DNA of 64,000 nt, from contig AP024674.1 of NCBI GenBank assembly GCA_025998755.1, forward strand, positions 2,868,162 through 2,932,161. Reading direction: 5' to 3'. Position 1 is the first letter of the stretch. Each line of letters begins with the position of its first letter. The position numbers and the translations under genes were made by a program. The notes under the pieces were generated by a model, which worked only from the letters and a program-made list of their open reading frames with translations, was not told where the DNA came from and searched no databases. This document shows, in pieces, positions 1 to 64,000 of this stretch. The DNA is from Armatimonadota bacterium. Lineage in GTDB: Bacteria > Armatimonadota > UBA5829 > DSUL01.

Positions 1-1191
1 CGGCTCAGTGGTTCCCGGACGCACGAACTGCAGCGCCATCACCAGTCCTGCGCCGTCCGCCCGACCGATCCTTCCGCTGGAGGCCGCCATCATACGGGCG
101 CCCGCATCCAGCAGATCACGCTCCAGCTCTTTCGCGTGCTCAACCAGCCCTTCTTCCAGAATGACCTCGATATTCGCCAGGGCGGCGGCCGCACAGACCG
201 GGTTGGCGGAGTGGGTGGAGGTCATTTCGCCCGGTCCGTAAAGACCCATCATTTCGTCGGTCCCCGCCACTGCGGAAAGGGGCATCCCTCCAGAGATCCC
301 CTTCCCGAAGCAAGCCAGGTCCGGTACGATTCCGTAGTGCTGGAACCCGAACATTTTGCCCGTGCGGCCGAATCCCGCCTGCACCTCATCGAAGATGAGC
401 GCCGCGCCGTTGGCGTCGCACCACGCGCGAAGATCCCTTGCATACTGCTCCGGCATCAACTTCGCGTTGCATCCTTGATAGGTCTCGCTGAGGACGCCGG
501 CTACCTGCTCGGGACGCACACCTTTCTGGGCCAGGGTTTTCTCAAACAGGGCGAACGACGTGTCCGGGCAGCGGAAACCATCCGGATAGGGGACCTGCAC
601 GAAATCCGGACAGCCGCAGCCGATCCACGTCTTCAGGGCAGGGATGCCTCCGGCGAGCTGTGAGCCCATGGTGCGCCCATGGAAAGCGTTGTCGAATCCG
701 ACAATGACCCTGCGCTGTGTCTCTCCGCGGGTCACGGCGCGTGTCTTGGCCAGTTTGATGGCGCACTCCACCGCCTCCGATCCCGTCGTCAGAAGGAACA
801 CCCGGTGCAGAGGCGGCGGCATGAGAGAGCTGAGCTTCTCCACCAGCCGGGCGCGCACGTCGGTGGGGAAGCAGTAGGCGTGATACAGGTGCTTTTCCGC
901 CGTCTCGCGGATCGCCGCCACCACCCGGGGGTGATGGTGCCCCACGCTGGTCACCAGCACTCCCGAGCTGAAGTCTATCCACTGGTTGCCGTACGGGTCG
1001 CGGATGAAGCTGCCTTCGCCTGAATCCCAGATAACCGGCGGCTGCCCGCCCATGGAGCGGGGCTCGGCGTCGCGCAGCTTCTGCAGGATGGGTATGGACT
1101 CCGGAACAGGGATGGGAGTGACGATGCGGCGATACGCGGTCTCAATGCGCTCGACCTGGCGCGGTTCAAGCGGAAATTCTCTGGTTGCCAA
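1..1191 (-). CDS. Class-III PLP aminotransferase (GabT-like), 3' end cut by window edge
   Basis: PLP enzyme that moves an amino group from an amine or omega-amino acid to a keto acid. The visible 397 codons read without a stop to base 1. Family landmarks are present: the TTGSEAVECAIK segment, an FHGRTMG segment, the PLP-holding aspartate in LIFDEVQAGFGRTGK, and the Schiff-base lysine in the FGKGISGGMP segment. These fit the GabT/4-aminobutyrate aminotransferase branch, but substrate cannot be told. The start is TTG at 1191, preceded by AGAGGA seven bases upstream; no ATG in that frame fits the conserved N-terminus better. It lies about 90 bases downstream of the M20 peptidase gene on the same strand, so a shared transcript is likely. 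The C-terminal end is outside the window. Confidence 0.85.
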   Translation of the reverse strand, partial: MATREFPLEPRQVERIETAYRRIVTPIPVPESIPILQKLRDAEPRSMGGQPPVIWDSGEGSFIRDPYGNQWIDFSSGVLVTSVGHHHPRVVAAIRETAEKHLYHAYCFPTDVRARLVEKLSSLMPPPLHRVFLLTTGSEAVECAIKLAKTRAVTRGETQRRVIVGFDNAFHGRTMGSQLAGGIPALKTWIGCGCPDFVQVPYPDGFRCPDTSFALFEKTLAQKGVRPEQVAGVLSETYQGCNAKLMPEQYARDLRAWCDANGAALIFDEVQAGFGRTGKMFGFQHYGIVPDLACFGKGISGGMPLSAVAGTDEMMGLYGPGEMTSTHSANPVCAAAALANIEVILEEGLVEHAKELERDLLDAGARMMAASSGRIGRADGAGLVMALQFVRPGTTEP

Positions 1192-1279
1192 TGCGGGTCC
1201 TCTTCTGCGGTGTGTGTGAAGCGATAATGCCCACCCCTCTCCCCAGTTGAGTTCGACTTGCGCGCCCGGACCTCCTGCC

Positions 1280-2536
1280 TCATACCGTCTCTGTGCCGCA
1301 CCAGCGGACGATGAGCCGCGCCAGCGCCCGCGCTGCGTCGCGAATCTCCTCCAGCGCCACCTTCTCCCAAGCGGAATGCGCATCCCGCAGGTCGCCCGGC
1401 CCAAAAACTACCGTCGGGATGCCCGCCCGGAGATGGATCAGGCGGGCGTCGCAGGACGCCAGAAAACCGGAGATCTGCGCTCGCCCACGAACCTCCGCCA
1501 CCTGCTGCGCAAGCAACGTGGGCAGGGGATGGGCCACGTCCAGGGCGTAAGGAGCGTTAGCAAGCCCATCGAAGCGGATCTCAGCATCCACTCTGTGGCG
1601 TTGCCGAGCCTCACGCACCGCCGACTCCAACCCTGAGCGCACCTCCTCCAGCGAGGCGTTCGGAAGAAAACTGACAGCACCCCTGGCCTCGGCCGTGGCC
1701 GGAACGGTGGAGGGCCAGTCACCGGCGTGGACCTCACCGATATTCACGTGCACCGGGCTGGGATGGGACGGAAACAGGGGCACGTCCCGGGACCGCTCAA
1801 CCAGGGCCTCTCCGAACGCGCGTACTCCCGCCAGCACCTTTTCCAGATCCTCGAAGGCGCTCTGCCCCTCCCACCAGCGTCCCATATGGGTGGCCTTCCC
1901 ACGGACCAGGATGCGGAACCACAGCGCGCCGCGATTGGCCGGATGCACTTCCAGGCGCGAGGGCTCCAGCACCACGCATCCGTCTGCCCGCCCGCCTGTC
2001 CGGATCCATGCCAGTGTGCCGTTGCCCCCGGCCTCCTCCTCCACCACGCTGAGCCCCACGCATTCGCCGGTTGGTTCCAGGCCCGCTTCCCTGACTGCCA
2101 GCATCGCCAGGCACATTGTAACCACCTGCCCTTTAGCGTCGCAGGCTCCGCGTCCGCAAATGACGTTGTTCTCCCTATGGACGGCGTATCCCGAGGTTGC
2201 CTCAGGCGGCACTACGTCCATGTGGGTGTTCAAAACGAGGGTTTTCCCGCCGGCGGCTCTCCCGATGCGCATCCGCACGTTGGGAGCGTGACGCCCGTCC
2301 GCCTGACAGGGCACGTAGTCCGCATCGCTCTCCAGCTCAGGATCCACCTCCTGCAGAAAACACTCCATGCCGCGGCCCATTAGCCAGCGGAGCAGGGTAA
2401 GTTGCGCCTCGCCCTCCGAGCCCGCCGGCGACGGGACCTGGATGAGCCGCTCCAGAAGCACGGCCGCATCCTCCAGCATACCATCAATGGCGCGGTCCAA
2501 GCGGTGGCCTGCGTCCCGTGGCTCCTCTGTCGTCAT
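1280..2536 (-). CDS. M20-family metallopeptidase (ArgE/DapE/ACY1 type)
   Basis: Dinuclear zinc amidohydrolase/peptidase of 418 residues. The metal ligands of the M20 family can be seen in order: His in NTHMDVV (about residue 105), the bridging Asp in GACDAKG, the catalytic Glu pair in VVEEEAGGNG, Glu in VVLEPS, and His in DAHSAWE near the C-terminus. The dimerisation lid lies between them. This architecture is shared by acetylornithine deacetylase, succinyl-diaminopimelate desuccinylase and aminoacylase, so the substrate is open. Its ATG overlaps the stop of the upstream channel gene by four bases (ATGA), which implies translational coupling. With the following aminotransferase it may form an amino-acid-salvage pair; that pairing is inference. 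Confidence 0.85.
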   Translation of the reverse strand: MTTEEPRDAGHRLDRAIDGMLEDAAVLLERLIQVPSPAGSEGEAQLTLLRWLMGRGMECFLQEVDPELESDADYVPCQADGRHAPNVRMRIGRAAGGKTLVLNTHMDVVPPEATSGYAVHRENNVICGRGACDAKGQVVTMCLAMLAVREAGLEPTGECVGLSVVEEEAGGNGTLAWIRTGGRADGCVVLEPSRLEVHPANRGALWFRILVRGKATHMGRWWEGQSAFEDLEKVLAGVRAFGEALVERSRDVPLFPSHPSPVHVNIGEVHAGDWPSTVPATAEARGAVSFLPNASLEEVRSGLESAVREARQRHRVDAEIRFDGLANAPYALDVAHPLPTLLAQQVAEVRGRAQISGFLASCDARLIHLRAGIPTVVFGPGDLRDAHSAWEKVALEEIRDAARALARLIVRWCGTETV

Positions 2537-3330
2537 CTGCTCCGGATTTCCTGCTCCAGCCGATCCAACTCCGCCCGGATGTTCTGGAGCCGCTGAAGCA
2601 CCTCCGCCTGCGGGCCGGATGCGTCCCGCTCCTTCTCATACTCGGCCTTTGCGGTCTCCAGGTTGTTCAGCACCACGGCGATGAACAGGTTCACCACCAC
2701 GAATACCGCAATGACCACGTAGCTCCCGTAAAACGCCCAAGCCCACGGGTGCTCTCCTTCGGTCGCGCGCATCACTTCCACCCATCCCTCCAGCGTCAGG
2801 ATCTGGAAGAGTGTCATCAGCGATCGCGCGAGGGTCCCCCAGTGCTCCGGGTCGTCGTTGTGGAACGAGTGATAGCCCAGCACTCCATAGACATAGAGGA
2901 GCAGAGAGAGCAGCAGGGTGACGTGTCCGAGGGATGGGATGGAACGCAGCATCGTCGCCACGATGAGGCGGAGTTCCTCCGACACGGACACCACACGCAC
3001 CACTCTCAGCAACCTCGCGACGCGCGCGATATTGGCGAAAGCTCCCGTCTGAGGCAAAAGCGACGCGGAGACGATCAAGAAGTCGAAAACATTCCAGCCG
3101 TTGGCAAAGAAGCGGTGATAGCGCGGTCCGCAGGCCAGGATGCGGATGATGATCTCCACCACAAAGATGATCTGAATGGCCACGTTGATGGCGTGGAACA
3201 GATCTCCGAAGGCACTCATCAGCCTGGCGGAGGTCTCCAGACCCATCACCACGGCGGTGAAAACGATGATCCCGAGGATGGCGTTCTGGAAGAGCCGGCT
3301 CTCGGCGATGCGGCGGCAGACTCCTGTCAT
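2533..3330 (-). CDS. Single-domain voltage-gated cation channel (BacNav/Cav type) with TLEGW filter
   Basis: A six-helix inner-membrane channel subunit of 265 residues that should act as a homotetramer. S1-S3 are hydrophobic segments around residues 14-35, 44-67 and 77-95. S4 (about 98-118) carries arginines at three-residue spacing. S5 spans about 133-155, the pore helix and filter about 168-186, and S6 about 198-225. The C-terminus (about 241-265) looks like the coiled coil of bacterial sodium channels. The filter reads TLEGWVE at 179-185 where classical BacNav channels have TLESW. A glycine there is the calcium-selectivity determinant reported for the prokaryotic channel CavMr, so calcium permeation is possible but unproven. 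The gene is coupled to the following M20 gene and follows a membrane J-domain gene. Confidence 0.88.
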   Translation of the reverse strand: MTGVCRRIAESRLFQNAILGIIVFTAVVMGLETSARLMSAFGDLFHAINVAIQIIFVVEIIIRILACGPRYHRFFANGWNVFDFLIVSASLLPQTGAFANIARVARLLRVVRVVSVSEELRLIVATMLRSIPSLGHVTLLLSLLLYVYGVLGYHSFHNDDPEHWGTLARSLMTLFQILTLEGWVEVMRATEGEHPWAWAFYGSYVVIAVFVVVNLFIAVVLNNLETAKAEYEKERDASGPQAEVLQRLQNIRAELDRLEQEIRSR

Positions 3331-3393
3331 CGTGAGTTTTGAGGATTCCTTTCCGTTGCCCGGCGGACGCCGGGAGGTTTCAGAGTGCGGCCA

Positions 3394-4092
3394 CTATCCG
3401 CGGGCCACTTCCGGGGATTCCCTCCAGGCTGCGGCGGCCGCCGTCGAAAGGCCACCGCCCGAGCTGAACGCCACAAGGGCCCATGCGCGCGCCGGATCCA
3501 GCAGGAAGGCATCCAGCAACAATACGTATGCCGTCGCCGCGATGATTCCGATGGCGGCCCCGGCAACCCCTCCGCTCAGCAGGTTCTGCCGGAGAAACCT
3601 GCCGGAGGCCTCGGCTGCGGCAAGACCGCCTCCCAGCGCCCCCAGAAGGGCGAAGCCGGCCACGCACCAAGCCAGAGCAGGCGTCTGGAACAGACTGGCT
3701 GGCCCTCCCGTGGCCATCAGATAGGCCAGCCCGGCCATCGCTCCCAGCGCCAGTCCCGTCAGGCTTCTCAGAGTCAGCAGCCCGGTGCGCTCGGGTGCGA
3801 AAGCCACCGGAGAGGTGGGGACCTGCCGGCCCGTGGCCCGAAATGCCGCTTCCAGCGGCTCGGCTCCTGGCCGCGAGAAATATTCCTCCAGAGTGCGGTA
3901 CGCGTGGATGATGCGCTTGAGCTCCTCTTCCGCGCCAGGACGCCCGGGATTCAGATCGGGATGGCACGCGCGGACGCGCCGGCGGAATGCCTGCCGGACC
4001 GACTTTCTATCCACTCTGCCCCTCAGTCCCAGGACCTCATAACATTCACTGAGGGGCATAGGGCGACGGTTCTTTCCTGTCTCCTTTGCCAA
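3394..4092 (-). CDS. Membrane-anchored J-domain protein
   Basis: Protein of 232 residues with an N-terminal J domain (about 14-72) and a hydrophobic C-terminal half. The HPD tripeptide that stimulates Hsp70 ATPase is present at residues 44-46 (ACHPDLNPG), and the helix II/III residues around it fit DnaJ. There is no G/F or zinc-finger region, so this is a type III J protein rather than DnaJ itself. Three or four membrane segments, rich in Gly and Ala, follow between about residues 105 and 225. It is the first gene after the terminator that closes the upstream operon, and 63 bases separate it from the ion channel. Recruiting DnaK to a membrane client is the simplest role; the client is unknown. 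Confidence 0.75.
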   Translation of the reverse strand: MAKETGKNRRPMPLSECYEVLGLRGRVDRKSVRQAFRRRVRACHPDLNPGRPGAEEELKRIIHAYRTLEEYFSRPGAEPLEAAFRATGRQVPTSPVAFAPERTGLLTLRSLTGLALGAMAGLAYLMATGGPASLFQTPALAWCVAGFALLGALGGGLAAAEASGRFLRQNLLSGGVAGAAIGIIAATAYVLLLDAFLLDPARAWALVAFSSGGGLSTAAAAAWRESPEVARG

Positions 4093-4128
4093 CAGTGTCT
4101 TCCCGGATACTTCAGCTTCGCAAAATTC

Positions 4129-4157
4129 ATTGTAACAGCTGCGGTGCCCGTTCGAAA
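4129..4157 (-). promoter_or_regulatory. Putative sigma-70 promoter for the J-domain/channel operon
   Basis: On the minus strand TTTCGA and TACAAT are separated by 17 bases, 37 bases upstream of the J-domain start codon. The -10 is strong, the -35 weak. It sits just downstream of the terminator at 4174-4201, which fits a new transcription unit. Confidence 0.5.
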
Positions 4158-4173
4158 ACGTCCACCTCAGCAG

Positions 4174-4201
4174 TACAAATAAAAATAACCCGCGTGCGGG
4201 T
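4174..4201 (-). terminator. Intrinsic terminator closing the rpsB-mgtC operon
   Basis: Read on the minus strand there is a perfect six-base-pair stem, ACCCGC with GCGGGT around a two-base loop, followed at once by the T-rich tract TATTTTTATTT. It lies about 125 bases after the mgtC stop and before the J-domain promoter. Confidence 0.85.
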
Positions 4202-4326
4202 CGGGGTTCAGCGTGTTGCCGCGAGCATCGGTCGGGCGTTCTCGTCTGTCCGGCAAGGCAGTCTCTGCCCTCACGCGCTCCTCCCCGTAAATGCCGGCGG
4301 CCTTGCTCCGAGATTGCAGTCCGGGC

Positions 4327-4992
4327 TCACCGCCACTCGACGGCTACGATGTCCTGCAACTCGCTGAGGCGGCCCGTCAGCTCCGGGATGTCCAGACCTC
4401 CAGGGCGATAGACCGAGAGGGCCAGCGTCCCCACGCCGCCACCCAGCCCGGCCAGGGTGCCGGCGCTCCGCACCTCGATTCCCATGTCGTCCAGCAGGTC
4501 CACCACCTGGCGCATGGTCTTCTTGGCGTTGGTGCAGGTGACGAACAGCTCCCGGGAGTCCCTCCATCCCTCCAGAAAGCGCTCGATCCTCCGGATGATG
4601 GTCAGCGTGGCCCAGATGACCAACGTGGCGATGAGCGCCGTATAGATCATCCTCCCGCCTAGCCCCACGGCAAGCCCGACGCCCGCCACTGCCCAGAGGG
4701 TGGCCGCCGTCGTCAGGCCGCGCACCACACTGCCGTGATGGATGATTGTCCCCGCTCCCAGGAATCCTACACCCGTCACGATCTGCGCCGCGATGCGTCC
4801 GGCATCGCCCGTGGTTCCTGCAACCTGCCGTGAGGCGATGGTGAAGAGCGTGGCTCCAACACCCACCAGAATGTGCGTCCGTAACCCGGCCGGGCGGCCA
4901 TGCAGCTCCCGCTCGAATCCCACAACGCTTGCGAACACCACGGACAGCACCAGTTGTCCCGTGACGTTCAGCAGATAATCCCAGGTTGCCAT
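4327..4992 (-). CDS. mgtC: MgtC/SapB family membrane protein
   Basis: Inner-membrane protein of 221 residues. The N-terminal two thirds form four or five membrane helices with the MgtC signature: ERELHGRPAGLRTH near residues 28-41, then VGVGATLF, and a GxGFLGAGTI segment near 93-102. The C-terminal domain (about 150-221) is a soluble ACT-like region, as in full-length MgtC proteins. Family members are linked to low-magnesium survival and control of ATP synthase, but many homologues have no tested role. The gene follows proS by 39 bases and is the last in the long operon before the terminator at 4174-4201. Confidence 0.85.
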   Translation of the reverse strand: MATWDYLLNVTGQLVLSVVFASVVGFERELHGRPAGLRTHILVGVGATLFTIASRQVAGTTGDAGRIAAQIVTGVGFLGAGTIIHHGSVVRGLTTAATLWAVAGVGLAVGLGGRMIYTALIATLVIWATLTIIRRIERFLEGWRDSRELFVTCTNAKKTMRQVVDLLDDMGIEVRSAGTLAGLGGGVGTLALSVYRPGGLDIPELTGRLSELQDIVAVEWR

Positions 4993-5031
4993 CTGCCGCC
5001 GATCCTTATCCGTTCCCGGTGAGGGGACCGT

Positions 5032-6771
5032 TCAGCGGGCCGCCGCTTCCGCCTCCGCCGCCGCCCGGTCCAATTCCGAGATGAGCGCGCGCCGCATCGC
5101 CAGCGTGCGCTCCACGATATCGGTCACCGCCACCTCTTCGCGCACGTCCCGCCCGCGCACCCGCAACTCCACCCAGCCGTCCCGCGCTCCGCGCCCCACC
5201 ACTATCTGCAACGGGATGCCGATCAGATCGGCGTCCTTGAACTTTACACCGGCCCGCTCATCCCGGTCGTCCAGCAGGACGGAGATGCCGGCCTGTTGCA
5301 GCATTGCGAAGATCTCTTCAGCCACCTGGATGTCCTGCGCCGCGTTCAGACAGACCAGCGTCACATCGAAGGGCGCCACCGTCGCCGGCCACAGAAGGCC
5401 GTCCACATCGGCGTTCTGTTCCGCGATGGCCGCCACCGCCCGGCTCACCCCCAGTCCGTAGCTACCCAGATAGACCGGGCGCTCCTGTCCGGCCGCATCC
5501 TGAAAATACGCCCCCATCGCCTCGCTGAAACGGGTGCCGATCTGGAAGATGTGCGCCATCTCAATGCCGTAAAGCGCTTCCAGCTCGCCTCCGCAGCGGG
5601 GACAGGGATCTCCGTCGCACGCCGCCCGCAGATCCGCCCAAAGATCCACCTGAAAATCCCGGCCCTCATTGACATTCAGCACGTGAGCGTCCGCATGGTT
5701 GGCCCCGGCCACCCAGTTGCCTCCGATCTGCAGTTCGCGGTCGGCGATGATGCGCACACCCTCCAGACCCTGGGGGCCGGCGAAGCCCACCGGCGCGCCG
5801 GTGATCCGCTCCACCACATCGGCGGAGGCCATCTCCACGGCCACCCCGCCCAGAGCCCGCTCCAGCTTGGCCTCGTTCAGATCCCGGTCTCCCCGCACCA
5901 GCGCAGCCACCACGTCGCCATTCTGAGTGCAGTAAAGCAGCGTCTTGATCAGCTTTTCAGCCGGCACCTGCAGGAACGCCGTGACCTCCTCCACCGTACG
6001 CATCCCGGGAGTCCGGACCAGCTTCGGCGGGTCTGCTTCGATGGGCTCGGCGGGTCCGGGGTCGCCCAGCTCGCAGCGGTCGGAATCCGCCGCATATCCG
6101 CAGGAGTCGCACAGGAAGACCAGGTCTTCGCCCGAGTCCACCAGAGTCACGAAGCGGTGGTTCGTGCTGCCGAAACCGTCCGGGTCGGCCTCCACCGTCA
6201 CGAAGTCCAGGCCCATGCGCGCCAGCGCCCGCACATAGGCCACGCGCATCTTGCCGTAAGCCCTGTCCAGGCACTCCTGCGAAGCGTGGAAGCTGTAGCA
6301 GTCGTGCATCATGAACTCGCGGCAGCGTAGCACCCCGCCGCGCGGCCGCGGCTCGTCGCGGAACTTGATCTGCACCTGATACAGCAGCAGGGGAAGCTGG
6401 CGGTAGCTGCGCACCTCGGAGCGGATCAGGTCCGTCGCCACCTCCTCGTGCGTCATCCCCAGAACCAGGTCCCGTCTGGAGCGGTCCTGCAACCGGAACA
6501 GGACGTCCATTCCCGTGCGCCCGGTCTCCTCCCAGAGTTCCAGGGGCTGCAGCGCAGGAAACAGCACCTCTTGCGCTCCGGCACGCTCCGACTCCTCGCG
6601 CACCAGCGCCGCGATCCGCCGCAGCACCCGCCGTCCCAGAGGCAGCCATGAGTAGACACCGCTGGCCAGCTTGCGCATGTACCCCGCCCTCAGCAGGAGC
6701 CTGTGGCTGATGAGCTCCGCTTCTGAAGGGATCTCCCTCTGGGTGGGTATGAACGCCTGAGAGTATCTCAC
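5032..6771 (-). CDS. proS: Prolyl-tRNA synthetase (bacterial type with editing domain)
   Basis: Cytosolic class II aminoacyl-tRNA synthetase that charges tRNA-Pro. At 579 residues it matches the long bacterial form. The N-terminal catalytic part holds motif 1 around LPLGRRVLRRI, motif 2 with the FRDEPRPRGG loop, and the GMTHEEV segment. An inserted editing domain follows at about residues 225-400, before motif 3 with GLGVSRAVAA. The C-terminal anticodon-binding domain starts near residue 470. A stretch CDSCGYAADSD near residue 220 looks like a cysteine pair at the edge of the insertion. Its ATG overlaps the stop of the upstream N-acetyltransferase by four bases. Confidence 0.95.
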   Translation of the reverse strand: MRYSQAFIPTQREIPSEAELISHRLLLRAGYMRKLASGVYSWLPLGRRVLRRIAALVREESERAGAQEVLFPALQPLELWEETGRTGMDVLFRLQDRSRRDLVLGMTHEEVATDLIRSEVRSYRQLPLLLYQVQIKFRDEPRPRGGVLRCREFMMHDCYSFHASQECLDRAYGKMRVAYVRALARMGLDFVTVEADPDGFGSTNHRFVTLVDSGEDLVFLCDSCGYAADSDRCELGDPGPAEPIEADPPKLVRTPGMRTVEEVTAFLQVPAEKLIKTLLYCTQNGDVVAALVRGDRDLNEAKLERALGGVAVEMASADVVERITGAPVGFAGPQGLEGVRIIADRELQIGGNWVAGANHADAHVLNVNEGRDFQVDLWADLRAACDGDPCPRCGGELEALYGIEMAHIFQIGTRFSEAMGAYFQDAAGQERPVYLGSYGLGVSRAVAAIAEQNADVDGLLWPATVAPFDVTLVCLNAAQDIQVAEEIFAMLQQAGISVLLDDRDERAGVKFKDADLIGIPLQIVVGRGARDGWVELRVRGRDVREEVAVTDIVERTLAMRRALISELDRAAAEAEAAAR

Positions 6772-7316
6772 TTTGCCCCCGCCTCGGCTCCGCCGGTCTC
6801 CACCTCGACACGCACGCCCCGTTCTTCCGGAGCCTCATCCCGTCCGGGTGTTCCGGAGAGGTCCATCTCCACTGCCACTTCGCCGCATGCTTCGAAGAAC
6901 CTGCATTTGAAGCAGTCGCGCCAGATCTTCTGAGGAAACCGCGAGCGCGGCACCCGCCGGAACCCCAGCTTCTCGAAGAACTCCGGCTTCAGCGTAAGCG
7001 CAAACACTCGCGTGAGGCCCAGATCCCGCGCTTCGCGCAGGCACTCCAGCACCAGCTTCCGTCCCAGTCCGCGCCCCTGATACTCGCGGCTCACGACCAG
7101 CGAGCGGATCTCCGCAAGGTCGTAGTCCATCACGTGAAGCGCCACACATCCGCAAAGCTGGCCATCCTCGCACGCCACGTGGAAGTCGCGAAGGATCTCG
7201 TAAAGCTCATCCTCGGACCTGTGCAGCATCTCTCCCAGGTCGGCGTGCTCGTTGACCAGCCTGGCGATATGGGGCACGTCTCCGGCTCTGGCGCCTCTGA
7301 TCTGCATATCGTGCAT
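6768..7316 (-). CDS. argA: Short N-acetylglutamate synthase-like GNAT acetyltransferase
   Basis: GNAT enzyme of 182 residues that should acetylate glutamate (first step of arginine synthesis) or a similar amino group. The acetyl-CoA loop appears as REYQGRGLGRKL. The family tail FPQKIWRDCFKCRFFEAC, with its cysteines, is typical of the short stand-alone ArgA/S-NAGS group rather than of general GNATs. After that tail there is a non-conserved acidic extension of about 40 residues. I chose ATG at 7316 because AGGAG lies directly upstream; ATG at 7307 is also possible and 7343 is too far out. It sits between ispG and proS, an unusual place for an arginine gene, and overlaps proS by four bases. Confidence 0.75.
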   Translation of the reverse strand: MHDMQIRGARAGDVPHIARLVNEHADLGEMLHRSEDELYEILRDFHVACEDGQLCGCVALHVMDYDLAEIRSLVVSREYQGRGLGRKLVLECLREARDLGLTRVFALTLKPEFFEKLGFRRVPRSRFPQKIWRDCFKCRFFEACGEVAVEMDLSGTPGRDEAPEERGVRVEVETGGAEAGAK

Positions 7317-7412
7317 TGTCTCCTGCTCTCGCGCAGAATGCAAACAGCGGCCGCGTGCGACGCAGCCGCTGCCCGGGTTCCCTCCGGTATCCTCCGGAGA
7401 TGGGCGCGCGGG

Positions 7413-8498
7413 CTACTCTTTCCGCGGCTCCTCCCCGTCTCCGGCCGCCGCGATCCTCTCCACGTGACGCACCAGTTCGTCCACCATTTCGCTTTCCGGC
7501 ACCTTCCCGAGCTGCTCCCCACGCGCGAAGATCAATCCCACGCCGCCCCCGCCGGCCAGCCCCACGTCGGCCATCCTCGCCTCGCCGGGGCCATTCACCA
7601 CGCACCCCATAACAGCCACACGCAGCGGCCGCGACGTCTTGATGTGCTGCAGCCGTTCTTTTACCGCCTCCGCAGTGCCATGCAAGTCTATGTCGCAGCG
7701 TCCGCACGACGGACAGGCCACGATGGTAATACCTCCCTCGCGAAGGTCCAGGCACTCCAGAAGCTGCTTGCCCACCCGGATCTCCTCCACCGGGTCCGCT
7801 GTCAGGGAGACCCGGATGGTGTCCCCGATGCCCATCGCCAGAAGCGCCCCGATCCCAACGCAGGAGCGGATGGTGCCCTCGAAGGGCAGGCCGGCCTCGG
7901 TGATCCCCAGATGCAGAGGATAGTCCGTCAGCTCCGCCATCATCCGGTAGGCCGCGATGGTCGTCGGCACTTCGAACGACTTCAACGAGATCACAATATC
8001 GTGAAACCCTTCCTCCTCCAGTATGCGCACCTCGTCCAGCGCGCTCTGGACAAGGGCCTGCGGCGTGGGAGGTCCGTAGCGCTCCGTATCCAGCGATCCG
8101 GAGTTCGCTCCCACCCTGATGGGGATCATTCGCTCTTTCGCGGCCCGCACCACCTCACGGATCTTCTGCGGGTCCCGGATGTTGCCGGGGTTCAAGCGGA
8201 GCTTGTCAATGCCCGCCTCAATGGCCTTGAGCGCCAGAATGTGACTGAAGTGGATGTCCGCCACCAGCGGCACAGGAGACTGGCGGCGGATTTCGGGAAT
8301 GGCTTCCGCATCGCGGTGATGCGGGACCGCGATACGCACAATGTCCGCTCCCGCCTCCGCCAGCTCGTTGATCTGGCGCACAGTGGCGTCTATGTCATGG
8401 GTCTTCGTGGTGCACATGGACTGGAGCGCGACCGGCGCATCGCCGCCGATCCCGACTCCGCCCACATTCACCATCCTGCTTTTGCGTCTTTGTATCAT
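7413..8498 (-). CDS. ispG: 4-hydroxy-3-methylbut-2-enyl diphosphate synthase (IspG/GcpE)
   Basis: Iron-sulfur enzyme of the MEP isoprenoid pathway that reduces methylerythritol cyclodiphosphate to HMBPP. The 361-residue length is that of the short bacterial type. The TIM-barrel half begins with the conserved VNVGGVGIGG and PVALQSMCTTKT segments. The [4Fe-4S] ligands lie in ACPSCGRCD (about residues 263-271) and in the downstream VNGPGEAR region. Start at 8498 is the longest ATG; an internal ATG eight codons later follows AAGCAGG and could be used instead. With dxr two genes upstream, it puts two MEP enzymes in the operon. Confidence 0.95.
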   Translation of the reverse strand: MIQRRKSRMVNVGGVGIGGDAPVALQSMCTTKTHDIDATVRQINELAEAGADIVRIAVPHHRDAEAIPEIRRQSPVPLVADIHFSHILALKAIEAGIDKLRLNPGNIRDPQKIREVVRAAKERMIPIRVGANSGSLDTERYGPPTPQALVQSALDEVRILEEEGFHDIVISLKSFEVPTTIAAYRMMAELTDYPLHLGITEAGLPFEGTIRSCVGIGALLAMGIGDTIRVSLTADPVEEIRVGKQLLECLDLREGGITIVACPSCGRCDIDLHGTAEAVKERLQHIKTSRPLRVAVMGCVVNGPGEARMADVGLAGGGGVGLIFARGEQLGKVPESEMVDELVRHVERIAAAGDGEEPRKE

Positions 8499-8558
8499 TA
8501 TTTCAAGCCCAAGTGTCCGGCTGGGACAATCCGGACGGGTCAGCGTGTCTTTTTGAGG

Positions 8559-9632
8559 TTACGGTTTACTGAAATATAGTGTGGTGATGTCCTTGGCCAG
8601 CACCAGGACGATGATCACCGCCAGGGTCGCCAGCCCCACCACCAGCGCGGTCTGTTGCGCCCGAGCGCTCAGCCGCCGCCTCCGCACCGCCTCAACGCTG
8701 AGCAGCAACAGATGCCCTCCGTCCAGCACAGGGATGGGCAGCAGGTTCAGCACCGCGAAGTTCAGGCTCAGCATGGCCGTGAGGATGATCAGATCCGCCG
8801 CCCCGCGTTTTGCCGCGTCGTGCGTTGCGTTGATGATTGCCAGCGGTCCGCCCGCCTCCTGCTTCAACCGGCCAAGCGAGCTGATGACGCCCAGAAGCTG
8901 GCGCACCATTCCAAAGCTGATCTCGGTGCCCTTCCGAATGGAGTCCCACACCCCCAGCCGCTGGATCTCGGCTCCGGGGGTGAACCCCAGCCGTCCCACC
9001 ACGCGGGACCCTTCCCGGTCGCTGCGGCTCGTGGGATACAGGGTTACCAGCCGGCCATCCCGCTCCACCACTACCTTGAAGGTCTGACCGGGACGGGAGC
9101 GGATCTCTCGCATCATCTCCTCGCCGGTCTCGATGCGCTTGCCCGCGATCTCAACGAACCGGTCGCCCGGCTTCAGCCCCACCTTCTCCGCGGGAGATCC
9201 GGGCTGGACGGATACCACGGTGGGCTTGCCGACAGGCAGCCCTGCGGTCATCCCGATGGAGCAGAAGATCAGGTAGCCGAACAGGAAGCTGGCCAGGGGC
9301 CCCGCAAAGATCACTCCCATCCGCTTCCAGACGCTTTGCGCGTTGAACCCGTCCGGCGGCGATTCCTCCCCCGGGTCCATTCCGGCGATCCGCACGAACC
9401 CTCCGGCGGGTATGGGCCGGATGTTGTACTCCGTGCCACCCCGGCGGAGCACCGTCCACTTCCCTGGGCCGAAGCCGACGGCGAATTCCTCCACCCGCAT
9501 CCCTGCCGCCTTGGCGGCCAGGAAATGCCCCAGCTCGTGGGCCACCACCAGCGCCACGATCGCCGCAATGACCCCCAGCACGGGAAGGATCGTCGATAGG
9601 GCTGAGCCCAGGATGGGAACGGATTCAAACAT
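8559..9632 (-). CDS. rseP: Site-2 intramembrane metalloprotease RseP (M50)
   Basis: Membrane zinc protease of 357 residues that cleaves transmembrane substrates such as anti-sigma factors or signal peptides. The zinc motif HELGH is at about residues 31-35 in the first helix. One periplasmic PDZ domain lies at about 130-215 (VSVQPGSPAEKVGLKPGD). The second active-site motif is NLLPIPVLDGGH near residue 300, supplying the third ligand Asp. Four membrane segments fit the family. The position directly after dxr matches the dxr-rseP order of many bacteria, so I use rseP rather than a generic M50 name. Confidence 0.92.
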   Translation of the reverse strand: MFESVPILGSALSTILPVLGVIAAIVALVVAHELGHFLAAKAAGMRVEEFAVGFGPGKWTVLRRGGTEYNIRPIPAGGFVRIAGMDPGEESPPDGFNAQSVWKRMGVIFAGPLASFLFGYLIFCSIGMTAGLPVGKPTVVSVQPGSPAEKVGLKPGDRFVEIAGKRIETGEEMMREIRSRPGQTFKVVVERDGRLVTLYPTSRSDREGSRVVGRLGFTPGAEIQRLGVWDSIRKGTEISFGMVRQLLGVISSLGRLKQEAGGPLAIINATHDAAKRGAADLIILTAMLSLNFAVLNLLPIPVLDGGHLLLLSVEAVRRRRLSARAQQTALVVGLATLAVIIVLVLAKDITTLYFSKP

Positions 9633-9723
9633 CGGTCGGACTGTTCAGCTTTCCTGCGAACGGCGGTTTGGATGCCCCGAGCAGCCGGGCGCGCCGTTCA
9701 CTCCTGCTCCTATGATAGTCCAC

Positions 9724-10914
9724 TCATCGCACGGCCGCACGCGAATGCTTCTCGACAGCCTCTCTGGCCATCTCCCTGGCGCGGTAATCCGCCCGGATGA
9801 TGGTTTCCAGCTCTTCAGCAGGCTCATTATCGGCGCGCGCCATCACATCCTCGATGATTTCCGGGATATCCAGAAAGGCGATGCGGCCGTCCAGGAACGC
9901 CTCCACCGCCACATCATCGGCCGCGCTCATCACCGCGGGGATGGTCCCACCGCGCCTGGCGGCTACCCGGGCCAGCCGCAGGCAGGGGAAGCGATCTTCA
10001 TCCGGGGGGTGAAACTCAAGAGGCCCGCAGGTCAAAAGGTCCAGTTGCGGCAGAGCCGTGTCCACACGCTCCGGGTAGAGCAGGGCATACTGGATGGGCA
10101 GCCGCATGTCCGGCACTCCAAGCTGCGCTTTTACGCTGCCGTCCTTGAACCGCACCAGGGAATGCACGATGCTGCGGGGATGGATCACCACATCCACGTT
10201 CTGCGGATCCACCCCGAACAGCGCTTCCGCCTCCAGAATCTCCAGCCCCTTGTTCATCAAAGTGGCGGAGTCAATGGTCACCTTCTGCCCCATCTTCCAG
10301 GTGGGATGGGCCAGCGCCATGGCCGGAGTGATGGAGGCCATCTGCTCACGGCTGGCCCGCGCGAACGGCCCTCCCGACGCTGTCAGGATGATGCGCTCCA
10401 CCGAGCCTTCAGGCTCGCCGGTCAGGCACTGGAAGATGGCGGAGTGTTCGCTGTCCACCGGGATGAGCTTCGCTCCGCCCTCTCTGACCGCCCGCCGGAC
10501 CGGTTCCTTCGCCGCGACTAGCACCTCCTTGCTCGCGATAGCGATCTGTTTGCCTGCCTCGGCTGCGGCGATGGTGGGCCGCAGACCGGCAAAGCCCTGC
10601 ACCCCGACGACAACCGTCTCCACCTCCGGATCCGAGGCGATCCGGCACATCCCCTCCTGACCGCACAGCACCTCCACTCCAGCGCAGGCGGGATGTTCAC
10701 GCAGAGCGGCGGCTCCTTCAGAATCCGAGGCAACCACGAAATGCGGGCGGAATCGCCGCACCTGCTGCGCCAGCAGCTCGATGTTCCTGCCGCCGGCGAG
10801 CGAACGGACCCTGACCCGGCCCTGGAGGCGTTCCACAACATCCAGCACCTGGGTCCCGATGGAGCCCGTGCTGCCCAGCACGCTGATGCTTCTGACTGTC
10901 TGTTCCGAGCGCAT
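9724..10914 (-). CDS. dxr: 1-deoxy-D-xylulose 5-phosphate reductoisomerase
   Basis: NADPH enzyme of the MEP pathway that turns DXP into MEP. The NADPH loop reads VLGSTGSIGTQ near the N-terminus. The metal and substrate region is visible as ALIPVDSEHSAIFQ-like sequence, then TASGGPF and the HPTWKMGQKVTIDSATLMNKG region in pieces. The 396-residue length is normal. I start at ATG 10914, which has GGAG nine bases upstream and places the glycine loop near residue 10; the frame stays open to 11001, but that would add 29 unconserved residues overlapping uppS. The gene follows uppS directly, without cdsA in between. Confidence 0.95.
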   Translation of the reverse strand: MRSEQTVRSISVLGSTGSIGTQVLDVVERLQGRVRVRSLAGGRNIELLAQQVRRFRPHFVVASDSEGAAALREHPACAGVEVLCGQEGMCRIASDPEVETVVVGVQGFAGLRPTIAAAEAGKQIAIASKEVLVAAKEPVRRAVREGGAKLIPVDSEHSAIFQCLTGEPEGSVERIILTASGGPFARASREQMASITPAMALAHPTWKMGQKVTIDSATLMNKGLEILEAEALFGVDPQNVDVVIHPRSIVHSLVRFKDGSVKAQLGVPDMRLPIQYALLYPERVDTALPQLDLLTCGPLEFHPPDEDRFPCLRLARVAARRGGTIPAVMSAADDVAVEAFLDGRIAFLDIPEIIEDVMARADNEPAEELETIIRADYRAREMAREAVEKHSRAAVR

Positions 10915-10975
10915 GGTCAGAGTCTCCGGGGCAATGTCCGGGGCTTCGAATGCATCCCCGGCTCTTCCGTGAAGG

Positions 10976-11731
10976 TCAAACCGCGGCGGGGATGCCGCCA
11001 AATTTGCGAACGCGGGACTGATAGTCGGCGATGGCGCGGAGCAGGTCGTCCTCCGAGAAATCCGGCCAGAGAACCTGCGTGACGTGGATTTCGGCGTAGG
11101 CTATCTGCCACAGCAGGAAATTGGAGATCCGCATCTCACCCGCGGTGCGGATCAGCAGGTCGGGCTCGGGGAGATCCGGCTGATAAAGGCAGGCGGCCAG
11201 CGTATCTTCCCCGATTTGATCGGGATCCAGCTTTCCGGCGCGGGCTTGCTCCGCCAGGGCGCGCGCCGCGTCCACCAGTTCCGCCCGTCCACCGTAATTG
11301 ATTGCCAGGGTCAGCACCAGACCGGTGTTGTCGCGCGTCCTTAGCACGTCCTCCAGAAGGGGTTCCCGGACGAAGTCCGGCAACTCTTGGATACGCCCGG
11401 CCAGCCGGAGCTGCACGCCGTTCGCCAGCAGTTTCATCAACTGCTCGCGCGCCGCCTGCGCGATCAGGCGCATAATGCCCTCTATCTCGGATTCCGGCCG
11501 GCGCCAGTTCTCTGCGGAGAACGTATACAGGGTCATCGCCCGCACGCCCAGCTCCGCAGCGAATGACACAATACGGTCCACCGTCTGATAGCCCCGCTCG
11601 TGTCCCATCAGGCGAGGCCACCCGCGGCGCTCGGCCCATCGGCCGTTGCCGTCCATGATCACTGCAATATGCTGCGGTATGCGCTCCGGGTCCACTCCCA
11701 AAGCGCGCGCCCGGTCGTGCGGATATGTCAA
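10976..11731 (-). CDS. uppS: Undecaprenyl diphosphate synthase (cis-prenyltransferase)
   Basis: Soluble cis-prenyltransferase of 251 residues that makes the C55 lipid carrier for peptidoglycan and other wall polymers. The catalytic Asp and phosphate-binding residues lie in IMDGNGRWAERRG (about 25-37). GHERGYQT, the TLYTFSAENWRRP segment, and the C-terminal DLLIRTAGEMRISNFLLWQ and YAEI regions complete the family pattern. It consumes the isoprenoid units made by the dxr and ispG products downstream. The gap from frr is 23 bases. Confidence 0.95.
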   Translation of the reverse strand: MTYPHDRARALGVDPERIPQHIAVIMDGNGRWAERRGWPRLMGHERGYQTVDRIVSFAAELGVRAMTLYTFSAENWRRPESEIEGIMRLIAQAAREQLMKLLANGVQLRLAGRIQELPDFVREPLLEDVLRTRDNTGLVLTLAINYGGRAELVDAARALAEQARAGKLDPDQIGEDTLAACLYQPDLPEPDLLIRTAGEMRISNFLLWQIAYAEIHVTQVLWPDFSEDDLLRAIADYQSRVRKFGGIPAAV

Positions 11732-11754
11732 CAGTCGCGTGTCCCGTCCGGTCG

Positions 11755-12312
11755 TCAGACCTCCAGCAGCTCCTCCTCCTTGGCCTTCTGGAGGTGGTCT
11801 ATCTCCTCGATGTACTTGTCCGTCAGCTTCTGTACCTGCTCCTGCAGGCGGCGCGCCTCGTCCTCGGAGATCAGGTGATCCTTCTCCTGATGCTTGATCT
11901 TGTCGTTGACGTCCCTGCGGACGTTTCGCACCGCCACGCGGTGATCTTCAGCCTTTTTGTGAAGCTGCTTGATAAGCTCCTTGCGCCGCTCTTCCGTCAG
12001 GTAGGGAATGTTCAGGCGGATGACCTGTCCGTCGTTGGTGGGAGTCATCCCCAGGTCCGAATTCATTATGGCACGCTCGATCATCCCAAGGGCCTGTTTA
12101 TCCCACGGCGAGATCACCAGCAACCGTGGCTCGGGAACGCTGATGGCTGCAAGCTGGTTGATGGGCATCGGCGTTCCGTGGTAGTCCACCTGGATGCCGT
12201 CCAGAAGCGCCGGATTCGCGCGCCCCGTCCTCAGGGTGTGGAAGTCGTCCTGAGCGGCTTTCACCGCTCCCTTCATCCGCTGCTCGGCGTCTTTTATCAG
12301 GTCACCGGTCAT
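11755..12312 (-). CDS. frr: Ribosome recycling factor
   Basis: Splits the post-termination ribosome together with EF-G. The 185-residue length and the two-domain pattern are standard. The [19 protein letters not shown] segment and the [22 protein letters not shown] segment (about residues 28-75) form domain II and the hinge. The C-terminal helix contains [21 protein letters not shown]. The start overlaps the end of pyrH by 11 bases, which suggests coupled translation. Confidence 0.96.
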
Positions 12313-13036
12313 CGTCGAACCTCCCCACGTAGGTCCCTATATCGCTACGCAGCAAGACCTCGCGAATGTTTCCCCTGCGCGTGATATCAAACACGATCAC
12401 GGGCAGGTTGTTCTCCCGACAAAGCGTGAACGCGGTCAAGTCCATGATCTGCAGACCGCGGTTGATGGCATCCATATAGTCAATGCGGTCGAACTTCCGG
12501 GCATCGGGGTTCTTCCGGGGATCGCTGTCGTATATCCCGTCCACGTTCGTCCCTTTCAGAACCGCCTGCGCCTGGATCTCCACCGCCCGCAGGACCGCCG
12601 CGGTGTCCGTCGTGAAGTACGGGTTGCCTGTCCCCGCCGCCAGAATCACCACCCGTCCCTTCTCCAGGTGCCGGATGGCGCGCCGCCGAATATACGGCTC
12701 GGCCAGTGCCGCCATGTTGATGGCCGTCTGCACCCGCGTGTCGCAACCCAGCTGCTCCAGCACGTTCTGGAGAGCCAGAGAGTTGATGACGGTGGCCAGC
12801 ATGCCCATCGCGTCGCCGGTCACACGGTCAATGCCGGCCCCCGAAGCCTGCTGGCCACGGATGATGTTGCCTCCCCCCACCACCACCGCCACCTCGACGC
12901 CCAGATCCTGGGCCTCCTTCACGTCCTGCGCGATGGCCTTGATGGTCTCCGGGTCAATGCCGAACCGCTGCTTTCCGGCGAAAGCCTCTCCGGAAAGCTT
13001 CACCAGAACCCGGCTCCAGCGGGGTGTGCCGGTCAC
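12302..13036 (-). CDS. pyrH: Uridylate kinase
   Basis: Hexameric UMP kinase of the amino-acid-kinase fold, making UDP from UMP. The 244-residue protein opens with [13 protein letters not shown], then has [12 protein letters not shown] for phosphate binding and [20 protein letters not shown], which is typical of bacterial PyrH. The nucleotide region includes [13 protein letters not shown] and the [17 protein letters not shown] segment. It is six bases downstream of tsf, in the standard rpsB-tsf-pyrH-frr order. Confidence 0.96.
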
Positions 13037-13042
13037 GCCGGC

Positions 13043-13681
13043 TCAGGCTCCCTGTTCCTGCGCTTCGGCGCCCTGGCCGTCGGCGGTCTCGCCGACGCGC
13101 CAGCGGATGAACCGCTTGATCTCGATCTTCTCCCCGATGCGTCCGATGGCTTCCGTGATGAGCTGCCGGATGGTGACGCTCTCATCTTGGATGAACGGCT
13201 GGTCCAGCAGGACGCGCTCTCCGAAGAACTGCTTCTCCATCCGCCCTTCCACGATCTTCGGGATGGCCGCGTCGGGCTTGCCCTGTTCGCGGGCCCAGGT
13301 CTCGTGGATGGCGCGCTCCCGCTCGATGACCTCAGCCGGCACTTCGTCCCGATCCAGATACTCCGGGTTCGTCCACGCCACGTGCATCGCCAGCTTGTGG
13401 GCCAGGTCCTTGAACTCGCTGTTCTTGGCGACGAACGGGGTCTCGCAGCTCAGCTCCAGCATCACCGCGATCTGCCCGCCGGTGTGGACATAGGTTTCGA
13501 TGATCCCCTCCGACGCAACCCGGTCCTGGCGCTTGGCCGCAACGGCCACTCCGCGCTGGCGCAGCAGGTCGGTCGCCTTCTGGAAGTCGCCGCCGGTCTC
13601 CTCCAGCGCGCGCTTGCAATCCATCATCCCCGCTCCGGTGGCTTCCCGGAGCTGCTTTACAGTCTTAGCGTCAATGGCCAC
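13043..13681 (-). CDS. tsf: Elongation factor Ts, short form
   Basis: Nucleotide exchange factor for EF-Tu. Residues 1-50 form the UBA-like domain with the signature TGAGMMDCKRALEETGGD. The core then shows ETYVHTGGQIAVMLELSCETPFVAKN. At 212 residues it is the short type, lacking part of the C-terminal core present in the 283-residue E. coli protein; such short forms are normal in several phyla, so truncation is not implied. It follows rpsB by 67 bases. Confidence 0.95.
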   Translation of the reverse strand: MAIDAKTVKQLREATGAGMMDCKRALEETGGDFQKATDLLRQRGVAVAAKRQDRVASEGIIETYVHTGGQIAVMLELSCETPFVAKNSEFKDLAHKLAMHVAWTNPEYLDRDEVPAEVIERERAIHETWAREQGKPDAAIPKIVEGRMEKQFFGERVLLDQPFIQDESVTIRQLITEAIGRIGEKIEIKRFIRWRVGETADGQGAEAQEQGA

Positions 13682-13748
13682 TGATTCTTTGTCTCCTGTG
13701 TTCGGAAATCGTCACTTCCTGAGCGTCCCGGCTCTGCATCCGGCAGAC

Positions 13749-14801
13749 TTACTCCTGCTCCAGGGTCTCGGCGGATGCGCTCTGCTCCTCCGCGTCTGCG
13801 GCCTTTGCCAGCCGGGTGGTCGGCATCTTGCCCGCGCGGATGATGCGCCGCGGCCGGCTCTCACCTTCGGCGGGTGCTGCTTCGGCCTCAACAGCCGGCT
13901 CGGCGTCGGCCTTGGGCTCCTCGTCAGCCACCACCGGTTCAGGCTCCGGAGCCTCCTCAGCCTCAGCCGCTTGCTGCGTCTCGGCAGCGGCCTCCTCAAA
14001 GAACTCGGGCACCAGATCCTCGGCCGGAACCTCCGGCTCCTCAGCCTCGCCCTGGTCGGGTTGCTCGGCTGCTTCGGATGCTTCCTCATCCACATCCACC
14101 ACCTCGGCGCCCTGCCACTCCACCTGCTTGACCTCGACGATGGCGTCGGCGATCTTGGAGCACATCAGCTTGATGGCGCGTATGGCGTCGTCGTTTCCGG
14201 GAATCACCCAGTCCACTTCATCCGGGTCGCAGTTGGTATCCACAATGGCGACCACAGGGATGTCTAGCTTGCGGGCCTCTGCCAGCGCGATCCGCTCCTT
14301 CTTCAGATCCACGATGAAGACCGCGCCGGGCAACTCCGGCATGTCTTTTATGCCTCCGAGGTACCGCTCCAGGCGCTCGCGCTCCTCGCGCAGATGCATG
14401 GCCTCTTTCTTGGGAAGACGCTCCAGGCTGCCGTCTTCCTCCATCTTCTCCAGCTCCCGCAGCCGCTGGATGCGTTCGCGGATGGTACGGTAGTTGGTGA
14501 GGGTCCCGCCCAGCCAGCGCTGGTTCACCCAGTACTGCCGGCAGCGCTTGGCAGCCTCGGCGACAGCATCCTGCGCCTGCTTCTTGGTGCCGACGAACAG
14601 GATGGGCTTGTTCTCCATCGCCACCTGCTGGACGAAAGCGCGGGCTTCCTCGAAAAGCTTCAGAGTCTGGTGAAGGTCGATGATGTAGATGCCGTTCCGC
14701 CCCCCGTAGATGTAGCGTTTCATCTTGGGGTTCCAGCGGTTCGTGCGGTGACCGAAGTGGACTCCTGCCTCCAGGAGTTCCTTCATGGTGATGCTTGCCA
14801 A
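13749..14801 (-). CDS. rpsB: Small ribosomal protein uS2 with long acidic C-terminal tail
   Basis: Structural protein of the 30S subunit. The conserved core includes [35 protein letters not shown] and [12 protein letters not shown], and ends around residue 225. Beyond it lies a tail of about 120 residues dominated by Glu, Ala and Pro, with a short basic patch ([11 protein letters not shown]) near the end; the usual uS2 is 230-260 residues. The start is TTG at 14801: GGAGGA stands four bases before it and the product begins [10 protein letters not shown]. An upstream ATG at 14840 is in frame but has no ribosome binding site. Confidence 0.93.
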
Positions 14802-14805
14802 GTTG

Positions 14806-14811
14806 TCCTCC
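14806..14811 (-). promoter_or_regulatory. Shine-Dalgarno site fixing the TTG start of rpsB
   Basis: GGAGGA on the minus strand lies four bases from TTG 14801. It decides the start against the in-frame ATG at 14840, which would place this site inside the coding region. Confidence 0.8.
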
Positions 14812-14850
14812 GTTTGGTTGTTGACGTTGCCCCGCATCATTCCGCAGGCG

Positions 14851-14875
14851 CGGCACCCGAAGCATCCGGATGCCG
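14851..14875 (-). promoter_or_regulatory. Leader hairpin upstream of rpsB
   Basis: On the minus strand CGGCATCC can pair with GGGTGCCG (eight base pairs with one G-U) around a nine-base loop. It ends 49 bases before the rpsB start. Ribosomal operons often carry autoregulatory leader RNAs, but this one does not match a family I can name. The rest of the gap 14876-15084 shows only a weak TTGCGC-17-TAAACT promoter candidate near 14960-14990. Confidence 0.4.
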
Positions 14876-15084
14876 ACCCGCCTGGCAGTCCGCGGGACTG
14901 AGTATTTGCACGCGGCTGCCCCGGCCGCTTCGGCCGTCAGGCAACCTTGTGGAGTTTATCATGAAGCCACCGGCCGCGCAATCGCGTGACGGTCGCCCCT
15001 GCAGATTCATCGGCAGAGGCAAGCCTTCACTGGACTGCCTGCACTGCCTGCGGCCGCACGTGCGCCAGGGTCCGACAGATAGGC

Positions 15085-15846
15085 TTAGGCCTTGAGGGAT
15101 ACTTCCAGGCCTTCCGGATCCAGCACGACGTTCACGCTGGCGGCAAAGGAGCCGCCGCCCCGCACGAACCCCAGATAATGCTTCAGGCGCTCTGCGGCGT
15201 TCACGCTGTTGTGTGCCAGAACGACGGCTCCAGGAGGCATCTTCGGAAGGGCCTCCTCAAGAATGTCCAGATACACGCCCTTGCCGCGTCCGCCCGCTCC
15301 GTCCGCATCCAGATAAAGCAGGTGGATGGGTCCGTCCCATTCCCGGACGTAGGTCACGGCGTCCGCGCTCACCACACGTGCCACCCCGGATGAGTCAATT
15401 CGCCGCACATTCCGCTCCGCGCGCTCGGCTTCCTCAGGTACGATCTCGATGCCCACCAGATGCTCCGCGGTGTAGCAGGCTCCGGGACCCACCGCCGCCC
15501 CGGCGTTCGAGATGAAGGTGTTTCCGCAGAAGACGCCCGCCGCCATCATCACCGGGGGCTGAATGATGGCGTTGATGGCGTAGAGCAGGCGCTGCATCCG
15601 AGGCGTAATGGCTGTCCACGGAATCTCGAAGAGTTCCCGCACGGCCCGCCTGTGTGCCAGCATCCTGTCGCGGTCATACTCCGCGTGCGGCAGGATTCCC
15701 GCATCCACCAGGCTCCGTAAAGCATCGGCCACCACCCGTTCTTCATCTGCGGCCGGTTCCAGTGTCCGGTGCGGGTCGGAGTAATCCATCTTGTAACGGT
15801 CGCTGTCCGGGGCCCGGAAGACAGCAACGCGCGTGCTCTTGCTCAA
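15085..15846 (-). CDS. Class I SAM-dependent methyltransferase-like protein
   Basis: Soluble protein of 253 residues with a Rossmann-type methyltransferase core. Motif I is weak (AAGVFCGNTFISNAG, about residues 106-120). Acidic motif II reads VGIEIVPEEAERAERNVRRI, and the post-II strand is HLLYLDADG with a following GRGKGVYLDILEEAL helix. The order resembles O-methyltransferases of the class that act on small molecules. Substrate is unknown. The N-terminal 100 residues are helical and may form a cap or dimer region. It overlaps the end of the upstream glycosyltransferase gene by four bases, so a role in modifying a glycan or lipid is reasonable but unproven. Confidence 0.6.
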   Translation of the reverse strand: MSKSTRVAVFRAPDSDRYKMDYSDPHRTLEPAADEERVVADALRSLVDAGILPHAEYDRDRMLAHRRAVRELFEIPWTAITPRMQRLLYAINAIIQPPVMMAAGVFCGNTFISNAGAAVGPGACYTAEHLVGIEIVPEEAERAERNVRRIDSSGVARVVSADAVTYVREWDGPIHLLYLDADGAGGRGKGVYLDILEEALPKMPPGAVVLAHNSVNAAERLKHYLGFVRGGGSFAASVNVVLDPEGLEVSLKA

Positions 15847-16949
15847 GGCAGCGACTCCCGGTGCGCGGCGAACTTCTCCTCCACGAAGCGGTGGATGGCC
15901 TCCTGAAATACTTTTGTATCGAACGAGAGTGCGTGCTGCCGGATGGCATGCGGGTCGAAGTCCTCCGGGCGGTAGCGCTTTACGGCTTCCATCAGCGCCT
16001 GCGGGGTCTGCTCGTCGAAGAAGATGCCCGACAGCCCTTCCTTGACCGTGTCGAGCGCCCCGCCGCGGCGGAATGCAATCACCGGGCGGCCGGCCGCCTG
16101 CGCTTCCACCGGTGTGATGCCGAAGTCTTCCTCGCCGGGGAAGATGAACGCCTGGCAGCGTGCGTATGCCTCAGCCACCTGCTCGTCGCTCTGTCCGCTG
16201 CGGAAGGTGATGGTGGGTCCCGCGATGCTTTTGAGATACTTCTCCTGCTCCCCATCGCCGATGATCAGCAAAGGCAGCCGGAGCTCATTGAACGCCTCGA
16301 TGGCGAGCCCGACTTTCTTGTAGGGTGCGAAGCGCCCCACCATCAGGAAATAGTCGTCCAGCTCATCGGAGATGCGGAACCGGTGCGTCTCCACAGGCGG
16401 ATGGATGACGGTGGACTCCCGGCGGTAGTATTTCCGGATGCGGGCGGCCACATGCCGTGAGATGGCCACGAAATGATCCACCCCGAAGGACGTCCGCAGG
16501 TCCCACGTCCGGGCCGATGACATCAAAAGCGCAGCGATGGCATTGAACACCTTGCCCTTCCCGGACTCGCGAAGGTAGTCGTGGTACAGGTCCCAGGCAT
16601 AGCGCATCGGGCTGCAGCAGATGCACACGTGCATCGTCTTGGGGCGGGTGATAACACTCTTTGCGCAGGCGTGGTTGATACTGATGACCACGTCGAAATC
16701 GGAGAGGTCGAACTGCTCAAACGCGAGCATGAATACGGGCAGGAACCGCTGGTGATACTTGGCCGCGCCGGGGACCTTCTGGGCGAAGCTGACGCGGATG
16801 TCTTTACTGCGGAACTCCTCCGGCATGGTCTCCGGCGTGTAGAGTGCCGTGTAGATAGGCGCGTCCGGATACACCTCGGCAAGCGCCAGCAGATGCTTCT
16901 CCGCGCCCGCCATCACGTTCAACCTCTCGCAGACGAGCGCCACCTTCAT
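15843..16949 (-). CDS. Family 4 glycosyltransferase (GT-B fold)
   Basis: Retaining GT-B glycosyltransferase of 368 residues, probably cytosolic or membrane-associated. The N-terminal domain begins VALVCERLNVMAGAEKHLL, the usual GT4 acceptor-side glycine loop. The C-terminal donor domain starts with YFLMVGRFAPYKKVGLAIEAF (in parts), continues with LLIIGDGEQEKYL and has the nucleotide-sugar motif FPGEEDFGITPVEAQAAGRPVIA, where the two Glu residues of the EX7E pattern lie. A likely product is an envelope or exopolysaccharide unit. It is transcribed from its own promoter at 17028-17057. Confidence 0.85.
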   Translation of the reverse strand: MKVALVCERLNVMAGAEKHLLALAEVYPDAPIYTALYTPETMPEEFRSKDIRVSFAQKVPGAAKYHQRFLPVFMLAFEQFDLSDFDVVISINHACAKSVITRPKTMHVCICCSPMRYAWDLYHDYLRESGKGKVFNAIAALLMSSARTWDLRTSFGVDHFVAISRHVAARIRKYYRRESTVIHPPVETHRFRISDELDDYFLMVGRFAPYKKVGLAIEAFNELRLPLLIIGDGEQEKYLKSIAGPTITFRSGQSDEQVAEAYARCQAFIFPGEEDFGITPVEAQAAGRPVIAFRRGGALDTVKEGLSGIFFDEQTPQALMEAVKRYRPEDFDPHAIRQHALSFDTKVFQEAIHRFVEEKFAAHRESLP

Positions 16950-16985
16950 CCGTCGTTCACCCCGCAGTCTCCTTGTGGCTGGTAG

Positions 16986-17019
16986 CCGGCCGGGCAGGTT
17001 GTTGCCGCCTGCCGGCCGG
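16986..17019 (-). promoter_or_regulatory. GC-rich hairpin at the 5' end of the GT4 transcript
   Basis: CCGGCCGGGCAGG (16986-16998) and CCTGCCGGCCGG (17008-17019) pair over 12 base pairs with one bulged G and a nine-base loop. It lies between the predicted transcription start and the GT4 start codon. No T tract follows on either strand, so I do not call it a terminator. Confidence 0.5.
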
Positions 17020-17027
17020 TCAGGGCT

Positions 17028-17057
17028 ATTCTAGAGGAGCGCGCGCCGACGCGTCAA
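17028..17057 (-). promoter_or_regulatory. Sigma-70 promoter for the GT4/methyltransferase pair
   Basis: Minus-strand TTGACG (17057-17052) and TAGAAT (17033-17028) are spaced by 18 bases, about 78 bases upstream of the GT4 start. Both boxes are close to consensus. The divergent PHP gene begins at 17099, and a TATAAC at 17073-17078 may be its -10 without a clear -35. Confidence 0.65.
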
Positions 17058-17098
17058 ACGCCGGCTTTATGCTATAACCCTCTGGAAAGGACCTAGGG

Positions 17099-17899
17099 AT
17101 GCTGGTCTCTTACCATAACCATACGCGCTGGAGCGACGGGTCTCCCACCATCGCCGAGATGGTGGAGGGCGCTCTCACTCAGGGGCTCGACGAGCTGGGC
17201 ATCTCGGATCACTTTGTGCTGTTCCCGGACCGCAGGGAGGTGGAGTGGTCCATGCCACTCCACCTGCTGGGTGAATACGTGGCCGAGCTGCAGGACACAG
17301 CATCGCGTCTGGACGGGATGCAGCTTCGGCTGGGCGTCGAGGTGGACTATCTGCCGGGCACATCAGAGCAGCTGAAAAACGAACTGGCCAGGTATCCCTT
17401 CGATTTCATCATCTGCTCCGTGCACTATGTGGACGAGTTCCCGGTGGATGCAGACCGCAAGTACTGGGATCCGCTGCCGCAGGAGCGCATTAACGAGATC
17501 TGGCGGGAATACTGGCTGCGGGTGCGGGATATGGCCGTGGAGGGCATCGGCGACATCGTGGCCCATCTGGACCTACCCAAGAAGTACGGTTTCCGCCCCA
17601 CGCAAAACCTTTCTGCGGAAGAGGACCAGGCTCTGGACGCCATCCGGGCGGCGAATCTTGCCATCGAGATCAACACAGCGGGCTGGAGCCTCTCGGCCGA
17701 GGAGGCCTATCCCTCCCTTCGGCTGCTCCGTAAGGCGCGGCAGAGGGATATCCCCCTCGTCATCAGCGCAGACGCCCACTCTCCGGCCCATCTAACACGC
17801 CATTTCGATCGCGCCCGGGATCTTGCGCGGGAGGCCGGCTACAGTCGGCTGCTCCGCTTCCATCAAAGGGAGCGCTTTGAGATCCCGCTCCAGTCTTGA
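17099..17899 (+). CDS. PHP-domain phosphatase (histidinol-phosphatase-like)
   Basis: Metal-dependent phosphoesterase of 266 residues. The PHP motifs are in order: YHNHTRWSDG (HxH, residues 5-14), GISDHFVLF with the second His-Asp pair, EVDYLPG, CSVHYVDEF, and a late SADAHSP. This layout matches the HisJ/HisK type that removes phosphate from L-histidinol phosphate, though PHP phosphatases of similar size act on other sugar or amino-alcohol phosphates. No other his gene is nearby, so the function stays provisional. The ATG follows a GGAAAGGA site. A 21-base gap leads to the GH130 gene. Confidence 0.8.
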   Translation: MLVSYHNHTRWSDGSPTIAEMVEGALTQGLDELGISDHFVLFPDRREVEWSMPLHLLGEYVAELQDTASRLDGMQLRLGVEVDYLPGTSEQLKNELARYPFDFIICSVHYVDEFPVDADRKYWDPLPQERINEIWREYWLRVRDMAVEGIGDIVAHLDLPKKYGFRPTQNLSAEEDQALDAIRAANLAIEINTAGWSLSAEEAYPSLRLLRKARQRDIPLVISADAHSPAHLTRHFDRARDLAREAGYSRLLRFHQRERFEIPLQS

Positions 17900-17920
17900 G
17901 GGGGCGAGGGGGAGAGATCT

Positions 17921-18853
17921 ATGCGGCTGGCGGGTGAACTGCTGAAAAGGTATCCGGGTAACCCTATCCTCACGTGGAAGGACCTTCCCTATCACGTCAA
18001 CGCCGTCTACAATCCCGGGGCGGTCAAGCACGGCGACGAGTATATCCTGGTGCCTAGGGTGGAGGACGGCCGCCGGGATAACCGCCTGCACATCGCGCGC
18101 AGCCGCGACGGGATTCACTTCACGGTGGAGCCCGAGCCGATTGCGCTCCCCGGCAGCCCGGAGGATCTGGCCTGGGAGAAGCATCAGTATGACGCCCGGG
18201 TCACGCCTCTGGACGGGGCATACTACATCGCCTACTGCGCCCAGACCATGGGAGAGGTGGTGCGCATCGGGCTGGCCCGGACGGAGGACTTCCGGGCATT
18301 CGAGCGTCTGCCATTCGCCACCCAGCCCTGGAACCGCAACTGCGCCCTTTTCCCGGAGAAGATCGGCGGGTTGTATGCGCGATTGGACCGCCCGATGAGC
18401 GGCAGCGACGCCATTACGTTTGTCACTTTCTCTCCGGATCTGGTTTACTGGGGCCGCTCGCGGCCGCTGGAGCTGCAAGTGCAGACATGGATGCGCGAGA
18501 AATGGGGCATCGGACCGCCTCCTATCCGCACGGACGAGGGCTGGCTTCTGATCATTCACGGGGTTTGGCTGGCTTGCAACTACGTGTATCGGCTGGGCGT
18601 TGTCCTGCTGGATCTGGAAGACCCTTGCCGGGTGATCGGACAGTGTCCGGATTTCATCCTCACCCCGCGCGAGGACTACGAGCGTTGCGGAGAGGTGCCG
18701 AACTGCGTGTTCGCGAATGGCGCCATCCTGGAACCGGACGGAGAGCTGAAGGTCTACTACGGGGCGGCCGATACCTGTATCGGGCTGGCCACGGGCCACG
18801 TGGACGAACTGATCGCCGCCTGCAAGAGCGGCATCAGACCTGGCCGGTCCTGA
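17921..18853 (+). CDS. GH130 family glycosidase/phosphorylase (beta-mannoside type)
   Basis: Five-bladed beta-propeller enzyme of 310 residues. The GH130 pattern is clear: KRYPGNPIL at the start, AVYNPGAVKHGDEY, LVPRVEDGR, ARSRDGIHF, the YDARVTPLDGAYYIAY strand carrying the general-acid Asp, and WGIGPPPIRTDEGWLLIIHGV with the conserved His. In this family the pair Arg/His decides between phosphorolysis and hydrolysis, and I cannot resolve it reliably by eye. Substrates are usually beta-mannosyl-glucose or mannan and N-glycan fragments. There is no signal peptide, so it acts inside the cell. GGGGGAG precedes the ATG at a usable distance. Confidence 0.85.
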   Translation: MRLAGELLKRYPGNPILTWKDLPYHVNAVYNPGAVKHGDEYILVPRVEDGRRDNRLHIARSRDGIHFTVEPEPIALPGSPEDLAWEKHQYDARVTPLDGAYYIAYCAQTMGEVVRIGLARTEDFRAFERLPFATQPWNRNCALFPEKIGGLYARLDRPMSGSDAITFVTFSPDLVYWGRSRPLELQVQTWMREKWGIGPPPIRTDEGWLLIIHGVWLACNYVYRLGVVLLDLEDPCRVIGQCPDFILTPREDYERCGEVPNCVFANGAILEPDGELKVYYGAADTCIGLATGHVDELIAACKSGIRPGRS

Positions 18854-18905
18854 GACTTTGCGGGGAGCTTCAGGCGGCCGCGTGGCGGTCGGGGTGAGGT
18901 TGCTT

Positions 18906-18933
18906 TTGCCTGTCAGATGTGGTAAAAGATATT
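18906..18933 (+). promoter_or_regulatory. Putative promoter of the fluoride-riboswitch operon
   Basis: TTGCCT and GATATT are spaced by 16 bases and would start transcription at about 18940, exactly where the riboswitch aptamer begins. The -10 is imperfect. Confidence 0.5.
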
Positions 18934-18940
18934 TGAATGC

Positions 18941-18992
18941 AAGGGGATGGAGTCCCCCGCAATCGTCGCAACCGGCTGATGACTCCTACCAG
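18941..18992 (+). ncRNA. Fluoride riboswitch aptamer (crcB motif)
   Basis: The RNA matches the fluoride riboswitch consensus almost base for base. GGGG (18943-18946) pairs with CCCC (18954-18957) around ATGGAGT. The conserved GCTGATGACTCCTACC stands at 18975-18990, and GGAGT (18949-18953) can pair with ACTCC (18982-18986) as in the known pseudoknotted fold. Between them is the short variable hairpin region. The aptamer lies 55 bases before the dynamin-like GTPase gene, whose neighbour is crcB, the classic target of this riboswitch. I consider the class assignment firm; fluoride binding itself is not tested. Confidence 0.93.
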
Positions 18993-18998
18993 CAATAG

Positions 18999-19038
18999 CC
19001 GTCCTCGCCTGCAAAGGCCGCGGACGGTGGCAGGAGGA
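18999..19038 (+). promoter_or_regulatory. Riboswitch expression platform with alternative Shine-Dalgarno-masking helix
   Basis: Two exclusive helices can form after the aptamer. CCGTCC (18999-19004) pairs with GGACGG (19022-19027). Alternatively TCCTC and CTGC (19002-19006, 19009-19012) pair with GAGGA and GCAG (19034-19038, 19030-19033), which hides the AGGAGG ribosome site of the gene starting at 19047. There is no T run, so control at translation is the likely mode. Which helix fluoride favours cannot be read from sequence. Confidence 0.6.
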
Positions 19039-19046
19039 ACGGTCCA

Positions 19047-20885
19047 ATGCAAGAAGCCCTGCGCGAGGATCATCTGCCGGACGTCGCCCCACCCACGGTG
19101 TCGCCTCCCGGCGATCCCCTGTTCCGTGCTCTTCAGGAAGCCATTGCGCTCTGTTCCGGCCCGGCCGCATCGGACGCAGCTGCCGGCAAACTGGCCGCGC
19201 TGGCCCGCCGCCTGAGTGAGCGACGCTTTCACCTTGCCGTGCTTGGCCAGTTCAAGCGCGGAAAAAGCACCCTGCTGAACGCTTTGCTGGGAGAGGATGT
19301 CCTTCCCTCCTCCGTGCTGCCCCTCACCGCCATTCCCACCTTTATCCGCGGTGGAAGCGAACGCAGCGCGCGGGTGGAGTTCCAGGGTTCCCGGGATCCC
19401 GATGTGGCCACGGCGGCGGATCCGGAAGAGCTGCGCGCCTTCCTGGCGCGGTATGTCACAGAAGAAGAGAATCCCGGCAACCGTCTGAACGTCTCAACTG
19501 TCGAAGTCACCCACCCTGCGCCTCTGCTGACGCAGGGCGTGGTGCTTATAGACACTCCCGGCATCGGCTCCACCCACCGGCACAACACGGAAGCCACGCT
19601 GAACTTTCTCCCCCAGTGCGATGCGGCTCTGTTCGTCGTGTCGCCGGATCCTCCGGTCACGGAGGTGGAGATCGAGTTCTTGAAGAGGGTGCGCTCCCGG
19701 GTGGGGCGGATCTTCTTCGTGCTGAACAAGGCGGACTATCTGGAGGGGCCGGAGCGGGAGGAGATGCTCCGTTTCGTGGAGCGTGCGCTGCGGGAGCACG
19801 CGGGTCTGGACGGCGACCTGCGCCTTCTGATGATCTCTGCCCGGCAGGGTCTCCAGGCAAGGCGCTCCGGTGACTCCCGTCTGTGGGACTCCAGCGGGAT
19901 GCGCGAGCTGGAGTCGCATCTGCAGAGCTTTCTGGTGCGGGAGAAGGAGTCCGCGCTTCACCGGACGGTCGCGGCTCGTGCGGTGGAGGTTCTGGAAGAG
20001 GTCCTTCTGGAGAAGCGGTTGTCGCTGGAGACCATGCGGCTGCCCGTCGAGGAGATCGAGCGGCGGCTCAGGTTGCTGGAGGAGCGGTTCCGCGAGGTGC
20101 AGCTGCGTCAGGTTGCCGTGCGCGACGGACTGGCCGGAGACCGCAAACGTCTGGCCGCCCTGCTTGAGGAGCAGGCGGCGCAGCTCCGCAAGAAGGCGTT
20201 CAACCTCTTTATGAAGACTGTAGAGTGCGCCATTGACGAGCCCGGCGCGGGTCCCGGCGCGCCGCAGGAGGCGCTCGCGGAAGTCATTCCGGCCTTCTTC
20301 GAGAACGAGCTGGGTGAGCTGTCCACCGAGTTCGAGTCGCGCGTCCGGCAGACCCTGGATCTCCGCCGCCGCGAGGTAGATGCCCTGGTGGATGCGGTCC
20401 GGCAGACTGCCGCGGAGCTGTTCGACCTGCCGCACCACGCCACAACGGATACCGGCGAGTTCGAGGTGACGCGCGAGCCCTACTGGGTGACCCACTACTG
20501 GCCAATCACTCTGGGGCTGCTCCCGGAGGGGTTCTGGGACCGGTTCCTGCCGGCCGCGATGCGCCGCAGACGGCTTCTTGCCAGGATGAAGGAGAGGGTG
20601 GAGGTGCTGGTGGCGGAAAATGTGGAGAACGTCCGCTGGCCCACCCTGCAGAACCTGGACCGCAGCATCCGGGAGTTCGGCGAAGAGCTGGACAGACGCC
20701 TGGAGGAGGCGGTCCGGGCCACCATCGGGGCCATAGAGGCCGGCCGTAGCCGCCGGTTGGAACAGAGCGGGATGTTGCGGCAGGAACTGGCGCGGGTGGA
20801 AGGGCATCTGAACCAGCTTCAGTCGTTGATCCAGAGGGTCGGGAATCATCAGAAGATTACGCCGGAAGGACAGGTTCAAGCGTGA
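19047..20885 (+). CDS. Dynamin-like GTPase under a fluoride riboswitch
   Basis: Large GTPase of 612 residues. The G1 loop is GQFKRGKST at 67-75, G2 probably the Thr in LPLTAIPTF, G3 DTPG at 169-172 and G4 NKAD at 227-230. The rest (about 300-600) is mainly helical with long charged coiled-coil stretches, and includes one weakly hydrophobic aromatic segment near residues 475-500 that could be a membrane paddle. This is the bacterial dynamin-like protein layout; members remodel or protect membranes. There is no classical transmembrane pair. AGGAGG stands nine bases before the ATG, inside the riboswitch platform. The end overlaps crcB by four bases, so both proteins should be made together in response to fluoride. 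Confidence 0.82.
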   Translation: MQEALREDHLPDVAPPTVSPPGDPLFRALQEAIALCSGPAASDAAAGKLAALARRLSERRFHLAVLGQFKRGKSTLLNALLGEDVLPSSVLPLTAIPTFIRGGSERSARVEFQGSRDPDVATAADPEELRAFLARYVTEEENPGNRLNVSTVEVTHPAPLLTQGVVLIDTPGIGSTHRHNTEATLNFLPQCDAALFVVSPDPPVTEVEIEFLKRVRSRVGRIFFVLNKADYLEGPEREEMLRFVERALREHAGLDGDLRLLMISARQGLQARRSGDSRLWDSSGMRELESHLQSFLVREKESALHRTVAARAVEVLEEVLLEKRLSLETMRLPVEEIERRLRLLEERFREVQLRQVAVRDGLAGDRKRLAALLEEQAAQLRKKAFNLFMKTVECAIDEPGAGPGAPQEALAEVIPAFFENELGELSTEFESRVRQTLDLRRREVDALVDAVRQTAAELFDLPHHATTDTGEFEVTREPYWVTHYWPITLGLLPEGFWDRFLPAAMRRRRLLARMKERVEVLVAENVENVRWPTLQNLDRSIREFGEELDRRLEEAVRATIGAIEAGRSRRLEQSGMLRQELARVEGHLNQLQSLIQRVGNHQKITPEGQVQA

Positions 20886-21262
20886 CCCCGGATTTGAGGA
20901 TTCTTGCCCTGGCACTGGGTGGCGCCCTCGGAACGATATGCCGCTATCTTGTATCCGTGGCTTCCACGAAGCTCTTCGGAGCGGTGGTGCCGGCCGGAAC
21001 GTTTCTGGTCAACCTGAGCGGATGTTTCCTGCTGGGGTTGATGTTCGGGCTGGGGGAGGCTCGGGGTGTCAGCCCGGGCTTTCGCCTGTTCTTTATGACG
21101 GGCTTCCTGGGCGCCTACACCACGTTCTCCACATTTGCCGTGGAGAGCGTGCTGGCGCACGAAGGCGGCAGAGCCGGGCTGGCGACCGCTAACATCCTGG
21201 CCAACAACCTGGGCGGGCTGGCGCTGGCGAAGGCGGGGTTGATGCTGGGCAGGCTGATCTAG
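20882..21262 (+). CDS. crcB: Fluoride channel/exporter CrcB (Fluc)
   Basis: Small inner-membrane protein of 126 residues that forms dual-topology dimers and lets fluoride leave the cytoplasm. Four membrane helices are evident. Family hallmarks include GGALGTICRYLVS near residue 13-25, PAGTFLVNLSGCFLLGL with the conserved Asn, and GFLGAYTTFSTFAVE, where the Thr/Phe residues line the pore. A single copy is present here, suggesting a homodimer. Start is GTG at 20882, overlapping the GTPase stop by four bases. Its presence supports the riboswitch call upstream. Confidence 0.95.
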   Translation: MTPDLRILALALGGALGTICRYLVSVASTKLFGAVVPAGTFLVNLSGCFLLGLMFGLGEARGVSPGFRLFFMTGFLGAYTTFSTFAVESVLAHEGGRAGLATANILANNLGGLALAKAGLMLGRLI

Positions 21263-21276
21263 GGGGATAGCGGATA

Positions 21277-22548
21277 ATGCCGGTCGAATATCGCGTAATC
21301 GAGGTGTTCACAAGCGAGGAGGCCCGCTGGGAAGGGCGGCCTGTGTGGGAAGCCATTCTGGATGCCGTGCGCCGCTCGGACCTGGCGGCTCGCTGCACCG
21401 TGAGCCGGGCGATGGCCGGTTGTTACGAGAACGGTGAGATGGCGTCGGGCAGCCTGGAGGTGCTGTCGTTCAATATGCCGCTGAAGATCGAGGTCATCCT
21501 GCCGGCCGCCCAGCTGGATGAACTGCTTCCCCGCATCGAGGAGATGGTGACCGATGGCATCGTCGCCGTCGAGGAGATGCAGGTGCGGGCGCATCGGACC
21601 CGGAAGCGCCTCATCCCCCGGCAGCTCCGGGTGAAGGATGCCATGACTCCCTCTCCGCACGCCGTCACGCCCGCCACGCCCCTGGCCGATGTCGTCCGTC
21701 TGTTGCTGCGCCACCGCTTCAACGGCGTGCCGGTGACCGGTGAAGACGGCCGCCCCGCCGGTATCATCACGCAGAAGGATCTCATCCAGCGCGCCGGGAT
21801 GCCGGTTCGGCTGGGACTGCTGGCGCAGTTCGGGGAGCAGCAGGTCAATGAGTTCCTGGCTTCCATTCAGGACCGGAAGGCCGCCGATGTGATGAGCGCT
21901 CCCGTTGTCACGGTGCGGGAGGACCAGCGTCTGGGCGAAGCGGCGGACCTGATGCTGCGCAAAGGGCTGAAGAGGCTTCCCGTGGTAGACGCGGATGGCC
22001 GCCTGACAGGAATGCTCTCCCGCTTCGATGTCTTCAAGACCATCACCACGGAGTCCCCGGACTGGCGCAAGATCCGGGATCAGTATGTCTCGGTGGCCAA
22101 CGTGCGAACTGTCGCCGACATCATGCGGCGCGACGCGCACACCGTACCCCCGGACACTCCGCTGGAGGAGGTGGCCCGTCTGATTGACGACAGCGACATC
22201 CAGCGCGTCGCCGTGGTGGACTCAGAAGGGCGGTTGGTGGGGCTTGTATCGGATTCCGATCTGCTGTCCGTCTTAGCAGAGCACAGGGGCGGGCTGTGGG
22301 AGTCGCTGAAGGCCCGTCTGGGGCTTTCCGAGGCAGCACGGCGGCAGGCCGGGTCCGCACGGACGGCGGGCGACATCATGAGGACCGGCCTGATCACGGT
22401 GACGGAAGAGACGCGCATTGAGGATGCCATCCGTCTGATGACGGAGCACGGCATAAAGCGGCTGCCGGTGGTGGACGAATCCGGCGTCTTCCGTGGGATG
22501 GTCAGCCGCGACTCGCTTTTGCGCGCAGGACTGGAGCAGGAACAATGA
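21277..22548 (+). CDS. DUF190 domain fused to four CBS domains
   Basis: Cytosolic protein of 423 residues. The first 105 residues are a DUF190 domain (ferredoxin-like, PII-like family), a frequent neighbour of crcB. They are followed by four CBS repeats at about residues 118-172, 199-254, 277-330 and 366-418, recognisable from their repeated DxM(T/R)...V(T)P/V...A..LM...I.RLPVVD.DGRL.G(I/M)(I/L)S..DL pattern. Paired CBS domains bind adenine nucleotides, so the protein may report energy state or nucleotide ligands to the channel or transporter. The gap from crcB is 14 bases, and its stop overlaps the MFS start. DUF190 usually occurs alone or with fewer added domains; this size is unusual. Confidence 0.85.
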   Translation: MPVEYRVIEVFTSEEARWEGRPVWEAILDAVRRSDLAARCTVSRAMAGCYENGEMASGSLEVLSFNMPLKIEVILPAAQLDELLPRIEEMVTDGIVAVEEMQVRAHRTRKRLIPRQLRVKDAMTPSPHAVTPATPLADVVRLLLRHRFNGVPVTGEDGRPAGIITQKDLIQRAGMPVRLGLLAQFGEQQVNEFLASIQDRKAADVMSAPVVTVREDQRLGEAADLMLRKGLKRLPVVDADGRLTGMLSRFDVFKTITTESPDWRKIRDQYVSVANVRTVADIMRRDAHTVPPDTPLEEVARLIDDSDIQRVAVVDSEGRLVGLVSDSDLLSVLAEHRGGLWESLKARLGLSEAARRQAGSARTAGDIMRTGLITVTEETRIEDAIRLMTEHGIKRLPVVDESGVFRGMVSRDSLLRAGLEQEQ

Positions 22549-23759
22549 CCACGGAAGTAACGGCCGAGGCGAGACATACGGGCAGGGCGATGCGCTTCGT
22601 GGTGCTCCTGGGAGTGGTCAGCCTGTTTGCTGACATGACCTACGAAGGCGCCCGAAGCGTCACAGGACCATTCCTGGCGACCCTGGGCGCCAGCGCGGCC
22701 GTGGTGGGGTTCGTGTCTGGACTGGGCGAGCTGGTGGGCTACGCGGTGCGGTTGGTCTCGGGCTACCTGAGCGACCGCACGGGCCGCTACTGGACGCTGA
22801 CCATCGTGGGATATTGCGTGAATCTGCTGGCCGTTCCGCTGCTGGCCTGGGCCGGCCGGTGGGAGGTGGCCGTCGCACTGATTGTGGCGGAGCGTTTCGG
22901 AAAGGCTGTCCGCACCCCTCCGCGCGATGCCATGCTGTCCCACGCCGCCAGCCGCACCGGAGCGGGACGCGCCTTCGGGCTGCACGAGGCGCTGGATCAG
23001 GTTGGCGCCGTCACCGGACCGCTCATCGTGACCGCTGTGTTGATGGTGGGGGGCACTCATCGCACGGCGTTTGCCATTCTCGGAATCCCGGCCATTGTGG
23101 GAATCTCGCTGGTCATAGCGGCCCGCCTTCAGTATCCCGTGCCCAGGACCATGGAGGTTCCTGACGGCGGCAGGGAGGAAAGAGGCGGAAGTCTGCCGCC
23201 GCAGTTCCGTCTGTATCTCGCGGGTGTCGCTCTGGTTGCTGCGGGGTTCGCGGACTTTCCGCTGATGGCCTATCATTTCGCCCGGACTGACGCCTTTGCG
23301 CCTCAGACCATCGCGCTGGTGTACTCAATGGCGATGGCGGTGGACGCGGCTGCCGCTCTGATCTGGGGCAGGTTGTACGACCGGGCCGGGCTGCGGGCGA
23401 TGCTCATTGCCGTCGCGCTCTCCGCAGCCTTTGCGCCGCTGGCGTTCCTGGGCAAAGGGTGGCTGCCGCTTGCCGGAGTGGCCCTCTGGGGAGCGGGGAT
23501 GGGGGCTCAGGAGTCGGTCATGCGGGCCGCCATATCGCGCATGGCTCCGGCAGGCCGGAGGGGAACGGCATACGGCGTGTTCAACAGCGTCTACGGGGCG
23601 GCCTGGTTCGCCGGCAGCGCGACCATGGGTCTGCTCTACACCCGGCACCCTGCGCTGCTGGTGGCTTTTTCCGTAGTCGCGCAGGTTCTTGCGCTCCCGT
23701 TCATCCGGGCCTCTGAGCGGGGCGGTCCCGCCGCTGGTCCGGCGCGGGGAGCGGGGTGA
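22545..23759 (+). CDS. MFS transporter
   Basis: Twelve-helix major facilitator of 404 residues in the inner membrane. The loop 2-3 motif appears as GYLSDRTGRYW, and a second-half counterpart as LIWGRLYDRAGLR. The FGLHEALDQVGAVTGPL segment in helix 5 is shared by a group of uncharacterised bacterial MFS proteins. Substrate is unknown. The ATGA overlap with the DUF190-CBS gene makes it part of the fluoride-controlled operon, so a role in export or osmotic/ion recovery during fluoride stress is possible; this is inference from context only. No terminator is visible in the 114 bases before the convergent UDG gene. Confidence 0.8.
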   Translation: MTTEVTAEARHTGRAMRFVVLLGVVSLFADMTYEGARSVTGPFLATLGASAAVVGFVSGLGELVGYAVRLVSGYLSDRTGRYWTLTIVGYCVNLLAVPLLAWAGRWEVAVALIVAERFGKAVRTPPRDAMLSHAASRTGAGRAFGLHEALDQVGAVTGPLIVTAVLMVGGTHRTAFAILGIPAIVGISLVIAARLQYPVPRTMEVPDGGREERGGSLPPQFRLYLAGVALVAAGFADFPLMAYHFARTDAFAPQTIALVYSMAMAVDAAAALIWGRLYDRAGLRAMLIAVALSAAFAPLAFLGKGWLPLAGVALWGAGMGAQESVMRAAISRMAPAGRRGTAYGVFNSVYGAAWFAGSATMGLLYTRHPALLVAFSVVAQVLALPFIRASERGGPAAGPARGAG

Positions 23760-23873
23760 CCCGTGTCGGCATCCAGCGCCTGCTGACCCGTTCTGACGCC
23801 CCCCTGATCGATCTGGCCCGGCGCGGATCCGTGGCGACCTCTCCCTGCAAGGACGCCGGTGGCGGCCCAGCCC

Positions 23874-24563
23874 TCATAGCCCCGCCAGCGCCCGTGCCCT
23901 TTCGAAGATCTGTCTGAGCATCTCGCGGGTCACCAGCCCGGTGTACGTGTTGCGCTGGCTGGGATGATAGCTGCAGAGCAGGCGCCTCCCCTCCGGCAGC
24001 GGAAATTCCGCCCCGTGGCGGAAGCCCGAGAAAGGGATGTCCGGAGTTGTTCCGCACTCTCTCAGAGCCTTCAGAGTCTCGCGGAAGGCCATCTGCCCCA
24101 GAGTGACGGCAACCCGCCAGGGCGCTCCGGAGCTCAGTGTGCTCCGCAGCCACTCCCGGCAATTGTCGAACTCATCCGGAAGTGGTCTGTTCTGCGGCGG
24201 AGCACAGTGGACGGCGGCTGTGATGAGTGTGCGCCGGAGCCGCAGACCGTCGCCGGCGTGCGTGGCGTGCGGCTGACTGGCCAGGCCGGCCTCGTGAAGC
24301 GCGCGGTAGAGCCAGTTGCCGCTTTCGTCGCCGGTGAACATCCGCCCGGTGCGGTTGGCTCCATGGGCGGCGGGAGCCAGCCCCACAATGACGATGCGCG
24401 CCTCCGGGTCTCCGAAGTTCGGGACGGGCCGGCCCCAGTAATTCCATTCTGCGAATGCCCGTCGCCTGCGCCCGGCCACCTCAAGGCACCATTCGCGCAG
24501 CCGCGGGCAACGCTCGCACTGCACGATGCGCCTGTTCAGGGCCTCCAGCCAGCCTGTGTCCAT
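23874..24563 (-). CDS. Uracil-DNA glycosylase, family 5 (UDGb)
   Basis: Base-excision repair enzyme of 229 residues that removes uracil and related deaminated bases. Iron-sulfur ligands are visible as Cys16 and Cys19 (CERC) with Cys120 and Cys135. Motif 1 reads GLAPAAHGANRTGR (61-74): the Ala in place of a catalytic Asp/Asn is the family 5 mark. The second motif is YHPSQRNTYTG near the C-terminus. Family 4 enzymes have GEAPG at motif 1, so they are excluded. It overlaps the 3' end of the upstream hydrolase gene by 28 bases on the same strand. Confidence 0.88.
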   Translation of the reverse strand: MDTGWLEALNRRIVQCERCPRLREWCLEVAGRRRRAFAEWNYWGRPVPNFGDPEARIVIVGLAPAAHGANRTGRMFTGDESGNWLYRALHEAGLASQPHATHAGDGLRLRRTLITAAVHCAPPQNRPLPDEFDNCREWLRSTLSSGAPWRVAVTLGQMAFRETLKALRECGTTPDIPFSGFRHGAEFPLPEGRRLLCSYHPSQRNTYTGLVTREMLRQIFERARALAGL

Positions 24564-26479
24564 CCCCGCCCTCGGTGATCGAAGACAAGGCCGACGATGC
24601 TCACGTCTTCCGGGCCGGTCTCAACGTCCACCCGCACCTTCCCGCCGGAGATCTCCAGAGGCGTGCCGTCTTCCAGCTTTGCCTGCTTCGTTCCTTCCGG
24701 GACGGGCGCCAGCACCGTGCGGGCTGCGGATTCGCGCGTCAGGTTGAAGCAGAGCAGGACGGCTCGCTTTCCGTCTGGAGCGGTGTGCAGGTGGGTCAGC
24801 TCGTCTATCCCCGCGAACTCCCCACGTGTGAACTCCTCGAAGTAGCGATTATAGGTTGCGATGGCGCGGCGGTAGCCTTCCCGGACCTCCTCCGGCGCCT
24901 TTACCAAGCCGCCCACGCCGACATGGGTCACGCAGGAAGCCACGTACCAGAATGCGATGGCGTTCGCATTGTCGGTGCTCATGTTAATATGCAGGAACAG
25001 CGGCACCGGCTCCGCCTTGCGCAGGTGATACAGCGAGAACAGCCGTCCTTCCATCAGATCCCGGTGCGTCTTCCACATGAACTCGTAGGCCCACTTCTCG
25101 TCGTAGCTCTCCGGCCGGTCGAACAGATACCACGCCGGAGTCCGGTATTCCCCGGATTCCACGTGGTCGTGCATCTCGACGACCAGATCCGGGTGTCCGG
25201 CGCGGATCTCCTCGAAGGCGCAGTTGACGGCCAGAGCCCACTCCTCTCGGGTCAGGGGCACGGAATGTCCGTGTGAGGGATCGTGGCAGGACTGTTCCCG
25301 CCAGGGCCAGTCGTGAAAGTCGGAGTTGATGAAAACGAATCCCGCGTCCGCAAGCGCTCTCATATTGCGGACGAATTCCTGCCTCCAGGGGCCGCAGGGG
25401 CACACTCCCCAGAGCTTCACCTCTCCGAAGTCCTCCGCCACGAATTTTTCTCCGCTGGCGTCTCGGCAGTAGCGGCCGTCCTGGAGCTCCGTGTTCTGGG
25501 TGTGTAGGGTGGTCCAGCAGCCCACCTTCAATCCGTACGAGCCGGCCAGCTTCACGAAATCGTCCACCGGTCCCATCTCCGCCTCGTTCCAGACGGCGGA
25601 TCCCCAGAATGTCTCCCAGCCTGGATCCAGGTGCAGCAATCCGAACCCTGTATCCCGCAACAGGGGCATCAGGGGCTCCAGCTTTGCGCGCGAAAGCGAC
25701 GGTCCGAAGTCGTGGTAAGTGTTGTAGGAGACCGGCGACACGCGCCGGGGCTTGCGCAGGCGCGTCAGCCTGGCACTGAGGATGTTTCGGAACAGGGCGA
25801 CGCCCTCTTCCCATCCTCCCGCAAAAGGCACCAGGCGCAGGGGCGGAAACTGCGCGCTTTCTCCCTTCTCCAGCCTTCGGACAAACAGGCTGCGGGTCCG
25901 GTGATCCTCTCCGTCGGCACCTGCGATTCCTATCCGAATGACCTTCCCGCCGTTCTGGGCGGCGGTCTCCGCAGGGACGAAACAGGTCTCGTGCGAGCCG
26001 TCCGGCACGCGCATTACCACCAGCCCGCGTTGCCCGTTCTCAAGGATCCACCCCTCCGCGAAGTCCTCAAACGGCGGCGCATCGTTCACGGCAACGGTCC
26101 GGTCTCTTCCGTCCAATCCCACCCGGAAGGGAAGCGGGTGCAGACGGAAGCCCGGCAGCCTCTCGGTAGGGATCTCCAGAAAAAGGCTGAAGCGTTCCAG
26201 ACGGCCAGATCTGCGGCGCTGCGCGGTCAGAAGAAGATCCACCCCCGTCTCTGTGGGTGACTCCCGGATCGCCAGTTCCATGTTCCCGCAGGATGCCCGT
26301 AGAACCCCGCTTCTGCCCGGGTCTCCGTTGAAAACTGCGTGCTGGAGATCTCCTCCCTCTTCCCTGGCTTCCGCCACCACCGCCCCGACCCCGAAATCTC
26401 GGACGATCCCCTCCAGCAAGCTTCCCCCGTTGCTTTCTCCCTGCCTTTCTGTCTGCACGCCTTCTGACACCCCTTTCAT
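24536..26479 (-). CDS. Clan GH-D-like glycoside hydrolase (alpha-galactosidase-type TIM barrel)
   Basis: Protein of 647 residues without a clear signal peptide. An N-terminal beta-sandwich of about 240 residues precedes a TIM barrel beginning near YNTYHDFGPSLS. Candidate catalytic residues are the Asp in FINSDFHDW (nucleophile position of GH27/GH36, end of strand 4) and the Asp in VVEMHDHVE. A small C-terminal beta domain ends the protein. Overall layout suggests a GH36-related alpha-galactosidase or similar debranching enzyme; family assignment by eye is tentative. Start 26479 has GAGGTGA directly before it. The intergenic region behind it holds a long inverted repeat shared with glmS. Confidence 0.6.
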   Translation of the reverse strand: MKGVSEGVQTERQGESNGGSLLEGIVRDFGVGAVVAEAREEGGDLQHAVFNGDPGRSGVLRASCGNMELAIRESPTETGVDLLLTAQRRRSGRLERFSLFLEIPTERLPGFRLHPLPFRVGLDGRDRTVAVNDAPPFEDFAEGWILENGQRGLVVMRVPDGSHETCFVPAETAAQNGGKVIRIGIAGADGEDHRTRSLFVRRLEKGESAQFPPLRLVPFAGGWEEGVALFRNILSARLTRLRKPRRVSPVSYNTYHDFGPSLSRAKLEPLMPLLRDTGFGLLHLDPGWETFWGSAVWNEAEMGPVDDFVKLAGSYGLKVGCWTTLHTQNTELQDGRYCRDASGEKFVAEDFGEVKLWGVCPCGPWRQEFVRNMRALADAGFVFINSDFHDWPWREQSCHDPSHGHSVPLTREEWALAVNCAFEEIRAGHPDLVVEMHDHVESGEYRTPAWYLFDRPESYDEKWAYEFMWKTHRDLMEGRLFSLYHLRKAEPVPLFLHINMSTDNANAIAFWYVASCVTHVGVGGLVKAPEEVREGYRRAIATYNRYFEEFTRGEFAGIDELTHLHTAPDGKRAVLLCFNLTRESAARTVLAPVPEGTKQAKLEDGTPLEISGGKVRVDVETGPEDVSIVGLVFDHRGRGWTQAGWRP

Positions 26480-26519
26480 TCACCTCGCGTATGATATCCG
26501 CAAAGCCGGGACACCGCAG

Positions 26520-26607
26520 GCTGGAAGCGCTCTAATGTACCCGGTTACGCATTTGCGGATTCGGTTACACAATTCCGCCCCCGGAACCCCGGGAGCGGGC
26601 TTCCAGC
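26520..26607. repeat. Long inverted repeat with tandem CGGTTAC boxes between divergent genes
   Basis: GCTGGAAGCGCTC (26520-26532) is matched by GAGCGGGCTTCCAGC (26593-26607), giving 13 base pairs with two unpaired G. Inside are CCGGTTACGC (26541) and TCGGTTACAC (26561), two near-identical boxes 20 bases apart, and a small GC palindrome. It lies in the 241-base gap between the GH-D-like gene and glmS. An operator or a structured leader element is possible. Confidence 0.5.
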
Positions 26608-26660
26608 ATGCTATACTGACTCTCGGCGCAACGAGCGCGCACCGGTCAGGCACGGTTCAG

Positions 26661-26690
26661 TTGGCCCGGGCGCGGCGCCTGCGGTAATAT
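26661..26690 (+). promoter_or_regulatory. Putative glmS promoter
   Basis: TTGGCC and TAATAT with an 18-base spacer lie 31 bases upstream of the glmS ATG. A second -10-like TATACT stands at 26612-26617 without a good -35. Confidence 0.45.
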
Positions 26691-26720
26691 CAGACTCAAG
26701 GGGGAGTCACAACAGGGACT

Positions 26721-28547
26721 ATGTGCGGGATTGTCGGTTACATCGGGGAAAAAGATGCGGTCCCCGTCCTCATCGGCGGGCTGAGACGGCTGGAATACCG
26801 CGGCTATGACTCCGCGGGAGTCGCCGTCGTGACGAACGGCAGCGTCAGCGTGCGCAAGCGCGTCGGAAAGCTCCGGGTGCTGGCGGAGGATCTCGAGAAG
26901 TCCCCCCTGCCGGGCAAGGTGGGCGTGGGGCACACCCGATGGGCCACTCACGGGGCACCCTCGGAAGTCAACTCACATCCACACTCGGACAACAGCGGCA
27001 CCATCCATCTGGTCCACAACGGCATCATCGAGAACTACCAGTCCCTGAAGGAGCGGATGATCGCGGAGGGGCATACATTCCGCTCCCAGACGGATACTGA
27101 GGTGGTGGCGCACCTGGTCGGGAAATACTACCGCGGGGACCTGGCTCAGGCTGTTCGGGACGCGCTCAAGGAGGTTGAGGGCGCATATGCCATCGGGGTG
27201 GTCTGCGATCAGGAGCCGGATGTGCTGGTGGCGGCCCGCTGCGGCAGTCCGCTCATTGTGGGTCTGGGCGAGGGAGAAAACTTCATTGCAAGCGACGTTC
27301 CCGCCATTCTGAACCACACCCGGCGGATCATCTATCTGGACGATCACGAGGTCATCCGCATCACGAAAGACGGCGTCACGGTGACGGACCTGGACGGCAA
27401 CGTGGTCGAGAAGCCGGTCCACACCATCGAATGGGACGCATCCGCGGCGGAGAAGGGCGGATATCCGCACTTCATGCTCAAGGAGATCCACGAGCAGCCG
27501 CAGGTCATCCGCGATACGCTGCGAGGGCGTTTTGCGGCCGACGGCAGCATCACGCTGGATGATATGCGCATCTCGGACGATGAGCTGCGCGCCATCAAGA
27601 AGATCGTCATTATCTCGTGCGGGACGGCCTGGCATGCCGGGTTGGTGGGCAAGTATCTGCTGGAGAGCTTCGTGGGCATCCCCTGCGAGGTGGATCTCTC
27701 CAGTGAGTTCCGCTATCGCAACCCGCTGGTGGACGAGAGCACGCTGGTGATGACCGTCACCCAGTCCGGCGAGACGGCAGATACGCTGGCGGGCCTGCGC
27801 GAGGCAAAGCGCAGGGGCTCGAAGGTGGTCAGCATCTGCAACGTGGTGGGCAGCTCCATTGCGCGGGAGTCCAACGGCGTCATCTACCAGCACGCCGGCC
27901 CGGAAATCGGTGTCGCCAGCACCAAGGCTTATACCTCTCAGGTGACTTGCTTCGTCCTGTTCACCATGTATCTGGGGCGGCTGCGCGGCGTGCTTTCGGA
28001 TGAGCGGATCTCGGAGATGGTCTCGGAGCTGAGAGAGCTGCCCGGGAAGATCGAGAAGGTTCTTGCGGACCAGAGCGCCATTCTGGAGTGCACGGAGAAG
28101 TACCACACGGCTCAGAGTTCGCTTTACCTGGGCCGCAGCTACAACTTCCCCAGCGCACTGGAAGGTGCCCTGAAGCTGAAGGAGATCTCATACATCCACG
28201 CCGAAGGGTATGCTGCCGGTGAGATGAAGCACGGCCCCATCGCGCTGGTGGACCCGTCGCTGCCTGTCGTCTGCGTCTGTGTCAAGAGCGCGGTCTACGA
28301 CAAGATGATCTCCAACATCCAGGAGATCCGCGCCCGGTCCGGTAAGGTTATCGCCGTGGCCACGGAGGGCGATACCGCCATCATGGACCATGCGGACGAT
28401 GTCCTGTATATCCCGGAGACGCCGGAGTATCTCTCGCCCATCGTCGTCGCAGTGCCGCTGCAGCTTCTCGCCTATCACATCGCCGTCCGGCGCGGGTGCG
28501 ATGTGGATCAGCCCAGGAATCTGGCCAAGAGCGTCACGGTGGAGTAA
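26721..28547 (+). CDS. glmS: Glutamine-fructose-6-phosphate aminotransferase (isomerizing)
   Basis: Makes glucosamine 6-phosphate, the entry point to peptidoglycan and other amino-sugar polymers. The 608-residue protein starts Met-Cys-Gly, so after Met removal Cys becomes the N-terminal nucleophile of the class II glutaminase domain. RRLEYRGYDSAG and GHTRWATHG follow. Two SIS sugar-isomerase domains occupy about residues 285-420 and 455-600, with SCGTAWHAG, TQSGETADT and the C-terminal DQPRNLAKSVTVE. A strong terminator follows. No glmS ribozyme is visible in the leader. Confidence 0.97.
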   Translation: MCGIVGYIGEKDAVPVLIGGLRRLEYRGYDSAGVAVVTNGSVSVRKRVGKLRVLAEDLEKSPLPGKVGVGHTRWATHGAPSEVNSHPHSDNSGTIHLVHNGIIENYQSLKERMIAEGHTFRSQTDTEVVAHLVGKYYRGDLAQAVRDALKEVEGAYAIGVVCDQEPDVLVAARCGSPLIVGLGEGENFIASDVPAILNHTRRIIYLDDHEVIRITKDGVTVTDLDGNVVEKPVHTIEWDASAAEKGGYPHFMLKEIHEQPQVIRDTLRGRFAADGSITLDDMRISDDELRAIKKIVIISCGTAWHAGLVGKYLLESFVGIPCEVDLSSEFRYRNPLVDESTLVMTVTQSGETADTLAGLREAKRRGSKVVSICNVVGSSIARESNGVIYQHAGPEIGVASTKAYTSQVTCFVLFTMYLGRLRGVLSDERISEMVSELRELPGKIEKVLADQSAILECTEKYHTAQSSLYLGRSYNFPSALEGALKLKEISYIHAEGYAAGEMKHGPIALVDPSLPVVCVCVKSAVYDKMISNIQEIRARSGKVIAVATEGDTAIMDHADDVLYIPETPEYLSPIVVAVPLQLLAYHIAVRRGCDVDQPRNLAKSVTVE

Positions 28548-28576
28548 GGGAGTCCGGTCCGCAATGGGGCATCCCG

Positions 28577-28605
28577 GCGGGGGCGCGGCTCGCGCCCCCG
28601 CTTTT
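28577..28605 (+). terminator. Intrinsic terminator after glmS
   Basis: Perfect 11-base-pair stem GCGGGGGCGCG / CGCGCCCCCGC with a three-base loop, followed by TTTT and a T-rich stretch. It ends the glmS transcript 30 bases after the stop codon. Confidence 0.9.
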
Positions 28606-28672
28606 GTGCTTCTTGCTGCCAGTGACGGGATAAAAGAGTCGGTCGGTTGGAAAGGATTCGAATGCTTCTTTG

Positions 28673-29653
28673 ATGGAGATTGTCTGGTTTCTGCTGCTGC
28701 TTCTTGCCATCACGCTGGGCGGCTGGCTGCTCAGCCACGGCGCTGAGACCATGGCCGAGAAGTACGGCGCGAACTTCGCAGGAAGCATCCTGCTTGCGCT
28801 CGTGACCACGTTGCCGGAGTATCTGTTCGTCTATTTTGCCATGGTGCACAACCGGCCGGATGTCGCGTTGGGATCAGCCATCGGCGCGTGCACACTGCTG
28901 GTCACGCTGGGTTACGGTTCGGTCATCCTGTTCGCCACCAGCCGGTTCAGCCGCAGGCCGGTGGATGCCATAGAGCTTTCCCGCCACACGCGGCTGGATG
29001 CGGTCTATCTTCTCTTGACTGCCGCGGTGGCGCTGGCATTGGCATGGGAGGGGGATGGGCTGGATCTGAAGGACGCGCTCATCCTGGCGCTGGTCTTCGG
29101 CTTCTATGTGGCTCAGCATTACCGGATTGCGCGGGCGAAGGCGGCGCGCATCGAGCACAATGTCACCCCCAGGCGTGCGTGGGCGGCGGCCGGGCTATTC
29201 CTGGCGGGCGGAGTCATCATCCTTGCCTGCGCCGAACCGTTTGTCCTTTCGATGGTGCACCTGGCCAGGCAGTTCGGCGTCAGTCCCATGGCCATTGCCA
29301 TCATCCTGAGCCCCATCGCCTCAGAGATGCCGGAGAAGATGACCGCCTACCTCACCGTCATCCGCGACGGGCGCCTGGCGGAGATCTCCGTGGCGAACTT
29401 CATGGGTTCCAAGGTCAACCATAACAGCCTGCTCCTCGCTGTGATGCCGGCGGCGGCCTGGCTGCACGGTCGGGGTCACGTGGACGGAGTGGTCTCCGCG
29501 CCGTTCCTCGTGATGACCATCTTGACCTTTTTTGCGGGGTTCAACCTGATGCGGCGGCGTCTCACGCGCTGGTCTGGCTGGGTTTTCCTGGCTCTCTATG
29601 CCCTCATCATCTTTGCAGCCTTCCATACAGGGACAGCGCCCGCATCGCACTGA
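28673..29653 (+). CDS. Ca2+/cation antiporter (CaCA family exchanger)
   Basis: Inner-membrane exchanger of 326 residues with about ten helices. The two alpha repeats that bind the cation are visible: TTLPEYLFVYFAM near residues 45-57 and SPIASEMPEKM near 212-222 followed by ANFMGSKVNHN. The acidic residues of both repeats (LPE, SEMPE) are present. Members swap calcium or other cations for sodium or protons. Loop lengths suggest the CaX/YfkE-like or NCX-like prokaryotic group, which I cannot separate. ATG 28673 is preceded by an in-frame TTG; no strong ribosome site helps decide. Confidence 0.82.
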   Translation: MEIVWFLLLLLAITLGGWLLSHGAETMAEKYGANFAGSILLALVTTLPEYLFVYFAMVHNRPDVALGSAIGACTLLVTLGYGSVILFATSRFSRRPVDAIELSRHTRLDAVYLLLTAAVALALAWEGDGLDLKDALILALVFGFYVAQHYRIARAKAARIEHNVTPRRAWAAAGLFLAGGVIILACAEPFVLSMVHLARQFGVSPMAIAIILSPIASEMPEKMTAYLTVIRDGRLAEISVANFMGSKVNHNSLLLAVMPAAAWLHGRGHVDGVVSAPFLVMTILTFFAGFNLMRRRLTRWSGWVFLALYALIIFAAFHTGTAPASH

Positions 29654-29666
29654 CACGGGCGCTGTC
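29632..29666. terminator. Hairpin between convergent exchanger and META genes
   Basis: GACAGCGCCCG (29632-29642) pairs perfectly with CGGGCGCTGTC (29656-29666). The loop contains the exchanger stop codon. No T run follows, so its terminator role is a guess from position between convergent genes. Confidence 0.4.
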
Positions 29667-29692
29667 GCCATCCTGCAGTAAGGCTGCCGGAT

Positions 29693-30484
29693 TCAGTGGC
29701 CTTGCCGCTGCGCCGGCGGGGCTGGTGCGGCCACGAAGCGGGCCAGTTCCCGGCCTGCGCTGTCGAACAGGCGCAGAGTCTCCTTCGTGATCTTGTAGGA
29801 GGCAGTCTTCTCCAGCGCGGACATCAGCGCATCCTCTTGCTTCATCAACTCCGGCGGACCGGCCATCAGCGTACGCGCCATCGGAGAGAACTTCAGGGAG
29901 TCCCCTGTCACAGTGAAGGACCCGTGGAAACGGTTGACCCCACCGGAGCCATAGACACGGTTCCCAGAGGCGTCCAGCTCCAAGTGCACCTCAGTCTGGC
30001 CTTCGCCCGGGTGCCGGGCTGGACGGTCACCAATGCTCAGCGCCTTCCAGTGTGTGCCCGTCAACGTGGGTGCGTAAGCGGCAGGAGCCTCGTCGGGAGT
30101 GCGCGCCTTGGCCAGCGGAATGGCACGCGCCAGATTCGCCGCCCACAGGTCTGCAAGCTGCCGCTCCGTCATACCGTTTGCCGCTGCGGTGCGGGGGTCG
30201 GTGGTGACGATAAGCGTCGAGCCGATCATCACCGCGTAGTTCTTGCCGTGGGGCTGCACCCGCACCTGAGCGGCATCGAAAGGCACCGCTCCCAGAAACC
30301 CGAAGATCCGCTGCTGAATGGCCTCGGCCCGTTGCTCCACGGACAGACCGGCCGACGGATACCTGACGCGCAGGACCACATGCTCCCCGACCACCACGTC
30401 TCCGGCAGCAGCCGCCGCTGACATTGTGGGAAGAAAAGCGCTCCCACTCGCCAGCAGAACCCCCGCGCAGATGAACTTCTTCAT
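29693..30484 (-). CDS. Secreted META-domain protein
   Basis: Exported protein of 263 residues. The N-terminus MKKFICAGVLLASGSAFLP, ending near AAAAAG, is a Sec signal peptide. Residues about 30-130 form a domain I do not recognise, with a YAVMIGSTLIVTTDPRTAAANG segment resembling a protein that handles lipid or cell-wall ligands. The C-terminal part (about 145-250) fits the META/HslJ domain: LTGTHWKAL, a GSGGVNRFHGSF strand pair, and SPMARTLMAGP. The start is ATG 30484, seven bases after AGGAGG; an upstream in-frame codon at 30517 is too far. META proteins are stress-linked and mostly uncharacterised. Confidence 0.7.
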   Translation of the reverse strand: MKKFICAGVLLASGSAFLPTMSAAAAAGDVVVGEHVVLRVRYPSAGLSVEQRAEAIQQRIFGFLGAVPFDAAQVRVQPHGKNYAVMIGSTLIVTTDPRTAAANGMTERQLADLWAANLARAIPLAKARTPDEAPAAYAPTLTGTHWKALSIGDRPARHPGEGQTEVHLELDASGNRVYGSGGVNRFHGSFTVTGDSLKFSPMARTLMAGPPELMKQEDALMSALEKTASYKITKETLRLFDSAGRELARFVAAPAPPAQRQGH

Positions 30485-30652
30485 TTGGAGTTCCTCCTGC
30501 CGGGAACAGTAGCACATCCGGCTGCAAGCGCCAGTGAGGAGCTTTAGCAGCCGGGTGGGCCGCTCCCGGAATATCCGGTCAGCAATACGCCGCCGGGGGC
30601 ATCCGGGGTTCCAGGCGGACAGTTACGGGGATGACAGTTGCTCCCGTTTTCC

Positions 30653-31672
30653 TCAAAAACCCGCCAGTCGAGAGGAGACTACCGGAATCGTGATCTCCAC
30701 CTGTCCGCGGTAGGCCGGAATCTTCACCTCTACCGTTGCCTCGCTGCGCGCTCTTTCCAGCAGCGCGCGTATCTGGGGATCGGCTGCCGCGCTGATAATG
30801 AGCAAGCGGTCCCGCATCATTGGCTTCGCCGTCTCGAATGGCAGAAAGCGGGCCTCTTTGCTCTCCCGCACTTTCAGCAGTACCCATCGCCCACCTGACT
30901 CGAACGGTTCGCTGATCTCGTCCGTCTTCGTGGCAAACGCCTTCTGGTAAATCTCCGGCGGAATCCCGGGGATGGCCGTCCGCACGGTGTCTGGCCGGCT
31001 CAGCCAGCCGACGTCGCCTCCGCGCTCCCGCGATCTGGGATCCACAGAATACTGCTTCACCACCTCCGGAAACGGCGTGCCGTTCAGGAGGCGCTGTCGT
31101 GCCTCCTCCGCCTTCTCCCGGGTCTCTGCAATCACTGCCTGCAGAAATACAGCCTCCGGAAGGTAGTAGGGGGACAAGCGGCGCTGATCCTCCGGCAGGT
31201 CCGTCGTATAATTACGATAGGCTGTTTTGATCGACACCTCTGGGATGATGATGTATTTGGAGAAGATGTTCGTCTGCGCGATCTCCGGCTTCAGGGATTC
31301 CCGGAACTCGGCCTCGCTCACTCCCGCTCCGCTCAGCAGTGTCTTCAGATCCACAAGCTGCTGCTTCAGAATCTCTTCCAGAGCGGCGAATCGCTCACTG
31401 ATCTGCTGTTCAGTGGGAGAGACCCCTTCCTTTTCTGCGAGCTGCAGCAACATCGTCTCTTTGATCAGATTGTTCAGCACGGCCAACCCGGCCTGCTTGG
31501 CCACCGGCGTAATGAATGCCGTGACCGGTTCCACCGGCGATTGCTCTATCCGGCGGTAATAGTGGTCCAGGGGAACGCTCTGGCCGTTCACCACGACCGC
31601 CGCCTGGCCGTAAGCGTCCGGCAGCATCGCCGCCAGACAGACGAGGACGAACAGCCCTGTCAGAAATTTCAT
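30653..31672 (-). CDS. Exported parvulin-type peptidyl-prolyl isomerase (SurA/PrsA-like)
   Basis: Foldase of 339 residues. A signal peptide (MKFLTGLFVLVCLAAMLPDAYG) is followed by a SurA_N-like helical chaperone region with LAEKEGVSPTEQQISERF. The parvulin domain (about 205-300) has YSVDPRSRERGGDVGWLSR and an IPGIPPEIYQKAF segment, then GGRWVLLKVRE. It should act outside the cytoplasmic membrane on folding proteins. The start at 31672 follows AGGAGGG and overlaps the hydF stop in an ATGA; the frame stays open 73 codons upstream, inside hydF, and those residues are not part of the protein. The coupling to hydF has no obvious functional reason. Confidence 0.85.
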   Translation of the reverse strand: MKFLTGLFVLVCLAAMLPDAYGQAAVVVNGQSVPLDHYYRRIEQSPVEPVTAFITPVAKQAGLAVLNNLIKETMLLQLAEKEGVSPTEQQISERFAALEEILKQQLVDLKTLLSGAGVSEAEFRESLKPEIAQTNIFSKYIIIPEVSIKTAYRNYTTDLPEDQRRLSPYYLPEAVFLQAVIAETREKAEEARQRLLNGTPFPEVVKQYSVDPRSRERGGDVGWLSRPDTVRTAIPGIPPEIYQKAFATKTDEISEPFESGGRWVLLKVRESKEARFLPFETAKPMMRDRLLIISAAADPQIRALLERARSEATVEVKIPAYRGQVEITIPVVSSRLAGF

Positions 31673-32946
31673 AGTATCCCTCCTGTTAATTGCAGCGGGC
31701 GCCACTGGCGGTCGGCTTCCTCGGGCTCGTCCAGCGCCAGCCTCGCCAGCGGGAACGGCTCCAGAGCGCGCTCCAGGATACCATGCACCTTGGCCAGCGC
31801 CACTCCGTAGTTCGTCATGGGGATGCCCATTTCGGCTGCCTGATGCTGCCGCCAGATTACCTCGCGGCGAGTGATCATGCAGCTTCCGCAATGAATGATG
31901 AGATCGTAGCGGGAGACATCTTTCGGAAAGTCCCGACCGTTCGCGAACCCGAACTCCAGTTCACCTCCCACATATTGCCTCAGCCAGCGTGGTATCTGCA
32001 CCCTGCCTATATCATCCGGCTGTGTGTGGTGCGTGCAGGCTTCGGCGATCAGCACCCGGCTCCCCGGGCGGAGACGGTCAATATATTTGCTCCCCCGGAC
32101 AAACCCTTCCAGGTCGCCCCGGTAGCGTGCCATCAGAATACTGAAACTGGTGAACAGCACGCCGGGAGGGGTGTCGGCGATAGCTTTCAGAAACGCCTGG
32201 GAATCCGTGATGACCAGTCTGGGAGGGCGCTGCAGTCCCTCGATGGCCTGCTTCAGCTCGCGCTCGCGCGTCACCACAGCCAGAGCGCCCTGATCCAGCA
32301 CGTCCCGGATAGTCATCACCTGCGGCAGGATCAGCCGCCCCTTCGGCGCCGCCTGGTCAATCGGGGTCACCAACACCACAACATCCCCCGGCGAAACCAG
32401 GTCTCCCACGATGGTCTGGTCTCCGGAAGCGGGGGCGTGCCGGATGAGCAACCCTTTCAGCGAGTTGATTCCGTCCCCCCTCACCGCGCTGACCGCCGCG
32501 AACGGTAGCTTGCGCTCCGCGGCCCACCGCTCCCATGGGGCGGCATCGGCCAGATCGCACTTGTTGGCCACGGCCACCAGCGGGATGCCCCGCGCCGCGA
32601 TGTCCCCTGCCAGGCGGTCCTCTTCAGGAGACGGCTCACGCGTGCAGTCCACCACCAGGATGGCAAGGTCGGTCCTCTCCAGCACCTTCAGGGAGCGCTC
32701 CACGCGGCGCGCACCGAGCTCCCCGACGTCATCAAGCCCGGCGGTGTCCGTCACCACAACGGGACCCAGCGGCAGGATCTCCATCGCCTTGGAGACCGGG
32801 TCGGTGGTGGTGCCTGGCACGTCCGAAACGATGGCGATATCCTGCCCCGTCAGCGCATTGATCAGGCTGGACTTTCCGCTGTTGCGCCTGCCGAAGATGC
32901 TGATATGCAGCCTCTCCCCCGAAGGGGTCTGGTTCAGCGATGCCAA
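31669..32946 (-). CDS. hydF: [FeFe]-hydrogenase maturation GTPase HydF
   Basis: Scaffold GTPase on which the 2Fe subcluster of the H-cluster is built before transfer to the hydrogenase. The 425-residue product has an N-terminal GTPase domain with GRRNSGKSS at 19-27, TTTDPV, DTAGLDD and NKCDLAD. A dimerisation domain follows. The C-terminal [4Fe-4S] domain has the diagnostic CxH...HCxxC arrangement: CTH in EACTHH and HCGSC in IIHCGSCM. The start is TTG at 32946, preceded by AGGGGG and located 22 bases after the predicted transcription start; codons up to 33030 would lie upstream of that promoter. hydE and hydG are not in the window. Confidence 0.9.
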   Translation of the reverse strand: MASLNQTPSGERLHISIFGRRNSGKSSLINALTGQDIAIVSDVPGTTTDPVSKAMEILPLGPVVVTDTAGLDDVGELGARRVERSLKVLERTDLAILVVDCTREPSPEEDRLAGDIAARGIPLVAVANKCDLADAAPWERWAAERKLPFAAVSAVRGDGINSLKGLLIRHAPASGDQTIVGDLVSPGDVVVLVTPIDQAAPKGRLILPQVMTIRDVLDQGALAVVTRERELKQAIEGLQRPPRLVITDSQAFLKAIADTPPGVLFTSFSILMARYRGDLEGFVRGSKYIDRLRPGSRVLIAEACTHHTQPDDIGRVQIPRWLRQYVGGELEFGFANGRDFPKDVSRYDLIIHCGSCMITRREVIWRQHQAAEMGIPMTNYGVALAKVHGILERALEPFPLARLALDEPEEADRQWRPLQLTGGIL

Positions 32947-32974
32947 TGGTTTCCCCCTGCGGCCTCCCGTTCCG

Positions 32975-33003
32975 ATTATAGCCTGCCGTGCTCCGCGCCG
33001 CGC
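32975..33003 (-). promoter_or_regulatory. Promoter for hydF-ppiC
   Basis: A consensus TATAAT (minus strand, 32980-32975) lies 28 bases before the TTG start of hydF. The -35 position reads GCGCGG, which is poor. It backs the 32946 start because the longer reading frame would begin upstream of it. Confidence 0.55.
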
Positions 33004-33023
33004 ACGGCCGACAGATCGGGGCG

Positions 33024-33052
33024 TCGCCAACGGGTGGCGGGTGGGCTACAAT
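33024..33052 (+). promoter_or_regulatory. Promoter for ubiX-ubiA-mqnA
   Basis: TACAAT at 33047-33052 gives a predicted start about eight bases before the ubiX ATG, so the leader would be very short. The -35 position (TCGCCA) is weak. Confidence 0.45.
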
Positions 33053-33066
33053 GCCGCTGGAAGGAT

Positions 33067-33681
33067 ATGTCGGCGCAAAGCAAAGATCACAGGGAGCGCA
33101 GGCTGGTGGTGGCCATAACCGGCGCGAGCGGCTCCATCTACGGGCTGGAGTTCCTGAAGCGGGCGGCGCGCCTGTGGGACCGCATCTGGCTGACCACCAG
33201 CTCCAACGCTCTGGCGGTGGCCTCGCACGAGGTGGGTCTGAAGGGCTTCGACCCGGCACGGGATCTGGAACTGGGCGATCTCGCTGCGCGCGTCACCCTG
33301 ATGAGTCCACGCGACCTGACCGCCCCACCATCCAGCGGTTCCTATCGCTATGACGGGATGGTCATCGTTCCCTGCTCGATGGGCACGCTGGGACGGATCG
33401 CAAACGGGATCTCCAGCGATCTGACCAGCCGCATAGCCGATGTGTGCCTGAAAGAGCGCCGCCGCCTGGTGCTGGTCACGCGCGAGACCCCTCTATCGGC
33501 CATCCACCTGCGTAACATGCTGACACTGGCCGAGGCCGGGGCCACCATCCTGCCAGCCGCCCCAGGGTTCTATCATCGCCCCCAGAGCGTGGGGGATCTT
33601 GTGGACTTCATCGTCGCCCGCATCCTGCAGTCGCTTGGGGTCGATCAGGACGTCCTTCCCGGCTGGAGGGAAGACGAGTGA
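33067..33681 (+). CDS. ubiX: UbiX-type flavin prenyltransferase
   Basis: Makes prenylated FMN, the cofactor of UbiD-type decarboxylases. The 204-residue flavoprotein opens with RLVVAITGASGSIYGLEFL, the FMN loop. TTSSNA, MVIVPCSMGTLGRIANGISSDL and RRLVLVTRETPLSAIHLRNML follow, matching UbiX closely, with the Ser/Glu residues used for prenyl transfer. The ATG at 33067 has GGAAGG just before it; reading further upstream to 32905 would run into the divergent hydF promoter. In organisms using the futalosine route, such a cofactor serves the MqnL-type decarboxylase, which is not seen here. Confidence 0.93.
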   Translation: MSAQSKDHRERRLVVAITGASGSIYGLEFLKRAARLWDRIWLTTSSNALAVASHEVGLKGFDPARDLELGDLAARVTLMSPRDLTAPPSSGSYRYDGMVIVPCSMGTLGRIANGISSDLTSRIADVCLKERRRLVLVTRETPLSAIHLRNMLTLAEAGATILPAAPGFYHRPQSVGDLVDFIVARILQSLGVDQDVLPGWREDE

Positions 33682-34556
33682 ATGGCTGGCGCCGTCCGCT
33701 TCCGTTCCGGCTGGCCAGTCTGGTGAAGCTGGAGCACACCATCTTTGCGCTTCCCTTCGCCTACATGGGGGCACTGACGGCTCTGGGACGGTTTCCTGAT
33801 GCGCGGACCGCGCTGCTCATTCTGCTGGCTATGGCTGGAGCGCGGACTGCGGCCATGACGTTCAACCGGATCGTGGACCTGCCTCTGGACCGGCGAAACC
33901 CCCGCACCGCGCAGCGTGAGCTGGTCACCGGCGAGGTCAGTCAGGCTCAGGCGCGTGCTCTCCTGGTCATTTCGGCGGGAGTGTTCTTTGCTGCGAGCTG
34001 GATGCTGAACCCGCTCGCCTTCACACTCTCGCCGCTGGCTCTGGCGATCATCCTGGGTTACTCCTACACGAAGCGGTTCACTCCGGCTTCGCATCTGTTT
34101 CTGGGGGCGTCGCTTGGCATCGCTCCGGTGGGTGGCTGGATCGCAGTGACTGGCGAGTGGAGCAGTTATCCCCTCATTCTGGGGGCGGCGGTAGCGGCCT
34201 GGACGGCGGGGTTCGACATCATCTACGCATTGCTGGACACAGAGTTTGACCGCCGCGAGAAGCTCCACTCCATTCCGGCCGCAATCGGGGAGGAGAACGC
34301 CCTTTACGTCTCCCGTGCCCTGCACGCGGCGATGATTGTCTTGCTGGTCTGGTATGGGAGGGTGCTCGGGCTCGGGAGCCTATATGTCATCGGAGTGTTT
34401 GTCGTGGGAGCGTTTCTGGTATGGGAGCACACTCTGGTGAGTCCGCAGGACAAAAGCCGGGTTAACACAGCGTTCTTCACGATGAACGGAATTGTGAGCA
34501 TCTTGCTGTTTGTGTTCACGCTGCTGGACGCGCTGCGGGGAAGGTGGCAGTCGTGA
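33678..34556 (+). CDS. UbiA-family polyprenyltransferase (MqnP-like)
   Basis: Membrane prenyltransferase of 292 residues with eight or nine helices. The two Asp-rich motifs that bind the prenyl diphosphate through magnesium are NRIVDLPLDRRNPRT (about 62-76) and DIIYALLDTEFDRREKLHSIP (about 184-204, in parts). It should attach a polyprenyl chain to an aromatic acid. Standing between ubiX and mqnA it is most likely the menaquinone-pathway enzyme MqnP rather than a ubiquinone enzyme. GTG 33678 overlaps the ubiX stop by four bases. Confidence 0.85.
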   Translation: MNGWRRPLPFRLASLVKLEHTIFALPFAYMGALTALGRFPDARTALLILLAMAGARTAAMTFNRIVDLPLDRRNPRTAQRELVTGEVSQAQARALLVISAGVFFAASWMLNPLAFTLSPLALAIILGYSYTKRFTPASHLFLGASLGIAPVGGWIAVTGEWSSYPLILGAAVAAWTAGFDIIYALLDTEFDRREKLHSIPAAIGEENALYVSRALHAAMIVLLVWYGRVLGLGSLYVIGVFVVGAFLVWEHTLVSPQDKSRVNTAFFTMNGIVSILLFVFTLLDALRGRWQS

Positions 34557-35367
34557 AGACCACGGTGCTGGGTTGCCTGCCCTATCTGAACGTGCGTCCC
34601 CTAATCCGTTCCATCGAGCGCCGCCCGCCGGAGGGCTACGAACTGGTTTACGATACTCCTTCCGGTCTGGCGCTGCGGTTGCGGGAAGGATCCTGCGATA
34701 TCGCGGCCGTCTCCAGCTTCGAGGCGCTGGCCAATCCTGAGCTTGAGATCATCCCCGGTTTCGCCATCGCCTCCGACGGTCCTGTGACCAGCGTGCTGCT
34801 GTTCTCGCAAAGGCCGTTCTCCTCAGTCCGCAGGGTGGCGCTGGACACCAGCTCGCTTTCCGGGGCGGCTCTGACGCGCATCTTGCTTGCGGACCGGTTC
34901 GGAGCCACTCCGGAGTTCGTCCGGCTGGAACCCTATCCTGCGGATATGCTGAGTCAGGCGGATGCCTGCCTACTCATCGGCAATAACGCCATGCTGCACG
35001 CGCCACAGGTTCCGCACGTGCTGGATCTGGGTGAGGCCTGGAAGGAGTTGAGCGGCCTGCCCTTTGTCTTCGGGGTATGGGCGGCGCGCCGCGGCCGAGC
35101 GGATGAGCGCGACCTGCACATCTTGCGGGAGGCCCGCCGCGCCGGAATGCGCGATCTGGAGACCATCGCTCGCGAGGAGGCCATCAATCTGGGGCTGCCG
35201 CCCGCCCTTATTCTCCGCTATCTGGCCGAGATCATGGTCTACGATATGGGCGAGCGCGAGCTTGCCGGGCTGCGCGAGTTCCTGCGCCGCTCGCGCGAGC
35301 ATGGTTTGCTGGACTCCGCCGCCGATGTCCGGTTGTGGCAGGCACCGGAAGCGCATCCTTCTTCTCT

Positions 35368-35371
<4 letters not shown>
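34553..35371 (+). CDS. mqnA: Chorismate dehydratase (futalosine menaquinone pathway)
   Basis: Converts chorismate to 3-[(1-carboxyvinyl)oxy]benzoate, the first step of the alternative menaquinone pathway. The 272-residue protein has the periplasmic-binding-protein-like fold and opens with VLGCLPYLNVRPL. SCDIAAVSSFEAL, the SDGPVTSVLLFS strand, the LLIGNNAM segment and a GLPFVFGVWA strand are typical of MqnA. GTG at 34553 overlaps the UbiA stop by four bases and has AAGGTGG six bases upstream; I prefer it to GTG 34544. The gene supports menaquinone as the respiratory quinone. Confidence 0.9.
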
Positions 35372-36733
<1,362 letters not shown>

Positions 36734-36735
36734 CC

Positions 36736-36811
36736 GGCGGACTTCGGGTCCGCCCCACTCAGAAGCACGCTGGTCGGCCCCTTTCTCCGCAGCGGAGGGA
36801 GGGGCCGATTT
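36736..36811 (+). terminator. Two hairpins between eno and pyk
   Basis: GGCGGAC/GTCCGCC (36736-36754) has a TTCGG loop. Then TCGGCCCC (36774-36781) pairs with GGGGCCGA (36801-36808) around an inner CTCCGC/CGGAG step and is followed by TTT. The second looks like a terminator, though the T run is short, so partial read-through to pyk is likely. Confidence 0.6.
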
Positions 36812-36863
36812 GGTGAGGAACCCCTTCAGGGATCGACGGAAGCAATGCACAGGGAGTAAGCGG

Positions 36864-38297
36864 GTGAGACGCACAAGAATCGTCTGCACGCTGGGGCCGG
36901 CAAGCAACAGCCGGTCCGAGATTATGCGGCTGGCGCGGGCGGGCATGGATGTCGCCCGGCTGAACTTCTCGCACGGGACCCCGGAAGACCACGCAACTGT
37001 CGCGGACCGGGTCCGCTCCGTTGCTGCTTCCCTGGGTCGGCCTGTTGCGCTGTTGCAGGATCTGCCCGGACCCAAGATCCGCATCGGCAGGGTGGTGGAG
37101 GGAGGGGTGCGGCTCCGGCGTGGCAGCCTGGTGCGCTTCGTGGAGGAGGATGTCGAGGGAGACGGGGATGTGTTCAGCCTTCCGCATCCCTGCGTGCTGG
37201 CGGCGCTTCGCCCCGGCTCGGAGATGTGGTTGGCGGACGGTCTCATCCATATGCGCGTGGTGGAGACAGGCGAAGGATGGGTCCGGGCGAAAGTCTTGAG
37301 CGAGGGAGTGCTGAGCGGCCACAAGGGTGTCAATCTGCCGGATGTGGACATTGCCGTCCCCGGAGCGCTGGAGCGCGATCTGGAGCTCTTCCGGTGCGGG
37401 CTGGAGATGGGCGTGGACTGGGTGGCGGTCTCTTTTGTGGGTGGACCGGAGGATGCGGAGCCGTTCCGGCAGGCGGCGCGTGAGGCGGGGCGCGAGCATG
37501 TCCGGCTGCTGGCCAAGGTGGAGCGCCGCCAGGCGCTCGCGCGCATCGGAGCTATCATAGCGGCTTTCGACGGAGTGCTGGTCGCCCGAGGAGATCTGGG
37601 CATCGAAACGCCCATCCGTGACGTGCCCGCGGTCCAGAAGCGTCTGGTGAACCTGTGCAACGAGGCCGGAAAGCCTGTCGTTGTGGCCACGCAGATGCTG
37701 ATGAGTATGGTCGCGAGCCCCCGGCCCACTCGGGCCGAGGCTACGGATGTTGCTAATGCCATCCTCGACGGCGCGGACGCCGTAATGCTTTCTGAAGAGA
37801 CAGCCGTCGGACGATATCCCGCAAGGTGCGTCAGCACGATGGCGTCCATCGCGTCTTCCGCCGAGGATTTCTGCCGCAGGTCCCAAATGCGGGAGGAGAG
37901 GAGCCTGTCGCGGCCGCCCGATCCCACAGAGGTCATCGCCTTCGGCGCGGCCCGGATGGCCGGGCATCTCGGGGCCAGGGCCATCATCACATGCACCAGC
38001 ACCGGAGCCACGGCCCGGGCGGTCAGCAAGCACCGTCCAGATGTTCCCATCCTCGCGGCCGTCACGTCGGAGTGGGTGGCGGCTCAGTTATGCCTGTCCT
38101 GGGGGGTGAGACCATATATGGTGCCCCCGGCCGGAAACACGGATGAGATGATTTTCAACGCAGTGAACTGCGCGATGGCCGCCGGGATGGTAAAATGGGG
38201 AGACCCCGTGGTGATCGTGGCGGGCGTGCCGGCAGGCGTGCCGGGGAACACGTGTCTGGTGAAGTATCACCGCGTGGGAGATACCGTCTGGATGTGA
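36864..38297 (+). CDS. pyk: Pyruvate kinase
   Basis: Last glycolytic step, PEP plus ADP to pyruvate plus ATP. The 477-residue protein starts RRTRIVCTLGPASNS. ARLNFSHG, LLQDLPGPKIRIG, HKGVNLP, the catalytic-Lys region LAKVERRQAL, VARGDLGIE and a VVVATQMLMSM strand all fit the family. The C-terminal domain ends CLVKYHRVGDTVWM. The start is GTG 36864, seven bases after GGGAG; the frame is open to 36573 inside eno, but nothing there resembles pyruvate kinase. The eno-pyk pairing makes a small lower-glycolysis unit. Confidence 0.96.
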   Translation: MRRTRIVCTLGPASNSRSEIMRLARAGMDVARLNFSHGTPEDHATVADRVRSVAASLGRPVALLQDLPGPKIRIGRVVEGGVRLRRGSLVRFVEEDVEGDGDVFSLPHPCVLAALRPGSEMWLADGLIHMRVVETGEGWVRAKVLSEGVLSGHKGVNLPDVDIAVPGALERDLELFRCGLEMGVDWVAVSFVGGPEDAEPFRQAAREAGREHVRLLAKVERRQALARIGAIIAAFDGVLVARGDLGIETPIRDVPAVQKRLVNLCNEAGKPVVVATQMLMSMVASPRPTRAEATDVANAILDGADAVMLSEETAVGRYPARCVSTMASIASSAEDFCRRSQMREERSLSRPPDPTEVIAFGAARMAGHLGARAIITCTSTGATARAVSKHRPDVPILAAVTSEWVAAQLCLSWGVRPYMVPPAGNTDEMIFNAVNCAMAAGMVKWGDPVVIVAGVPAGVPGNTCLVKYHRVGDTVWM

Positions 38298-38304
38298 GGG
38301 CAGG

Positions 38305-38811
38305 ATGCCGTCGGAATCGGAGAAGGATCTTCTGAGGCTGAACGGGCTGAAGCCCCGCGTGCGGAAAGCGCGGAGAGGCCGGCGCAGGGTGAAGCTGCCT
38401 TCCGGAGCGGCCGTGCTTCGGGGCCTGACCTGGCTGGGCGTGGCGGTCGCGTTTTTCTTCGTGGGGACCTGGGCTCTGCGGCCGCATCTGCAGGCCTGGC
38501 TGGTGGCGCGGGATTTTCCGGAGCTGGAGCAGCGCCGTCTCGGCGCACAACGCGAGAATCGCGAGCTGCAGTGGCAGGTGCGCTATGCCCGCTCTGAAGA
38601 AGGTGCCCGGAATCTGGCCCGTGTGTACGGCTACGTCGGGGAGGGGGAAATCCCGGTGCTTCTGCCGGAGGCCAGGGAACTGGCGCAGGATCTGGAGCCG
38701 GCGAAGAGCCCCGAGGTCAGTCTGTGGGAGCGCTTCCTGCTGGCGCTGTGCCGCATCTGCGGCGCGGACCCGGATGCGGCCAGTGCGTCCGGCCGCGTTC
38801 CCCGCTCCTGA
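38305..38811 (+). CDS. FtsB/DivIC-like septum protein
   Basis: Bitopic membrane protein of 168 residues. A basic N-terminus (about 1-32) is cytoplasmic, one membrane helix spans about 40-58 (TWLGVAVAFFFVGTW), and a coiled coil covers about 70-105. The GARNLARVYGYVGEGEIPVLLPE stretch resembles the segment after the coiled coil in FtsB/DivIC proteins (AREELGMVKPGE type). Placement beside eno supports the call, since ftsB often follows eno. If right, it joins the FtsL/FtsQ complex at the division site. The C-terminal 40 residues are not conserved. Seven bases separate it from pyk. Confidence 0.6.
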   Translation: MPSESEKDLLRLNGLKPRVRKARRGRRRVKLPSGAAVLRGLTWLGVAVAFFFVGTWALRPHLQAWLVARDFPELEQRRLGAQRENRELQWQVRYARSEEGARNLARVYGYVGEGEIPVLLPEARELAQDLEPAKSPEVSLWERFLLALCRICGADPDAASASGRVPRS

Positions 38812-38894
38812 CCTGACGTTCGCCGGCACAACAGGAACTGTCCCGCGGTCCGTCAAAAAGATGCATCCTAGGCGCGGTCGGCGGGTGGCTGGCG

Positions 38895-39773
38895 ATGCAG
38901 GTCTACAGGATCACAGAGCAATATTACGACAATCCTCCGGGCGACTGGGAATGGTGGCACCGTCGGGACGACGACGCTCCTGAACCGGGTGTCATCCTAG
39001 ATCTGGCGGCGGGTTGGCTGACGCTTCCGCGGGTGGCCTGCCAGAAGTGTGGCCAGTCTTCTCCTCTCTACCCCGTCGCGATGGACATCCCTGAGCCGCC
39101 TCCGCCCGGTCTGGAAGCGGCGGTGCTCAGGATCTGCTCCGCCACAGAGACTCTCGCTATGAGGGAAGCATTTCCCGGTCTTGAGGAATGTCTGGAAGAC
39201 CTTCCCAGCTTCCCTCTGCCCCCCGTTTCTCCCGGCGAATTCCGAAGAGTGGAGGCGGTGGTCCGCAGGATGATGCGACTTCCCGAATGGCGCCCGGTTC
39301 GCGGCGGGGCGCGTGTGGGACCTCAGCCCCTTTTCGTGAACCATACGGAATATCCGGACGTGATGCGGGTGGGAGGGAGCCTGGTCATCAGCGAACGGGC
39401 GGTGCGGGTGTTCGAGCAATCCGGTTTCACCGGAGTCACTTGGCACCCGGTGAGGGTCACCGGCTGCCGCAGCAAGACGGTTCAACGCCTGTTCGAACTG
39501 GTGGTGCACGGCGCGGCCGGCGTCCCCCTCGGATTCAGGCATGCTTTTCACCATTGTTCTTGCTGTGGCCGGTATCTTTACTTGGAAGAGGACGAGGCTG
39601 CCATCCGGTGGCGTGTGGACCCGGCCGAATGGGACGGCAGCGGTTGGATGCGATTCATGGACTGGCCTTCCGTGTGGGTAACGGCCGAAGTGCGCGGCCG
39701 GCTGGAGTCGAGTGGTCTGTTCCTGGGTATCGCCTTCGAGCCAGGGGACCAGACCGTGCATCTTGCCCTGTGA
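38895..39773 (+). CDS. Double-CXXCG motif protein (SitI6/Gmx_para_CXXCG-like)
   Basis: Soluble protein of 292 residues with two CXXCG pairs: CQKCG near residues 49-53 and CSCCG near 217-221, probably one zinc site. N-terminal MQVYRITEQYYDN, the mid-protein LFVNHTEYPDVMRVGGSLVISERAV segment and the C-terminal GIAFEPGD are compatible with the double-CXXCG family. That family was first noted as paralogues in Myxococcus and includes the SitI6 immunity protein against a SitA toxin. No toxin gene is seen nearby, so immunity is only a family-based hint. It stands alone between the FtsB-like gene and a deacetylase gene. Confidence 0.65.
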   Translation: MQVYRITEQYYDNPPGDWEWWHRRDDDAPEPGVILDLAAGWLTLPRVACQKCGQSSPLYPVAMDIPEPPPPGLEAAVLRICSATETLAMREAFPGLEECLEDLPSFPLPPVSPGEFRRVEAVVRRMMRLPEWRPVRGGARVGPQPLFVNHTEYPDVMRVGGSLVISERAVRVFEQSGFTGVTWHPVRVTGCRSKTVQRLFELVVHGAAGVPLGFRHAFHHCSCCGRYLYLEEDEAAIRWRVDPAEWDGSGWMRFMDWPSVWVTAEVRGRLESSGLFLGIAFEPGDQTVHLAL

Positions 39774-39804
39774 TGGGTTTCGATGCTGGACTCCTCGGAG
39801 GATT

Positions 39805-41568
39805 GTGTGGCATAGTCCATATACCGTGGTGCTGAGACGCGTCATTCTGGCCTGCCTGATCGCCTTCCTCATCCCCTCTCGCGGGAGCTATGCCGCTGGC
39901 CCCGCTCCTTCCGGGGAGGATTACCTCACGGCGCTTGCTTCCGCCCTGTCCGAGATGGACACCGGCAACCTCATAGGCGCCAACCAGTTCCTGACCTCGG
40001 CGTTCGCGCTGCGCAGAGACGAACCGCTGGCCTATCTGGCTCGGGGTGTTCTGTTGCTCCAGTGCGGAGCATATACGCAGGCGGAGGCAGCCTTCCAGGA
40101 TGCCGCGAAGCTGGGCGGCGACAGCTCGCTGTGCGCCTTTGGTCTGGCTCTTTCCCGGCTGGGACTGCGGGACTTCGCGGCAGCCTCACAAGCGCTGGCG
40201 GGAATCACTGCGCCGGAGGACGCGGACGAGGCGGCGATCGCGCGGGCCTATGTGGCTCTGCTTGCCGGCCACAAGGTGGATTTGGACCGGCTGAACGCCC
40301 AGGATCCCCGATTGCGGCTGATGAAGGCGTTTTCCGACCTGTCCGCCGGCAAGACTCCAGACCCCGGCTTGCTGGATGTGCCGTGGGCCGAGCCGTCCGG
40401 TCCGGCCCTGGACCGCGGCGTGACGATGGGACTGGACCGTGCTGAGCCCCTTATGCCAGTGGCCGGTTCTTCCGAGCTGAGGGCCATCGCGGGACCGGTC
40501 CGCCCCGGCGGAACGCTCGCGGGCACGGTGCGCCTGCGAGCCGACGCTGCCCGGACCCCCGAAGCCGCCCTGTTTCTGTTCTATGTCGGGGATCGCCTGC
40601 TGGGGGTGGTGAACAGTCCACCGTTCGAGATGTCGTGGGACACCACCCGGTTTCCCAACGGGGTTCATCGGGTGACCATCCGCGGTCAGGATCTGAATGG
40701 CGTGGTGGTGGGCGAGGTCTCGAGCGATGTGATGGTCGCCAACCTTGCGCCCGAGGTCGGCCGGCCTCTTCAGGGCTCGGCGGCCGAGAGGATTCTGCGG
40801 GCCATCCGCGAGAGTTTGAGGCTCCGCCCGAACGCCACCTGGGCGCAGTTCCGTCTGGGGGAGATGCATCAGGCGGCGGGACGCAGGAGTGAAGCGATGC
40901 TCTGCTATGCCCGCATCCTTGCCTTCCGTCCGAGCTACCGGGATGTGCAGCAGCGTTGGAGGGCGCTTGCGCGCTTCACAGCCTCCGCACCGGTCTGGAA
41001 GGGGAACGCAGGAACGCAGAGCGTCGCGCTCACTTTCGACGATGGGCCGAACGAGGGCACGCCTGCCCTTCTGCGGCAGCTGGAAAAGCTGAGGATACGC
41101 GGGACTTTCTTCCTGGTGGGCTCCCAGGCCAGAAAACGCCCAGATCTCGTCCGCGCCATCGCCGAGGCGGGCCACGAGCTGGCCTGTCATTCCGAGACCC
41201 ACCGGTCCCTTGCGGAGATGGACCGCGAGGAGATCATCCGCGAGCTGTTCGGGCCCATCGCCGCCGTGCAGGAGGCGACGGGTCGCGTGCCCCGGTTCTT
41301 CCGTCCGCCTGGCGGACATCTCAATACAGAGGGGCGAAAGGTGGCGGCCGAGTTCGGTCTGACTCCCGTAATGTGGAGCGCAAACTGCGGACCGTATGAA
41401 GGAGGCCCGGTATCCGGGATGGAACAGTATGTGGCATCAGCGGCGTCTGGATCGGTGGTGCTGATGCATAACTGCGAGACGACCACGCTGGAGGCCCTGC
41501 CAGGGATCGTCCAGCGGCTCAGGTCTCGCGGGCTGACTCCGGGCCGGCTGGCGGATGTCCTGCGCTGA
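39805..41568 (+). CDS. Exported TPR / Ig-like / NodB polysaccharide deacetylase
   Basis: Protein of 587 residues. A signal peptide (VVLRRVILACLIAFLIPSRGSYA) leads into TPR-like helices (about 35-190). A beta-rich segment with PFEMSWDTTRFPNGVHRVTIRG around 280-310 looks like a bacterial Ig-like domain, then another TPR pair (about 335-385). The NodB domain (about 400-585) has ALTFDDGPNEGTP with the catalytic and metal Asp, ELACHSETHRSL with the two His ligands, RFFRPPGG and VVLMHNCE. It should remove acetyl groups from a cell-surface glycan. GTG 39805 follows GGAGG closely; the frame extends further upstream into the preceding gene. Confidence 0.85.
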   Translation: MWHSPYTVVLRRVILACLIAFLIPSRGSYAAGPAPSGEDYLTALASALSEMDTGNLIGANQFLTSAFALRRDEPLAYLARGVLLLQCGAYTQAEAAFQDAAKLGGDSSLCAFGLALSRLGLRDFAAASQALAGITAPEDADEAAIARAYVALLAGHKVDLDRLNAQDPRLRLMKAFSDLSAGKTPDPGLLDVPWAEPSGPALDRGVTMGLDRAEPLMPVAGSSELRAIAGPVRPGGTLAGTVRLRADAARTPEAALFLFYVGDRLLGVVNSPPFEMSWDTTRFPNGVHRVTIRGQDLNGVVVGEVSSDVMVANLAPEVGRPLQGSAAERILRAIRESLRLRPNATWAQFRLGEMHQAAGRRSEAMLCYARILAFRPSYRDVQQRWRALARFTASAPVWKGNAGTQSVALTFDDGPNEGTPALLRQLEKLRIRGTFFLVGSQARKRPDLVRAIAEAGHELACHSETHRSLAEMDREEIIRELFGPIAAVQEATGRVPRFFRPPGGHLNTEGRKVAAEFGLTPVMWSANCGPYEGGPVSGMEQYVASAASGSVVLMHNCETTTLEALPGIVQRLRSRGLTPGRLADVLR

Positions 41569-41802
41569 GGTTGCGGGTAAGCAGCCGGCAGGTTCCTCCG
41601 GGCGTGGCCGGGGCGGACCGGCTGGGGTATCCTGTTAAGTAGCAAAGATTTGACCGGGTGAGTGTGCGGACAGGCCCCGGTACTCCGGGCAGACGGCCTC
41701 CCGGCAGGATGTCGACAGGAAAGGAACGGAGAGGGAAGCCGTTCGCAATGTGCGGCCGGTCCGCGGATCTGTCAGAGATTCCCGGCCGGGACAGGAGTTG
41801 AG

Positions 41803-42627
41803 ATGACGCGATCAGGTTTTGAGATCCCATCCTGGCGGCGCTGGAGCGCCGCGTCGGCAGGGCTTTTGCTGGTGGCAGCGACCTGCGCCTTTGCACAGGG
41901 CCGACCCGAGCGTTCGCTTGCAGGCATTGTCATCGGGCGTCCGGCCTCGCAGATCTTCGCGAAGTATGGAAATCCTACCCGCGTGCAGGTGGGCCAGTTC
42001 ACGCCTGAAGCCACGCAGACTCCGGGGATGCCAGGGGCCGAAGGCACGCAGCCCGGAGGATTCAACTTTCCGTCTCCCACGAGTGTGGGACTGCCTCCCA
42101 GCCCCACCGGAGGCGGCCTTGAGGCTCCTCCTCCGCCTACGGGAGGCGGAATGCCCGGCCCCACGTCTCTGGGCGGCGCTCTGGGCGGCACCAACCTGGC
42201 GAACCTGGCCAGCTCCCTTTTCGGGGGTGCGATGACCGGTCCGACACCCACGCCCGGGATGGGCGTGCCAGGATCTTTCGGCGGCGTGCCGGGGATGCCG
42301 CAGGGGCCGCAGCTTCCGCGGAGGGCCATCACTAAGTATTTCTATGACTACGCATCCGGCCCGTCGCTCGTCTTCACCGTCGGCTACAAGGGACTGGTGG
42401 AGCAGATTGACGCTTTCGCGCCGTGGCCGTGGTCGCCCGCGCGGACATCGCGCGGCATCAACGTGGGCGCCACTTACTCCCAGGTTGTGGCGAAATACGG
42501 TTTCCCGGACTCGCAGCGACAGAATCCGGACGGAACACTCGTCATGGACTACAGCGAAAAGGCTAGCTGTGCGTTCACGTTGCTGAACGGAAAGGTCGTT
42601 GGCGTGTCCGTCGCCCTGGTGGAGTGA
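41803..42627 (+). CDS. Secreted protein with duplicated short domain and Gly/Pro linker
   Basis: Unrecognised exported protein of 274 residues. A signal peptide ends near CAFAQG (about residue 32). Two related modules flank a low-complexity linker: GIVIGRPASQIFAKYGNPTRVQ (in pieces, about 40-62) and GINVGATYSQVVAKYGFPDSQR (about 223-244). Each has the GIxxG...KYGxP pattern. The linker (about 65-175) is rich in Gly, Pro and Met with PTGGG repeats. A strand-rich segment TKYFYDYASGPSLVFTVGYKG follows it. The fold may be of the SmpA/BamE-like or beta-repeat kind, which I cannot confirm. The 234-base gap upstream holds the ribosome site ACAGGAG and a possible TATCCT -10 near 41630. Confidence 0.5.
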   Translation: MTRSGFEIPSWRRWSAASAGLLLVAATCAFAQGRPERSLAGIVIGRPASQIFAKYGNPTRVQVGQFTPEATQTPGMPGAEGTQPGGFNFPSPTSVGLPPSPTGGGLEAPPPPTGGGMPGPTSLGGALGGTNLANLASSLFGGAMTGPTPTPGMGVPGSFGGVPGMPQGPQLPRRAITKYFYDYASGPSLVFTVGYKGLVEQIDAFAPWPWSPARTSRGINVGATYSQVVAKYGFPDSQRQNPDGTLVMDYSEKASCAFTLLNGKVVGVSVALVE

Positions 42628-42661
42628 TCCGCCTGCGGACTGTGTCCGAGAGTTTGCGGAC

Positions 42662-42703
42662 CCGTCCCGGCCTCGCCGACGCGAGCCGGGACGGCGGCGT
42701 TTT
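42662..42703 (+). terminator. Terminator before dnaG
   Basis: CCGTCCCGGC (42662-42671) pairs perfectly with GCCGGGACGG (42685-42694) around a 13-base loop. CGGCG and then TTTT (42700-42703) follow, so the T run is slightly displaced. It would end the preceding secreted-protein transcript. Confidence 0.6.
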
Positions 42704-42726
42704 CGGGGAGGGCAGGAGTCGCGGCA

Positions 42727-44502
42727 ATGCCGGATGATCCGGTGAGCGAGATCCGTTCCCGCGTGGATCTGGTGGATCTGGTCAGCCAGCGCGTGCGCCT
42801 GGTGCGGTCGGGCCGGAGCTTCAAGGGATTGTGCCCGTTCCACGAAGAGAAGACGCCATCCTTCTTCGTGAATCCGGAGCGGGGAGTCTGGCACTGCTTC
42901 GGCTGCGGAGAGCACGGCGACTGCTTCAGCTGGCTGATGAAGCTGGAAGGGTTGACCTTTCCGGAGGCGCTGAGACGCTTGGGGGAGAAGGTGGGAGTGG
43001 AGGTGCGCGCTTCCCGCGGGGCTCCCTCGCGGGGAGAGCGCGAGGAGATGCTGGAAGCCCTCTCGGTGGCGGCGCGCTTCTTCCGGGAGCGGCTCCGGCA
43101 AGAAAAACGGGCCGTGGATTATCTTGCAGCCCGCCAGATAGACCCGGAAACGGCGGAGGAGTTTGGTATCGGGTATGCCCCTGCGTCGTGGGATGCGCTG
43201 ACCATATTCCTTGCGTCGGAGAAGGTAAATCTGGCGGCGGCGGCGAAGGCTGGACTGGTAGGAACACGCAGGGACGGCGGCTACTATGACCGCTTCCGCG
43301 ACCGTCTAATGTTTCCGGTGGCGGATGCGGGGGACCGGATTGTGGGGTTCGGGGGACGAAGTATCGGCCAGGAGGGCCCGAAGTATCTTAACTCCCCGGA
43401 AACCCCTGTTTTTCACAAGGCGCACATCCTGTATGGGTGGTCGCTGGCGCGCCGGGAGATCTCCGCGCGGGGATTCGCTCTGGTGGTGGAGGGGTATCTT
43501 GATGTCGTCTCCGCGCACCGTGCTGGTCTGAAGAACGCCGTGGCGGCGATGGGCACGGCCTTCAGCGAGCCGCACTGCAGGCTGCTGAAGCTGGGTTGCG
43601 ACCGCGTGGTGCTATGTTTTGACGCCGACTCTCCGGGGCAGCGGGCTGCGCTGGGAGCAGCCGATGTCCTGGAGGCGGCCGGGTTCGATGTGAGGGTGGC
43701 CAAACTGCCGTCCGGTGAGGATCCGGACAGTCTGGTGTGCGCCGGAAGGACGGCGGATCTGCACCGGGCGGTGCAGGAGGCAGTGACGGCGGCGGAGTTC
43801 CGGCTGGACCGCGTGATGGCGCGCTTCAACCTGGAAGATGCCGCGGACAGGGCAAGGATGCTCGCCGAGGCTGTGGGAGTCCTGGGACGCATCCAGAACT
43901 CGTTTGAAAGAGATCGTCTGATCCGCAAGCTGGCGGTTTATCATCCGTCATTTGCTCAGGGATCGGATATTGCGGAATCCCGGATCCGCAGGGAGGTGGA
44001 CCGGGCCGCGCGGGGCGGTAACGCTGGTTCCGTCTCGAGGCCGGGCGCTGCGGCCCGGCGGCGGGAGGTGATGGCGGACGTCCCGCGGGTGAGGGCGATC
44101 GAAAAGGCGGAGCAGACCCTGCTGCGCTGTCTGCTGGAGGGCAGCGACGAGGCGGATCTCATCATGGAGCGCCTGCCGCTGGACAGCTTTGTGACAGAGT
44201 CGGCCAGGGAACTGGCGGCGGAAGTCTACGCCTGCAGAGAGCTTGGGGAGGATCCCGCCTCGGTCGTCGTTCAGAGCCGCGAAGGGGGGAGCGCCGCCGC
44301 CAGATTGGCGAGCGCGCTTCTGGTCACCGACGGGCCGCCGGCTGGGCCGGAGGTCGTTCAGGACTGCATCGAGAGACTGGTGAGGGAAAGCAGAAGGGAA
44401 AGGCTTGCCAGGCTGAGAGAGAAGTTCAACCGCGGCGAGCTGAGCAAGGATAGCCCGGAATATCAGGAGTTCCTGTCCCTCCAGCGGGAGTGGCACGGGT
44501 AA
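42727..44502 (+). CDS. dnaG: DNA primase
   Basis: Makes RNA primers at the replication fork. The 591-residue protein starts with the CHC2-type zinc domain: CPFHEEKTPSF and HCFGCGEHGDCF (Cys/His/Cys/Cys ligands, about residues 37-65). The TOPRIM catalytic core has LVVEGYLDV with the key Glu, a MGTAFSEPH segment and CFDADSPGQ with the Asp pair. The C-terminal part from about residue 440 is the DnaB-helicase-binding region. It is followed by rpoD, the common macromolecular-synthesis operon order dnaG-rpoD. Confidence 0.96.
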   Translation: MPDDPVSEIRSRVDLVDLVSQRVRLVRSGRSFKGLCPFHEEKTPSFFVNPERGVWHCFGCGEHGDCFSWLMKLEGLTFPEALRRLGEKVGVEVRASRGAPSRGEREEMLEALSVAARFFRERLRQEKRAVDYLAARQIDPETAEEFGIGYAPASWDALTIFLASEKVNLAAAAKAGLVGTRRDGGYYDRFRDRLMFPVADAGDRIVGFGGRSIGQEGPKYLNSPETPVFHKAHILYGWSLARREISARGFALVVEGYLDVVSAHRAGLKNAVAAMGTAFSEPHCRLLKLGCDRVVLCFDADSPGQRAALGAADVLEAAGFDVRVAKLPSGEDPDSLVCAGRTADLHRAVQEAVTAAEFRLDRVMARFNLEDAADRARMLAEAVGVLGRIQNSFERDRLIRKLAVYHPSFAQGSDIAESRIRREVDRAARGGNAGSVSRPGAAARRREVMADVPRVRAIEKAEQTLLRCLLEGSDEADLIMERLPLDSFVTESARELAAEVYACRELGEDPASVVVQSREGGSAAARLASALLVTDGPPAGPEVVQDCIERLVRESRRERLARLREKFNRGELSKDSPEYQEFLSLQREWHG

Positions 44503-44634
44503 TTCTACCGGTTTCGCGGGAAGGGCTTGCTCAGTTGCCTTCTCGACCGCTTTCCGGCACACTTTGTGCACATGGACCGGTGTGGGGAGCATCGCGGACC
44601 GTGCTCCCGTCGGTTGCGATGGGGAAGTGACGAG

Positions 44635-45753
44635 TTGGTTCCGGATATACCGATCAGAGAATCCAGCGAGTTCCACGCATTGCTCGAGATGGGGCGGCAG
44701 AGCGGTCTGCTGACCTTCGACGAGATCACGGAAGTCCTCAGCCGCAATGAGGACGGCGATCCCGAGCAGATGATGGACGACATGCTCCTCGTGCTTGAAG
44801 AGGAGGGGATCCATGTCGTCAACAAACTGCCGGCCAGCAGGCGCTCCTCGCACGGAGATTTCCACGATACCTCCAGTGTCACCGAGAAGGCGGATCAGGA
44901 GATCAGCCAGCTTGAAAGCAGCCAGGTGGACGACAGCGTCCGGATGTGGCTGCGCGAGATCGGCAAGACGCGCCTGCTGACTCCGCAGGAGGAGCGCGAG
45001 CTCGCCATGCGCATCGAGAAGAACGACGTGGAAGCCAAAGTCGGGCTTATCGAGGCGAACCTGCGGTTAGTGGTGAGCATCGCCAAGCGCTACAGCGGCC
45101 GGACTCTGGCGTTCCCGGACCTCATTCAGGAGGGCAACCTGGGCCTCATCCGGGCGGTTGAGAAGTTCGACTACCGCAAGGGCTACAAGTTCAGCACCTA
45201 TGCCACTTGGTGGATCAGGCAGGCCATCACTCGGGCCATCGCCGATCAGGGACGCACCATCCGCCTGCCCGTGCACATGGTGGAGACCATCAACCGACTG
45301 CACAAGGCTACCAACCAGCTGCTGCACGAGCTCGGGCGAGAGCCCACCATCGAGGAGCTTGCCGAAGAGGTGGGCATGACGCCGGACCGGGTCTCGGAGG
45401 TGCTGCGCGTCGCGCCCGAGCCTCTTTCGCTGGAGACGCCGATCGGCGAGGAGGATGAAAGCCATCTGGGCGACTTCGTTGAGGACCATGAGGCTACCTC
45501 GCCGGGAGAGGCGGCCAAGCAGGTCATCCTCAGGGAGAAGATCGAGGAGGCGCTCAACAACCTGACGGAGCGCGAGCGCGATGTTCTGAAGATGCGCTTC
45601 GGGCTGGATGACGGCTGCTCACGGACGCTGGAGGAGGTCGGGCGGCACTTCAAAGTCTCCCGTGAGCGCATCCGGCAGATCGAGGCCAAGGCGCTGAAGA
45701 AGCTGCGCAATCCTTCCCGTACTCGAAAGCTTCGCGAATATTTGGAAAGCTGA
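44635..45753 (+). CDS. rpoD: Primary sigma factor (sigma-70 type)
   Basis: Directs RNA polymerase to housekeeping promoters. Region 1.1 is short ([23 protein letters not shown]). Region 1.2 includes [22 protein letters not shown]. Region 2 has the [37 protein letters not shown] block in segments, with [16 protein letters not shown]. Region 4 ends with the helix-turn-helix [24 protein letters not shown]. At 372 residues it is a compact RpoD without the large non-conserved insertion. I chose TTG 44635, with GGGGAAG seven bases upstream; an in-frame TTG at 44527 and an ATG at 44572 are alternatives lacking good sites. Confidence 0.93.
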
Positions 45754-45900
45754 CGCGCCTTGCTCTTTGGCGCCGTAGCGGGGGACGAGCCCTACATGTC
45801 ATGCTGAATCGTGCAGCGGGAGGCCGTTCGTGGCGCGCTCCCGCGGGCACCCGCGATGACAGGGACTCGGCCCGGGCGATTTTTGGAAACTGCTCTCCCA

Positions 45901-45930
45901 AGGGCCTGTTCGGCGAACCGGACAGGCCCT
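45901..45930 (+). promoter_or_regulatory. Strong hairpin upstream of glnE
   Basis: AGGGCCTGTTCGG (45901-45913) and CCGGACAGGCCCT (45918-45930) pair over 13 bases with one G-U and a CGAA loop, 38 bases before the glnE start. No T run follows. It could end rpoD transcripts inefficiently or act as a leader element for glnE. Confidence 0.5.
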
Positions 45931-45968
45931 GCTCGCCTTGGCGGCTTTACAGGGACGGGAGGGTGACA

Positions 45969-48900
45969 GTGGCGGATGTTCGCGACCTTCTGCTCGCCCC
46001 GGATCTGAGCGAAGACCAGGTCATTGCCCTGCTGGCCCCTTACGGATTCTCTTCTCCCCGGGCCATTGATGCGTGTCTCCAGAGGATGTGTCCGGAACCG
46101 GTCTCGAGGCTGGCCCTCGCGGAGCATCTGGACGCATTTCTGCAGGCGGCCGCCCGGAGCGCCGATCCGGCGCAGTGCCTTCTGCAGCTTGACCGCATCG
46201 CTGAGGCGGCCGGTCAGCGCGCCGCGGTTTATCACTCCTTGGGTAACGACCCCGGGTGGCTGGAGACGGTGTGTACGGTGGCCGGATGCAGCCGTGCCCT
46301 CTCCGATGTGCTGGTCATCAACCCGGAGTATCTGGATATCCTGGCGGATGCGGAATCCCTGGCCCGCGCACGGTCGCTCGACGAAATGCGTCTGGAGGCT
46401 TCTCGCCTCACGGAACTTTTCCGCAGCAAAGACGCCGCCCTGAACGCTCTGAGGCGCATGAGGCGCCGGGAGTACTTGCGCATCGGTGCGCGGGAGTTGA
46501 CCGGGCTCGGCACGTTTGAGGAGGTGGTGGGGGAGATCTCGGACCTGGCCTGTGCCCTCACGGCGGAGACGCTGGCCGTATGCCACGAGAGTGTTCCTTA
46601 TGACCGGGGCCAAAAACCGGACCGGTTCGTCGTCATCGCGTGGGGCAAGCTTGGCGCCCGGGAACTGAACTACTCTTCGGATATCGATCTCGCGCTGGTC
46701 TGGGAGACTCCGGATTCGGACGAGGAGGCGCCTCATACGGCGTTTTACACCCGGCTTGCGCAGTCACTGGTGGATGCCCTCAGCCGATTGACCGAGGAGG
46801 GCCGGATGTACCGCGTGGACCTGCGCCTGCGGCCTTACGGGAGCGCCGGTCCCATCGGATGCTCGCTGCAGCAGTTTCTGAATTACTACGAGAGCTGGAG
46901 CGAGCCCTGGGAGCGGCAGGCGCTGATAAAAGCCCGGACCATTGCCGGCCCGCCCGATCTGCGCGAGCGGGTGGACCGCTTCATCGCCGAGTTCACTTTT
47001 TCCCGTCCCCTGGATGCGGTGTCCATTTCCAGCATTCTTGCGGTGAAGGAGCGTTCCGAAGACTACCGGGGCCGCTCCGGGTCCATGGCCAGACAGGTGA
47101 AGCACGGGTGGGGTGGAATCCGGGACATAGAGTTCACGGTGCAACTGCTGCAGCTTATGGCGGGCGCCCGCCACCCGGAAGTGCGCGCCCCCGCCACGCT
47201 GGATGCTCTCGAGGGTCTGGAGGGCTGCGGCATCATCACTCCGCAGGAATGCTCCGCCCTGGCGGCGGCCTATGTGTTCCTGCGGCAGGTGGAGCACCGA
47301 ATGCAGCTGGCAGAGGAGTTGCCTCTGCAGACGGTGCCGGATGATGCGGAAGGCCAGCAGACCCTGGCACTGCGCGCCGGCTACCGGGACGAGCCGGGGC
47401 GCAGCGCCAGGGAGCAGTTCCTCGAGGAGTATTCGCACTGGACTCAGACCGTGCGGGAGATCCATCGGCGTGTCTTCCGGGAGTTCGCCGAAGGAGAGAG
47501 CGGACCTGCCCCGGAGTTCACGTCTTTGCTGGAGGATGACCAGGAGCAGCCTGGCATCCTTCAAAGAATGGGGTTCCGCGAGCCGGAGCGCGCGAAGGCT
47601 GCCTTGCGCCGCATCGCAGGGCTGGGGGCGGGGGAGAGGGTCTCCACGGAGCCGCAGCGCCGTTTCCTTCAAATGCTCCCGGATCTACTGGACAGCCTGG
47701 CAAACTCTCCTGACCCAGATGCCGCCCTTGCCAACCTCGAGAAAATGGCGGAAGCCACCGGCTCGCCGCTCGGGTTCTTCCGGTCCATCGGTAGCGCGCG
47801 GAGCACGATGGACGTGTTCGTTCGCCTGGCAGCCGCCAGCGAGTTTCTCTCCCAGACCCTGCAGCGCCACCCGGAATACATTGACATGCTGGCGTCTCCG
47901 GGGATGCTCGCCGCTCCCAGATCCCTGCAGGACCTGGAGGCGGATCTGCTGCAGCGGGTCGGCTCTGAGACAACGCAAGAAGGCAGGCTGAACGCTCTGC
48001 GCCGCTTCCGCCTGCGTGAGTTCTTACGCATCGGGGTGCGGGATGTGGCGGGTCTGGCCCGTGTGACCTCCACCACCCGCGAGATCAGCCTTCTGGCTGA
48101 GGCGTGCATCCGAGTAGCGCTGAAAATGGCGCTGGAGGAGCGGCATGCCGCGGGCGGGCTGCCGGGGCGGATTGCGGTGCTCGGGATGGGCAAGCTGGGG
48201 GGGCGGGAGCTGCATTATTCCTCCGACGTGGATCTCGTTTTCGTCTATCAGGAAGATGGCGCCAGGCCCGACGCCTTCCGGGAGTTCGAGAAGTGCGTGC
48301 GGCGCGTGCTGGACATCCTGGGCCGCCTGACCGAAGAGGGGCGGGGGTTTCAGGTGGACCTGCGCCTGCGCCCGGAGGGCAACGCCGGTCTGCTGGCACG
48401 GTCACTCGAAGGATACCGTCGTTACCTACAGGAATCCCTGCAGGTGTGGGAGCGCCAGGCGCTGGTGCGGGCGCGGTATGTGGCCGGAGACCTGCCCCTT
48501 GCGCGGACCCTCCTGCGGGATATATCGAAAGCCGTTTGGAGGGGTGGCCTCACGGAAGCGGATCTGGAGGAGTTGCGCCATATCAAGCGCCGCATCGAGA
48601 ACGAGAAGACCAATCGCTCGGGAGAGGTCATTGACCTGAAGCTGGGGCCGGGCGGCATTCTGGACATAGAGTTCACCGTTCAGCTTCTGCAGCTTGCGCG
48701 CGGCGGAGACCTTCCCGAAGTGCGCCGACCGAACACCCTTCAGGCGCTCGGGGCGCTGGCCGGAGCCGGGGTTCTTCCGCCGGATGAGGCGCGCGCTCTG
48801 CGGGAGGCGTATCTCTTCTTGCGCCGGGCCGAGAACCGGCTGCAGCTTTATCAGGACCGCGCTGCGGAGGGGGTCCCCGCCTCGCCGGAGGAGCTGGGGA

Positions 48901-49064
48901 CGTTTGCGCGGCGGTTGGGGTATCCTCAGAAGCGGCCGGGCAGGGCGGCGGAAGCCTTTCTGGCGGACCTTGGCAGGCACTGCGGCCGCGCCCGCGAGAT
49001 TCACGAGCGCATCTACTTCCATACGGATTTCACCCGAGAGCCCGGCGGGGCTTATGGGGGATGA
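45969..49064 (+). CDS. glnE: Bifunctional glutamine synthetase adenylyltransferase/deadenylase
   Basis: Adds and removes AMP on glutamine synthetase in response to nitrogen status through PII. The 1031-residue protein keeps both nucleotidyltransferase domains: WGKLGARELNYSSDIDLALVWE (in parts) in the N-terminal deadenylylase half and GMGKLGGRELHYSSDVDLVFVY in the C-terminal adenylylase half, each with the DxD pair. The helical blocks with GGIRDIEFTVQLLQL and GGILDIEFTVQLLQL follow each domain. I chose GTG 45969, six bases after GGGAGG; the frame is open to 45801. No glnA or glnB is in the window. Confidence 0.93.
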   Translation: MADVRDLLLAPDLSEDQVIALLAPYGFSSPRAIDACLQRMCPEPVSRLALAEHLDAFLQAAARSADPAQCLLQLDRIAEAAGQRAAVYHSLGNDPGWLETVCTVAGCSRALSDVLVINPEYLDILADAESLARARSLDEMRLEASRLTELFRSKDAALNALRRMRRREYLRIGARELTGLGTFEEVVGEISDLACALTAETLAVCHESVPYDRGQKPDRFVVIAWGKLGARELNYSSDIDLALVWETPDSDEEAPHTAFYTRLAQSLVDALSRLTEEGRMYRVDLRLRPYGSAGPIGCSLQQFLNYYESWSEPWERQALIKARTIAGPPDLRERVDRFIAEFTFSRPLDAVSISSILAVKERSEDYRGRSGSMARQVKHGWGGIRDIEFTVQLLQLMAGARHPEVRAPATLDALEGLEGCGIITPQECSALAAAYVFLRQVEHRMQLAEELPLQTVPDDAEGQQTLALRAGYRDEPGRSAREQFLEEYSHWTQTVREIHRRVFREFAEGESGPAPEFTSLLEDDQEQPGILQRMGFREPERAKAALRRIAGLGAGERVSTEPQRRFLQMLPDLLDSLANSPDPDAALANLEKMAEATGSPLGFFRSIGSARSTMDVFVRLAAASEFLSQTLQRHPEYIDMLASPGMLAAPRSLQDLEADLLQRVGSETTQEGRLNALRRFRLREFLRIGVRDVAGLARVTSTTREISLLAEACIRVALKMALEERHAAGGLPGRIAVLGMGKLGGRELHYSSDVDLVFVYQEDGARPDAFREFEKCVRRVLDILGRLTEEGRGFQVDLRLRPEGNAGLLARSLEGYRRYLQESLQVWERQALVRARYVAGDLPLARTLLRDISKAVWRGGLTEADLEELRHIKRRIENEKTNRSGEVIDLKLGPGGILDIEFTVQLLQLARGGDLPEVRRPNTLQALGALAGAGVLPPDEARALREAYLFLRRAENRLQLYQDRAAEGVPASPEELGTFARRLGYPQKRPGRAAEAFLADLGRHCGRAREIHERIYFHTDFTREPGGAYGG

Positions 49065-50845
49065 CGGCGGCGCAAACAATGGATTCACGGCTCAGGAATG
49101 GATCACGGCAGGTGAGGGTGGCGCTGGCGCAGATCAACCCTTTGGTGGGCGACCTCCAGGGCAACCTCGGAAAGATCCTGGAATATGCCCAAAAGGCTGC
49201 GGATGCTGGGGCGGACATCGTGGTATTCCCGGAGCTCGCCATCACAGGATATCCCCCGGAGGATCTGCTTCTCAAAGGGGCGTTCCTGAGAAGAGCTCGG
49301 GAGGCCGTCGAGACCGTTGCGAAGGGCGCCCCTAAAGGCACAATCCTCGTGGTCGGGTTTGTTGACTGCGGGGACGACATCTTCAACGCCGCAGCCGTCA
49401 TCCAAAATGGCGCCGTCTGCGGAGTGCATCACAAACATCATCTGCCCAACTACGGCGTGTTCGATGAGGAGCGCTACTTCCAGCGAGGAACGGGCACATC
49501 GGTCTTCGAACTGGAAGGTCTCAGGTTCGGGGTCTGCATCTGCGAGGATATCTGGTATCCCGCCGGGCCAGCCGCCACCCAGACACTCATAGGCGAAGCG
49601 GAACTGGTTCTCGTTCTGAACGCTTCCCCGTATCATCGCGGCAAGAGCCGGGAGCGCGAGCGGATGGTGGCGACCAGGGCATCGGACTGCGCCGCTGTGG
49701 TCTGCTACGTGAACGCCGTTGGAGGGCAGGACGAACTTGTATTCGACGGCTCGTCCTTCATCGCCGGGCCGGATGCGCGCATTCTGGCCAGAGCGCGCGC
49801 ATTCGAGGAGCAGCTGCTGGTCTGTGATGTAGATGCGGGGGAGGTGGCCCACCTGCGCGCCCGCGATGTCCGCCGCAGACGGGAAAAGCTGGAGATGGCC
49901 GATGCTGGAATCCGTGTGGATGTCATCCAACTGGATGCGCTGCCGGACCGCAAGGCTCCTGCGGGTGCGGACTTTGCCTGCCCGGTAGAACCCGTTCTGG
50001 ATGATCTGGAAGAGGTCTACCGGGCGCTGGTGACCGGAACACGCGACTATGTGCGCAAGAACGGCTTCCAGAAGGTGGTGGTTGGCCTTTCGGGCGGAAT
50101 AGACAGTGCCCTTACATTTGCCATCGCTTGCGACGCGCTGGGTCCGGACCGGGTGCTGGGAGTGACCATGCCGGGGCCGTTCAGCAGCAGGGAGACGCGC
50201 TCGGATGCCGAACGCATCGCGCGCAACTTCGGGACGGAGTTTCTGGAGCTTTCCATCGGCGAGGTGTTCCAGTCGTACCAGCAGGCTCTGGCTGAACCCT
50301 TCAAAGGGATGCCGCCCGGGCTGGCGGAGGAGAACCTGCAGGCGCGCATCAGGGGGAATCTGCTGATGGCCATCTCCAACAAGTTGGGGCACCTGGTGCT
50401 CACCACCGGAAACAAGAGCGAGATGGCATGCGGATACGCCACGCTTTACGGCGATATGGCCGGCGGCTTCGCCGTCCTGAAGGATGTGCCCAAAACGCTT
50501 GTCTGGCAGCTTGCGCGCCACCGCAACCGGGACGGTGAGATGATCCCGGTGACCACCATCGAGCGCGCCCCGTCGGCCGAGCTACGGGAGAACCAGAAGG
50601 ATACAGATTCCCTGCCTCCCTACGATGTGCTGGATCAGATCCTTCAGCTTTATGTGGAGGAGGACCGCAGCGTGGCGGAGATCGTGGACCGGGGGTTCGA
50701 CTCGGAAACGGTGCGCCGGGTGGTCCGGATGGTGGACACCAGCGAGTACAAGCGCCGGCAGGCTCCTCCAGGGGTGAAGATCTCTCCCAAGGCGTTCGGG
50801 CGCGACCGTCGCCTGCCCATAACCAACGGGTTCCGCGAATGGTGA
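49061..50845 (+). CDS. nadE: Glutamine-dependent NAD+ synthetase
   Basis: Last step of NAD synthesis: amidation of nicotinate adenine dinucleotide with ammonia from glutamine. The 594-residue protein fuses a nitrilase-type glutaminase (about 18-270; catalytic Glu in VVFPELAITGY, Lys in GVHHKHHLPNYG, Cys in GVCICEDIWYP) to a synthetase (about 300-590; PP-loop VVVGLSGGIDSAL). STR-like ATP and substrate regions such as TTGNKSEMACGYATLYGDMAGGF follow. ATG 49061 overlaps the glnE stop; a GTG at about residue 18 matches the family N-terminus as well, so the exact start is open. Confidence 0.94.
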   Translation: MTAAQTMDSRLRNGSRQVRVALAQINPLVGDLQGNLGKILEYAQKAADAGADIVVFPELAITGYPPEDLLLKGAFLRRAREAVETVAKGAPKGTILVVGFVDCGDDIFNAAAVIQNGAVCGVHHKHHLPNYGVFDEERYFQRGTGTSVFELEGLRFGVCICEDIWYPAGPAATQTLIGEAELVLVLNASPYHRGKSRERERMVATRASDCAAVVCYVNAVGGQDELVFDGSSFIAGPDARILARARAFEEQLLVCDVDAGEVAHLRARDVRRRREKLEMADAGIRVDVIQLDALPDRKAPAGADFACPVEPVLDDLEEVYRALVTGTRDYVRKNGFQKVVVGLSGGIDSALTFAIACDALGPDRVLGVTMPGPFSSRETRSDAERIARNFGTEFLELSIGEVFQSYQQALAEPFKGMPPGLAEENLQARIRGNLLMAISNKLGHLVLTTGNKSEMACGYATLYGDMAGGFAVLKDVPKTLVWQLARHRNRDGEMIPVTTIERAPSAELRENQKDTDSLPPYDVLDQILQLYVEEDRSVAEIVDRGFDSETVRRVVRMVDTSEYKRRQAPPGVKISPKAFGRDRRLPITNGFREW

Positions 50846-51276
50846 ACCCTGCCGTCGGGGTGGGAGCGGTCATCGTCCGGGACGGGCGCATCCTCCTGGT
50901 GCGACGCGGGAAGGATCCGGGCCGGGGGCTGTGGAGTCTGCCCGGCGGCAGGCTCCGCGGAGGCGAGCGCCTGAAGAACGCCGTGGAGCGGGAGGTCCGG
51001 GAGGAGACCGGGCTGCTGGTGGAGGCGGGCGATCTGGCAGGAGTCAGCGAGATCATTGCGGACGGTCCGGACGGACAGGCCTTCCATTACGTGCTGGTGG
51101 ATTTCTTCTGCCGCATTGTGGGGGGGCGTGAGGAGCGCGGGGATGACGCGGCCGAAATCGCCTGGCATCCGCTGGAGGATCTGGACGCTCTGGAGACCAC
51201 GGACGGCCTGCCGCAGAAGCTCCGGGAGTGGCTGGCCAGGGCGGGAGCGTATTTGACCGGCGGCCCGGAAGAATGA
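50839..51276 (+). CDS. NUDIX hydrolase
   Basis: Pyrophosphohydrolase of 145 residues for nucleoside diphosphate derivatives. The Nudix box reads GGRLRGGERLKNAVEREVREETGLL (in parts), fitting GX5EX7REUXEEXGU and starting near residue 36. The strand before it, LWSLPGG, is typical of the ADP-ribose or MutT-like group. Its overlap of seven bases with nadE suggests a link to NAD turnover, for example ADP-ribose cleavage, but substrate is not readable. The yebC promoter lies inside its 3' end. Confidence 0.88.
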   Translation: MVNPAVGVGAVIVRDGRILLVRRGKDPGRGLWSLPGGRLRGGERLKNAVEREVREETGLLVEAGDLAGVSEIIADGPDGQAFHYVLVDFFCRIVGGREERGDDAAEIAWHPLEDLDALETTDGLPQKLREWLARAGAYLTGGPEE

Positions 51277-51282
51277 TAAAAT
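51253..51282 (+). promoter_or_regulatory. Strong sigma-70 promoter for yebC
   Basis: TTGACC (51253-51258) and TAAAAT (51277-51282) are 18 bases apart, within the end of the Nudix gene. The start of transcription would be near 51289, giving a leader of about 92 bases before yebC. Confidence 0.7.
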
Positions 51283-51290
51283 AGCTGTTA

Positions 51291-51342
51291 GGACGGGAAG
51301 CGTCCGAAAGCTCTCTTTTTTCCTCCCTGCGGACGCGTTCCC
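51291..51342 (+). promoter_or_regulatory. yebC leader with competing hairpins and a T run
   Basis: GGACG (51291-51295) can pair with CGTCC (51301-51305), and TTTTTT lies ten bases later. Alternatively GGGAAGCGTCC (51295-51305) pairs with GGACGCGTTCCC (51331-51342) over 11 base pairs with one bulge, putting the T run in its loop. The two folds share bases and cannot coexist. Confidence 0.45.
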
Positions 51343-51380
51343 GCGGCTGTTCTTGCACATTCAGACGAAAGGCGGATCGG

Positions 51381-52130
51381 ATGTCCGGTCATTCCAAATG
51401 GCATAACATTCGGCTGCGCAAAGGCAAGCAGGATGCGGAGCGCGGCAAGATTTTCACCAAGCTGGCGCGGGAGATCATTGTGGCCGCGAAGGCCGGGGGC
51501 GGCAATCCGGACACCAACCTCCGCCTGCGCATCGCCATCCAGAAGGCGCGCGACGCCAGTATGCCGCAGGACAACATCAAGCGCGCCATCCAGCGCGGGA
51601 CCGGCGAGATCGAGGGAGCGCACTACGAAGAGGTCACCTACGAGGGTTACGGTCCGGGTGGAGTGGCCGTGCTGGTGGAGTGCCTGACCGACAACCGCAA
51701 CCGTACGGTGGCGGACCTTCGTGCCATCTTCAGCAAATGCGGCGGCAGCATGGGGGAGAGCGGGTGTGTGGCCTGGCTGTTCCAGCCGAAAGGAATCGTA
51801 TCCATCCCGGCTGAGGCGGCTTCCGAGGACGATGTGTTGATGGCTGTGATGGATGCCGGCGCAGAGGACGTGAAGACAGAGGGGGACTCCATCGAGGTGG
51901 TCTGCCCTCCGGAGGCGCTCCACGATGTGCGGCAGGCTCTGACGGACGCGGGCATTCCGTTCACTATGGCCGAGCTCTCCATGGTGCCGCAGAACACGGT
52001 CTCGGTGGAGGGCAAGGAGGCATCCCAGGTGTTGCGGCTGATGGATCAGCTGGAGGATCACGACGACGTCCAGCACGTCTACTCCAATTTCGATATCCCG
52101 GACGAGGTGATGCAGGAGATAAGCGCCTGA
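51381..52130 (+). CDS. yebC: YebC/TACO1 family protein
   Basis: Cytosolic protein of 249 residues with the exact family opening SGHSKWHNIRLRKGKQDAERGK and the GYGPGGVAVLVE segment, which is how most members read. The family was annotated as transcription regulators (PmpR); more recent work ties it to helping translation through polyproline stretches. Either role is compatible. The protein is complete, with the three-domain layout ending EDHDDVQHVYSNFDI. It has its own promoter and a structured leader, unlike the coupled genes upstream. Confidence 0.93.
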   Translation: MSGHSKWHNIRLRKGKQDAERGKIFTKLAREIIVAAKAGGGNPDTNLRLRIAIQKARDASMPQDNIKRAIQRGTGEIEGAHYEEVTYEGYGPGGVAVLVECLTDNRNRTVADLRAIFSKCGGSMGESGCVAWLFQPKGIVSIPAEAASEDDVLMAVMDAGAEDVKTEGDSIEVVCPPEALHDVRQALTDAGIPFTMAELSMVPQNTVSVEGKEASQVLRLMDQLEDHDDVQHVYSNFDIPDEVMQEISA

Positions 52131-52151
52131 CTGATGCCCGTGAAGGGCCGG

Positions 52152-52859
52152 TCAGCGTGATTTGCGCGTCCCGGAGACACTGTCTCCGGGACGCAGCCGT
52201 GTACGGAACACCGTCTCGAAGGCTTTCTCCACCAATGCGCAGACCTCTTCAAAGGGTGGAGCCTGGCCCTTCTCCCGCGCTATGGACGTGACAGCCTCTC
52301 CGTGCAGCCCGCAGGGGACGATCAGCCGGAAAGCCTCCAGGTCCACGTCCACATTCAGGGCGAAACCGTGACTTGTGACCCAGCGTTGCACCCGCACACC
52401 GATGGCCGCGATCTTGCGGGATGGCCCCTTGCCGTCCGCCGGAACCCAGACGCCTGTCATCCCACTCCTGCGGATGGCTCTGATGCCAAGTGCCTGGACG
52501 GTCTCAATGAGCGTCTCCTCCAGCATCCGGATGTAGGCGTGCAGGTCGCGCCCGCGCCGGTTCAGGTCCAGCACGGGATAACCGACGATCTGCCCGGGCC
52601 CGTGGTAGGTGACGTCGCCCCCCCGCGCAGATTCGTGAAGCTCGATGCCCCGGGCGGCCAGTTCCCCGGTGTCGCACAGCAGATGCTCCGGCCGCCATCC
52701 TCGCCCCAGCGTGATGACGGGATCGTGCTCCAGCAGCACGAGCGCCTCCGGCCGGAGGCCGGACTGAACACCCCGGACAAGCTCTTCCTGCAGCGTCAGA
52801 CCTTCCGGGTAGCTGAGACGGCCGGGCCTGATGATCTCCACGAAATCCGCGGGAAACAT
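52152..52859 (-). CDS. lipB: Lipoyl(octanoyl) transferase
   Basis: Moves octanoate from acyl carrier protein to the E2 and GcvH domains that need lipoate. The 235-residue protein has VLLEHDPVITLGR (read as LVLLEHDPVITLGRGW), the signature ARGGDVTYHGPGQIVGYPVLDL (in parts), the catalytic Lys in SRKIAAIGVRVQRWVTSHG and the catalytic Cys in LIVPCGLHG. The start is ATG 52859; the frame is open to 52907, but a TATAAT just upstream of 52859 argues for the shorter form. lipA is not in the window. Confidence 0.93.
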   Translation of the reverse strand: MFPADFVEIIRPGRLSYPEGLTLQEELVRGVQSGLRPEALVLLEHDPVITLGRGWRPEHLLCDTGELAARGIELHESARGGDVTYHGPGQIVGYPVLDLNRRGRDLHAYIRMLEETLIETVQALGIRAIRRSGMTGVWVPADGKGPSRKIAAIGVRVQRWVTSHGFALNVDVDLEAFRLIVPCGLHGEAVTSIAREKGQAPPFEEVCALVEKAFETVFRTRLRPGDSVSGTRKSR

Positions 52860-52865
52860 GGTTCC

Positions 52866-52894
52866 ATTATATGGTTCTGTTGCAGAGGCTGCGC
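52866..52894 (-). promoter_or_regulatory. lipB promoter giving a near-leaderless mRNA
   Basis: Perfect TATAAT (minus strand, 52871-52866) ends seven bases before the lipB ATG, so transcription should begin at or next to the A of the start codon. The -35 position (GCGCAG) is weak. Confidence 0.5.
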
Positions 52895-52908
52895 GGCGTG
52901 AATACAAT
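52880..52908 (+). promoter_or_regulatory. Promoter for the C26 hydrolase gene
   Basis: TTGCAG and TACAAT with a 17-base spacer, 53 bases before the start at 52961. It overlaps the divergent lipB promoter, so the two may interfere. Confidence 0.65.
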
Positions 52909-52960
52909 GCCGCAAACCGTTCGCGAATACCGGAGTGCGCCGGAGGAGAATAGCTGAAAA

Positions 52961-53725
52961 ATGAATACGCGCAGACCCCGCATCGGAATCACCTGCGGCT
53001 CAAAACCGGGATGGGTGGAGGAGCACGGTGGAGACTACCGTATGGCAGTGGAGGATGCCGGAGGCGAAGCGGTTTTTATCACTCCGGCGGATCCCTCCGT
53101 CGCCGATACCTGCGACGCTCTGCTTTTCGCCGGGGGGATGGATGTGCATCCCTCACTATATCCCCGCCGCCCCGTGGATGCGGATCTCTCCGACGAAGAG
53201 ATCATCGAGCGCTATGAGATCCTGGTGGATTCCAGGAGGGATGCCTACGAACTTCCGCTGGCGCGCCGCGCCCTGCAGGAAGAGCGTCCGGTTCTTGGGA
53301 TCTGCCGCGGGTTTCAGATCCTGAACGTCGCAGCCGGTGGGTCTCTGGTCCCGGACATCCAGCAGGGAGTTGGGGATCTCGTGGTTCATCGTGTGCTGAC
53401 TGATGGCTCAAAGGTAGAGGATCCCGATCCCTGCCCTCTCCACGCCATCCAGTATGAACCCGATACCCTTTTCGGCCGGCTGGTGGGGCCGGGAGCCACG
53501 CAGGTCAACACATACCATCATCAGGGCGTAACGGACGCGGAGCTGGCGTCCGGCTTGAGAGCGGCGGCATATGCCGATGACGGCATCATCGAGGCGCTGG
53601 AGCTGCCGGACCACCGTTTCTGCCTGGCCGTTCAATTCCATCCCGAGCGGCGGAAGGATGCGGAAGTCCACCGGCGGTTCTCCTCGTTCTTTGCCGCCCT
53701 GGTGGAGGCGGCCGCCAAGCGGTAG
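52961..53725 (+). CDS. Class I glutamine amidotransferase-like hydrolase (peptidase C26, PuuD-like)
   Basis: Stand-alone glutaminase-fold enzyme of 254 residues. The nucleophile Cys lies in LGICRGFQILNVAAGG (about residues 112-127), and the His-Glu of the triad in AVQFHPER near residue 225. FAGGMDVHPSLY is the usual oxyanion-side strand. PuuD relatives hydrolyse gamma-glutamyl-GABA in putrescine breakdown; others act on folate polyglutamate or similar gamma-glutamyl bonds. No puu genes accompany it, so only the hydrolase type is secure. It is the first gene after its own promoter, 156 bases before the uronate isomerase-like gene. Confidence 0.85.
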   Translation: MNTRRPRIGITCGSKPGWVEEHGGDYRMAVEDAGGEAVFITPADPSVADTCDALLFAGGMDVHPSLYPRRPVDADLSDEEIIERYEILVDSRRDAYELPLARRALQEERPVLGICRGFQILNVAAGGSLVPDIQQGVGDLVVHRVLTDGSKVEDPDPCPLHAIQYEPDTLFGRLVGPGATQVNTYHHQGVTDAELASGLRAAAYADDGIIEALELPDHRFCLAVQFHPERRKDAEVHRRFSSFFAALVEAAAKR

Positions 53726-53881
53726 GCTCCCCCGGCTGGCAGCTGTTCCGCGGTCCGGTAGATCAGGGCGGGCGTTTATTCCCACGGCAGGATTCCCGGA
53801 GCATCGCGGGTAAGCAGTCCCTAGGGGGATGGAGCGATCCTCTGTCCCCGCAGACTTCTCCAGGAGAGGGCTTTCTTCACC

Positions 53882-55132
53882 ATGCAGGACTCCGCCGCGG
53901 TCAACGATATGCGCCGGCGCGTGCGCGAAGCGCTTTCGCGCGTCCCCGTCACCGACATCCACACCCACGTCTATGCCCCGGCTTTCGGCGAACTGCTTCT
54001 GTGGGGTATTGACGAGCTGCTCAATCATCATTATCTCATCGCGGAAACCCTGCGCTGGGGCGAGGTGACGCCGGCGGAGTTCTGGGAGATGGACCGCAGA
54101 CAGCAGGCGGATCTGGTCTGGAACACACTGTTCCTGGATCATTCCCCGGTCAGCGCGGCAGCCGAAGGACTCCTGGAGGTGCTCCGAACTCTGGGTCTGG
54201 ATACAGCCTCACGCGATCTGGAATCCTACCGCGCTTTCTTCGCCTCTCAGACACCTGAGGGCATTGTGGACCGCGTGTTCGAGTGCGCCGGGCTGGAATC
54301 TCTGGTGATGACGAACGACCCGTTCGACGATACAGAACGGGCCGTCTGGGAATCCGGGCCGCAGATCGACGCCCGCTTCCACGCTGCCCTGCGGCTGGAC
54401 TCGCTGATCCTGGCATGGGACACTAACTATCCCCGCCTCAGAGACTGGGGCTACGATGTGGAAGGACCGCTTGGCGGCCGCACCATCCCGGAAGTCCGCC
54501 GGTTTCTGCATCACTGGATAGACCGGATGGAGCCTCTTTATCTGATGCTGTCGCTAAGCCCCTCCTGGAGATTTCCGGATGGTAGCCAGCTGAACCGGTT
54601 GCTGGAGGAATGCATGCTGGCCGTCGCCGCGGAGCGGGGCTTGCCGGTGGCGTTGATGCCGGGCTGCCGCAGGCAGGTGAATCCGGATCTGCGGTTGGCG
54701 GGGGACTCGGTGGGTGTCTCGGACCTGGCCTCACTGGAGCGCCTGCTGGCCCGTTATCCGAAGCTGCGTTTCCTTGTGACCGTGCTCTCGCGCGAGAACC
54801 AGTATGAGCTGAACGTCGTTGCCCGCAAGTTCCCGAACCTGATGACGTTCGGGTGCTGGTGGTTCCTCAATATCCCCTATCTCATTGACGAGATGACCCG
54901 GATGCGTGTTGAGCTGCTGGGATTCAGCCACATCCCGCACCATTCTGACGTCCGGGTGATGGAGCAGGTGATCCCGAAGTGGACGCACGCCCGGCACTTT
55001 ACGGAGGTGGTGCTGGCTGAGCGCTATGCCGCTTTGGAGGAGACCGGCTGGAAGGTGACCGACGCGGAGATCGAACGGGACTGCCGGGATCTGATGGGGC
55101 GCAACTTCTGGCGCTTCATCGGTCGCATGTAG
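53882..55132 (+). CDS. Glucuronate isomerase-like amidohydrolase-superfamily protein
   Basis: TIM-barrel metal enzyme of 416 residues. The HxH metal motif is in VTDIHTHVYAP (about residues 24-34). RRQVNPDLRLAGDSVG, LRFLVTVLSRENQYELNVVARKFPNL (in parts) and FGCWWFLNIPYLIDEMTRMRVELLG (in parts) resemble the UxaC uronate isomerase C-terminal half. UxaC is about 470 residues, so this is a shorter relative of a group often found with sugar catabolism genes. The gap to the next gene is ten bases. With the mannonate-reductase-like SDR downstream, action on a uronate or related sugar acid is likely but not proven. Confidence 0.75.
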   Translation: MQDSAAVNDMRRRVREALSRVPVTDIHTHVYAPAFGELLLWGIDELLNHHYLIAETLRWGEVTPAEFWEMDRRQQADLVWNTLFLDHSPVSAAAEGLLEVLRTLGLDTASRDLESYRAFFASQTPEGIVDRVFECAGLESLVMTNDPFDDTERAVWESGPQIDARFHAALRLDSLILAWDTNYPRLRDWGYDVEGPLGGRTIPEVRRFLHHWIDRMEPLYLMLSLSPSWRFPDGSQLNRLLEECMLAVAAERGLPVALMPGCRRQVNPDLRLAGDSVGVSDLASLERLLARYPKLRFLVTVLSRENQYELNVVARKFPNLMTFGCWWFLNIPYLIDEMTRMRVELLGFSHIPHHSDVRVMEQVIPKWTHARHFTEVVLAERYAALEETGWKVTDAEIERDCRDLMGRNFWRFIGRM

Positions 55133-55142
55133 CATTGCGGGG

Positions 55143-57242
55143 ATGGGCCGGGCGGCGCTCTTTTGTCTGGTGACAACAGCCATCCTGCTCCCGCTGGCGG
55201 GCGCGCCGACGCTTGCGCAGGATCGCAGCCCCTTCAGGGGAATGCACGTCTGGCTCCCGATGACCGGTTATACGGAGAGGGATCTCGAACAAGCCCGCCG
55301 CGCCGGCTATGATACCATCCTCCTCAAGGTCCATCCGCCGGTCATTCCGGGCGGCGGCGGGGTGGACTTTGCCGCCCTTGACGCGGAGATGGAGCGACTC
55401 CGGGGGAAAGGTTTCCGGTTCATCCTTGCGATCCTCGGATGGGTTGGGCTGGGAGACGGAGAGTTCTGGGACACGCGCGAAAACGGCGAACGCGTAATGA
55501 ACCAGCTGGATCCGTTCTGGCCGGAGGCCATGCAGCGGGTCGAGTGGTATTTTGCGGAGGTCATCCGCCGGTATGCGTCGCACCCGGACGTCGCCGCGTT
55601 CGCGCCGACTTGGGGCATTTACGGCGAGGCCGGGTTCACCTCCTGGGATGCGGGCCGCAGCGAGCATGCTCTGGCCCGCTTCAATGAATGGCGAGCTGCA
55701 CGGGGGATGCCCGCTCTGGAGCGCATCCCCGGGCGGTCCGGCGGGCCCAATACCGAGTTCAACCGGTTCATCCTCTTCCGTTTTCAGTACGTGCAGGAAG
55801 CCTTCGATGCGATGGTCTCCAGACTCAAGCCGCTGGCGGGGGGGCGTCCGGTGGGCATGTGGCAGGAGCTCTACAACGTGATGGGCTACCTGTGGAACAT
55901 GGTGGAGATCCCGTCCGCGGATTTTGCCCTGTATGAGTCCTGCTTCCCCTTCCAGACCTCGCATGATCCGGAGCGGACGCTGGCCGAGACCATGGGATTC
56001 CGTTACCGATGCCTTTCTGCGGAGCAGTATCGCGACTATTACCTGCCGCTGCTGGCCCGCAAGAGGGGCGAGGGACAGCGCTTCATGGGATGCCAGCTTA
56101 CGCGCGACTATGCGGTGGCCAACTATGGCTGGACTCTGGAGCGTGCCGCCCGTGTAAGGTTCGAGCAGTGGGAGGATGAGTTCTCCCCGTACCTCCTGTC
56201 ACTTCAACGAGCTCCCCTGGAGGCCGCTGAACGGGACGTTCTGATGGTGTTCCCCACATACGCCGCGGCCGCCCTGCCGGATCACCCGCGCTATGCTGTG
56301 GACTCCATGCTACTGGATGTGCTTCTGCGTTCGTTCGGATGCCAGATGCGACGGTGCGGCTCGCCGCGGCTGGATGCGATGACCGTAGCAGAGATGGACC
56401 GTTACCGCCTGATCGTCGCTCCGGCGGCGTCGTTCCTGCTGAGCGAGACCTGGCAGAAGTTGAAAAGCACGAAGGCTGTGGTCCTGTTGACCGGCAGCTT
56501 CGGACGGGCTATGGACGGGGTGCAAGTGCCGGACGGGGAGAACTATGCCGTCGATGGGGGGCAGCTATCCGCTGGAACGCGTCCTTCCGGACGTGTGGCG
56601 CTTGAGGCGGATCATCCACTGACCCGCGGGATGGAGGAACTTCTGAGCGCCAGACCGGTCGTTCTGGAGGAAGATGACGCATTCCGGTGGCGCCGTGCGC
56701 CGGAAGGTACGGAGGTCCTACTGCGTTGCGGCGATGAGCCGCTGCTATCCGTGCGGCAGCGGCAGAGACTCATCTTTCTTCACGGACAGGTCTTCGCAGC
56801 GTCCTGCTTCAATCCCGCACGGCGTTCGCCCCTGAAGCTGGGCGGGTCCTCGGATGCCTCGGCCAACGAGGTAGACGTCTGGGGCCCGTATGACAGTGCG
56901 GATCCCCGGAACTGGTTCGGGATGGAACTGGTGAGGCGCATTCTGGACTACGCGGGAGTGCACTACCGCGTCCCGCAACCAATGCCGCGAACGGTGACCA
57001 GGTATCTCGGCGATCACATTGAAACGGCATCTCTCAGCGCCAACCTTGCTTACAATAACACTGGGCGCCCACGCACCATCACGGTGCGCACTCCCTATCC
57101 GGTCGCCGGAGGCGGGTCCGTGCGGCGCGGGTGGGGCTTCGAGAGTCGCATCACGGTTCCCGCCTTCGGATGGGTGGCCCTTCAGCCCGAAAGAGCAGCG
57201 CCGGGATTCCTTTACGGGATCGGGGAGGCAACGGAGCGGTAG
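55143..57242 (+). CDS. Secreted TIM-barrel glycoside hydrolase-like protein with GATase-like domain
   Basis: Protein of 699 residues with signal peptide (ALFCLVTTAILLPLAGAPTLA). Residues about 30-380 look like a GH42/GH5-type barrel: GYDTILLKVHPP, FILAILGWVGLG, APTWGIYGEAGF, where the Glu could be the acid/base of clan GH-A, and ADFALYESCFPF with a second Glu in the nucleophile region. A following domain (about 385-560; RDVLMVFPTYAAAALPD, VVLLTGSFGRAM) recalls the trimerisation/GATase-like domain of beta-galactosidases. A C-terminal beta segment ends it. Exact activity is unknown. It would act outside the cytoplasm and feed the sugar-acid genes beside it. Confidence 0.6.
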   Translation: MGRAALFCLVTTAILLPLAGAPTLAQDRSPFRGMHVWLPMTGYTERDLEQARRAGYDTILLKVHPPVIPGGGGVDFAALDAEMERLRGKGFRFILAILGWVGLGDGEFWDTRENGERVMNQLDPFWPEAMQRVEWYFAEVIRRYASHPDVAAFAPTWGIYGEAGFTSWDAGRSEHALARFNEWRAARGMPALERIPGRSGGPNTEFNRFILFRFQYVQEAFDAMVSRLKPLAGGRPVGMWQELYNVMGYLWNMVEIPSADFALYESCFPFQTSHDPERTLAETMGFRYRCLSAEQYRDYYLPLLARKRGEGQRFMGCQLTRDYAVANYGWTLERAARVRFEQWEDEFSPYLLSLQRAPLEAAERDVLMVFPTYAAAALPDHPRYAVDSMLLDVLLRSFGCQMRRCGSPRLDAMTVAEMDRYRLIVAPAASFLLSETWQKLKSTKAVVLLTGSFGRAMDGVQVPDGENYAVDGGQLSAGTRPSGRVALEADHPLTRGMEELLSARPVVLEEDDAFRWRRAPEGTEVLLRCGDEPLLSVRQRQRLIFLHGQVFAASCFNPARRSPLKLGGSSDASANEVDVWGPYDSADPRNWFGMELVRRILDYAGVHYRVPQPMPRTVTRYLGDHIETASLSANLAYNNTGRPRTITVRTPYPVAGGGSVRRGWGFESRITVPAFGWVALQPERAAPGFLYGIGEATER

Positions 57243-57440
57243 TCGCCTGCTTCTTTTGGCCGGGTTCATTCGGCCGCACGAGCCGTCCCTTCCGCCGATA
57301 CTGCACGGCATTTCTGCAGGGAACGGCCCGGCCGGGGGCGCGCGTCAAGGTCCAGCAGACCGCCCATCGTTCGTGAGCGGCAGCCCAATCGGACAGTTCG
57401 GGTTGCCACGGCAGGAATCCGGTTTGTGCCGGAGGAACAG

Positions 57441-58310
57441 ATGCTTCGGCCGGCTGCGCTTCTCAAGCGCCGGCGGGGAGATGACAAGGCTTTGGAACTG
57501 TTCTCGTTGCAATCACGGACGGCTGTTGTGCTGGGCGGAGCGGGCGTGCTGGGCTCCGCCATCGCGCGCGGACTGGGTGAGGCCGGAGCCCGGGTCGCAG
57601 TGGCCAGCCGTTCGCTGGAGAAGAATCTGGCGGAGGCGGAGGCGCTTCGCGGACTCGGTATAGAAGCCCGTGGCTACAGTGCGGACACCACGGACGCGCA
57701 CGCAGTGCGGGAACTGGCCGGACAGATCCTTGAGGATTTCGGCAGCGTGGATGTGCTGGTCAACGCTGTGGGCGGCAACCGCCCGGACGCAACGGTGATG
57801 GAACCGGACGGTTTCTTCGATCTGAATCCCGACGCGTTGAGACAGGTCATGGATCTAAACTTCTTCGGCGGCGCGATCCTGCCGTCCCAGATCTTTGGAC
57901 GGGAGATGGCGAAGGCCGGGCGTGGCAGCATCATCAACATATCCTCCATGTCTGCTCTACGCCCGCTGACGCGCGTCATCGGCTACTCCGCCGCCAAGGC
58001 TGCGGTGAACAGCTTCACGCAGTGGCTGGCCGTGCACCTTGCGAAGCACGGGTATTCAGGCGTCCGCGTCAACGCCATCGCGCCGGGGTTCTTTCTGACC
58101 GAGCAGAACCGCTTTCTGCTTCTGGATGAGCAGACCGGAGAACTGACTGCGCGCGGGCGGACTATCGTCGAGCATACGCCTATGGGGCGTTTCGGCGAGC
58201 CGGACGAACTGATCGGCGCGGCCGTCTGGCTGGCCTCGGATGCTTCTCGGTTCGTGACGGGCATCGTGGTGCCGGTGGACGGCGGCTTCTCAGCGTTCTC
58301 GGGGGTCTGA
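57441..58310 (+). CDS. SDR oxidoreductase, mannonate/fructuronate reductase-like
   Basis: NAD(P)-dependent dehydrogenase of 289 residues. The cofactor loop is VVLGGAGVLGSAIARG. The catalytic Ser, Tyr and Lys lie in INISSMSALRPLTRVIGYSAAK. The insertion LNPDALRQVMDLNFFGGAILPSQ after a GNRPD segment is a mark of the SDR-type D-mannonate oxidoreductases (YjmF-like). ATG 57441 follows GGAGGAACAG; GTG 57426 is in frame but less well placed. The 198-base gap upstream contains only a small GGCAGCCC/GGGTTGCC hairpin (57379-57407). Its stop shares one base with the next start. Confidence 0.8.
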   Translation: MLRPAALLKRRRGDDKALELFSLQSRTAVVLGGAGVLGSAIARGLGEAGARVAVASRSLEKNLAEAEALRGLGIEARGYSADTTDAHAVRELAGQILEDFGSVDVLVNAVGGNRPDATVMEPDGFFDLNPDALRQVMDLNFFGGAILPSQIFGREMAKAGRGSIINISSMSALRPLTRVIGYSAAKAAVNSFTQWLAVHLAKHGYSGVRVNAIAPGFFLTEQNRFLLLDEQTGELTARGRTIVEHTPMGRFGEPDELIGAAVWLASDASRFVTGIVVPVDGGFSAFSGV

Positions 58311-59608
58311 TGGAGACGTCCGCCGCGGGCACGGTGACCGGGCAGGGGGGCGTGGTCGGGCTGCTAGCCCAGGAGGATGTGGTCCGGATCTGCGCTGAGG
58401 GGCTGGAGGGTTTGCCTGTTGACGGGCGGCGCGTGTTGCTGGTCATTCCGGACCATACCCGCACCGCACCTGTCGACCTGATGTTCCGGACGGTATATGG
58501 GCTGCTTGCTCCACGTGTCGCAGCGCTGGATGTGATCGTGGCGCTCGGCACGCACCATCCTTTGCCGATGGAGCAGATCTATCACCGCGTGGGCATAACG
58601 GCGGAGGAACACGCGCGTGATTACCCTAAGACACGTTTCTTCAATCATCACTGGAAGGATCCGGATCAGCTTGCGGTGGTGGGCGAGCTCTCGGAGGAGG
58701 AGACAGGGCGCCTCTCCGCCGGGATGCTGCGGATGCGCGTCAAGGTTCCCGTCAACCGGATGGCGCTCGAGTATGACCACCTGATCATCATCGGGCCGGT
58801 GTTTCCTCACGAGGTGGTGGGGTTCTCCGGGGGCAGCAAGTATCTCTTTCCGGGGCTGGCCGGACAAGAGATTCTGGACTTCTTCCACTGGCTCGGGGCG
58901 CTCATCACGAATCCACGCATCATCGGGGTGAAGCAGACTCCCGTTCGGGACGTCATCGAAGCCGCCGCGCGCCTGGTGCCCACACCGCGCACCTGTCTGG
59001 CGATGGTGGTCAGCGGAGAAGGCCTGGCGGGGCTGTTCTGTGGGCCGGTGGACGAGGCGTGGTCAAAAGCGGCCGACCTGTCGGCTCAACTGCATATTCG
59101 CTATGTGGACCGACCGTTCCATACTGTGCTCTCGTGCGCACCCCCGATGTATGACGATCTCTGGGTGGGCGGCAAGTGCATGTATAAGCTGGAACCCGTG
59201 GTGGCGGACGGCGGGCGGCTCATCATCTATGCCCCGCACATTACAGAAGTGTCCTACACACACGGAGCCATCCTGGACGAGATCGGCTACCACGTCCGGG
59301 ACTATTTCGTGCGGCAGTGGGACAGGTTCGGGTCTTATCCCTGGGGGGTTCTTGCGCACTCCACGCACGTAAAAGGAGTCGGGACCTTTGAAGACGGAGT
59401 CGAAAGACCACGCATCGAGGTCATACTCGCCACCGGTATTCCGGAGGAGCGCTGTCGGAGAATCAACCTGGGATATATGGACCCTGCCACGGTCCGTGTG
59501 GAGGATTATCGGAACCGGGAAGATGAGGGCATCCTGTATGTGCCGAAGGCCGGCGAGATACTCTACCGGCTGAGGGCTGAGAAATCTTCGCCGGGAGGGA
59601 CACCGTGA
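58310..59608 (+). CDS. LarA-like nickel-pincer racemase/epimerase
   Basis: Homologue of lactate racemase, 432 residues, of the LarA/DUF2088 family whose members isomerise alpha-hydroxy acids using a nickel-pincer nucleotide. DHTR near residue 46, GTHHPL near 84 (the TGxHR position, here with His for Arg), HEVVGFSGGSKYLFPG with the Lys that should carry the cofactor, and the following DFFHW with the nickel-ligand His are all present. The sugar-acid context suggests a hydroxyacid such as an aldonate rather than lactate; this is inference. The cofactor genes larB, larC and larE are not in the window. It overlaps both neighbouring SDR genes. Confidence 0.8.
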   Translation: METSAAGTVTGQGGVVGLLAQEDVVRICAEGLEGLPVDGRRVLLVIPDHTRTAPVDLMFRTVYGLLAPRVAALDVIVALGTHHPLPMEQIYHRVGITAEEHARDYPKTRFFNHHWKDPDQLAVVGELSEEETGRLSAGMLRMRVKVPVNRMALEYDHLIIIGPVFPHEVVGFSGGSKYLFPGLAGQEILDFFHWLGALITNPRIIGVKQTPVRDVIEAAARLVPTPRTCLAMVVSGEGLAGLFCGPVDEAWSKAADLSAQLHIRYVDRPFHTVLSCAPPMYDDLWVGGKCMYKLEPVVADGGRLIIYAPHITEVSYTHGAILDEIGYHVRDYFVRQWDRFGSYPWGVLAHSTHVKGVGTFEDGVERPRIEVILATGIPEERCRRINLGYMDPATVRVEDYRNREDEGILYVPKAGEILYRLRAEKSSPGGTP

Positions 59609-60330
59609 GTTTGACGGGTAAGGTTGCGCTGGTCACCGGAGGAGGACGCGGCATCGGGCGCGCTGCAGCTACGGCTCTTGCGGCGCGCAACGCCGCGGTG
59701 GGAGTTCTAGCGCGCACACGCGAGGAGCTCGAAGCGGTCGCGCAGGCGATCCGGGCCGGAGGCGGACGCGCCGTTCCGGTGGTGTGCGACGTGCGCTCGG
59801 AGGAGCAGGTCTCCGCCGCTTTCGACGCAGTGGAACAAGAGTTTGGACCGGTGGATATCGTGGTCAACAATGCAGGCGCGCTGATGCTCAAGCCTCTGAC
59901 GGACACGGGGCTTGACGAGTGGCGATCCCTCCTGGACGTCAATCTGACGGGGGCGTTCATCGTTGCAAGGGAGGCGATGCGCCGGATGGCGCATCGTCCC
60001 GGGCGCATCATCAATGTGGGTTCGCTTGCAGGACGACGGGGATATCCTGAGCAGGGCGCCTACTGCGCCTCCAAGCACGGTCTTGTCGGGCTCACAAAGG
60101 TGATGGCCATCGAGGGACAGCCCCTGGGTATCCGGGTGCATCTGGTGTCTCCGGGAGGAGTGCTGACGGACCTTTCAGCAGACCTGAGGGCATCGCGCAA
60201 CGACGATCCTTCCCTGTGGATGACGCCGGAAGAGGTGGCGGACGCCATCGTTTTCTGCTGCCTGCAGGAAGGAGCGGCTGTCTCCGACGAAGTCTGCCTC
60301 CGGCGCTTCGACAGCGAACCATGGCGCTGA
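59605..60330 (+). CDS. SDR oxidoreductase (FabG-like)
   Basis: Classical short-chain dehydrogenase of 241 residues. GGGRGIGRAAA is the nucleotide loop, VCDVRSEEQ and NNAGALML follow, Ser lies in INVGSLAG and Tyr-Lys in YCASKHG. It resembles FabG and many sugar or hydroxyacid dehydrogenases. Because GTG 59605 overlaps the LarA-like stop by four bases, I expect it to oxidise or reduce the racemase substrate or product rather than serve fatty-acid synthesis. Confidence 0.82.
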   Translation: MSLTGKVALVTGGGRGIGRAAATALAARNAAVGVLARTREELEAVAQAIRAGGGRAVPVVCDVRSEEQVSAAFDAVEQEFGPVDIVVNNAGALMLKPLTDTGLDEWRSLLDVNLTGAFIVAREAMRRMAHRPGRIINVGSLAGRRGYPEQGAYCASKHGLVGLTKVMAIEGQPLGIRVHLVSPGGVLTDLSADLRASRNDDPSLWMTPEEVADAIVFCCLQEGAAVSDEVCLRRFDSEPWR

Positions 60331-60350
60331 AGATCTTGCAGGAGGGTGGG

Positions 60351-60380
60351 TTCCATCAGGACGGCCCGGCCTGTTATAAT
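60351..60380 (+). promoter_or_regulatory. Promoter for the rhomboid gene
   Basis: Perfect TATAAT at 60375-60380 with TTCCAT 18 bases upstream (weak). Transcription would start about 65 bases before the rhomboid ATG. The rest of the 121-base gap is purine-rich. Confidence 0.55.
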
Positions 60381-60451
60381 GGAATATCAGCGCTCGCGTG
60401 CGGAAAGGCCGAGCGGGAGGAGAGAGAAAAAGAGGGGCTGCCTGACGCGAA

Positions 60452-61636
60452 ATGCGCAGGATACTCGGTGACAGAGACTTTCCGATAGCGACCTATTCGC
60501 TGATCGGGTTCAATATTCTGCTTTACCTGGCGCTCATCGGGACCATCCGGGAGGAGATCTACCGGGAGTGGGCGCTGGTGCCCGGTCGCGCCGGGCTGCT
60601 GCAGATGTTCACGTCCACCTTCCTGCATGCCTCCGTCCCGCATCTGGCCCTGAACATGTTCTTCCTGTACCTGTTCGGGCGGCGGGTGGAAAAGGCGCTG
60701 GGAAGCGTTGAGTTCTTCCTGTTCTATGTAGGAAGCGGGTTCGCTGCCAGCGTGATGCATCTGTCCATCGTGTTCGCCTTCATGCCCCCGGAGGCGCGGA
60801 TGCAGCATGCCCTGGGCGCCTCCGGCGCGATCGCCGGAGTCATGGGGGTCTACGCCATCCGTTTCTACATGGACCGCTTCGAACTGGGTCCCGTGCGGCT
60901 GCCCGCCTCCATTGTGCTCCTGGGTTGGCTGGTCGCGCAGGTGTTTCTGGGCATAGTGGGGCTGTACGCTCCCTCGCTTACCCTCGGGTGGCTTCATCTG
61001 GACCTCTCGCAGGTGGGCTACTGGGCTCATCTGGGTGGGTTCATCTTCGGGATGGGTTTCGCGCAGCTTGGCCAGCTCGGAATCGAGGCGCAGAAGGAGT
61101 ATCTTCTGTCCGATGCCCAGGACAGGCTCCGCCGGGGTACCCTTCTGGACGTTGCGCGGGACTTCGAAGAACTGCTGACCGTGGATCCAGAGGATCCCTT
61201 CGCCCACGCGGAGCTCGGGCGCACCTGGATGCTGCTGGACGACCCGGAGCAATCTCTGCCCTACTATGAGAAGGCGCTGAAGCTGTATCTGCAGGAGAAC
61301 CGCCGGGATCTGGCTGTGGAGCGTCTGCGGGAGCTGCGCTCGGTCTGGCCGGACCTGCCGCTCGAGAGCCGGCTGCAGTTCCGGATGGGTTGCATTCTGG
61401 AGGAGATGGGAGTATACGACGAAGCGGTGAAGGAACTGGACCTGCTGGTCCGCTCCGGACGTCGAACGGCGGAGGCCGAGATGGCAGCGCTGCGGATCGG
61501 GGAGATCCAGCTTACCCGCCTGAGAAGGCCGGATCTGGCGGCGCAGACGTTCAAACGATTCCTTCAGACCTGGCCGGACAGCGACTGGCGACAGTTCGCG
61601 GAGCAGAACCTGGGGAGAGCCAGCAATGAGCGATGA
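60452..61636 (+). CDS. Rhomboid intramembrane serine protease with TPR tail
   Basis: Membrane protease of 394 residues. Six membrane helices fill about residues 10-205. The catalytic Ser is in GASGAIAGVMG (helix 4, near residue 130) and the catalytic His in GYWAHLGGFIFG (helix 6, near 194). HxxxN-type residues in HASVPHLALNMFFLYLFG line the site. After residue 210 a soluble domain of TPR repeats follows (EELLTVDPEDPFAHAELGRTWML, SLPYYEKALKLYL, RLQFRMGCILEEM in series), which may recruit substrates. Its end overlaps the serine hydrolase start by 11 bases. Confidence 0.9.
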   Translation: MRRILGDRDFPIATYSLIGFNILLYLALIGTIREEIYREWALVPGRAGLLQMFTSTFLHASVPHLALNMFFLYLFGRRVEKALGSVEFFLFYVGSGFAASVMHLSIVFAFMPPEARMQHALGASGAIAGVMGVYAIRFYMDRFELGPVRLPASIVLLGWLVAQVFLGIVGLYAPSLTLGWLHLDLSQVGYWAHLGGFIFGMGFAQLGQLGIEAQKEYLLSDAQDRLRRGTLLDVARDFEELLTVDPEDPFAHAELGRTWMLLDDPEQSLPYYEKALKLYLQENRRDLAVERLRELRSVWPDLPLESRLQFRMGCILEEMGVYDEAVKELDLLVRSGRRTAEAEMAALRIGEIQLTRLRRPDLAAQTFKRFLQTWPDSDWRQFAEQNLGRASNER

Positions 61637-62486
61637 GTCCGTGGCTGCGATGGCGGATGTGGAGGAAGGGGCGGAGAAGCAGATTCTGCTGACGGCCATT
61701 CAGCGAGAGGCGCGATTGGCGGGCGGCCGGTGGGCGGTGTCGGCCATCGGCTGTGATTCCGGCGAGGAGATCTCGCTGCATCCGGATGACCTGTTTCCCG
61801 CCGCAAGCGTCATCAAGGTGCCTCTTCTCGCGGCCCTCTATGCTGCGCGCGATACGGGGCTTGTCTCTCTGGACGAAGTTCGCGAACTCCGGCAAGAAGA
61901 TGTGGTCGGGGGATCGGGCGTGCTTCTCGAGCTTCACCCGGGATTGCCCCTCACGCTGGAGGACCTTGCGCGCTTGATGATCGTCGTCAGCGACAACACG
62001 GCGACGAACATGCTCATAGACCGCCTGGGGGTGCCGTTCATCGAGGAGTTCCTGCAGTCCAACGGATTCCGCCGGATGAAGCTGCAGCGCAGGCTGTTCG
62101 ACATGGACGCCCGGGCGCAGGGGCGGGAAAACCTTATCACTGCGGGAGAGGTGGCGGAGCTTTTGCGCAGGATGCATTTGGGAGATCTTCCGCCGCTCAG
62201 CTCCGCTTCCTGCGAGGAGTGTCTGTCCATCATGCGCCGTCAGCAGCACCGGGAGAAGCTACCCGCCCTGCTTCCGCCGGGAGCGGTGGTCGCCAGCAAG
62301 CCGGGCGGGCTGGAGGATGTGACGCACGACTGCGGGCTTGTCATCACCGAGTCGGGCAAAGCCTATTCGGTAGCCATCCTGTGCGCCGACTTCAGGGATC
62401 GACGCGCCGCGGAGCACGCAGTGGCGCTCATCTCGCTGCGGCTATACGAGTACTTCGAATCCGCGGAACCTCGGCCGGCGGCCTGA
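61626..62486 (+). CDS. Beta-lactamase/PBP-fold serine hydrolase
   Basis: Class A beta-lactamase-like protein of 286 residues. The SxxK motif is AASVIKVP (Ser near 60), SDN is present in VVSDNTATN, and the third motif reads KPG (ASKPGGL) where true lactamases have KTG. No Glu166-type omega-loop motif is evident by eye. There is no signal peptide, which is odd for a lactamase and points to a cytoplasmic or unrelated role. GGGGAG stands eight bases before the ATG, inside the rhomboid gene. Confidence 0.75.
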   Translation: MSDESVAAMADVEEGAEKQILLTAIQREARLAGGRWAVSAIGCDSGEEISLHPDDLFPAASVIKVPLLAALYAARDTGLVSLDEVRELRQEDVVGGSGVLLELHPGLPLTLEDLARLMIVVSDNTATNMLIDRLGVPFIEEFLQSNGFRRMKLQRRLFDMDARAQGRENLITAGEVAELLRRMHLGDLPPLSSASCEECLSIMRRQQHREKLPALLPPGAVVASKPGGLEDVTHDCGLVITESGKAYSVAILCADFRDRRAAEHAVALISLRLYEYFESAEPRPAA

Positions 62487-62508
62487 AATACCCGCCACTG
62501 GATCGGCC

Positions 62509-62718
62509 TCAGCCTCCCAGAAGCTTACGCGCCCGTTCTGCTGCTTCGGATGCCTGGGCCATCTCTTTGCGCAGCGTTTCCAGCTCGTCCAGATTGATGT
62601 AGATCTTCGATACGCCCTCCAAATCCACGGAGGCCGTGTTCAGCTCAAGCCACCCCTGTTCGGGGCGTTTCCCGTCGTGGACCTCGATGATGCGCATCTT
62701 GCTTTTCGGAAAGATCAT
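62509..62718 (-). CDS. Small hypothetical protein
   Basis: Short protein of 69 residues, unrecognised. Strands around MRIIEVHDGK and WLELNTASVDLEGVSKIYINL precede a C-terminal helix (DELETLRKEMAQASEAAERARKL). A GAGGG site stands before the ATG. It follows the DUF4406-like gene by 24 bases on the same strand, and codon use matches its neighbours, so I think it real. Confidence 0.55.
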   Translation of the reverse strand: MIFPKSKMRIIEVHDGKRPEQGWLELNTASVDLEGVSKIYINLDELETLRKEMAQASEAAERARKLLGG

Positions 62719-62742
62719 CCGCCGCCCTCTCTTCCTCCAGCG

Positions 62743-63129
62743 TCAATCGCAGATGAGCTGCGGTTCCAGCAGGACCTCCGGCAGCTCAGTGCCCCCCTGC
62801 AGATCCGGCGCGAAATGCCGTGAGAGCTCCTCGGTCGTGGTGAATGCCGGGATCCCCAGTTCGCGCGCGTGCGCCAGTTCTTGGCGGGAGTCCTCGCACT
62901 CCTCCCACCCGGGCATCAGCAGAAGAGCGTGGCACACAGAAAGCCAGTCCAGGTCGCTCCGGCCCGGCAGAGGCTCCGGCAGGCGCTCTTCCCGGGAAGG
63001 TTTGCGGTGGTAGTGACGGGGGACGAACGGGTTGAAGCCCAGGGCGGCCAGCCGCTCGGCCATCCTCTCCGCGGCTGCGGCTCCGCCGTCGCCAGTGCTG
63101 GTGACGTAGACTCTGACCACTTGCGGCAC
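62743..63129 (-). CDS. DUF4406-like (nucleoside deoxyribosyltransferase-fold) protein
   Basis: Protein of 128 residues. The stretch SDLDWLSVCHALLLMPGWEECEDSRQELAHARELGIPAF (read in parts) has the pattern of DUF4406 and nucleoside 2-deoxyribosyltransferase-like folds: an acidic pocket, a CD-like strand and an SxxExxxA helix. The N-terminus VVRVYVTSTGDGGAAAAERMAERLAALGF resembles the nucleotide-binding opening of that fold. Function unknown; likely a nucleotide- or base-binding protein. Divergent from the lytic transglycosylase. Confidence 0.6.
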   Translation of the reverse strand: MPQVVRVYVTSTGDGGAAAAERMAERLAALGFNPFVPRHYHRKPSREERLPEPLPGRSDLDWLSVCHALLLMPGWEECEDSRQELAHARELGIPAFTTTEELSRHFAPDLQGGTELPEVLLEPQLICD

Positions 63130-63254
63130 CTCCGTGTGCTGTGGGCCCGCCCGCTTCCGGGCGCAGCTCTGCGGATTCTTTCTCCATCGCTGACAGAATT
63201 CCTTTCCCGGTTGTGCATTCTGGCGCTCAAGTCCGGCGGCTGGCGGGACGATTC

Positions 63255-63839
63255 ATGTCCTCGGAGGACAAGACCGGCGCAACGAAAATGAGGATCGAGA
63301 GTCTCATCAACGTCCAGCAGAGGATCGCCGAGATCGAGGACCGCATCGAGGAGCTCACGGGGCGGGTGCAGGGGCACGCCCCGGACCCGTCCCGCCTGTG
63401 GCAGACATCCTTCGCGGCCCGCCTGCAGCAGGCTGTCGAGCGTCACCCGACGCGCGGCGTTTCGCAGTGGGAGCCCATCATTCAGGAGGCGGCGGCGGAG
63501 TACGGTCTGGATCCTGGATTGCTGCGCGCGGTCATCGCCCAGGAATCCGGCGGCAACCCTTCCGCCCGAAGCTCGGCGGGCGCCATGGGCCTGATGCAGC
63601 TGATGCCCGCCACGGCCGCCTCGCTGGGCGTCACGGATCCCTTTGATCCTCGGCAGAACATCTTCGGCGGCGCTCGTTACCTTCGGGGACTCTTGGACAG
63701 GATGGGCAGCGTCGAGCTTGCCTTGGCGGCCTACAATGCCGGCCCGGGCGCGGTCCGCCGCTACGGCGGCATTCCGCCGTTCCCTGAGACGCGCAACTAC
63801 GTGGCCTCCGTGATGAGCCGCTGGAGCGGGCAGCAATGA
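63255..63839 (+). CDS. SLT-type lytic transglycosylase
   Basis: Peptidoglycan-cleaving enzyme of 194 residues. The catalytic Glu lies in VIAQESGGNPSARS, followed by GAMGLMQLMPATAASLGV and ALAAYNAGPGAVRRYGG, the three family motifs. The N-terminal 50 residues form a coiled coil (NVQQRIAEIEDRIEELTGR) and lack a signal peptide. I start at ATG 63255; 63288 is an alternative, and codons to 63141 are unconserved. Such signal-less SLT proteins next to fliK-like genes occur with flagellar loci, where they open the wall for the rod. Its stop overlaps the next ATG. Confidence 0.85.
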   Translation: MSSEDKTGATKMRIESLINVQQRIAEIEDRIEELTGRVQGHAPDPSRLWQTSFAARLQQAVERHPTRGVSQWEPIIQEAAAEYGLDPGLLRAVIAQESGGNPSARSSAGAMGLMQLMPATAASLGVTDPFDPRQNIFGGARYLRGLLDRMGSVELALAAYNAGPGAVRRYGGIPPFPETRNYVASVMSRWSGQQ

Positions 63840-64000
63840 CCACTCCGTCCCCTGCCGCCACTTTTTTGGCCCCGTCCGCTGGAGCTGCTCAGCCGGGAGC
63901 TCTTCAGAGCGCAGGACAGGATGCTGCTTCGGGCGGTTTCCTGCAAGCGCTGGCCATCGCCGCGCTGGCCGATGGCCTGGATCTGGAGACCGGGGAGCAG
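63836..64000 (+). CDS. Partial gene, possibly FliK-like flagellar hook-length protein (5' end)
   Basis: The first 55 codons of a gene that leaves the window. The sequence is Ala, Pro and Ser rich (TPSPAATFLAPSAGAAQPG) with the weak hydrophobic segment GGFLQALAIAALADG, a composition common in FliK N-termini. ATG 63836 overlaps the transglycosylase stop (ATGA). The functional call is a guess from composition and context. Confidence 0.45.
   Translation, partial: MTTPSPAATFLAPSAGAAQPGALQSAGQDAASGGFLQALAIAALADGLDLETGEQ

Follow-up and report, generated by a model that had tools for sequence, protein, structure and literature searches.

Resistance to fluoride is usually explained by export of the ion, pH homeostasis and increased production of the enzymes that it inhibits. 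Once HF has passed through the membrane it dissociates, so that the cell is acidified and its proton-motive force falls, and the published fluoride-response set includes exporters, antiporters, enolase, pyrophosphatase, HAD phosphatases and formate hydrogen lyase (PMC11139923), with mutS noted at the discovery of the crcB motif (PMC2864571). Among bacterial dynamin-like proteins (BDLPs), mycobacterial IniA is induced by tuberculosis drugs, binds anionic lipid with a trunk-tip loop and cuts membranes with GTP (PMC6715688), and for B. subtilis DynA, which is linked to antibiotic stress, a role in mending damaged membrane has been proposed (PMC8144471). Here we describe a locus in a 64,000-nt stretch of DNA from an Armatimonadota bacterium (hereafter the window, with coordinates counted from its first nucleotide), in which a predicted fluoride riboswitch precedes an operon led by a gene for a dynamin-like GTPase.

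The aptamer, which an earlier note made from the letters of this DNA had called near-consensus, lies on the forward strand at 18934..18995 and matched the Rfam covariance model of the fluoride riboswitch (RF01734) over its full length (model positions 1-64 of 64), with 50.2 bits against a gathering score of 34 (E = 6.1e-11). Its pseudoknot strands, GGAGTC and GACTCC, were placed with this model and an alignment with 38 relatives. It is the sole RF01734 aptamer in the genome (3.29 Mb, one contig), and from the covariance match the RNA is predicted to be a riboswitch that binds fluoride and switches expression. Four genes follow on the same strand, in the order and with the two four-base overlaps that the note had given. 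The first, 51 nt beyond the aptamer, encodes the dynamin-like GTPase of 612 aa (19047..20885; Dynamin_N 7.3e-29, 101 bits against 27), and its stop shares 4 nt (GTGA, 20882-20885) with the GTG start of a gene for a CrcB/Fluc fluoride channel (20882..21262). The identity of CrcB, likewise proposed in the note, was confirmed by CRCB (4.7e-25) and by TIGR00494, whose equivalog cut-off it passes (92.2 versus 80.45 bits). After a gap of 14 nt comes a gene whose product has a DUF190 domain and, behind it, four CBS domains (21277..22548; DUF190 1.6e-21; CBS 3.2e-67 in four stretches), and which overlaps by ATGA (22545-22548) with the gene for an MFS transporter (22545..23759; MFS_1 7.9e-42).

A probable translational expression platform spans 18984..19040 on the forward strand; in it, pairing of the aptamer 3' strand CTCCTACC with the Shine-Dalgarno region GGCAGGAG could enclose an inner hairpin, CCGTCC/GGACGG. 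In the minimum free energy structure of the window leader (-50.4 kcal/mol, z = -2.07), CUCCU of the 3' pseudoknot strand of the aptamer paired with AGGAG of the ribosome site, and the same pairing was predicted in sister genome G001. Among 51 related leaders, Shine-Dalgarno pairing was predicted in 20 and terminator-like hairpins in 13. The window switch is probably translational, by Shine-Dalgarno masking, as judged from single-sequence folding in which the complementarity of CTCCT and AGGAGG is partly built in, given that aptamers conserve CTCCT and ribosome sites AGGAGG. In such a switch, a rise in cytoplasmic fluoride would lead F- and Mg2+ to bind the aptamer, and the CUCC strand, drawn into the pseudoknot, would no longer mask the Shine-Dalgarno sequence, leaving the ribosome site free for translation of the operon. 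A transcription-terminator platform was rejected for the window leader because it has no U-run. Terminator-like matches were close to chance level, and a consensus sigma-70 scan found no promoter.

The G1, G3 and G4 motifs that had been reported for the GTPase were located at residues 67-74 (GQFKRGKS), 169-172 (DTPG) and 227-230 (NKAD); all details of the note's observation that were checked proved right. Nearly all positions of these motifs were invariant across 69 relatives, with the P-loop, DTPG and NKxD intact throughout. The predicted structure (mean pLDDT 88) contains a GTPase domain with long neck and trunk helices, and its least certain inner segment is an inner loop at the trunk tip (residues 471-484). 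This loop carries a PYW motif (residues 478-480), which, in the 18 alignment rows viewed, recurred in most riboswitch-linked relatives, with PFW or PSW in some, and had lost its Y in a Desulfuromonadales-type clade that lacks the linkage. When the model was compared with the PDB by Foldseek, the top matches were IniA (TM 0.56) and Nostoc BDLP; a sequence-profile search of the PDB returned BDLP as the best match (4.7e-40), followed by Campylobacter DLP, IniA and mitofusins. The modelled fold is thus BDLP-like, and with a dynamin-type GTPase domain carrying G1, G3 and G4, and a predicted helical neck and trunk ending in a putative membrane loop assigned by position only, the protein classes as a bacterial dynamin-like protein by fold, as far as sequence and model indicate. 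For such a protein we infer membrane binding, self-assembly and GTP-driven remodelling. It reached neither the equivalog cut-off of DynA (NF052648; 78.6 versus 1600) nor the subfamily cut-off of LeoA (NF041922; 20.2 versus 325).

The earlier note had proposed searching genomes for dynamin genes downstream of RF01734 RNAs, and the linkage recurred both within the phylum and far beyond it. Two separate scans of 291 genomes of the phylum looked for RF01734 and, by means of a 15-member profile, for the GTPase, of which matches above 300 bits were taken as strong. A riboswitch lay upstream on the same strand within 6 kb of 18 of the 23 strong homologues but of none of the 18 distant dynamins (Fisher p = 1.7e-7), a contrast which, because riboswitch-linked members had served as seeds of the profile, shows that the linked members form a recognisable subfamily rather than a linkage independent of the seed. 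Within 8 kb, a riboswitch was found for 19 of the 23. In the phylum sample chosen by riboswitch, a dynamin was present in 18 of 114 riboswitch units and in 18 of 91 genomes; since many genomes with a fluoride riboswitch have no dynamin in the riboswitch unit, the dynamin is an accessory.

Beyond the phylum, a protein-only scan of the genomes of 84,980 species yielded more than 585 relatives of the GTPase, of which the best 80 were kept. Apart from a sister genus, these best 80 are 36-49% identical to it and, with phyla taken from record titles, span about 20 bacterial phyla as well as Methanomicrobia; Bacillota, Desulfobacterota, Planctomycetota, Omnitrophota, Atribacterota, Acidobacteriota, Spirochaetota, Synergistota, Verrucomicrobiota, Calditrichota, Latescibacterota, Sumerlaeota, Pseudomonadota and others are represented. 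Most are metagenome-assembled, and gene calls at the neighbouring loci are mechanical ORFs. Viral contigs held no relative of the GTPase, and plasmids no match to it at 1e-40.

Riboswitches at these 80 loci were scored with a covariance model (R1) made from 39 riboswitches of the phylum, for which RNAalifold had taken the pseudoknot helix as its basis instead of the stems of the Rfam model. Because R1 undervalues some true sites, its counts are lower bounds (L234 scored 19 bits by R1, and 35.8 and 38.4 by the Rfam model). By this measure, at least 63 of the best 80 loci hold a fluoride riboswitch. In 49 the aptamer stands directly before the GTPase gene: 47 aptamers end at most 400 nt upstream of the ORF, and in L232 and L238 the called GTPase ORF runs through the aptamer. 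Rfam's own model confirmed riboswitch sites in the loci tested; one R1 site is in L245, which also has a strong site. A single fully supported clade, mostly Desulfuromonadales, accounts for 12 of the 17 loci that lack a riboswitch (L235, L241, L242, L244, L246, L247, L249-L252, L254 and L257), and outside this clade the riboswitch is present in 63 of 68 loci. Among the other five, the Rfam model found no riboswitch in L189, L204 and L229, and in L208 and L219 the sequence ends at the GTPase start. Because one clade keeps the protein without the riboswitch, the chemistry of the dynamin is not fluoride-specific. Three loci of this clade have a SAM riboswitch within about 4 kb upstream.

We then considered 208 riboswitch transcription units, 82 of which encode a dynamin, a proportion that is not a frequency because nearly half of the units come from loci picked for holding one. 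Of these 82 units, 57 begin with the dynamin and 19 consist of it alone, which, together with the surveys of the phylum and of the 80 loci, strongly supports the earlier proposal that a dynamin is a genuine target of fluoride riboswitches and often the first. Its commonest partner is enolase (15 units), followed by MFS transporters (12), Na+/H+ antiporters (10+2), MutS-type proteins (8), Usp (5) and CrcB (4), with DUF190 also among the partner genes. These partners largely belong to the published fluoride-response set (PMC11139923; mutS, PMC2864571). Since crcB occurs in so few dynamin units, the constant is fluoride control and not CrcB. The note would have judged the linkage accidental had related genomes as a rule carried the GTPase but not crcB or the aptamer: absence of crcB is indeed the rule, absence of the aptamer is not.

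On a tree of the dynamins (quick method, no bootstrap), whose deep joins are unsafe because of long branches among distant dynamins, riboswitch-linked members fell into a main clade with 83 proteins, two smaller clades, one of nine proteins from the window's phylum and one of three, and a distant group (L191, L211, L233 and L234); by this sequence-based placement, fluoride-riboswitch control covers more than one dynamin clade. At five loci (L211, L233, L234, L191 and L240) a second, distant dynamin likewise follows a fluoride riboswitch, either one of its own or one that is shared. These loci possibly encode fluoride-induced dynamin pairs, in line with a published account in which BDLP genes are mostly paired in operons (PMC6104087). 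On a Candidatus Acidiferrales contig (L239), seven fluoride riboswitch matches, six of them above 33 bits, lie within about 10 kb and make up a dense fluoride island around the dynamin.

Other protein families also recurred in fluoride-riboswitch units. DUF6062 (PF19538) was found in 26 of the 114 units of the phylum, as the first gene in 19 and together with a dynamin in 7 (for example L132:2617-3282, L148:8305-8964 and L033:7422-8129), and is probably another unrecognised fluoride-response family. Three small families without an accepted Pfam match were c8 (about 20 units; L130:4642-5202, also L132 and L131), c10 (about 10 units; L200:10387-10866) and c21 (about five units; L243:4593-5207).

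The regulatory link between fluoride riboswitch and dynamin is well supported. We consider it probable that the window carries a fluoride-resistance operon whose first gene comes from a BDLP subfamily dedicated to the fluoride response, protecting or repairing the membrane under HF/F- stress; a membrane-stress role is our best inference for the GTPase. CrcB would let F- out of the cell. The GTPase would use its trunk-tip loop to bind the cytoplasmic membrane on the inner side, assemble there and spend GTP on remodelling, sealing or repairing membrane that HF entry and the acid load have damaged or depolarised, and the induced dynamin may in this way limit leakage or repair the membrane. Because the relatives mostly adjoin the same switch, in about 20 phyla and in archaea, membrane remodelling looks overlooked in fluoride resistance. 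The chances appear even for a wider proposition, namely that an unrecognised, horizontally spread dynamin subfamily serves bacteria and archaea as a dedicated arm of their fluoride response, that fluoride toxicity includes a membrane lesion which is actively repaired, and that the GTPase may also sense fluoride via GDP-metal fluoride.

An alternative that we regard as unlikely casts the GTPase as a target of fluoride: F- with Mg or Al would mimic the transition state on GDP and jam the enzyme, which the cell would then overproduce, as proposed for enolase and pyrophosphatase. Inhibition of GTPases by metal-fluoride complexes is established and favours this explanation. So does the commonest partner gene, enolase, which is inhibited by fluoride and riboswitch-controlled (PMC11139923). 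However, the dynamin is patchy and dispensable, being absent from most fluoride-riboswitch genomes, and therefore does not look like a housekeeping enzyme to be rescued, and no riboswitch lies near the more distant dynamins of the phylum (0 of 18). Direct sensing of fluoride by the GTPase, in which GDP with MgF3- or AlF4- would lock an active, membrane-assembled state and act as a second switch at the protein level, with remodelling only while F- is high, strikes us as quite improbable. The intact, invariant G motifs, a dedicated subfamily with its own riboswitch and the general metal-fluoride chemistry of GTPases are consistent with it, whereas no residue was found that marks special metal-fluoride binding.

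The suggestion in the earlier note that the GTPase organises CrcB was weakened by the wider survey. Assembly with CrcB/Fluc or other exporters, or their placement in the membrane, would fit the 4-nt translational coupling of the GTPase and crcB genes in the window, but only 4 of the 82 dynamin units include crcB, and in many the dynamin stands alone or with enolase or antiporters; because crcB is such a rare partner, we rate this role as very improbable. An accidental association, through operon traffic or a chance match of the aptamer, for which the patchiness of the dynamin alone would speak, can practically be dismissed in view of the Fisher test within the phylum and of a riboswitch at 63 of 80 relatives that were selected by protein and come from two domains.

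Compared with described dynamins, the window GTPase is closest in solved fold to IniA, with which it shares a single GTPase domain, neck, trunk and tip loop (lipid-interacting in IniA) and which is induced by stress, as is predicted for the window GTPase; however, the two are only about 20% identical, IniA is induced by drugs and not by a riboswitch, and we know of no link between IniA and fluoride. Nostoc BDLP (2J68/2J69/2W6D), the best profile match in the PDB, has the same architecture, but its identity to the window GTPase is also about 20% and no fluoride control of it is known to us. B. subtilis DynA consists of two fused dynamin units and is constitutive, and the window protein matches it weakly at the N-terminus, below the equivalog cut-off. 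With described fluoride riboswitch regulons (crcB motif, RF01734), the loci reported here have in common an aptamer above threshold and the partners CrcB, enolase, Na+/H+ antiporter, Usp and MutS-type proteins; they differ in having a dynamin-like GTPase as their first target, a gene absent from the lists of PMC2864571, PMC7266159 and PMC11139923. Its position behind a fluoride riboswitch in about 20 phyla and in methanogens implies that a membrane component is missing from these lists. Bacterial and archaeal dynamins would thereby gain a defined chemical inducer, NaF, and the finding may matter for engineered microbes that degrade fluorinated chemicals and whose growth is limited by the fluoride released. 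Among the open-access papers searched we found none that links the fluoride riboswitch, crcB or fluoride resistance with a dynamin, an earlier listing in Baker et al. 2012 (Science) or its supplement being possible. While both the riboswitch and the protein superfamily are known, the pairing of fluoride riboswitch and dynamin is widespread and appears to be new.
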